This document shows, piece by piece, positions 1-34,199 of a DNA stretch of 34,199 nucleotides. The position numbers were made by a program, and so were the translations under genes. Source of the stretch: Bacillota bacterium (lineage in GTDB: Bacteria > Bacillota > JADQBR01). A model generated the notes under the pieces. It had not been told where the DNA came from and did no database searches. It saw nothing but the letters and a program-made list of their open reading frames with translations. Numbering within the stretch: position 1 is the first letter of the stretch; every line of letters starts with the position of its first letter. Location: positions 1-34,199 of the forward strand of contig JADQBR010000081.1 in NCBI GenBank assembly GCA_016278515.1. The letters are read 5' to 3'.

Positions 1-12
1 TTAACAACCCCC

Positions 13-53
13 ATGTATAGGAAATTATCCACAACCCATAATTTCCTATACAT
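13..53. repeat. 16-bp perfect inverted repeat downstream of rplQ
   Basis: Bases 13-28 are exactly complementary to 38-53, with a 9-base loop at 29-37. It lies 27 bases beyond the rplQ stop, where a terminator would be expected, but in the transcript the stem is followed by a G-rich stretch rather than a U-run, so it is not a canonical intrinsic terminator. The plus strand at 25-33 reads TTATCCACA, the DnaA-box consensus, covering the end of one arm and part of the loop. The rest of 1-79 shows no gene. It may be an mRNA 3'-end or processing structure, an operator, or part of the leader of the next gene, which lies outside the window. Confidence 0.7.
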
Positions 54-79
54 TCTAAAATTAGTTTAATAATACTTTG

Positions 80-418
80 TTAAACTAATTCGATTATAAC
101 CATGGCTGAACCGTCGCCACGACGGTTACCCAATTTGATAATACGTGTATAGCCGCCTTGACGCTCATCATAACGTTTTGCAATATCTTCGAATAGCTTT
201 GTGACAACATCCTCATCATTTATATAACCCAACGCTTGGCGGCGTGCACTCAGGTCCCCTTTTTTACCAAGGGTAACCATTTTTTCAGCAACTCGCTTTA
301 ATTCTTTCGCTTTAGGCTCAGTGGTTTCGATCTTTTCTTCTCTTAGCAAAGAGGTAACAATATTGCGTAGCATAGCCTTTCGGTGACTACTAGTACGTCC
401 CAGTTTTCGATAACTCAT
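80..418 (-). CDS. rplQ: 50S ribosomal protein L17
   Basis: L17 is a large-subunit protein located near the exit side of the polypeptide tunnel. The 112-residue product has the family N-terminus ([19 protein letters not shown]) and the C-terminal block [20 protein letters not shown], and is close to the usual 115-130 residues. The ATG is preceded by AAAGGAGGT about 10 bases upstream. It is the last gene of the alpha-operon segment, 17 bases after rpoA, which is its standard position. No terminator with a U-run follows; a long palindrome does. Confidence 0.98.
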
Positions 419-435
419 GGCTTCTCCTACCTCCT

Positions 436-1380
436 TTACTCATCTTCGTTTCTCAAGGAAAGCGCCAATTCATCTAATTTATGACCCACTTCTTCCAGTG
501 ACTTTTTCCCTAAATTTCTTACCTTCATCATATCTTCTTCACTGCGTTGTATTAAATCCTCTACACTGTTAATACCTGCCCGTTTCAAGCAGTTATATGA
601 CCGGACAGATAGATCCAATTCTTCAATAGTCATTTCTAATATCTTGTCTTTCTTTTCTTCTTCTTTTTCTACCATAGTTACTTCATCACTAATATTTTCG
701 GTTAGCCCGACGAAGAGCTGTAAATGATCACTTAAAATTCTAGCTGAGGAACTAATCGCCTCATCTGGAGCAATAGTACCATCTGTCCTTACTTCCATGG
801 TAAGCTTGTCGTAATCAGTAATCTGCCCAACACGGGTATCCTCAACATTAAAGTTTACCTTAATAACTGGATTGAATATTGAATCGACGGGAATAATTCC
901 TATTACATCGTCTTCTTTTTTATTCTTTTCTGCAGGATGATAGCCACGACCTTTACTAACCGTAATCTCCATACTTAAACTACCGCTGTTAAGTGTAGCA
1001 ATATGCAAATCTGGATTCAATATTTCAACATCTGCATCGGTAATTAGATCTCCAGCCTTGACAGGCCCTTCTTCGTCCACGTCGATACGGATTGTTTTCT
1101 CTTCGTCAGAATGTAGTTTAACCGCTAAACTTTTTAAGTTCAAAATTACGTCTGTGGTATCCTCCTGCACTCCCGGAATTGTTGAAAATTCATGTAAGAC
1201 ACCTTCAATTTTAACGGAAGTTACTGCGGCACCGGGTAACGAGGAAAGTAACACACGGCGTAAGGAATTACCCAAAGTAATACCGTAGCCTCTCTCTAGT
1301 GGTTCTACCACAAACCTACCATAGTTCTTTTCCTCGTCCGTCCCTACACATTCAATTTTGGGCTTTTCTATTTCTAACAT
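436..1380 (-). CDS. rpoA: DNA-directed RNA polymerase subunit alpha
   Basis: Alpha dimerises to scaffold assembly of beta and beta' and contacts UP elements and activators. The 314-residue protein has the N-terminal assembly domain (about 1-230; the dimer-interface block [20 protein letters not shown] is near residues 31-50). A charged linker rich in Glu and Lys follows, then the C-terminal helix-hairpin-helix domain with [14 protein letters not shown] and [12 protein letters not shown]. Length is normal for Firmicutes. The ATG follows GAAGGAGGG with 7 bases of spacing. It lies between rpsD and rplQ as in Bacillus, so alpha synthesis is coupled to r-protein synthesis. Confidence 0.99.
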
Positions 1381-1421
1381 TCTTATACCCTCCTTCGCTG
1401 GAAGTAAAACACGACTTCAAC

Positions 1422-2054
1422 TTATCTGGAGTAAAGCTCTACAATAAGATGTTCTTGGATTGCAACGTCAATATCTTCACGTTGGGGTAGAGCCACGACT
1501 CTTCCAGTAAAGTTCTCAACAACTGCTTCCAACCAAGCCGGAGGTGTCTTATGAGCTGCCGCTTCAGCATTTTCCTTAAACTTAGGCGAACTCTTGCTAG
1601 TGTCTTTTACCGATATTTCATCCCCTACACGGACTAAATAAGATGGGATATTGACTTTGCGACCTTTAACCTTAATATGCCCATGACGAACAAGTTGTCT
1701 AGCTTCAGCTCGGGAACTTGCAAAGCCTAAACGATAAATAACATTATCTAAACGTCTTTCTAGTAAACTTAATAAATTTTCACCAGTGATGCCCTTTTGC
1801 CGTTCAGCTTCCACAAAGTAATTGTGGAACTGTCTCTCAAGAATACCATAAATTCGACGAGCCTTTTGCTTCTCTCTTAGCTGCAAGCCATATTCAGAGA
1901 CTTTCTTTCTTTGCTGACCTTGGCCGTGCTGACCTGGCGCATACTGACGCTTGGAAATACTGCACTTGTCAGAGTAGCACCGATCACTTTTTAGATACAA
2001 TTTCGTACCTTCTCTACGGCATAATCTACATACTGCTTCTGTATATCTTGCCAT
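1422..2054 (-). CDS. rpsD: 30S ribosomal protein S4, zinc-binding form
   Basis: S4 is a primary binder of the 16S rRNA 5' domain and helps shape the mRNA entry channel. The 210-residue product has four cysteines at positions 9, 12, 26 and 31 near its N-terminus, the arrangement of the zinc-containing S4 class; many bacteria have a cysteine-free version. An S4 RNA-binding domain follows at about 99-160 ([11 protein letters not shown], then [13 protein letters not shown]). The gene sits between rpsK and rpoA, the alpha-operon position from which S4 autoregulates translation in E. coli. In Bacillus rpsD is a separate gene, so its placement here is the clostridial arrangement. Confidence 0.98.
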
Positions 2055-2070
2055 CTAATAACTACACCTC

Positions 2071-2460
2071 CTAAACTCTTCTGCGTTTTGGTGGTCGGCA
2101 ACCGTTATGGGGAATAGGTGTAACATCTTTAATCATGCTAACCTCTAAACCGGCTGCTTGTAATGACCGAATTGCTGCTTCCCTGCCAGCTCCAGGGCCT
2201 TTCACGTAACATTCGACTTCCCTCATGCCATGTTCCATGGCTTCTTTTCCTGCAACCTCTGCTGCCAACTGTGCAGCGAATGGCGTGCTCTTACGAGAAC
2301 CCTTGAATCCTACCTGGCCAGCACTAGCCCACGAAATTGCATTTCCAGTTTTATCTGTAATGGTTATTAACGTGTTGTTAAAAGTTGATTTGATATGCGC
2401 AATCCCAACTTCAACGTTCTTACGTTCACGTCTTCTAGTTCGAGTACTTCTCTTAGCCAT
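2071..2460 (-). CDS. rpsK: 30S ribosomal protein S11
   Basis: S11 belongs to the 30S platform, next to S6-S18 and the E-site mRNA path. The 129-residue product has the family core ([18 protein letters not shown]), the glycine-rich [19 protein letters not shown] segment and the conserved basic C-terminus [12 protein letters not shown]. The length matches the family. It is spaced 19 bases from rpsM and 16 bases from rpsD, consistent with one mRNA. Confidence 0.98.
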
Positions 2461-2479
2461 CTATTTTATTCCCCCTTTC

Positions 2480-2851
2480 CTACTTTTTACGCTTAGCACC
2501 AACGGTTTTCTTGCCACCCTTACGAGTACGTGCATTTGTTTTTGTACGCTGACCTCTAACGGGTAACCCTCTACGGTGACGTAAACCTCTGTAGCAGCCA
2601 ATCTCCATTAATCTCTTAATGCTTAAAGATACCTCACGTCTTAGGTCACCCTCTACGCGATAGTTCTTATCAATTATTTCACGAAGTCTGTTGACTTCCT
2701 CTTCTGTCAAGTCTTTTATTCTGGTATCAGGGTTAACACCTGCACTAGCTAATATCTGCTGTGCTGTTGACCGCCCGATACCAAAAATATAAGTAAGACC
2801 TACCTCCACCCGCTTGTCACGGGGCAGGTCAATACCAGAAATCCTTGCCAT
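2480..2851 (-). CDS. rpsM: 30S ribosomal protein S13
   Basis: S13 lies in the 30S head, bridges to L5 in the large subunit and reaches the P-site tRNA with its basic tail. The 123-residue product starts [21 protein letters not shown], contains the helix-two-turn-helix segment [11 protein letters not shown], and ends in a Lys/Arg-rich tail ([16 protein letters not shown]). GGAGGT lies about 11 bases before the ATG. The 83-base gap separating it from rpmJ is longer than its neighbours' gaps and holds a foldable element at 2886-2920. Confidence 0.98.
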
Positions 2852-2885
2852 AGGCTTGTTCCACCTCCAAGTATATAATTTCCTT

Positions 2886-2920
2886 ATCTCGGTTATCGGC
2901 GCCTCTTAGACGACCGCGAT
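2886..2920 (-). promoter_or_regulatory. Two-helix RNA hairpin in the rpmJ-rpsM spacer
   Basis: In the transcript, bases 2920-2913 pair with 2893-2886 (seven pairs around one G-A mismatch). A second helix, 2912-2908 with 2904-2900, closes an AAG triloop. Six unpaired bases on the 3' side (2899-2894) separate the two helices. The element ends about 20 bases before the rpsM Shine-Dalgarno sequence. This shape, two short helices with a one-sided bulge, is common in r-protein autoregulatory sites, but I do not recognise it as a named family. Pairing was read by eye, without energy calculation. Confidence 0.4.
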
Positions 2921-2934
2921 CCCAACGAAGCAAT

Positions 2935-3048
2935 CTAACCTTGCTTTTGCTTGTGTTTGGGATTTTCACAAATCACCATTACCTTACCTTTGCGCTTAAT
3001 AATTTTACATTTTTCACACATGGGTTTAACTGACGGTTTAACTTTCAC
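2935..3048 (-). CDS. rpmJ: 50S ribosomal protein L36, zinc form
   Basis: L36 is a tiny zinc-finger protein of the large subunit. Translation from a GTG start gives exactly 37 residues, beginning [14 protein letters not shown] and ending NPKHKQKQG. Cys11, Cys14, Cys27 and His32 are the zinc ligands of the C+ form. GGAGG lies 7 bases upstream of the GTG, which fixes the start. It sits between infA and rpsM, its normal position in Firmicutes. The gene is easily missed because of its size and non-ATG start. Confidence 0.97.
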
Positions 3049-3117
3049 TCTAAACCCTCCTTCAACTCGATACCAAAAAATAATAATATCTAATACTTCG
3101 CCTATCGTGCCTGTATA

Positions 3118-3336
3118 CTATTTGTATCTGTAAACAATTCGACCTCTTGTTAGGTCGTAAGGTGATAATTCCACAGTAACTTTATCCCCGGGAAGAATAC
3201 GGATAAAATTCATACGAATTTTCCCAGATACATGGGCCAAAATTTTATGGCCATTTTCCAATTCAACTCTAAACATGGCATTGGGAAGAGGCTCGATAAC
3301 AGTTCCTTCCACTTCAATTACATCTTGCTTGGACAT
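3118..3336 (-). CDS. infA: Translation initiation factor IF-1
   Basis: IF-1 binds the 30S A site during initiation and modulates IF-2 and IF-3 action. The 72-residue product is a single OB-fold of standard length, with [20 protein letters not shown] at the start, [20 protein letters not shown] in the middle and [11 protein letters not shown] at the end. It is 32 bases after the KOW-domain gene and 69 bases before rpmJ. An AAGGAGG sequence precedes the ATG. Confidence 0.98.
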
Positions 3337-3368
3337 TAAAGTTACGTTCCCTCCTTGCTGGCTAACCT

Positions 3369-3629
3369 TCAGGTCAGTTCATCAATCACCTGGCGTACAT
3401 CAAGGTCAGTAATTTGGTTCTTTTTCTTTTCTTGAACTACCTTCGCGATTTTATTTATTGGTTGCAAGTGCCGGGAATTTTTCCTTTTAGAACGTTTCAC
3501 CGTCCTTGTCCGGCCATTAGCAACTCTTACAAAATTGTCGCTGTCAAAATCCATCACAACATATACTTCTCCCTTATCACGCCCTGCCAAGGAATATACC
3601 AACTGTCCTCGCGTTAACTCATGGTTCAT
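3369..3629 (-). CDS. KOW-domain RNA-binding protein (L14e/L27e-like), function unproven
   Basis: This 86-residue basic protein begins with a short KOW-like beta segment ([20 protein letters not shown]). A lysine/arginine-rich stretch ([18 protein letters not shown]) follows, and then a charged helical C-terminus. Small KOW proteins related to archaeal/eukaryotic L14e occur between map and infA in many Clostridia, and I assign it to that group from memory. The location inside a ribosomal operon and the basic charge suggest it binds rRNA, but no function is established to my knowledge. GGAGGT precedes the ATG at good spacing. It is separated from map by 20 bases and from infA by 32. Confidence 0.85.
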
Positions 3630-3649
3630 TGAGACACCTCCATAAAATC

Positions 3650-5064
<1,415 letters not shown>

Positions 5065-5090
5065 TTAACTTGGCACGTTAAGCGAAGTAA

Positions 5091-6353
5091 TTATTTCATA
5101 AATCCTTGGTAATTACGCATCAAAAGGTGAGATTCTATTTGCTTCATGGTTTCTAAAGCAACACCCACTACAATCAGTAACGCAGTTCCACCAAAGAAAA
5201 TGTTTAATCCCGTGATGGCCATTACAAAGTTTGGCAACAAAGCTATCAAAGCTAAAAAGATTGCTCCCGCTAAAGTCACCCGTGTCAGTACACGGTCAAT
5301 GTATTCTGAGGTTGGTTTCCCTGGTCTTAACCCAGGAATAAAACCTCCGTACTTCTTCATGTTATCCGCAACGTCTTGAGGGTTGAATGTCACCGCCGTA
5401 TAGAAGTAAGTGAAAAAGATAATCAACAAGGCGTAAGTAATCATATACGGAACTGTACGAAAGTTAAAGGTATTAACTACCCATACGGCAATACCGTTAT
5501 CCGGGAACCAAGATGCAATGGTTTGGGGAAACAAAAGAATAGACATTGCAAAGATAACTGGGATAACTCCCGCTTGATTTACTTTTAAGGGAATATGAGT
5601 GGATTGCCCACCATATACTTTGCGTCCTACAACTCTTTTCGCATATTGAACGGGTATCCGCCTTTGCCCTTCCTGAATGGCTACTACGCCTGCAATTACC
5701 ACAATGGCAATTACAAGGAAGAATAATACGGCGAAAACATTAGTTTCTCCAGCTACTAGGTATTGGTATATTGTATAAATACCTCCGGGTAAGCTGGATA
5801 CGATACCTGCAAAGATGATCAAGGAAATACCATTTCCAATACCATGCTCCGTAATCAATTCACCTAACCACATTAGAAATGCAGTACCAGCAGTTAAAGT
5901 CATGGCAATTAAAGCGTAGGATGCAAGATCGGCATTAACTAACACTCCGGATCTTCCTAGATATACTGCCATTCCTGTTGCTTGAATACTACCCAGTATT
6001 ACTGTCCCATAACGCGTATACTGAACAATCTTCTTCTGCCCTTCCTGCCCTTCTTTGGCCAAACGCTCCAATGCAGGTATTACTACCGTTAACAACTGCA
6101 TAATAATTGAAGCATTGATGTAAGGCATAATGCCCATTGCAAAAATAGTAAACTTTTTAAAAGCTCCCCCAGAAATAACATCAATGAAACCAAATAGTGA
6201 TCCGGAATCCATCAACTGCTTCAACTGTCCAGTATCAATACCAGGAACCGGAATATGAGCCCCGATACGAAACACTAGAAACATTAGCAGAGTGAAAACT
6301 ATTTTTCTACGCAGATCGTCTATTTTCATAGCAGACTTTAAGCTTGATAACAT
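5091..6353 (-). CDS. secY: Preprotein translocase subunit SecY
   Basis: SecY forms the protein-conducting channel in the cytoplasmic membrane with SecE (encoded at 30643-30867). The 420-residue protein shows about ten hydrophobic spans, the plug-region block RIGAHIPVPGIDTGQL, the family signature GIMPYINASIIMQLLTVVIP and the basic cytoplasmic loop QEGQRRIPVQYAKRVVG. The length is typical for Firmicutes. Its ATG shares one base with the rplO stop (TAATG) and the Shine-Dalgarno GAGGTGG lies inside the end of rplO, so translation is probably coupled. Expression with r-proteins is the conserved spc-operon arrangement. Confidence 0.99.
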   Translation of the reverse strand: MLSSLKSAMKIDDLRRKIVFTLLMFLVFRIGAHIPVPGIDTGQLKQLMDSGSLFGFIDVISGGAFKKFTIFAMGIMPYINASIIMQLLTVVIPALERLAKEGQEGQKKIVQYTRYGTVILGSIQATGMAVYLGRSGVLVNADLASYALIAMTLTAGTAFLMWLGELITEHGIGNGISLIIFAGIVSSLPGGIYTIYQYLVAGETNVFAVLFFLVIAIVVIAGVVAIQEGQRRIPVQYAKRVVGRKVYGGQSTHIPLKVNQAGVIPVIFAMSILLFPQTIASWFPDNGIAVWVVNTFNFRTVPYMITYALLIIFFTYFYTAVTFNPQDVADNMKKYGGFIPGLRPGKPTSEYIDRVLTRVTLAGAIFLALIALLPNFVMAITGLNIFFGGTALLIVVGVALETMKQIESHLLMRNYQGFMK

Positions 6354-6796
6354 TATACCACCTCAGCTTTTCCGCCAACAGCCTCAATTTTCTCTTTAGC
6401 CGCCTTGCTAAAATAATTAGCTTTGACCGTGATTGGCTTGGTGATTGCCCCTTTGGCAAGCACTTTTACTCCGTCATCGGCTCTTGCGGCTAATCCTTTT
6501 TCCACTAGTAGTTCAGGAGTAACTTCGGTTCCCTCGTCAAAACGTTCTAGCTGCTCTATATTTACAATACTAATATTCTTCTTAAAGATATTAGTGAAGC
6601 CACGCTTTGGAACTCTCCGATAGAGCGGCATTTGTCCACCCTCGAAGCCAAGTCTTACTCCGCCACCAGATCGGGAGTTCTGCCCGTTATCACCACGCCC
6701 GGCAGTTGTCCCCAACCCACTTCCCGGGCCACGCCCTTTACGGGTTGATTTCTTTTTTGAACCAGGTGTCGGCTTTAGTTCATGGAGTTTAACCAC
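6353..6796 (-). CDS. rplO: 50S ribosomal protein L15
   Basis: L15 is a late-assembly large-subunit protein that threads a basic, glycine-rich N-terminal extension into 23S rRNA. The 147-residue product has that extension ([16 protein letters not shown], then [18 protein letters not shown]) followed by the globular C-terminal domain. The start is GTG, supported by AGGAGGT 7 bases upstream. It overlaps secY by one base and follows rpmD after 12 bases, the standard spc order. Confidence 0.98.
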
Positions 6797-6808
6797 TCGC
6801 TACACCTC

Positions 6809-6997
6809 CTAAGCATCGATTTCTTCTACTACAATCAAGTGCTCCAACTTTTTTGCCATTCCTTTAACACTGGCAACGTCTTCCTGAATAACACTATGAT
6901 TTATTTTTCTCAGGCCCAACGCCGCAGCGGTTGCCCGTTGCTTTTCTGTTTGACCAATTAAGCTTTTCTTAAGAGTAATTTTTAGCTTCTTTGCCAT
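6809..6997 (-). CDS. rpmD: 50S ribosomal protein L30
   Basis: Small large-subunit protein found in many but not all bacteria. The 62-residue product has the family fold signature: KLKITLKKSLIGQTEKQRAT, then GLRKINHSVIQED and a C-terminal strand. GTAGGAGGAATAGCA precedes the ATG. It lies between rpsE and rplO as in the canonical spc operon, with gaps of 11 and 12 bases. Confidence 0.97.
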   Translation of the reverse strand: MAKKLKITLKKSLIGQTEKQRATAAALGLRKINHSVIQEDVASVKGMAKKLEHLIVVEEIDA

Positions 6998-7008
6998 TGC
7001 TATTCCTC

Positions 7009-7512
7009 CTACCCAAGCAACTCTTCCACATTTTTACCACGCAACTTTGCAACTTCTTCCGCACGCTTTAAGTTTTTTAGTCCCTCAAGAGTAGCATAAA
7101 CCGTATTGTTGGCATTGGATGAACCTAAATTCTTAGTTAAAATATCTCTTACACCAGCTAACTCCAGTACCGCTCTCACTGGACCGCCGGCGATAACACC
7201 GGTACCCTCAGAGGCAGGCTTTAACAGCACGCGTCCTGCACCAAATCTTCCTACTAACTCATGTGGGATTGTAGTACCGACTAATGGCACGTTGATTAGA
7301 TTCTTTTTAGCATTTTCAATACCCTTACGTATCGCACCTGGAACTTCTTTTGCTTTCCCTGAACCAGCGCCTACATGTCCGTTTCCGTCTCCAACAACTA
7401 TTAAAGCACTGAAACTAAATCGTCTACCACCTTTTACAACTTTAGCAACACGGTTAATACTAACTACTTTTTCTTGTAGTTCCAGTTTATTGGGATCGAT
7501 TTTTTTGTTCAT
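7009..7512 (-). CDS. rpsE: 30S ribosomal protein S5
   Basis: S5 is at the 30S shoulder-neck junction, affects decoding fidelity and helps unwind mRNA at the entry site. The 167-residue product has the N-terminal dsRBD-like domain with [20 protein letters not shown], the loop where spectinomycin-resistance changes occur in other species, with no obvious lesion here. The C-terminal domain follows ([18 protein letters not shown]). AAGGAGGG lies 6 bases before the ATG. It follows rplR after 24 bases. Confidence 0.98.
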
Positions 7513-7536
7513 TCATTTCCCTCCTTTGCACGTAGG

Positions 7537-7902
7537 TTAAAATTCTAATCCACCTTCCCTGGCACCTTCGGCCAAGGCCGCTACTCTTCCGTGATAAATA
7601 TATCCTCCCCTGTCAAATACAACTTTCCTAAGTCCTTTTTCCAGGGCTCTCTTAGCTACAATTTGGCCAACTTTTTTAGCTGCTTCCACATTAACCTTAT
7701 TTTCTTCGCCTTTTAACGAGGTATCTAATGTAGATGCAGCAACTATGGTATGACCTTTAATATCGTCAATGACCTGTGCATACATATGCTTTTCGCTGCG
7801 GTATACGCTTAGCCGAGGACGCTCAGGTGTGCCCTGAAGTTTATTGCGAAGACGTCCACGCTTTTTATCTCGTACAGCCTTACGATTATATTTCTTAAAC
7901 AA
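7537..7902 (-). CDS. rplR: 50S ribosomal protein L18
   Basis: L18 binds 5S rRNA and helps dock it in the central protuberance. The 121-residue product shows [18 protein letters not shown], a central [20 protein letters not shown] block and the C-terminal [17 protein letters not shown]. The start is TTG. The upstream GGGAG is complementary to CTCC between it and the start codon (GGAG-TGAA-CTCC), so the ribosome-binding site can form a small hairpin. The gap to rpsE is 24 bases. Confidence 0.97.
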
Positions 7903-7950
7903 AGGAGTTCACTCCCTTCCCACAAAATCCTTTTCTATTTTATTGCTCGA

Positions 7951-8496
7951 TTATTTCGCTGCACTACCTGCTTTACCAACTTTTCTTCTAATATGCTCGC
8001 CTTCATACTTGATGCCTTTGCCTTTATAGGGTTCCGGCGGCCTTACTGCACGAATGTTCGCCGCAATTGCTCCTACTTGTTCCTTATCGGCACCCTTTAC
8101 CAAGACTTTATTGTTGGCAGGGGTTTCAATCTCAATTCCTTCAGGCACTGCCATTTCTACTGGGTGTGAATAACCAACATTTAGTACTAATTTCTTCCCT
8201 TGCATATTGGCACGATACCCTACCCCGTTCAACTCCAAGCCTTTTTGAAAACCTTTGGTAACGCCGACAACCATATTATTTAACAACGCTCTGGTAAGTC
8301 CGTGTAATGCCTTGTGTTCTTTCTTTTCACTAGGACGGTTTACAACAATTAAACCATCCTCCATTTTGATATCAATTTCTGGGTGCATTGCCTTCTCTAA
8401 CTGCCCTTTCGGTCCCTTCACGATAGCTTTACCGCCGTCAAGTTTAAATTCAACTCCATTTGGCACTTCAATAGGCAGCCTACCAACCCTGGACAT
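7951..8496 (-). CDS. rplF: 50S ribosomal protein L6
   Basis: L6 binds 23S rRNA helix 97 near the sarcin-ricin loop, close to where EF-G and EF-Tu dock. The 181-residue product has the two repeated alpha/beta domains of the family, from [17 protein letters not shown] to the C-terminal signature [32 protein letters not shown] precedes the ATG. It lies between rpsH (26 bases) and rplR (48 bases). Confidence 0.98.
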
Positions 8497-8522
8497 AATG
8501 ACACCTCCTATCGCTCAGATTA

Positions 8523-8921
8523 TTACCAAATATAACAGATAACTTCTCCGCCAACTCCGGTCTGACGTGCTTTTTTATCTGTTACTACTCCTTGAGAAGT
8601 AGAAATTACTGCCACGCCTAATCCCCCTAATACTCGAGGAATTTCATCCTTATTAGCATACACACGCAAACCCGGTTTGCTAATGCGCTTCAAACCAGTA
8701 ATTACTTTTTGGCTATCCTTACCGTACTTTAAATAGAGCCTGATTACGCCTTGCTTTCCATCTTCTACATACTCAACATCCTTAATAAAGCCCTCTTCCT
8801 TAAAAATCTCCGATACGGCTTTTTTAAGCTTGGAGGCAGGCACTTCAACTGTTTCTTTATTTACCATATTCGCATTGCGAACTCTGGTTAGAAGATCAGC
8901 AATTGGATCCGTCATTACCAT
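8523..8921 (-). CDS. rpsH: 30S ribosomal protein S8
   Basis: S8 binds the central domain of 16S rRNA and, in E. coli, represses spc-operon translation at the rplE site. The 132-residue protein starts [17 protein letters not shown] and ends with the conserved [27 protein letters not shown] lies 7 bases before the first ATG, favouring it over the ATG two codons in. No mimic of the S8 rRNA site was identified by eye around rplX-rplE, so whether autoregulation occurs here is unknown. Confidence 0.98.
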
Positions 8922-8948
8922 CTTAACTACCCCCTTCCGGTTATTTAC

Positions 8949-9134
8949 TTACCAACTAGCTTTAGTAACTCCGGGAATTTCACCTTTATGTGCCAGTTCG
9001 CGGAAACAAACCCGACAAATGCCAAACTTGCGCATGTAAGCACGGGGGCGACCACAAACTTTACATCTATTTACTTTTCGCACACGAAATTTCGGTTTTC
9101 TTTCTGCTTTTGCAATCATTGACTTCTTCGCCAT
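8949..9134 (-). CDS. rpsN: 30S ribosomal protein S14, type Z (zinc)
   Basis: S14 is a head protein of the 30S subunit. The 61-residue product is the short zinc-binding form, with Cys24, Cys27, Cys40 and Cys43 (CKVCGRP and CRVCFRE) and the C-terminal [11 protein letters not shown]. Many Gram-positive genomes also carry a zinc-free long paralogue elsewhere; none is present here. GGGAGGAGGG precedes the ATG. It is located between rplE and rpsH as in the canonical spc operon. Confidence 0.98.
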
Positions 9135-9163
9135 TGTTCTTCCCTCCTCCCTGGCATCTTATA

Positions 9164-9703
9164 TTAATCTCTAAACGGCATTCCCAATGCACGCAATAAA
9201 CCTCTTGCTTGTTCATCTGTTTCAGCAGTGGTCACAAATACTATATCCATACCTCTTACCTTATCAACTTTATCATAGTCAATCTCTGGAAAAATCAACT
9301 GTTCCTTTATCCCTAGAGTATAGTTTCCGCGGCCATCAAAAGCTTTAGGTGATACGCCGTTAAAGTCTCTTACCCTTGGAATTGCAACATTGATTAAGCG
9401 ATCAGCAAATTCATACATCCTGTCACCATGGAGAGTTACTTTGCATCCAATGGGCGTACCCTCACGCAATTTAAATGCCGCAACGGATTTTTTCGCCCTC
9501 GTAACAACAGGTTTTTGACCAGCAATTGTCGTTAAGTCTTCCACAGCTCCATCTAAAGCCTTAGGGTTTTCGGTGGCTTCGCCAACACCCATATTAATGA
9601 CTATTTTTTCTATCTTAGGGATTTCCATAACATTTTTGTACCCGAATTTTTCTTTTAAAATCGGTTGTACCTCATTTATATACTTTTCTTTTAATCTGGC
9701 CAC
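9164..9703 (-). CDS. rplE: 50S ribosomal protein L5
   Basis: L5 binds 5S rRNA in the central protuberance, contacts P-site tRNA and makes an intersubunit bridge with S13. The 179-residue product matches the family throughout: [20 protein letters not shown]-type segment [26 protein letters not shown] and the C-terminal [18 protein letters not shown]. It starts at GTG, preceded by AAGGGGGT about 8 bases upstream. The length is normal. Confidence 0.98.
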
Positions 9704-9731
9704 TTAACTTACCCCCTTTCCGGTGCAGCAA

Positions 9732-10058
9732 TTAATCTAAGTCTTCACCACATTTTTTACATACACGAACCTTAGTACCATCATCAAGGACCTTTTTTCC
9801 AACCCTTGTAGCCTGACGGCATTTACCACAGTATGCCATTACATTAGAACTAGCAATTGGCGCCTCTTTTTCTATAATACCGCCTTGAGGCATCTTCTGA
9901 GTTGCCTTAGCATGCCTTTTAACAACATTTATTCCCTCTACAACTACCCGTTGATCTTTAGGAATTACTTGCAGCACTTTGCCCTTTTTTCCTGCATCTT
10001 TTCCAGCAACTACTACTACGTTGTCTCCCTTTTTAACATGAACTTTAGGTGTTGCCAC
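9732..10058 (-). CDS. rplX: 50S ribosomal protein L24 with C-terminal zinc ribbon
   Basis: L24 initiates 50S assembly and sits near the tunnel exit. The chosen GTG start ([19 protein letters not shown]) has GGAGGT 7 bases upstream; an ATG six codons further upstream has no ribosome-binding site. This gives 108 residues. A KOW motif is at about 8-35. The C-terminal extension has two CxxC pairs (YCGKCRQ and VCKKCGED) that should form a zinc ribbon, a form found in many Firmicutes and absent in E. coli L24. Confidence 0.96.
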
Positions 10059-10090
10059 TCTATTCACCTCCGTCATACTAGGCTATATAC

Positions 10091-10459
10091 CTAGAGAACC
10101 TCTGGCGCTAAGGAAACGATTTTCATATAATCTCTTTCCCTTAGTTCCCTGGCCACCGGTCCAAAAATACGAGTTCCTTTAGGTTGGCCTTGGTCATTAA
10201 TAATAACAGCAGCATTTTCATCAAAACGTATATACGTGCCATCAGGCCTCCTGGTTGCCTTTTTAGTACGAACTATTACTGCTTTAATAACTTCGCCTTT
10301 TTTTACTACACCACCAGGAACGGCCTCTTTAACTGAAGCAATAATCACATCTCCCACAGATGCATATCGGCGCCCCGAGCCTCCTAATACCTTAATACAT
10401 AGTATCTTTTTCGCCCCAGTATTATCGCCGACTTTTAGCATTGTTTCGGATTGGATCAT
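10091..10459 (-). CDS. rplN: 50S ribosomal protein L14
   Basis: L14 forms part of the intersubunit face and bridges to 16S helix 14. The 122-residue product is the exact family length, with [20 protein letters not shown], the [11 protein letters not shown] block, the basic loop [20 protein letters not shown] and the end [28 protein letters not shown] precedes the ATG by 7 bases. It starts the L14-L24-L5 run after rpsQ. Confidence 0.99.
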
Positions 10460-10495
10460 GTGATTTACCCCCTTTCCCGTTTAGAGCCTTCATTA

Positions 10496-10759
10496 CTATA
10501 ACTGTTGAGACTTCTCTAGTATTTCAACTACACGCCACCGCTTATCCTTACTCAAGGGGCGCGTTTCAGCAATTCTTACTTTATCCCCTACATGGCACTC
10601 ATTGGCCCCATCATGAGCCTTCAACTTCGTGCTCTGTTTAACCGTACGGCCATATAATTGGTGACGAACGTACGTCTCTACCGCTACAACTACAGTTTTA
10701 TCCATTTTATCACTAACAACGTGACCAATACGAGCTTTGCGCATTTTTCTTTCAGTCAA
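10496..10759 (-). CDS. rpsQ: 30S ribosomal protein S17
   Basis: S17 is an OB-fold primary binder of the 16S 5' domain. The 87-residue product has [20 protein letters not shown] and the C-terminal [20 protein letters not shown] signature. The start is TTG, supported by AAAGGAGG 8 bases upstream; the internal ATG at codon 6 has no comparable site. It follows rpmC after 19 bases. Confidence 0.97.
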
Positions 10760-10778
10760 GTGCCTTTCCTCCTTTCGC

Positions 10779-10979
10779 TTACGCTTCCTGTTGCAACTGC
10801 TGCTCTCTTAGCACAGTCTTTGCCCTTGCTATATCACGACGAACTTGTCTAATCCGCATGGGATTATCCAGTTGGCCTGTTGCCAGTTGAAAGCGTAAGT
10901 TAAATAACTCTTCCTTAAGATCATCTACTTTGCGCACTAATTCCTCCACAGTCAAATCACGAAGTTCCTTAGCTTTCAT
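10779..10979 (-). CDS. rpmC: 50S ribosomal protein L29
   Basis: L29 lies next to L23 at the tunnel exit and contributes to the docking site for SRP and trigger factor. It is a two-helix protein of 66 residues from the chosen ATG ([20 protein letters not shown]), with the family block [22 protein letters not shown] codons 3 and 4 codons upstream are possible starts, but the family N-terminus and an AGGTGG site favour the ATG. It overlaps the end of rplP by 11 bases, implying coupled translation. Confidence 0.95.
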
Positions 10980-11406
10980 CGGCCTCACCACCTGCTCCTG
11001 AATGTTTAATAAATTTTGTCCTTATGGGTAATTTATGACTGGCCAACCGCATTGCTTCCTGGGCAATTTCTTCAGATACTCCTGCCATTTCAAATAGCAC
11101 ACGCCCTGGTTTCACAACAGCAACCCAATATTCTGGCGAACCCTTTCCACTACCCATTCGAGTTTCCGCCGGTTTTGCCGTAATCGGTCTATCGGGGAAA
11201 ATCTTAATCCAAACCTTACCACCACGTTTAATATAACGGGTCATGGCAACACGTGCAGCCTCAATCTGGCGGCTTGTAATCCAGGCCGCTTCTAATGCCT
11301 GAAGACCGTATTCACCATACGTAATTTCATTGCCTTTTGTAGCAATACCTAATAATTTTCTCGGCCTGTGCTGCTTCCGCCACTTAACTCTTTTAGGCAT
11401 CAACAT
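10969..11406 (-). CDS. rplP: 50S ribosomal protein L16
   Basis: L16 is a late-assembly protein that positions A-site tRNA near the peptidyl-transferase centre. The 145-residue product begins [15 protein letters not shown], as in other Firmicutes, and shows [20 protein letters not shown] and [25 protein letters not shown] lies 10 bases before the first ATG. It begins 3 bases after the rpsC stop and overlaps rpmC at its end. Confidence 0.98.
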
Positions 11407-11409
11407 GGA

Positions 11410-12069
11410 TTATTTGCCTCCTTCCTCCACTCGCCCTTTTACTTCAGGAAGTATTTCTCCTTTATAAATCCAAACTTTTACACCAATTTTACCATACTGA
11501 GTATTTGATTCCGCAAGGCCGTAATCAATATCCGCTCTAAGTGTATGCAATGGTACTTTACCCTCACTATACCACTCAGTACGTGCCATTTCGGCACCGC
11601 CCAAACGACCTGCACACATAATCTTAATGCCTTCAGATCCCAAACGCATGGCCCGAGATACAGCCTGCTTCATAGCGCGTCGGAAGGATACCCTGCGTTC
11701 CAATGAAGCGGCTACATTTTCAGCCACCAATTGAGCATCCAACTCCGGCTTCTTAACTTCAACAATATTCACATTCACTTTTTTCTTGGTCATATTCTCT
11801 AACTGCTTACGTAACGCTTCCACTTCAGAACCGCCGCGTCCAATGACAATTCCGGGTTTAGCAGTATGAATGGAAATCTTGACTCGATTAGCAGCCCTTT
11901 CGATCTCTATTGTAGAAATCCCTGCGTCAAAAAGCTTCTGCTTAATAAAACGGCGGATTTTGATATCTTCATGTAACAGGGTCGCAAAATTTTTATCAGC
12001 ATACCATTTTGCATCCCAATCTTTTATCACACCAATACGCAAACCCTTAGGATGAACTTTTTGCCCCAC
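11410..12069 (-). CDS. rpsC: 30S ribosomal protein S3
   Basis: S3 lines the mRNA entry tunnel and has helicase activity with S4 and S5. The 219-residue product has an N-terminal KH domain (about 39-107, with the GXXG-containing [20 protein letters not shown]) and the C-terminal domain with [20 protein letters not shown]. The start is GTG and shares one base with the rplV stop (TAGTG), so the genes are likely translationally coupled; AGGAGGAGG lies within the end of rplV. Confidence 0.98.
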
Positions 12070-12413
12070 TAATTAACCTCCTCCTTTTCCCGTACTATGA
12101 CGGTAATATGACTAGTACGTTTCCGTATCACGTCTGCCCTACCCATAGCTCGCGGTCTATGCCTTTTCATCGTAGGACCTTGATCCACAAATCCACCGGA
12201 TACGTATAAGTTATCCGGATCCATTTCATAATTGTGCTCCGCATTAGCAATAGCAGAATGTAACACCTTGCGAATTACTTCGCTGCTGCCCTTGACACTA
12301 TAATTTAATATAGCTAATGCTTCTTGAGCGTCTTTATTTCTAATCAAGTTCATTACCTGCTGTGCCTTTCGCGGGGAAATGCGAACAAACCTAGTTACTG
12401 CCTTAGCTTCCAT
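12069..12413 (-). CDS. rplV: 50S ribosomal protein L22
   Basis: L22 extends a beta-hairpin into the exit tunnel near the macrolide-binding constriction. The 114-residue product has [20 protein letters not shown], the [18 protein letters not shown] block and the hairpin [20 protein letters not shown]. The hairpin tip shows no obvious insertion or deletion of the type linked to macrolide resistance. It overlaps rpsC by one base and follows rpsS after 19 bases. Confidence 0.98.
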
Positions 12414-12432
12414 GGTTTAACCCCCTCTCGAT

Positions 12433-12717
12433 CTATTTCAAAGCTGATGAGCGCTCCGTATGGGAACCGTGTCCCTTAAATGTCCTAGTAGGTGAAAATT
12501 CTCCTAGTTTATGCCCTACCATATCTTCAGTTAAATAAATAGGAATGTGCTTTCTGCCATCATGAACAGCAATGGTATGGCCAACAAATTCCGGAAAAAT
12601 AGTTGAGCTTCTTGACCAAGTCTTTATGACTCGTTTTTCCCCTTTATCATTCATGTCCTGAATTTTCTTTAGCAACTTAGGTTCACAATATGGCCCTTTT
12701 TTCAACGATCTACCCAT
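12433..12717 (-). CDS. rpsS: 30S ribosomal protein S19
   Basis: S19 is a head protein that pairs with S13 and contacts 23S bridges. The 94-residue product starts [19 protein letters not shown] and has [40 protein letters not shown] and [15 protein letters not shown] precedes the ATG. It lies between rplB (25 bases) and rplV (19 bases) as expected in the S10 operon. Confidence 0.98.
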
Positions 12718-12742
12718 GTTTTGCCGCCTCCTTCCTCGTAAA

Positions 12743-13576
12743 TTATTTGCCCTTACGCCTCTTTATTATATACTGATCAGAAGGCTTGTTCTTCTTCCGA
12801 GTTTTGGCGCCTAGCGCTGGCTTGCCCCATGGTGTAACAGGGTTACGGCCTACAGGAGAACGACCTTCCCCACCACCATGCGGGTGATCGGACGGGTTCA
12901 TTACAACACCGCGAACAGTTGGGCGAATACCTTTCCAACGAGAACGACCTGCTTTACCAATAGTAATATTTTCATGGTCCGTGTTTCCTGCCTGACCAAT
13001 CGTAGCCTTGCAATCAAGGTGAACTAATCTAACTTCCCCGGATGGAAGTCGAACGTGTCCGTACTTACCTTCCTTTGCCATCAACTGTGCGGAAGCACCT
13101 GCCGAACGACAAAGCTGTCCGCCTTTTCCGGGCTTTAATTCAATGTTGTGGACAACTGTACCCACGGGAATGTTTTTTAGAGCAAGTGCATTGCCTACTT
13201 TGATATCAGCACCTTCACCTGCTTCTATCACGTCGCCCACCTTAATATTATTGGGAGCAATAATATATCTTTTTTCTCCGTCAGCGTAAGCAACTAATGC
13301 AATGTTAGCTGAGCGGTTTGGATCGTACTCGATTGCCTGCACTTTTGCAGGGATGCCTTCCTTATCGCGCTTAAAATCAATAATTCGGTATAGACGTTTA
13401 TGTCCTCCACCACGGTGACGAACAGTCAAATGGCCATGTGCGTTACGACCACCTGTTTTTACCAAACTACTAGTTACCAATGACCTTTCAGGTTCTTTTT
13501 TTGTTATTTCATCAAAAGCAGAAACCGTCATTTGGCGACGTCCCGGCGAGGTAGGCTTAAACTTTTTTATCGCCAT
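12743..13576 (-). CDS. rplB: 50S ribosomal protein L2
   Basis: L2 is a primary 23S binder needed for peptidyl-transferase activity and subunit association. The 277-residue product has the OB-fold and SH3-like domains and the highly conserved C-terminal loop [20 protein letters not shown], which includes the functionally important histidine. The basic tail [20 protein letters not shown] is also typical. GGAGGG precedes the ATG. It follows rplW after 23 bases. Confidence 0.99.
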
Positions 13577-13599
13577 TAATATACCCTCCTTTAGCGAAC

Positions 13600-13887
13600 T
13601 TACAGTCCTTCAAATACTTCAATCTTATCTCCGGACTTAAGTGTAACGATGGCTTTCTTTTTCTCAGGAGTTTTTCCTTCGAAACGACCCATGCGTCGTT
13701 TCTTGCCTCTAACTTTCAAGGTACTAATCCTAATAACAGAAACCTTAAAAATTTCTTCAATCGCTTTTTTTATTTCGCTCTTATTAGACTTTTTATCAAC
13801 TATAAATGTATACTTGTTTTCGTCCATTAACTCAATGGAATGTTCCGAAATAACCGGACGAATAATAATATCATGGGGACGACGCAT
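13600..13887 (-). CDS. rplW: 50S ribosomal protein L23
   Basis: L23 sits at the tunnel exit and is the docking point for trigger factor and SRP. The 95-residue product has the family core ([60 protein letters not shown]). The ATG shares one base with the rplD stop (TAATG), and GGAGGAGG within rplD supplies the ribosome-binding site, so translation is probably coupled to L4. Confidence 0.97.
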
Positions 13888-14513
13888 TACCCTAGCACCT
13901 CCTCCACTTTACGTACCGCCTCTTCAGTTATCAGCAGTTTATCATAATGCAAAATATCAACAATATTAATATTATTTGGAGCTATTGATTTCACTCTAGC
14001 AATGTTTCTAGCAGAAAACCAAACATTATCCCCATTGTCTATGCTCATTACTAACACCTTGCTGCCGTCAGCCTTAAGTGCTTTTAATACCGACACCATA
14101 TCTTTAGTCTTAGGTTGTTCAAACGATAACTTATCCAAAACAATTACGCTGTTTTCCTCTAATTTAGACGAAAGTGCAGATTTCAAAGCCAATCGTTTCA
14201 CTTTTTTCGGTAAATTAATGCTATAATCACGAGGCTTTGGGCCAAAAGTAATGGCGCCGCCTCTCCATAACGGCGAGCGAATAGTTCCTACACGAGCGCG
14301 ACCCGTCCCTTTTTGGCGCCAAGGCTTACGCCCGCCACCACGAACTTCGCCGCGACTTTTAGTATAATGGGTTCCTTGTCTCCGGTTTGCCAACTGAGCT
14401 GTAACAGCCTGGTGTATAACATTCTCGTTGACTGGCACGCCAAAAACTGACTCCATTAACTCTATATCCCCAACTTGTTCTCCCTGAACGTTGTATAGTG
14501 CTACTTTAGGCAT
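13887..14513 (-). CDS. rplD: 50S ribosomal protein L4
   Basis: L4 lines the exit tunnel constriction; in E. coli it also represses the S10 operon through the leader upstream of rpsJ. The 208-residue product has the tunnel loop with [20 protein letters not shown] and [19 protein letters not shown], then the globular C-terminal domain. AAGGAGGAG precedes the ATG. It is followed directly by rplW with a one-base overlap. Whether L4 acts on the structured spacer at 15541-15636 is an open question. Confidence 0.98.
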
Positions 14514-14535
14514 CTCTTACTCCTCCTTCCTAACG

Positions 14536-15162
14536 TTAGGCCTTAACCGAGTTTTTAACCATGACGATACTCTTCTTGGCGCCCGGCACAGAGCCTCTGA
14601 CAAGAAGCAGACCGTTTTCATTATCAGTCTTTACAACTTCTAGCTTTTGCACAGTCACTTTATCGCCGCCGGTTCTCTTTGGCAACACTCTACCTTTGAA
14701 TACATGGTTAGGTCCTGTAGAGCCCAAAGAGCCAGGCCCTCTATGATAATGAGAACCATGAGACATAGGTCCTGTACTTTGATTATGCGCCTTGATGCTG
14801 CCGGTGAATCCTTTGCCTTTGGAAACACCTGTTACATCCACCAAATCACCGTTCTGAAAAATATCTTCTACTTTAATTTCCTGCCCCACTTCATACTCAT
14901 CGGGATTTTCTACGCGAATTTCCTTTAAATATCTCATGGACTTCACATTAACTTTGTCGAAATGCCCCTTTAGGGGCTTGTTGATATTTTTTGTTGCTTC
15001 TACAAAACCAATTTGTATAGCATTATAGCCGTCTATTTCAGTTGTTTTTTTCTGAACAACTCTGCATGGACCGGCCTGTATAACCGTTACCGGAATTAAT
15101 CTTCCGTCTTCTGTAAAGGTCTGAGTAATGCCAACTTTTTTTCCAATAATTCCTTTAGTCAT
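14536..15162 (-). CDS. rplC: 50S ribosomal protein L3
   Basis: L3 is an early-assembly protein whose central extension reaches the peptidyl-transferase centre. The 208-residue product starts [20 protein letters not shown] and has the extension with [39 protein letters not shown] and [19 protein letters not shown]. Length and domain order are normal. GGGAGGTGG precedes the ATG. It lies 26 bases after rpsJ. Confidence 0.98.
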
Positions 15163-15188
15163 TCTAATCCACCTCCCGCAATACCAAA

Positions 15189-15497
15189 TTACAGTTTGAT
15201 CTCAATATCAACGCCAGCCGGCAAGTCTAAACGCATTAGAGCATCTACAGTTTTTGGAGTAGGTTCAACGATATCTATTAACCGCTTATGGGTTCTCATT
15301 TCGAACTGTTCCCGAGAATCTTTATTGACATGCGGTGAACGTAAAATTGTAAATACATTTCTTTCAGTCGGCAATGGGATGGGTCCGGATACGTTGGCGC
15401 CAGTCCTTTTTGCAGTCTCTACTATCTTTTGAGAAGATTGGTCTAAAATCTTATGATCAAACGCCTTTAGGCGGATGCGGATTTTCTGTTTAGCCAT
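15189..15497 (-). CDS. rpsJ: 30S ribosomal protein S10 (NusE)
   Basis: S10 is a 30S head protein and, as NusE, a transcription antitermination factor that pairs with NusB and contacts NusG (30046-30570). The 102-residue product has the complete family sequence, from [20 protein letters not shown] to [27 protein letters not shown] precedes the ATG. It opens the S10 segment after a 149-base spacer from tuf copy 1, which contains three hairpins but no clear promoter. Confidence 0.99.
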
Positions 15498-15540
15498 TAA
15501 TTTCTTCCTCCTTTTACGCCCGATTGTCGGACTGTTCTCA

Positions 15541-15636
15541 GTGAAAATTACCTGGGCGATCCCAGCAACCTTTCACATCATTGCAAAAACTGTTTTGCAT
15601 GACAAGGGGCTAGCGGCATTCTAAATACCGCCAGCC
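15541..15636 (-). promoter_or_regulatory. Structured spacer between tuf (copy 1) and rpsJ
   Basis: Three hairpins can be drawn in the transcript. (1) 15636-15625 with 15619-15608: 12 pairs including two G-U, 5-base loop, just after the tuf stop. (2) 15599-15593 with 15588-15582: 7 pairs closing a 4-base loop. (3) 15576-15571 with 15546-15541 enclosing 15565-15561 with 15556-15552, with a 5-by-5 internal loop between the two helices. None is followed by a U-run, so they are not canonical terminators. The position is that of the S10 leader, through which L4 acts in E. coli. It may alternatively be an RNA-processing site that separates tuf from the r-protein mRNA. Confidence 0.5.
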
Positions 15637-15646
15637 TCATTATTAA

Positions 15647-16852
15647 TTACCCCTCGACAACTTCACTAACAACGCCGGCACCTACAGTGCGTCCGCCTTC
15701 GCGAATAGCGAAACGTAATCCTTCTTCTATAGCAATGGGTGTTATTAACTCAATATCCATCTTAATGTTGTCGCCAGGCATTACCATCTCTGTTCCTTCT
15801 GGTAAGGTTACTACACCTGTTACGTCTGTTGTCCTGAAGTAAAACTGGGGACGATATCCTTGGAAAAATGGGGTGTGACGCCCACCTTCTTCTTTAGATA
15901 ATACGTATACTTCTGCTTTAAATTTTGTCAGTGGCTTTATGGAACCGGGCTTTGCCAGTACTTGACCACGCTCAATCTCTTTACGATCTACGCCTCTTAG
16001 TAAGCAGCCTACGTTATCTCCTGCTTCGGCTCGATCTAATAGTTTACGGAACATTTCTACTCCGGTTACTACTGTCTTTTTGGTTTTCTCATCTAATCCA
16101 ACTATCTCTACTTCATCTTGTATCTTTACTTCTCCACGGTCTACTCTGCCGGTTGCTACTGTTCCACGACCGGTAATACTGAAAACGTCTTCTACCGGCA
16201 TTAGGAATGGCTTATCTTTGTCTCGCACGGGTGTAGGAATGTAGCTGTCTACTGCGGCCATTAGCTCATGAATCTTACCGCACCATTCGCAGTCCTTTTC
16301 GCCGCAACCGCACTCTAAGGCTTTTAATGCGGAACCACTGACAATCGGTACGTCGTCTCCGGGAAATTCGTATTCGGTTAGTAGTTCTCTAACTTCCATT
16401 TCTACTAGTTCCATTAATTCTTCGTCATCTACCATGTCTGCTTTGTTTAGGAATACTACCATGTATGGCACGCCTACCTGACGAGATAGCAGGATATGCT
16501 CTCTTGTTTGAGGCATCGGTCCGTCTGCTGCACTTACTACTAAGATTGATCCGTCCATCTGGGCTGCTCCGGTAATCATGTTCTTTACATAGTCTGCGTG
16601 TCCGGGGCAGTCTACGTGTGCATAGTGACGGTTCTCTGTCTCGTATTCTACGTGTGCTGTAGAAATTGTGATGCCACGCTCTTTCTCCTCCGGTGCATTG
16701 TCAATCTGGTCGTATGCTGTCGCAACTGCTCCACCTGACTTGGATAATGTAAAGGTGATGGCTGCTGTCAATGTGGTCTTACCATGGTCTACGTGTCCTA
16801 TTGTCCCTACGTTAACGTGCGGCTTTGTCCTTTCAAACTTTTGCTTAGCCAT
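15647..16852 (-). CDS. tuf: Elongation factor Tu, copy 1
   Basis: EF-Tu delivers aminoacyl-tRNA to the ribosome as a GTP complex. The 401-residue protein has the P-loop GHVDHGKT (19-26), DCPGH (81-85), NKAD (136-139) and SAL (174-176), then domains 2 and 3. Unusually, residues 181-191 form [11 protein letters not shown], a C-x-C-x4-C-x2-C cluster inserted after the SAL motif; I recall similar inserts in Desulfotomaculum-like Clostridia. By base-by-base reading the gene is identical to copy 2 over the whole coding sequence. It follows fusA after 50 bases, with AAAGGAGG upstream, so it is probably cotranscribed with rpsL-rpsG-fusA. Confidence 0.99.
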
Positions 16853-16902
16853 TATTGATTGTCCTCCTTTAAAAAATATTAATGTTTTAATATAGCTAAA
16901 AA

Positions 16903-18978
16903 TTACCCAACTCTTTTTTCAATAATCTTTTCGGCAATACTTTTCGGTACTTCGTCATAGTGATTAAACTGCATTACGTAAGTACCGCGCCCCTGGGTCT
17001 TAGATCGTAAGTCAGTGGCATATCCGAACATTTCAGACAAGGGTACGTATCCCCTAATCACCTGGGCACTCGCCCGAGGCTCCATCCCTTCAACTCTACC
17101 ACGCCGGGCACTGATATCTCCCATCACGTCTCCCATATACTCTTCGGGCACTGTTACTTCCACCTTCATCATAGGTTCTAAAATAACTGGGTTACCCTTC
17201 TTGGCTCCGCTTTTAAAAGCCATGGAAGCAGCAATCTTAAATGCCATTTCCGATGAGTCAACTTCGTGGTAGGACCCGTCGTAAAGAGTAGCCTTAATAT
17301 CTACAACCGGATAACCTGCTAAAATACCGTTTTCCAGAGCCTCTCGCAAACCAGCCTCAACTGCGGGAATATAGTCTTTCGGCACAGTTCCACCAACAAC
17401 TTTATTAATAAATTCAAAACCAGTCCCCACTTCAAGCGGTTCAATCTTAACCTTAACGTGACCATATTGGCCGCGCCCACCGCTTTGCCGGATAAATTTA
17501 CCTTCGGCCTCCACGCCGGTCCTGATAGTCTCTTTATACGCAACTTGCGGTTTACCCACGTTTGCATCTACTTTAAATTCTCTTAATAAACGGTCGATAA
17601 TAATCTCTAAATGCAATTCACCCATACCGGAAATAATTGTCTGGCCGGTTTCCTGGTTTGTATAAACCCGGAAGGTAGGGTCCTCTTCTGCCAGTTTTTG
17701 CAGAGCCAAGCTCATCTTTTCCTGGTCAGCCTTAGTTTTAGGTTCTATAGCTACGTCAATAACCGGTTCCGGGAACAGCATGGATTCCAGCATAATCTGA
17801 TGACTCTCATCACAGAGCGTATCCCCGGTAGTTGTGCTTTTTAAGCCGACAGCTCCGGCAATATCTCCTGTGAATACCTCAGCCACTTCTTCTCTGTGAT
17901 TGGCATGCATCAACAGTATGCGTCCGATCCGCTCTTTTTTCCCTGTTGTTGAGTTGTAAATGTAAGACCCGGATTTTAGACTACCGGAATAAACTCTAAA
18001 AAACGTTAGTTTTCCAACATACGGGTCAGTTGCGACTTTAAAGGCTAAAGCTGAAAACGGTTCTGAGTCGTCAGCATGCCTTTCGTCTTCTTCATCAGTA
18101 TCAGGAACAATGCCTTTAATAGGCGGCACATCAGTAGGCGCCGGCAAATAATCGACAACCGCATCCAGTAACAACTGCACACCTTTATTTTTGAAAGCCG
18201 AACCGCACATAACAGGAATTATTTTGACATCTAAAGCCGCTTTCCTAACTACTTCTTTTATTTCATCAGCGGTTATTTCTTCGCCTTCCAAATACTTCAT
18301 CATTAGTTCTTCGTCGTATTCCGCAACAGCCTCCAACAGCTTTTCGCGGTACTTAGCAACTAAATCTTTCATATCTTCCGGGATCTCGGTTTCATCACTA
18401 CGGGTTCCCAGGTCATCTTCATAAATTATTGCTCTTTCACGAATTAAATCAATAACTCCATTGAATTTATCTTCAGAACCAATCGGCAGTTGGAGCGGCA
18501 CGGGATTAGCACCCAACCGTTCCTTAATCATATCAATACCGCGATAGAAATCTGCCCCAACGCGGTCCATTTTGTTAACAAACGCAATGCGCGGCACTCC
18601 ATATTTATCAGCTTGACGCCAAACCGTTTCTGATTGAGGCTCAACGCCTCCAACAGAACAGAACACAGCAACAGCGCCATCGAGCACTCGCAGAGAACGT
18701 TCCACCTCCACGGTGAAGTCAACGTGCCCGGGTGTGTCTATAATGTTTATTCGGTGATCTTTCCATGAACACGTAGTTGCGGCGGAGGTAATAGTAATGC
18801 CTCTTTCTTGCTCCTGAACCATCCAATCCATCGTTGCAGCGCCATCGTGCACTTCACCAAGCTTATGAACTTTGCCAGTGTAGAACAATATTCGTTCTGT
18901 AGTTGTAGTTTTACCTGCATCAATATGGGCCATAATGCCAATATTTCTAGTGTTTTCTAGTGATACTTGTCGAGCCAC
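16903..18978 (-). CDS. fusA: Elongation factor G
   Basis: EF-G drives translocation and, with RRF, ribosome recycling. The 691-residue protein is complete with the GTPase domain (AHIDAGKT at 17-24, [13 protein letters not shown]), followed by domains II-V, including the domain IV block [18 protein letters not shown]. The start is GTG ([20 protein letters not shown]), with AAGGGGG upstream. It lies in the str operon order rpsL-rpsG-fusA-tuf. The 61-base spacer before it contains a 12-bp hairpin at 19002-19041. Confidence 0.99.
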
Positions 18979-19001
18979 TATTATCCCCCTTCCTGACTAG
19001 A

Positions 19002-19041
19002 AGAAAGAAAGTTAATTGAAACATATTAAAACCTTCTTTCT
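19002..19041 (-). promoter_or_regulatory. 12-bp hairpin between rpsG and fusA
   Basis: In the transcript, 19041-19030 pairs with 19013-19002 (12 pairs, one G-U) around a 16-base loop. The stem starts inside the rpsG stop codon and ends about 12 bases before the fusA Shine-Dalgarno sequence. The 3' arm is pyrimidine-rich (UUUCUUUCU), giving a loosely terminator-like look, but there is no separate U-run after the stem. It could attenuate transcription, mark an RNA cleavage site, or be an S7 target as in the S12-S7 spacer of E. coli. Pairing was read by eye. Confidence 0.45.
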
Positions 19042-19510
19042 ACCACCTATAATGTGCAAAAGCTTTATTGGCTTCAGCCATTTTATGGGTATCTTCTTTC
19101 TTTTTCACTGCTCCGCCTGTATTGTTTGCTGCATCCATTAATTCTCCAGCTAGCTTGTCACTCATGCTCTTACCGCCTCTTGCGCGAGAATAACTGGCAA
19201 TCCAGCGAATTCCCAATGTTTGACGTCTGTCTGGCCTTACTTCAATAGGAACCTGATAGTTAGCCCCACCAACACGACGAGCTTTTACTTCAAGTACCGG
19301 CATTACATTTTTCAGTGCTTGCTCAAAAACCTCCATTGAATCTTTGCCACTTCTTTCCTTAATAATGTCCATGGCACCATATACGGTTTTTTCAGCAATA
19401 CTTTTCTTGCCATCCAACATCAATTGACTAATTAGCTTAGTTAATTGTTCACTATTATATATTGGGTCAGGCAAAACTTCCCGTTTGGGTATATTTCCCT
19501 TACGTGGCAT
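19040..19510 (-). CDS. rpsG: 30S ribosomal protein S7
   Basis: S7 nucleates assembly of the 30S head and contacts the E-site tRNA. The 156-residue product has [20 protein letters not shown], the [20 protein letters not shown] block and the C-terminal [21 protein letters not shown] of the family. AAGGGGG precedes the ATG. It follows rpsL after 19 bases. In E. coli S7 represses the str operon through the S12-S7 spacer; here that spacer is too short to hold a similar element. Confidence 0.99.
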
Positions 19511-19529
19511 GTGCGTACCCCCTTTTCAA

Positions 19530-19904
19530 TTACTTTTTAGGTCTTTTAGTTCCATATTTAGAACGTCCTTGTCGCCTATCTTCAACACCTGCTGTGTCCA
19601 ATGCACCACGAACAATGTGATATCTTACACCAGGTAAATCTTTAACTCTGCCGCCTCTTACCAAAGCCACTGAGTGTTCTTGCAGGTTGTGACCGATACC
19701 TGGAATATAGGCAGTCACTTCAATACCATTTGTTAGTCTAACCCTTGTGATTTTTCTCAAGGCAGAGTTAGGTTTTTTCGGAGTAGTAGTATAAACACGC
19801 GTACAGACTCCACGCTTTTGTGGACTGTTCTTTAACGCTGGAGCAGTAGACTTTTTAGTCATGGCCTTTCTCCCGTGTTTAACCAGTTGGTGTATAGTTG
19901 GCAT
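19530..19904 (-). CDS. rpsL: 30S ribosomal protein S12
   Basis: S12 lies at the decoding centre and controls accuracy. The 124-residue product has the family sequence, including [13 protein letters not shown] and [17 protein letters not shown]. The lysines that mutate to streptomycin resistance elsewhere (Lys43 and Lys88 in E. coli) are wild type in these blocks. AAGGAGGTGG precedes the ATG. The 66-base spacer before it holds a 9-bp GC-rich hairpin. It starts the canonical str segment rpsL-rpsG-fusA-tuf. Confidence 0.99.
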
Positions 19905-19943
19905 GCAACCCCACCTCCTTCCTGAAAGTTTTTAAATTCTACA

Positions 19944-19964
19944 GGGCAGCCCAAAGGACCGCCC
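19944..19964 (-). promoter_or_regulatory. GC-rich hairpin between rplGB and rpsL
   Basis: In the transcript, 19964-19956 pairs with 19952-19944 (nine pairs, two G-U) around a UUU triloop. It lies just after the L7Ae-like gene stop and about 30 bases before the rpsL Shine-Dalgarno site. No U-run follows directly; an A/U-rich stretch begins several bases later, so termination would be weak at best. It may be a regulatory or processing structure for the rpsL mRNA. Confidence 0.45.
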
Positions 19965-19970
19965 AAATTA

Positions 19971-20219
19971 TTATTCTAAAACCGCCGCGGCCGCAGCACC
20001 TACTTTAATGCCACAAGCCTTGCCCAGTTCCTTCATAGAAGGAACTGTCACAATAGAAACTCCGAACTCTTGGCAGAGTTCTTTAACTGTGCCCGTCAAA
20101 TGAGGATCTGCGTCTTCCGCTAGAAGTACGGTTTTCGCAAGCCCTTTTTTGATAGCCTTAACAGTCTGTTTAATGCCAACGGTTTTCTCACGCGCATCCT
20201 GTAATTCTTTCAGAGCCAT
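19971..20219 (-). CDS. rplGB: L7Ae/L30e-like kink-turn RNA-binding protein
   Basis: Related to Bacillus YbxF, which binds kink-turn RNA and associates with ribosomes in growing cells. The 82-residue product is a single L7Ae fold: TVKAIKKGLAKTVLLAEDAD is the N-terminal half, VSIVTVPSMKELGKACGI the RNA-binding C-terminal half, ending in an alanine-rich helix (GAAAAAVLE). The ATG at 20219 is about 10 bases after AAGGGG. A GTG two codons earlier is only 4 bases from it, so the choice is tentative. The position between rpoC and rpsL is conserved in Firmicutes. Its RNA target is not evident from the sequence. Confidence 0.92.
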   Translation of the reverse strand: MALKELQDAREKTVGIKQTVKAIKKGLAKTVLLAEDADPHLTGTVKELCQEFGVSIVTVPSMKELGKACGIKVGAAAAAVLE

Positions 20220-20262
20220 CGACACATTTCCCCTTAGTCAAATCACATACTAGTACATATTA

Positions 20263-23200
20263 TCACTTCATATCTGAGGTGTCAACAGTTTTCGCTTCCT
20301 CTTCTGAAAAGTCATTATTCATGATTAGTTCTGTACTTCGGTACCTGGTCATGCCGGTTCCGGCAGGAATTAGCTTACCAATAATAACGTTTTCCTTCAA
20401 GCCCAACAATGGATCCATCTTACCTTTTATTGCGGCATCTGTCAGTACTCGTGTTGTTTCTTGGAAGGAAGCGGCAGATAAGAAAGAGTCTGTTGCTAAG
20501 GATGCTTTAGTGATACCCAGTAGTACCGGTTTTGCTTTTCCAGGCTCTCCGCCGTTTTCTACTATCTTTCGGTTCGCTTCTTCAAATTCAAATATTTCTA
20601 TAATACCACCCGGTAACAAAGCAGTATCACCCGGGTCGTCGATTTTTACTTTTCTCAACATCTGCCTGATCATGACTTCAATATGCTTGTCGTTAATGTC
20701 AACCCCCTGCATACGATATACTCTTTGCACTTCGCGCAGCAAATAGGATTGAACCTTTCTTACACCTTTAATTTTCAAGAGATCATGCGGATTGACGGAG
20801 CCCTCAGTTAGTTCATCACCAGCTTCAACCGTATCTCCCCGGCCAGCCTTTAAGCGAGAACCATACGGAACCTGCTGTGAAGATTTTATTTCTTCTCCGT
20901 CTACAATCATTACCTCTCTCTTACCCTTAACCTCTTTAATCTGAACGGCACCATCCGCTTCCGCAATCAACGCCTGCCCTTTAGGTTTACGTGCTTCAAA
21001 CAACTCCTCAACCCTAGGGAGACCTTGAGTGATATCATCACCGGCAACACCGCCTGTATGGAAGGTACGCATTGTCAACTGGGTACCTGGTTCTCCAATA
21101 GATTGAGCTGCAATAATACCAACAGCCTCGCCAATCTCAACCGGCTTCCCAATAGCCAAGTTTCTTCCGTAACATCTTGCACAGACTCCATGCCTAGTTT
21201 TGCAGGTCAGTACAGATCGCATTTCTATATTTTTGAGCCCTGCTTGAATTATTCTATCGACATCGCTATCCTTAACCTCTTGGTCAGCCTTAATAATAAT
21301 TTCTCCAGTTTCCGGATGTACGACATCCCTTAGAGTTGTTCGGCCAACCAGCCTCTCAGCTAGGGGCTCAATAACTTCTTTGCCGTCATTAATCTGCGTA
21401 ATTTCTAATCCCCGGTCGGTGCCGCAATCAAGCTCCCTAACTATTACATCCTGGGCTACGTCCACCAACCTCCGAGTTAGGTATCCTGAGTCAGCCGTTC
21501 TTAATGCTGTATCAGCCAAACCTTTCCGAGCACCGTGAGTAGAAATGAAATATTCCAATACCGTTAATCCTTCACGGAAATTCGCCTTAATGGGAAGGTC
21601 GATAATCCGACCGGACGGATCCGCCATAAGACCACGCATACCCGCTAACTGCCTAATCTGCTGCACATTACCACGAGCACCGGAATTAGCCATCATAAAG
21701 ATTGGATTAAACTTATCCAGGGTTTCCATCAACCGCGCAGTCACAGTATCCGTTGCATTATTCCATAGATTAATTACTTTTTGGTAGCGCTCATCTTCAG
21801 TGATTAAGCCTCGGCGATACTGCTGCTCAACTTTTTCAACGGCAGCATCTGTATCCGCTAGAATTTCTTTTTTATGCGTCGGCACATCTATATCACTAAC
21901 ACTAATGGTGATACCGGCCTTAGTTGAGTAATGATAGCCTAATCGTTTAATACCATCCAATAATTTAGCAGTTTCACCATTTCCTAATTTCTCGTAACAA
22001 TCGGCTACTATCTGTCCCAAAGCCTTTTTATCCAAATTTTTATTGTAAAACCCGAGTTCCTTCGGAATGGGAACTTCGTAATTGAAAATTATCCGTCCGG
22101 GAGTAGTTTCAATGTACTCCCCATCTATTCTAATTTTCACCATGGCATGCAAGGACACTGCTCCGGACTCATATGCCATTTTAACTTCATCAAATCCCCC
22201 GAATACTTTCCCTTCTCCTTTAGCCCCTTCTCTAACTACCGTCAAATAGTAGGCGCCCAAAACCATATCTTGGGTCGGAGAGGCTACCGGGCGACCGTCT
22301 TTAGGATTAAGAATGTTGCCGCTGGATAACATAAGAAGTCGTGCTTCTGCTTGTGCCTCTGCAGACAGCGGCACGTGTACCGCCATTTGGTCTCCGTCAA
22401 AGTCCGCATTATACGGGGTACAGACCATGGGATGTATTTGCAATGCCCGCCCTTCAACCAATATAGGCTCAAAAGCTTGAATTCCCAAACGGTGCAGAGT
22501 CGGTGCGCGGTTTAACATCACTGGATGTTCTTTAATAACTTCTTCTAGAACATCCCACACTTCTTCTTTCAAGCGTTCAACTAGTCTTTTGGCACTCTTA
22601 ATATTATGGGCAGCACCCTTGTCTACCAGCCTTTTCATCACGAAGGGTTTGAATAACTCTAAAGCCATCTCTTTCGGAAGCCCGCATTGATGCATGCTAA
22701 GTTCAGGTCCAACCACAATAACTGATCGCCCGGAATAATCAACCCGTTTTCCTAACAGGTTCTGACGGAAACGACCCTGCTTACCTTTTAGCATATCGCT
22801 TAAAGATTTAAGCGGTCTATTGCCGGGACCGGTCACTGGTCTTCCTCTGCGGCCGTTATCAATCAGTGCATCTACTGCTTCTTGAAGCATGCGCTTTTCA
22901 TTGCGAACTATTATGTCAGGCGCACCAAGATCTAGTAGTCTCTTCAAACGATTATTTCTGTTGATTACCCTTCTATACAAATCATTCAAGTCGGAAGTAG
23001 CAAATCTACCTCCATCCAATTGAACCATAGGTCTTAGCTCAGGTGGTATTACGGGCACCACTTCCATAATCATCCATTGGGGATGGTTGCCGGAATTCTT
23101 GAATGACTCAACCGCTTCCAGTCGTCTAATGGCCCTTACTTTTCTTTGGCCACTAACCTCCTGAAGCTCTTGCCTTAATTCCTTCGCTGACTCTTCCAAA

Positions 23201-23748
23201 TCAATTTGTCCTAACAACGCCTGGACAGCTTCCGCTCCCATCCCGGCTTTAAACTTATTGCCGTATTTATCCCGATATTCCCTGTATTCCGCTTCAGTCA
23301 GAAGTTGCTTATTCATTAGTGGTGTCTCACCAGGGTCAATCACTACGTAAGAAACGAAATATAATATCTTTTCCAATGACCTCGGTGACATATCCAGAAG
23401 CAGACCCATGCGACTGGGAATTCCTTTGAAATACCAAATATGAGAAACCGGGGCTGCTAATTCAATATGACCCATTCGCTCGCGGCGAACCTTTGAACGG
23501 GTTACTTCCACGCCACACCGATCACATACAATCCCTTTATACCGCACCCTTTTGTACTTCCCACAGTGACATTCCCAGTCTCTGGTTGGGCCAAAAATCT
23601 TTTCGCAGAAAAGGCCTTCCCTTTCAGGCTTTAGCGTACGGTAGTTGATGGTTTCCGGTTTCTTCACCTCACCGCTGGACCATGCTCTTATCTGCTCCGG
23701 TGAAGCTAAACCAATACGCATCCGGTCAAAGTTATTTACATCTATCAA
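20263..23748 (-). CDS. rpoC: DNA-directed RNA polymerase subunit beta'
   Basis: Beta' carries the catalytic centre of RNA polymerase. The chosen TTG start ([20 protein letters not shown]) gives 1161 residues and is preceded by AAGGGAG; an in-frame TTG six codons upstream overlaps that ribosome-binding site and is rejected. The first zinc site is Cys60, Cys62, Cys75 and Cys78. The catalytic NADFDGD is at 447-453, with Asp449, Asp451 and Asp453 holding Mg2+. The second zinc site uses DCGTDRG and [11 protein letters not shown]. The bridge helix and trigger loop region ([18 protein letters not shown]) is intact. It follows rpoB after 80 bases. Confidence 0.98.
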
Positions 23749-23828
23749 GGGCCTCGCTCCCTTCAAAATGATCTACCAAAGTTCCCCATAAGTACAATCT
23801 ATCCGCCAAGTATCTTCCAAACTCGTTC

Positions 23829-26800
23829 TTAAAAGTCATCATCTAAGTCATCTTCTGTGTCTAGTTCCAGATCATCATCCGACTCATCAACGACAGCGTC
23901 TTTCTCTTCGTCATCCGCATCTTCATCTTCGCCAACATCCTTGCTCAGGTCTTCCTTATCTTCTGTGTCTTCTGTGTCTTCCCCTTTTACGTCAATCCCC
24001 AGTTCTTTAGCAGTTTCACTGACGTCCTCTTCCGTTTCTTTAATCTCGATTTCTTCATCTTGCTCCGACAGAACCTTAACATCCAGACCTAAGCTTTGAA
24101 GTTCTTTTATTAACACCTTAAAGGATTCCGGCACACCCGGTTCAGGAACATTTTCGCCCTTTACTATAGCCTCGTAGGTTTTAACCCTACCTACAACATC
24201 ATCAGATTTAACTGTTAGTAATTCCTGTAACGTATAGGCGGCTCCATAGGCTTCTAATGCCCAAACTTCCATCTCACCAAAACGCTGACCGCCAAACTGA
24301 GCTTTCCCGCCTAACGGTTGTTGAGTAACCAATGAATACGGTCCGGTGGATCTCGCATGAATTTTGTCGTCCACCATGTGAGCTAGTTTAATCATATACA
24401 TGTAGCCCACTGTTATTTCATTATCGAAAGGCACCCCCGTACGACCGTCGTATAATTTAGCCTTTCCGGTTCTACTTAGACCGGCTTTTTCCAAATACTC
24501 AAAGACATCATCTTCGCTGGCCCCATCAAATACCGGCGTGGCTACATGAATATCCAATGCCTTAGCCGCCATACCCAAGTGAGTTTCCAACACCTGACCG
24601 ATATTCATCCGCGAAGGTACCCCTAATGGGTTAAGTACAATTTCCAGCGGAGACCCGTCAGGCAGAAAAGGCATATCCTCCTCAGGTAAAATCCGTGAAA
24701 TGACACCTTTATTACCGTGGCGCCCAGCCATTTTGTCACCTTCAGATATTTTCCTCTTCTGAGCCACGTATGCTCTAACCAGCTGGTTAACTCCCGGTGC
24801 CAACTCATCTCCGTTCTCCCTGGAAAATACCTTTACGTCCACCACTTTCCCAGTTTCGCCATGGGGAACACGCAAAGATGTGTCTCTAACTTCTCTAGCT
24901 TTCTCACCAAATATTGCCCGCAGTAACCTTTCCTCGGCGGTAAGTTCCGTTTCTCCTTTTGGAGTCACCTTACCCACCAGGATGTCCCCCGGCCTGACTT
25001 CTGCACCAGTACGAATAATTCCACGTTCGTCGAGGTCTTTTAAAACATCCTCCCCAACATTAGGAATATCACGGGTAATCTCTTCGGGTCCCAATTTAGT
25101 GTCCCTGGCATCCGCCTCATATTCTTCTATATGAATGGAAGTAAAAACATCTTCTTTGACGAGCTTTTCGCTCATTAATATTGCATCCTCGTAGTTATAA
25201 CCTTCCCAAGTCATAAAGCCAATTAAAATATTGCGGCCCAGAGCCAATTCACCCTGATCAGTAGAAGGACCGTCACCGATTACATCGCCTTTTTCTACAC
25301 GCTGACCTTTGTTAACAATAGGTTTTTGATTAATACATGTTCCCTGGTTCGAACGCTGAAACTTAGAAAAGTTGTAAACATCAGTAGTCCCTGCTTCAGT
25401 GCGTATAATCACTTTGTTAGCAAAAACCTGTTCTACCACTCCTGCATTCTTTGCCAGCACTACCACACCAGAATCCCGAGCGGTTTTCCATTCCATGCCT
25501 GTACCCACCAAAGGAGCCTCGGTTTCTAACAGCGGAACAGCTTGCCGTTGCATGTTGGCACCCATCAGAGCGCGGTTCGCATCATCATGTTCAAGAAATG
25601 GAATTAATGCGGTGGCAACACTAACAACCTGTTTTGGTGACACATCCATAAAATCAATCTTTTCAGCTGGTGCCTGTAATATCTCGTGACCATGTCGAGA
25701 GTTAACCTTACTGTATATAAACCGGCCGTCATCATCTAGCGGCGCATTTGCCTGAGCCACCACATAGTTGTCTTCTTCGTCAGCCGTTAAATAAACAATT
25801 TCATCACTCACTACACCTTTTTCCTTATCTACTTTTCTGTAAGGCGTTTCAATAAATCCAAATTCATTTATTCTAGCGAAGCTGCTTAGCGACCCAATTA
25901 GACCGATGTTAGGACCTTCAGGTGTCTCAATAGGACACATCCGACCATAATGGGAGTGGTGAACGTCCCTAACTTCAAATCCAGCACGCTCACGGCTAAG
26001 GCCGCCAGGGCCCAATGCACTGAGGCGACGCTTATGAGTTAATTCCGCCAATGGATTAGTTTGATCCATAAACTGAGATAATTGACTACTGCCAAAGAAT
26101 TCCTTCATAGAAGCAACTACCGGCCTTATGTTGATAAGAACCTGCGGGGTTATCACGTCGACGTCCTGAATAGTCATACGCTCCCTTACAACACGTTCCA
26201 TTCTGGACAAGCCAATACGAAATTGATTTTGAAGCAATTCGCCGACAGATCTAAGTCTTCTATTGCCCAAGTGGTCAATATCATCCGGTTTTACCAAGTC
26301 ATCCATTAATCTTAGGAAATACTTTATAGAAGCAACAATATCTTCTTTAGTAATATGCTTTGCGTCACTTATCGTCCCTTCGGGTAGTTCGTTCTTAAGT
26401 TTCTTATTAATCTTATAGCGACCCACATTACCCAAGTCATATCTTTTGGGGTCAAAGAATAAGGTTGCGATAAGCGATTTAGCACTTTCTACTGTCGGAG
26501 GTTCCCCTGGTCGTAGTCGTTTATATATCTCAATTAGTGCTTCCTCAGTATTATCAGTATTATCTTTTTCTAAGGTAAGCTGAACACGTTCATCCGAATT
26601 AAACAAATCAAGTATCTGCGCATTGCTCCCCCATCCCAAGGCCCTAACAAGTACAGTAAACGGGATTTTGCGTGTGCGATCAACCCGGACGTAAATATTT
26701 TGATTGATATCACTTTCATATTCCAACCAGGCACCCCTATTTGGTATAATGGTAGCAGAGAATAATTTAGTGCCGCTTGTATCAATGGTTTGGTTGTAAT

Positions 26801-27227
26801 ATGCACCGGGAGAACGTACCAATTGACTAACAATTACACGTTCGGCACCATTAATGATAAAAGTACCTTTATCCGTCATTAACGGAAAGTCCCCCATAAA
26901 TACTTCTTGTTCCTTTACCTCACCGGTTTCCTTGTTAATCAGACGAACTTTCACTCTGAGAGGAGCCGCAAATGTAACATCACGTTCTTTACATTCTTCC
27001 ACTTCATATTTGGGTGTGCCTAAGATATAGTCAACGAACTCCAATACTAGGTTACCAGTAAAATCTTGAATTGGAGAAATGCCGCGAAACATATCTTTCA
27101 GTCCTTCTGATAAAAACCAATCATATGAGTTCCTTTGAATCTCAATAAGATTTGGCATATCGAGAACTTCTTCAATTTCCGCAAAACTCCAGCGTTCCCT
27201 TGTACCTACCTTTACAGGATAGGCCAT
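23829..27227 (-). CDS. rpoB: DNA-directed RNA polymerase subunit beta, with long acidic tail
   Basis: Beta forms the other half of the polymerase cleft. The start is the ATG preceded by GGGGGTGA, giving 1132 residues beginning [18 protein letters not shown]; an upstream in-frame ATG is rejected for lack of a ribosome-binding site. The rifampicin pocket ([20 protein letters not shown], then [17 protein letters not shown]) is wild type at the main resistance positions. [15 protein letters not shown] and the C-terminal clamp block [20 protein letters not shown] are present. The last 78 residues are an acidic, low-complexity tail (43 Asp or Glu, six Lys, no Arg) after the conserved core. It is followed by rpoC. 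Confidence 0.98.
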
Positions 27228-27330
27228 ATACACGTCACCCCCGTATGAATATATAAGCACAAAATAATAACGCCCAAGAAAACAAATAAAAAATATAAAT
27301 ATTTATGAATTCTCAAGCGCACTAAAGACT

Positions 27331-27367
27331 CAAAAGCAAGGTTCAATGATTTTATTAAACCTCGCTT
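27331..27367 (-). terminator. Candidate attenuator hairpin in the rpoB leader
   Basis: In the transcript, 27367-27358 pairs with 27343-27334 (ten pairs, one G-U) around a 14-base loop, and UUUU overlaps and follows the stem end. It lies about 110 bases downstream of the rpoB promoter and about 100 bases before the rpoB start, in a roughly 250-base leader that codes for nothing I recognise. The short U-run and long loop make it a weak intrinsic terminator, so I call it a candidate only. No ligand-binding family is recognised. Confidence 0.4.
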
Positions 27368-27484
27368 CTTGTAAATTATGGCAATTAGATCCCTTATCTA
27401 TGTATTCTGACCTTTTAATACGAAAAATATTCCATTACCAGCAGATATTTAGATTAGTGTACAATTAGTAACAGCCATTTTTTA

Positions 27485-27513
27485 ATGGTAGCACAAGGGA
27501 AATTTAATGTCAA
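27485..27513 (-). promoter_or_regulatory. Sigma-A-type promoter of rpoBC
   Basis: On the minus strand TTGACA (27513-27508) is followed after exactly 17 bases by TACCAT (27490-27485). The bases TGC stand immediately before it, giving an extended -10 element. Initiation would be near 27478, giving a leader of about 250 bases. It lies after the rplL terminator, so rpoBC is transcribed independently of rplJL. The rest of the 27228-27574 interval is AT-rich and shows no gene; besides this promoter it holds only the candidate attenuator. Confidence 0.75.
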
Positions 27514-27574
27514 GCAAAATCCTCGCCAATTGAGGGTTCTCACCACCTATGTTAAGAGATATACTTTCCGAGTG

Positions 27575-27608
27575 TAGAAAAGCAGCCGAAATGAGGTCGG
27601 CTGCTTTT
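27575..27608 (-). terminator. Intrinsic terminator of the rplKAJL transcript
   Basis: A perfect 12-bp stem (27608-27597 with 27589-27578) closes a 7-base loop and is followed in the transcript by UUUUCU. It lies 16 bases after the rplL stop. The plus strand also ends in a run of six T, so it could work in both directions, though no plus-strand gene was seen. Confidence 0.9.
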
Positions 27609-27624
27609 TTATCAGAAACTTTAT

Positions 27625-27993
27625 CTATTTAACTTCAACAGAAGCTCCTGCTTCTTCAAGCTTACCTTTAACTTGTTCAGCCTCTTCTTTACTAACACCT
27701 TCTTTAACAGCATTAGGGGCGCCGTCAACAACCGCCTTTGCTTCCTTGAGGCCCAAACCAGTGATTTCACGAACAACTTTAATAACATTAATTTTCTTGT
27801 CGCCGGCACCAGTTAAAACTACATCAAATTCAGTTTTTTCTTCAACAGCTTCAGCTGCAGGAGCAGCAACAACAGCAGCGGCAGGAGCAGCGGCACTAAC
27901 ATCAAACTCATCTTCAATAGCTTTCACCAATTCAGATAACTCTAAAACAGTCATTTCCTTTACAACTTCAATAATTTCTTGTACTTTAGACAT
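27625..27993 (-). CDS. rplL: 50S ribosomal protein L7/L12
   Basis: L7/L12 forms the multimeric stalk that recruits and stimulates the translational GTPases. The 122-residue product has the N-terminal dimerisation helices ([20 protein letters not shown]), an alanine-rich hinge ([19 protein letters not shown]) and the C-terminal globular domain with [20 protein letters not shown] and ending [16 protein letters not shown] precedes the ATG. It follows rplJ after 53 bases that include a 9-base tandem repeat, and is followed by a strong terminator. Confidence 0.99.
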
Positions 27994-28018
27994 ATTAAGT
28001 CCTCCCTATTTTCCATTA

Positions 28019-28045
28019 TTAGTTTTATTAGTTTTATTAGTTTTA
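28019..28045. repeat. Tandem 9-base repeat (TTAGTTTTA x3) in the rplJ-rplL spacer
   Basis: Three consecutive copies of TTAGTTTTA lie at 28019-28045 in the plus orientation, immediately after the rplJ stop. In the transcript this gives an unstructured A-rich stretch upstream of the rplL Shine-Dalgarno site. It may be slippage-generated, or it may serve as a translation enhancer that helps raise L7/L12 output, since that protein is needed in several copies per ribosome. Confidence 0.7.
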
Positions 28046-28046
28046 T

Positions 28047-28577
28047 CTAAGCGCTTTGTTCCTTCTGTTCACGCACAGCTTCGACAGCGTAAGCTAAGCT
28101 GAGAATATTTGCCTGAAGTACAGTGGCCAAGCCGACAATTGGTGCCTGGAAAACCCGAGCAACCTGCGCCAAAAGCTCTTCCCTGGAAGGTAGATCAGCT
28201 AATGCTTTAATCTTTTCAGAACCTATAACTTCCCCTTGTAATAATCCACCCTTAATTTCAAGCTCTTTATGCTTTTTAGCAAACTCCGAAAGTACTTTTG
28301 CAGGAGCCACCGGATCTTCTACCCCAAAGGCAATGGCTGTAGGTCCTTCCAAGTAAACATCCAATCCTTCTATCCCCAAGTCCTTAGCGGCCCGCTTTAT
28401 TAAAGTATTCTTAAGTACTTTGTACTCAACATTGGCCCCTCTCAATCGGGAACGAAGCTCAGTTATATCTGCTACGTTGATCCCCCGGTAATCAGTCAGC
28501 ACTACACTTTGAGAGGCATCCAATTTTTCTTTGATTTCCTTTACGGTTTCAACTTTTTGCTGCAGTTGTTTGTTCAA
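28047..28577 (-). CDS. rplJ: 50S ribosomal protein L10
   Basis: L10 anchors the L7/L12 dimers to 23S rRNA and, in complex with them, represses its own mRNA. The chosen TTG start (MNKQLQQKVETVKEIKEKLD) has AAAGGAGGTG 8 bases upstream and gives 176 residues; the reading frame stays open further upstream through the leader, but that is the regulatory RNA, not protein. SVVLTDYRGINVADITELR and KNTLIKRAAKDLGIEGL are family blocks, and the C-terminal helix binding L7/L12 is present. It lies 208 bases after rplA. Confidence 0.97.
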   Translation of the reverse strand: MNKQLQQKVETVKEIKEKLDASQSVVLTDYRGINVADITELRSRLRGANVEYKVLKNTLIKRAAKDLGIEGLDVYLEGPTAIAFGVEDPVAPAKVLSEFAKKHKELEIKGGLLQGEVIGSEKIKALADLPSREELLAQVARVFQAPIVGLATVLQANILSLAYAVEAVREQKEQSA

Positions 28578-28607
28578 GCAACACACCTCCTTTTCAAAGT
28601 GAAATTT

Positions 28608-28729
28608 TACATAAAAATAAGGCCTCATAGACATACGAGGCCATGATATTCCTTGAAATATCACTTACTTACACCTCGGCAGGCGGAAAAAGTTTTCCAT
28701 TAAACTCTTAGAGTGCCTACTGTCTACGG
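28608..28729 (-). ncRNA. L10 leader with intrinsic attenuator
   Basis: The leader carries the paired segments CCGTAGACAGTAGGC (28729-28715) and GCCTGCCGAGG (28684-28674), which resemble the kink-turn binding site for the L10(L12)4 complex in Firmicute leaders. An attenuator stem follows (28642-28637 with 28626-28621, GGCCTC/GAGGCC), with the U-rich UUAUUUUUAU after it. The bases CGAGG (28678-28674) of the L10 site could instead pair with CCUCG (28640-28636) of the attenuator arm. Thus L10 binding would favour termination and its absence would favour readthrough. This fits the known mechanism; the alternative pairing here is inferred. Confidence 0.85.
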
Positions 28730-28740
28730 TTAACTATTTA

Positions 28741-28769
28741 TTTATAAGAAATGCTATCACAGTTTAACT
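28741..28769 (-). promoter_or_regulatory. Possible rplJ promoter
   Basis: On the minus strand TATAAA (28746-28741) is a good -10 element. A -35 is poor: AGTTAA at 28769-28764 gives 17 bases of spacing. It lies just upstream of the L10 leader, where a separate rplJL promoter would be expected. Readthrough from rplKA is equally possible, since no terminator separates rplA from this site. Confidence 0.35.
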
Positions 28770-28785
28770 AATAAAGCAACAAATC

Positions 28786-29484
28786 TTACTTGGCAGTTGC
28801 CTTTTGCACGCTAACCTTGACTCCAGGCCCCATTGTAGATGAAAGGGTAATGCTACGCATATAAATACCCTTTGTAGCAGCGGGGCGCGCTTTAACTAAC
28901 ACATCTATTAGCGCCTTAAAGTTTTCTTTTAACTTACCTGCGTCAAAAGAAGCCTTTCCTATAGGCGCATGTATGATACCGGCCTTATCCACCCGATACT
29001 CTATTTTGCCCGCTTTAACTTCACCTATTGCTTTTGCAACATCCATAGTAACAGTTCCTGCTTTGGGGTTAGGCATTAAGCCTCGGGGCCCAAGAACACG
29101 ACCCAATTTCCCTACGGTGCCCATCATATCCGGAGTTGCTACAGCAACATCAAAATCCATCCAACCGCCTTGGATTTTTTCAGCTAATTCTTCAGCACCT
29201 ACAAAATCTGCTCCTGCTTCTTCTGCTTCTTTCGCTTTATCACCTTTTGCAAACACTAATACACTTTTAGTTTTACCTGTTCCATGAGGTAGTACTACTG
29301 TACCACGAACCTGTTGATCGGCATGTCTTGGATCAACACCTAATTTAACTGCAATTTCGCAAGTCTCATCGAAATTTGCCTTTGCGCCTTCTTTAACCAA
29401 CGCAATTGCCTCTTCCGGCTCGTAAAGTTTTTCTCGATCTAAACTTTTTATAGTTTCTTGATATTTTTTACCATGTTTTGGCAT
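28786..29484 (-). CDS. rplA: 50S ribosomal protein L1
   Basis: L1 forms the mobile stalk that handles E-site tRNA and in E. coli represses the L11-L1 mRNA. The chosen ATG ([20 protein letters not shown]) has AAAGGAGGTT upstream and gives 232 residues, the usual length; the reading frame extends 14 codons further but without a ribosome-binding site. The family signature [20 protein letters not shown] and [18 protein letters not shown] are intact. It follows rplK after 52 bases. Confidence 0.98.
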
Positions 29485-29536
29485 AATATAACCTCCTTTG
29501 TGGTATACGGAATAATCCTCCCACAATTTAAAAAAC

Positions 29537-29959
29537 TTATTCGATAACTATACCCATACTGCGAGCGGTGCCTGCCACCATTCGCATTGCTGCTTCAACA
29601 CTAGCTGCATTAAGGTCTTCCATCTTTAATTCGGCAATCTCTTTCACTTGCTCCTGAGTAACCTTACCAACTTTAACTTTGTTTGGTTCTCCGGAAGCAG
29701 TTTCAATACCAGCAGCTTTTTTCAAAAGAACTGCAGCTGGGGGTGTTTTTGTAATGAAGGAAAAAGAGCGATCCTCATATACAGTAATCTCAACCGGTAT
29801 TATTAAACCTACATCCTTTTGGGTTCTTTCATTAAATTCTTTACAAAAACCCATAATATTAACCCCATGCTGACCTAACGCAGGACCAACAGGCGGGGCT
29901 GGGTTGGCTTTACCGGCAGGTATTTGTAGTTTAATTAAGCCAATAACCTTTTTAGCCAT
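29537..29959 (-). CDS. rplK: 50S ribosomal protein L11
   Basis: L11 forms the base of the stalk with 23S helices 43-44, the thiostrepton-binding region, and is needed for RelA activation. The 140-residue product has the N-terminal proline loop ([19 protein letters not shown]), the linker, and the C-terminal RNA-binding domain (GSAR-type end [11 protein letters not shown]). AAGGAGGTG precedes the ATG. The 86-base spacer after nusG can fold weakly (30031-30026 with 29999-29994, and a small inner hairpin), but no promoter or terminator is evident there. Confidence 0.98.
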
Positions 29960-30045
29960 TTTTTGTTACACCTCCTTAAATGTGGTAATAGGGAAGTACC
30001 CTCCCACTGGAAACTCCAACTAAAAGTACTTAGATAGTTTGAAGG

Positions 30046-30570
30046 TCACACTTTCTGGACCTGGCCAAATTCTAATTCTACTGGAGTCTCTCGACCAAAC
30101 ATAGAAACCATCACTCTCAACTTACCCTTATCAGGGTATATTTCCTCTACATTACCTATGAAATTCTCAAACGGGCCGCTAATCACCCTAACGTTTTGTC
30201 CTATGTCAAAATCTACTTTAGTACGTGGTTCGTCTAGACCCATACGCCGCAAAATCCCTTTAACTTCATCTTTCATTAAAGGAATAGGCTTGCTTCCACT
30301 GCCCACAAACCCTGTTACTCCGGGGGTATTCCTGACCACATACCAAGAATCGTCAGTCAGTATCATTTCTACAATTACGTAGCCAGGATAAACCTTCTTC
30401 TTGGTAACGGTTTTTTTGCCGTCCTTTATCTGGACTTCATCTTCCATAGGCACCATGACACGGAATATTTTATCTCCCATATTCATAGATTCCACGCGTT
30501 TCTCCAGATTTGCTTTAACTTTATTTTCATAACCCGAATAGGTATGAACTACGTACCACTGTTTATCCAT
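30046..30570 (-). CDS. nusG: Transcription termination/antitermination factor NusG
   Basis: NusG binds the polymerase clamp, modulates pausing and links transcription with S10 (rpsJ, 15189-15497). The 174-residue protein has the NGN domain (1 to about 110; WYVVHTYSGYENKVKANLEK at 4-23, VYPGYVIVEMILTDDSWYVV) and a C-terminal KOW domain (GQNVRVISGPFENFIGNVEE). Length is normal for Firmicutes. A 7-bp hairpin lies between the Shine-Dalgarno sequence and the ATG. It follows secE after 72 bases, the conserved secE-nusG pair. Confidence 0.99.
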   Translation of the reverse strand: MDKQWYVVHTYSGYENKVKANLEKRVESMNMGDKIFRVMVPMEDEVQIKDGKKTVTKKKVYPGYVIVEMILTDDSWYVVRNTPGVTGFVGSGSKPIPLMKDEVKGILRRMGLDEPRTKVDFDIGQNVRVISGPFENFIGNVEEIYPDKGKLRVMVSMFGRETPVELEFGQVQKV

Positions 30571-30577
30571 AAACTAC

Positions 30578-30597
30578 AGGAACCCAATAAGGTTCCT
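30578..30597 (-). promoter_or_regulatory. Hairpin between the Shine-Dalgarno site and the nusG start codon
   Basis: In the transcript, AGGAACC (30597-30591) pairs with GGUUCCU (30584-30578) around a UUAUUG-type 6-base loop. The only good ribosome-binding sequence, GGGGGUGAGG, lies immediately 5' of it and shares AGG with the stem. The ATG begins 7 bases after the stem. When folded, the hairpin would bring the GGGGGUG close to the ATG, as in a bridged site; unfolded, the spacing is too long for efficient initiation. Confidence 0.55.
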
Positions 30598-30642
30598 CAC
30601 CCCCGTTCAACAAGTTTTCAAAAAGAATCAACAACAATACCA

Positions 30643-30867
30643 TTATAAAATAAATTCTAAGAAAAAGCTTAACAGAGAGTCAACAATCCAAATCATTGCT
30701 GCCACTACCAGTGTCGCAGCTAGTACAACCATGGTATAGTTAACCAGTTCCTTCCGGTTAGGCCAGTGAACTTTTTTAAGTTCGGACCAAACCCCACGGA
30801 AAAACTTCTTGCTTTTTTCCATAAAAGATCGATTTCCTTTAGTTTTCGCAATGCTTTTAGTAGCCAA
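30643..30867 (-). CDS. secE: Preprotein translocase subunit SecE
   Basis: SecE is the small membrane subunit that clamps SecY (5091-6353). The chosen TTG start (MATKSIAKTKGNRSFMEKSK) has AAAGGAAG 7 bases upstream and gives 74 residues; a TTG nine codons earlier lacks a ribosome-binding site. The amphipathic block KKFFRGVWSELKKVHWPNRK is the family signature and is followed by a single transmembrane span (MVVLAATLVVAAMIWIVDSL). It is the only gene between rpmG and nusG. Confidence 0.93.
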   Translation of the reverse strand: MATKSIAKTKGNRSFMEKSKKFFRGVWSELKKVHWPNRKELVNYTMVVLAATLVVAAMIWIVDSLLSFFLEFIL

Positions 30868-30920
30868 AATACCACTTCCTTTATTAAGTTCCAACTAGAA
30901 CAAAAGCAACAACTCTGTCC

Positions 30921-31070
30921 CTATTTAGTCTCTTTATGGACAGTATGAGCCTTGCAAAAAGGGCAATGCTTCTTCATTTCTATTCTATCAGGATTAGTTC
31001 GCTTGTTTTTCGTCGTAGTGTAATTTCTTCTTTTACATTCCGAACAAGCCATAATTACATTTACTCGCAC
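30921..31070 (-). CDS. rpmG: 50S ribosomal protein L33, zinc form
   Basis: L33 is a small zinc-ribbon protein of the large subunit near the E site. From a GTG start it has exactly 49 residues, beginning [17 protein letters not shown]; an ATG six codons in would remove the first strand that is conserved in Bacillus. Two CxxC pairs (CSEC and CPFC) mark the C+ zinc form. GGGGGTGG precedes the GTG. It is the first gene after the promoter at 31122-31151 and precedes secE by 53 bases. A tRNA-Trp gene, common at this place in other Clostridia, is absent. Confidence 0.96.
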
Positions 31071-31121
31071 TCATTCCACCCCCTGTACGGCTATCTCCAC
31101 CTATAAACCCAGTACCTTAAT

Positions 31122-31151
31122 AATTTATCACATTTACCTTTTTTGTGTCAA
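31122..31151 (-). promoter_or_regulatory. Sigma-A-type promoter of rpmG-secE-nusG
   Basis: On the minus strand TTGACA (31151-31146) is followed after 18 bases by TAAATT (31127-31122), with TGTGA preceding. Initiation near 31115 would leave a leader of about 45 bases before the rpmG GTG. It lies beyond the tuf copy 2 terminator, so rpmG-secE-nusG has its own start. Transcription may continue into rplKA because no terminator is seen after nusG. Confidence 0.8.
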
Positions 31152-31261
31152 CTTAAAATAGATTAGGAATATTTTTTGCATTCCTCCATAGTCTTCCTGA
31201 TATCCCCTCGTTTTAAACCTTATGAAGAGCACTCAGGATTGTCCAAAGCTATTTTAGATAT

Positions 31262-31289
31262 AAAAAGCAGGGATCTGACTCCCTGCTTT
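31262..31289 (-). terminator. Intrinsic terminator of tuf copy 2
   Basis: A perfect 10-bp stem (31289-31280 with 31273-31264) closes a 6-base loop and runs into UUUUU in the transcript. It begins 8 bases after the tuf stop codon, so copy 2 is a monocistronic or M48-tuf transcript with a defined end, unlike copy 1, which has no such terminator. Confidence 0.93.
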
Positions 31290-31297
31290 AAACCTAA

Positions 31298-32503
31298 TTA
31301 CCCCTCGACAACTTCACTAACAACGCCGGCACCTACAGTGCGTCCGCCTTCGCGAATAGCGAAACGTAATCCTTCTTCTATAGCAATGGGTGTTATTAAC
31401 TCAATATCCATCTTAATGTTGTCGCCAGGCATTACCATCTCTGTTCCTTCTGGTAAGGTTACTACACCTGTTACGTCTGTTGTCCTGAAGTAAAACTGGG
31501 GACGATATCCTTGGAAAAATGGGGTGTGACGCCCACCTTCTTCTTTAGATAATACGTATACTTCTGCTTTAAATTTTGTCAGTGGCTTTATGGAACCGGG
31601 CTTTGCCAGTACTTGACCACGCTCAATCTCTTTACGATCTACGCCTCTTAGTAAGCAGCCTACGTTATCTCCTGCTTCGGCTCGATCTAATAGTTTACGG
31701 AACATTTCTACTCCGGTTACTACTGTCTTTTTGGTTTTCTCATCTAATCCAACTATCTCTACTTCATCTTGTATCTTTACTTCTCCACGGTCTACTCTGC
31801 CGGTTGCTACTGTTCCACGACCGGTAATACTGAAAACGTCTTCTACCGGCATTAGGAATGGCTTATCTTTGTCTCGCACGGGTGTAGGAATGTAGCTGTC
31901 TACTGCGGCCATTAGCTCATGAATCTTACCGCACCATTCGCAGTCCTTTTCGCCGCAACCGCACTCTAAGGCTTTTAATGCGGAACCACTGACAATCGGT
32001 ACGTCGTCTCCGGGAAATTCGTATTCGGTTAGTAGTTCTCTAACTTCCATTTCTACTAGTTCCATTAATTCTTCGTCATCTACCATGTCTGCTTTGTTTA
32101 GGAATACTACCATGTATGGCACGCCTACCTGACGAGATAGCAGGATATGCTCTCTTGTTTGAGGCATCGGTCCGTCTGCTGCACTTACTACTAAGATTGA
32201 TCCGTCCATCTGGGCTGCTCCGGTAATCATGTTCTTTACATAGTCTGCGTGTCCGGGGCAGTCTACGTGTGCATAGTGACGGTTCTCTGTCTCGTATTCT
32301 ACGTGTGCTGTAGAAATTGTGATGCCACGCTCTTTCTCCTCCGGTGCATTGTCAATCTGGTCGTATGCTGTCGCAACTGCTCCACCTGACTTGGATAATG
32401 TAAAGGTGATGGCTGCTGTCAATGTGGTCTTACCATGGTCTACGTGTCCTATTGTCCCTACGTTAACGTGCGGCTTTGTCCTTTCAAACTTTTGCTTAGC
32501 CAT
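31298..32503 (-). CDS. tuf: Elongation factor Tu, copy 2
   Basis: This second EF-Tu gene (401 residues) is identical in protein and, by my base-by-base reading, in DNA to the copy at 15647-16852. That includes the [11 protein letters not shown] insert at 181-191. The identity extends only a few bases past the stop and stops right at the start codon; the flanks are unrelated. It has its own strong promoter (32643-32671), the ribosome-binding site AGGAGGG and a terminator. It probably supplies extra EF-Tu independently of the str operon. A gene pair so exactly alike is best explained by gene conversion. Confidence 0.99.
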
Positions 32504-32642
32504 TTTATATTCCCTCCTATATGTAATTTAAGTTTTGAAAAATTCAACCCAGATAATCTGGTTTACTTTATTCAGTAAATCAGTGATTTTTTCCTGCAAT
32601 ACTCCTGAAAATAAAATCCTAACTAGACTTGTACACCAAATC

Positions 32643-32671
32643 ATTCTATATTATTTTATCACTACTGTCAA
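32643..32671 (-). promoter_or_regulatory. Strong sigma-A-type promoter of tuf copy 2
   Basis: On the minus strand a perfect TTGACA (32671-32666) is followed after exactly 17 bases by TAGAAT (32648-32643). Initiation near 32636 leaves a leader of about 130 bases before the tuf start. In that leader two small hairpins can be drawn, CCAGAT/ATCTGG and TTTACT/AGTAAA, both just upstream of the Shine-Dalgarno site. No terminator is evident between the M48 gene and this promoter. Confidence 0.85.
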
Positions 32672-32736
32672 ATAATTGTAATGGGTTTAAATCAAATTAA
32701 TCAATAGACTGAAAAACCTTAAAATAGCCCTTAGAA

Positions 32737-33942
32737 TTAATTAGTAATGTTCTTTATCCTATGCATAATACTTGGATGCGAATGACTAAACCATTCAATA
32801 TACGGTGGGGGGGAGACGTCGGATAGATTGTCTTTAGCCAGATTCACCAAAAGATTCACATTAGCTTCAGGATTCTGAGTTAACTGCACAGCCGTCGAGT
32901 CCGCCTGGTATTCCATTCTCCGGGATACTATATTTTGCAAGGGACTTGTAACAAAGGAAGCTAATAAAAAGAACATCAACATTATCGCCCATGCTTTCGG
33001 CATATAACCGCCTTCAGGTAGTCTATACCCCGATAATATATTAAACAATAATAACCACAAAATAAGATTTCCTATAACCCCATAGGTAATTCCTTTAATA
33101 ATATGCCCATGCTTCCAATGAGCTATTTCATGGGCAACAACCGCTTCTACTTCGTCAATAGAGTGTCTATTTACTAAGTTATCATATAGAACAATTCTTT
33201 TTGACCCTCCCAGTCCAGCAAAATACGCGTTTGATTTCTTAGTGCGAATACTAGCATCCATGATTAGTATTTCTTCAACAGTAATACCTGCTTTTTCTGC
33301 CAACCCTTCCACACTCTCAATAATCTCCGGATTTTTAACCGGTTCGAATTTATTAAATAAAGGGTTGACTAACACCGGCCATAAGTAACTTTGAATCACA
33401 ATCCACACGGACACAAAGATTGCAGCTGTAAGCCACCAACCATTAGGCCATTTTTTCATTGACCAGAAAAGCAAAATCACTCCCAGCCCTGATAATACCA
33501 AATCTAATCCAGCACCCTTAATATAATCGCTCCACCACCCGCTCAAAGCTTGAGTAGAAAAGCCCCACTGATGCTGCAGATAATAACCGCTATATAATGA
33601 AAAAGGCAGGCTGACCGCTCTCAGTATCACCCACATAGCTAAAAAAAATATTAGAATAGACAGTAGGTAGTTGCTATTTGTCAGATTAACCGACCAACGC
33701 TGTAATGTATCGGCATGAGATATTAAAAACCATGCTAACACCAGAACCTTTATCAAAAAGGCAGAAATATATATCAGCCTATTTATGGATTGGTATGTCT
33801 GCGCAGTTCTTAATTCTTCATCCAAAAAATACTTGTAAGCCCCCGCATCGATAGACGAAGGGGTTATAACATTGTAAATATACAAGATTACAAAGACTAG
33901 TGTTAATACAGCTATGACACCCCAAATCACTTTTTTCACCAC
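32737..33942 (-). CDS. Ste24-like M48 family membrane metalloprotease
   Basis: A 401-residue integral-membrane zinc protease. The zinc motif HEIAH is at 271-275 (AHEIAHWKHGHI) and the third ligand is Glu344 in RRMEYQAD, followed by Asp348. About seven hydrophobic spans (near 5-25, 55-77, 92-112, 145-162, 170-190, 285-305 and 318-335) match the Ste24/CAAX protease architecture, as do NPLFNKFEPVKN and NAYFAGLGGSKRIVLYDN. The substrate is unknown; bacteria generally lack prenylated CAAX proteins, so a role in membrane protein turnover is a guess. The start is GTG with GGGAGGG upstream; a second GTG directly follows and is equally possible. It is the only non-expression gene here. Confidence 0.93.
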   Translation of the reverse strand: MVKKVIWGVIAVLTLVFVILYIYNVITPSSIDAGAYKYFLDEELRTAQTYQSINRLIYISAFLIKVLVLAWFLISHADTLQRWSVNLTNSNYLLSILIFFLAMWVILRAVSLPFSLYSGYYLQHQWGFSTQALSGWWSDYIKGAGLDLVLSGLGVILLFWSMKKWPNGWWLTAAIFVSVWIVIQSYLWPVLVNPLFNKFEPVKNPEIIESVEGLAEKAGITVEEILIMDASIRTKKSNAYFAGLGGSKRIVLYDNLVNRHSIDEVEAVVAHEIAHWKHGHIIKGITYGVIGNLILWLLLFNILSGYRLPEGGYMPKAWAIMLMFFLLASFVTSPLQNIVSRRMEYQADSTAVQLTQNPEANVNLLVNLAKDNLSDVSPPPYIEWFSHSHPSIMHRIKNITN

Positions 33943-34099
33943 ACTATCCCTCCCGATTATATATTATCTTTATATAGCTTTAAATTAAACAACCTTTAAC
34001 TAATATATGAATGGTTGAGTCAATTAGAAGACATGATATTGAATCAAGAACGCTCTCTAACTGACGGGCAGCGATAAAGGAGAATTTCAGGACATAAGC

Positions 34100-34128
34100 A
34101 AAAACGGATCAGCGTAGCCGATCCGTTT
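34100..34128 (-). terminator. Intrinsic terminator after the tRNA-fMet gene
   Basis: A perfect 9-bp stem (34128-34120 with 34110-34102, AAACGGATC/GATCCGTTT) closes a 9-base loop and runs into UUUUU in the transcript. It lies 5 bases after the encoded CCA end of the tRNA. The rest of 33943-34099 is AT-rich and has no gene; I see no convincing promoter for the M48 gene there. Confidence 0.9.
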
Positions 34129-34133
34129 CTTTT

Positions 34134-34199
<66 letters not shown>

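Follow-up and report, generated by a model that had tools for sequence, protein, structure and literature searches.

The element in the spacer between tuf and rpsJ is a sub-threshold member of a leader that is already known, the S10 ribosomal protein leader (r-leader) of Firmicutes, and what is new is the idea of a kink-turn within it and an upstream extension at the level of the family. Judged from its sequence, the element at 15584..15506 on the minus strand of the window (the whole stretch of 34,199 nucleotides that was analysed) is likely to be this organism's copy of the Firmicutes S10 r-leader, with translation probably controlled by a ribosomal protein. The leader was taken as already described because a Firmicutes S10 r-leader has been published and an Rfam family (RF03136, S10-Clostridia ribosomal protein leader) exists. 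In the part of their paper that was available, Eckert and Weinberg 2020 (PMC7247131) credited the S10 r-leader of Firmicutes to Yao et al. 2007 and reported numerous Clostridia examples of it, without further discussion there. The original prediction had placed a regulatory RNA in the S10 leader position with hairpin 3 at its heart, and hairpin 3 is indeed the core of the described motif; its remark that S10-operon regulation is poorly defined outside Proteobacteria is not supported in that form, given the published leader and the Rfam family. The S10 cluster is among the largest ribosomal operons.

Layout of the spacer and match to RF03136

The str-S10-spc cluster lies on the minus strand of the window, where 149 nt (15646..15498) separate the tuf stop from the start of rpsJ. 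The minimum free energy of the spacer was -56.2 kcal/mol, against -35.5 +/- 3.8 for dinucleotide shuffles, none of which folded as well in 200 trials (z -5.5). The features are shown in Table 1. The spacer had been described as containing three hairpins; all three are present, but this is an undercount because P4 exists as well, giving four in total. Hairpin 1, given earlier as 12 bp, was found with 13 bp by folding, and the symmetric internal loop of hairpin 3 was borne out by the fold as a 4x4 loop. The absence of a canonical terminator also stood, with no proper U-run after any of hairpins 1-3. The interval 15541-15636, given with the original prediction, leaves the 3' part of the conserved element outside, and the conserved unpaired blocks on either side of hairpin 3 had been overlooked. 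Inside the spacer, a terminator scan flagged a single site, the inner stem 15565..15552 followed by the tail GTAATTTTCA; the scanned region as a whole held 3 terminator-like sites, where 1.5 would be expected.

Table 1 Features of the tuf–rpsJ spacer and its flanking genes in the window
Feature	Position	Strand	Description or basis
tuf copy 1	15647..16852	minus	Upstream of rpsJ; no terminator before rpsJ
Hairpin 1	15608..15636	minus	13 bp, 3-nt loop; fold z -6.1; no U-run
Invariant tail CCUUGUCAUGCAAAA after hairpin 1	15593..15607	minus	Identical in 3 of 3 family genomes
Hairpin 2	15577..15603	minus	Tetraloop stem with bulge; fold z -2.5
Core S10 r-leader, GCAAUGA block to Shine-Dalgarno	15506..15584	minus	RF03136 match and R1 match
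Conserved 5' block GCAAUGAUG (family consensus GCGAUGANG)	15576..15584	minus	Column conservation
Putative kink-turn, bulged strand	C15583, loop AAU 15582-15580, G15579 A15578, U15577	minus	Predicted
Hairpin 3 (P3)	15541..15576	minus	7 bp, 4x4 internal loop GUUG/GUAA, 5 bp, tetraloop; fold z -3.9
Conserved 3' block CUGAGA	15536..15541	minus	Column conservation and signature
Putative kink-turn, second strand	U15540, G15539 A15538, G15537	minus	Predicted
Hairpin 4 (P4), GUCCGACAAUCGGGC	15518..15532	minus	Beside Shine-Dalgarno; fold z -3.0
Shine-Dalgarno AGGAGGA of rpsJ	15506..15512	minus	Sequence
rpsJ (S10)	15189..15497	minus	ORF and S10 homology; first gene of the putatively regulated cluster

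The RF03136 model matched the spacer at 15589..15513 on the minus strand with 34.3 bits (E 8.7e-6), over its full length (model positions 1-81 of 81, not truncated). This score is 0.8 bits under the curators' cut-off of 35.1, which is a listing threshold and not a structural feature, and the Rfam search at the gathering threshold gave no match within the spacer. It was the single RF03136 match in the organism's own 4.27 Mb genome and lay directly upstream of rpsJ. Two relatives of the same family scored 33.6 and 27.1 bits, and since all three genomes are below the cut-off, the family lies just below the listing line. Among 41 genomes (own included), 23 had a match at E<=1 and 10 reached the cut-off, while in the 14 control genomes there were matches in Bacillus subtilis, Lactococcus lactis, and Haloferax volcanii, two of them exceeding the cut-off. 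The leader of the window resembles RF03136 in its position before rpsJ, the conserved blocks, the P3 and P4 helices, and the full-length match, and apart from the score it differs in a short P3 loop and in having, further upstream, a hairpin 1 and tail that are specific to the family. No kink-turn is drawn in the printed structure line of RF03136, which leaves the blocks around P3 unpaired.

Two other leaders were considered for comparison. The rpsJ motif RLC-47-1, reported from three genera of Peptostreptococcaceae in the accessible part of PMC11109978, is also a leader candidate before rpsJ in Clostridia. A second r-protein leader is present in the window itself, the L10 leader RF00557 at 28605-28747 on the minus strand (72.7 bits against a cut-off of 44). 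According to the available part of a review, its B. subtilis model includes a kink-turn motif; it differs from the S10 leader in serving another gene and in acting by attenuation in B. subtilis.

Covariation of the leader among S10 loci

Aligning 23 leaders, which remained of 24 RF03136 matches after L026 was dropped as spurious, yielded a model (R1); 22 of these 23, all except L020, could be placed directly before rpsJ. R1 was searched on 100 of 110 S10 loci found by S10 protein similarity, L127-L136 being left out. A match upstream of rpsJ was obtained in 84 of the 100 loci, the weakest with E 2.9e-4 (the E-values of R1 and of model R2, below, are rough owing to short calibration), and the motif was absent from 16; a further match in L077 was spurious. 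Most Bacilli loci with an R1 match lie outside the seed. The window, itself part of the seed, matched at 15599..15501 on the minus strand with a score that is circular because several loci share genomes with the seed. Some loci represented one genome from two collections, and identical rows were counted once.

Standard pairs filled 96.9% of the 1337 pair cells, against 83.0% when shuffled and 45-51% when slid. Both sides had changed in 13 of 17 pairs, and 270 double-change cells were counted against 61.8 +/- 18.5 in shuffled data; these pair counts took in the spurious L077:930 row. P3 helices 1 and 2 covary, with 99.0% and 91.6% of cells paired, and in P4 (helix 3) 98.7% of cells were paired, with both sides changed in 3 of 5 pairs. 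Because the alignment had been fitted to the structure, a test independent of the covariance model was also run, with the arms picked by sequence anchors: of 48 distinct arm pairs, 32 were fully complementary, against a mean of 11.3 when shuffled (maximum 18), three leaders without anchors being omitted and some wrong anchors lowering the observed value. A lack of covariation in relatives, which had been named as counting against the element, is thus ruled out for hairpin 3, and covariation was seen in P4 too; hairpin 2 showed no compensatory change in the three genomes compared.

Variants were seen at several S10 loci. In Bacilli (L070, L078, L079, L086, and others) the P3 loop carried an extra conserved module, GACACACCCGGCCGCTTTGCCATGGC or near it, and a similar stretch (ACGCCCGG / ACACCCGG) stood before rpsJ in L072 and L089 despite the missing core motif. 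The leader core was absent from L036, L037, L039, L045, L055, L058, and L059 (Moorella and similar), where one simple hairpin (GGGATCAGGC..GCCTGATCCC or near it) occurred shortly before the Shine-Dalgarno instead.

Putative kink-turn around P3 and candidate ligands

Column conservation, calculated on 82 rows with the spurious L077:930 row still in, showed that the blocks GCRAUGA and GAG flanking P3 are nearly invariant. The standard kink-turn, as described in the accessible parts of PMC4914095 and PMC4316175, has a 3-nt bulge, G.A and A.G pairs, a C-G pair beside the bulge, and a variable 3b.3n position; the letters of the leader fit all of these features, and its near-invariant bases coincide precisely with the defining positions. 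The signature C-NNN-GA / GA-G was present in 78 of 81 distinct leaders (L077:930 was dropped for the signature, distance and outer-pair counts), the window reading C-AAU-GA-U / U-GA-G. Position 1b.1n was G.A in 78/81, 2b.2n was A.G in 79/81, and -1 was C-G in 78/81, while 3b.3n varied (A.G 24, U.G 16, G.U 11, U.U 9, and others). The exceptions to the signature were L061 and L064, which lacked it on both sides, and L074, which kept CGAUGA with the other side poorly aligned; the alignment is weak at the conserved blocks for all three. In L061 (Peptococcaceae MAG) and L064 (Desulfosporosinus) the P3 internal loop was kept and the flanking GAUGA and GAG blocks were gone. The bulge was GAU in 68 of 81 leaders, which is more conserved than a kink-turn requires and may reflect contact with a ligand.

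The leader departs from standard kink-turns in its outer helix, where a single Watson-Crick pair gives way to G.A, G-C or G.U. In this putative outer (C) helix, position -2 was G.A in 52 leaders, G-C in 13, and G.U in 12, and position -3 was standard in 41/81. C17 could pair equally well with the invariant G227, and the outer-helix positions showed no covariation, which invariant pairs cannot show. That the blocks around P3 form a kink-turn core is, on these letters, quite possible though short of probable, and a kink-turn together with a ligand other than L4 was rated lower than the kink-turn alone. In the fuller and more tentative version, the leader would be a kink-turn (C-GAU-GA-N / N-GA-G) with a stub outer helix folding only with protein, the regulator, instead of L4, would be an S10-spc r-protein able to bind kink-turns, for instance uL24, and the hairpin and tail of the family would compete for the kink-turn strand; we consider this combination rather doubtful. 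The kink-turn letters, the covarying hairpin and the near-fixed spacing would leave only a few proteins to consider as ligands and suggest point mutations for testing.

Identity of the kink-turn with Kt-7 of 23S rRNA was dropped, because 3b.3n is U.G in 92% of bacterial Kt-7 according to the available part of PMC4914095, and the Kt-7 loop of L142 (AAGC-UUU-GA-U) differs from that of the leader. A three-way junction joining the 5' block to the Shine-Dalgarno side, suggested by the fold of 15498-15590, is not supported, as pairs past C17-G227 occurred in just 12-43 of the 81 leaders. Pairing of the leader 5' block with upstream sequence, seen in 28/81, is likewise no general feature. Among the titles listed by literature searches, none dealt with a kink-turn in the S10 or rpsJ leader, earlier publication still being possible, and the term kink-turn is absent from the text of PMC7247131.

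As for the ligand, recognition of hairpin 3 by uL4, as in E. coli, is possible but on balance improbable. L4 regulates the S10 operon of E. coli, and the prediction rule of Eckert and Weinberg (PMC7247131, in the part available) is to take previously established ligands; the case is one of precedent. Against it, no convincing rRNA-like match of the leader was obtained. When four leader blocks were scanned without gaps against the 23S and 16S rRNA of genome G001, the matches were no better than first-order shuffles, except in one of eight scans (block 4, the P4 3' side, with 16S; equalled by 1 of 60 shuffles). A search for the P3 internal loop in 23S gave 12/14 matches, but these were equalled by 38 to 50 of 60 shuffles. 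An apparent likeness of the leader to the 23S 5' domain and to a hairpin near G001 23S 873-900 carries no weight. The E. coli L4-regulated leader has the same genomic place and presumably the same purpose; the window leader, unlike the E. coli L4-type, is without an intrinsic leader-internal terminator. No ligand experiment on a Firmicutes S10 leader was found in the literature as far as it was accessible.

As a further candidate, uL24 is named only as a possibility, because it binds Kt-7 in the ribosome and its gene lies further along the same co-directional cluster. The rRNA matches of G001 (L137, L139) spanned 3506 nt for 23S against a model of 2925 and 1716 nt for 16S against 1533, so both seem to contain insertions; the assembly of the window itself gave no LSU or SSU rRNA match.

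Mode of control and the upstream extension

P4 ended 15-24 nt ahead of the rpsJ start codon in 80 of the 81 distinct leaders; in the remaining one, L116, the distance was 106 nt. This near-fixed distance and the missing terminator favour control at translation initiation as the inferred step. Under such control, r-protein of the S10 cluster in excess of its rRNA sites would bind P3 and its flanks, and the bound protein would fix P3 and P4 beside the ribosome-binding site; translation initiation of rpsJ would be lowered, and that of the rest of the operon by coupling. Pairing of the Shine-Dalgarno at a probability of at least 0.5 was predicted in only 39 of 79 leaders, and the off-state is therefore not visible in the sequence.

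The transcript probably enters the leader by read-through from tuf. The two tuf copies (15647-16852 and 31298-32503) are identical in all 1206 bases, and read-through as the probable source of the S10 mRNA was deduced because a terminator-like hairpin (31289..31264) stands after copy 2 but not after copy 1. Across 59 leaders with tuf located upstream, a terminator-like hairpin between tuf and the core was present in 5 of 28 spacers shorter than 150 nt and in 21 of 31 longer ones, so the missing terminator is usual for short tuf–rpsJ spacers and not special here. The search for a promoter in the spacer gave weak sigma-70-like sites only, and the -10 of the better site was, by eye, not kept in relatives.

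Protein binding could instead lead to premature termination or anti-termination, as in E. coli L4-S10 or in the B. subtilis L10 leader with its attenuation. We regard this transcriptional mode as unlikely in the window, since the terminator scan found no intrinsic U-run terminator in the spacer and the short stretch between P4 and the start codon leaves little room for one.

Upstream of the core, a second model (R2), covering hairpin 1 and the tail, was built from three family genomes and searched on 41 genomes as well as on the window plus 49 S10 loci. Among the 41 genomes it matched the three family genomes at the same place with E 1e-11 or better, these being the model's own sources, and two weak matches were found elsewhere (E 0.04 and 0.08). 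In the 50 sources of the second search, good scores were obtained in three family members only. In the three genomes all 33 cells of hairpin 1 are paired, and three of its pairs are compensatory; the covariation support is moderate because there are three sequences and 17 of 500 shuffles were as good. Hairpin 1 and the tail are a family-level addition, with a possible role in processing or stabilising the 3' end of tuf.

For the tail, both the leader 5' block and the Shine-Dalgarno are potential pairing partners. The 3' arm of hairpin 2 overlaps the conserved 5' block, so hairpin 2 and the leader reading of that block partly exclude each other. Hairpins 1 and 2 might on this basis be a lineage-specific switch in which the invariant tail either masks the protein site by pairing with the GCGAUGAGG block or pairs with the Shine-Dalgarno instead. 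CCUUGUC is fully pairable with GAUGAGG in G001 and G002, and for the window two registers of pairing between tail and Shine-Dalgarno are predicted, at probabilities of about 0.4 and 0.5. Against a switch, its pairs show no compensatory change, 2 of the 7 outer pairs are broken in the window and 1 of the 6 inner ones in G002, and the pairing of tail and Shine-Dalgarno reached at most 0.18 in G001 and 0.02 in G002, so we give it little credence. It is highly improbable that the hairpins are mere processing or stability structures of the tuf 3' end outside any r-protein control: hairpin 1 does stand close after the tuf stop and covaries in the family, and terminators occupy the same place in some other spacers, but P3, P4, and the flanks adjoin rpsJ even at loci where tuf is distant, with as much as 1181 nt between its stop and the core.
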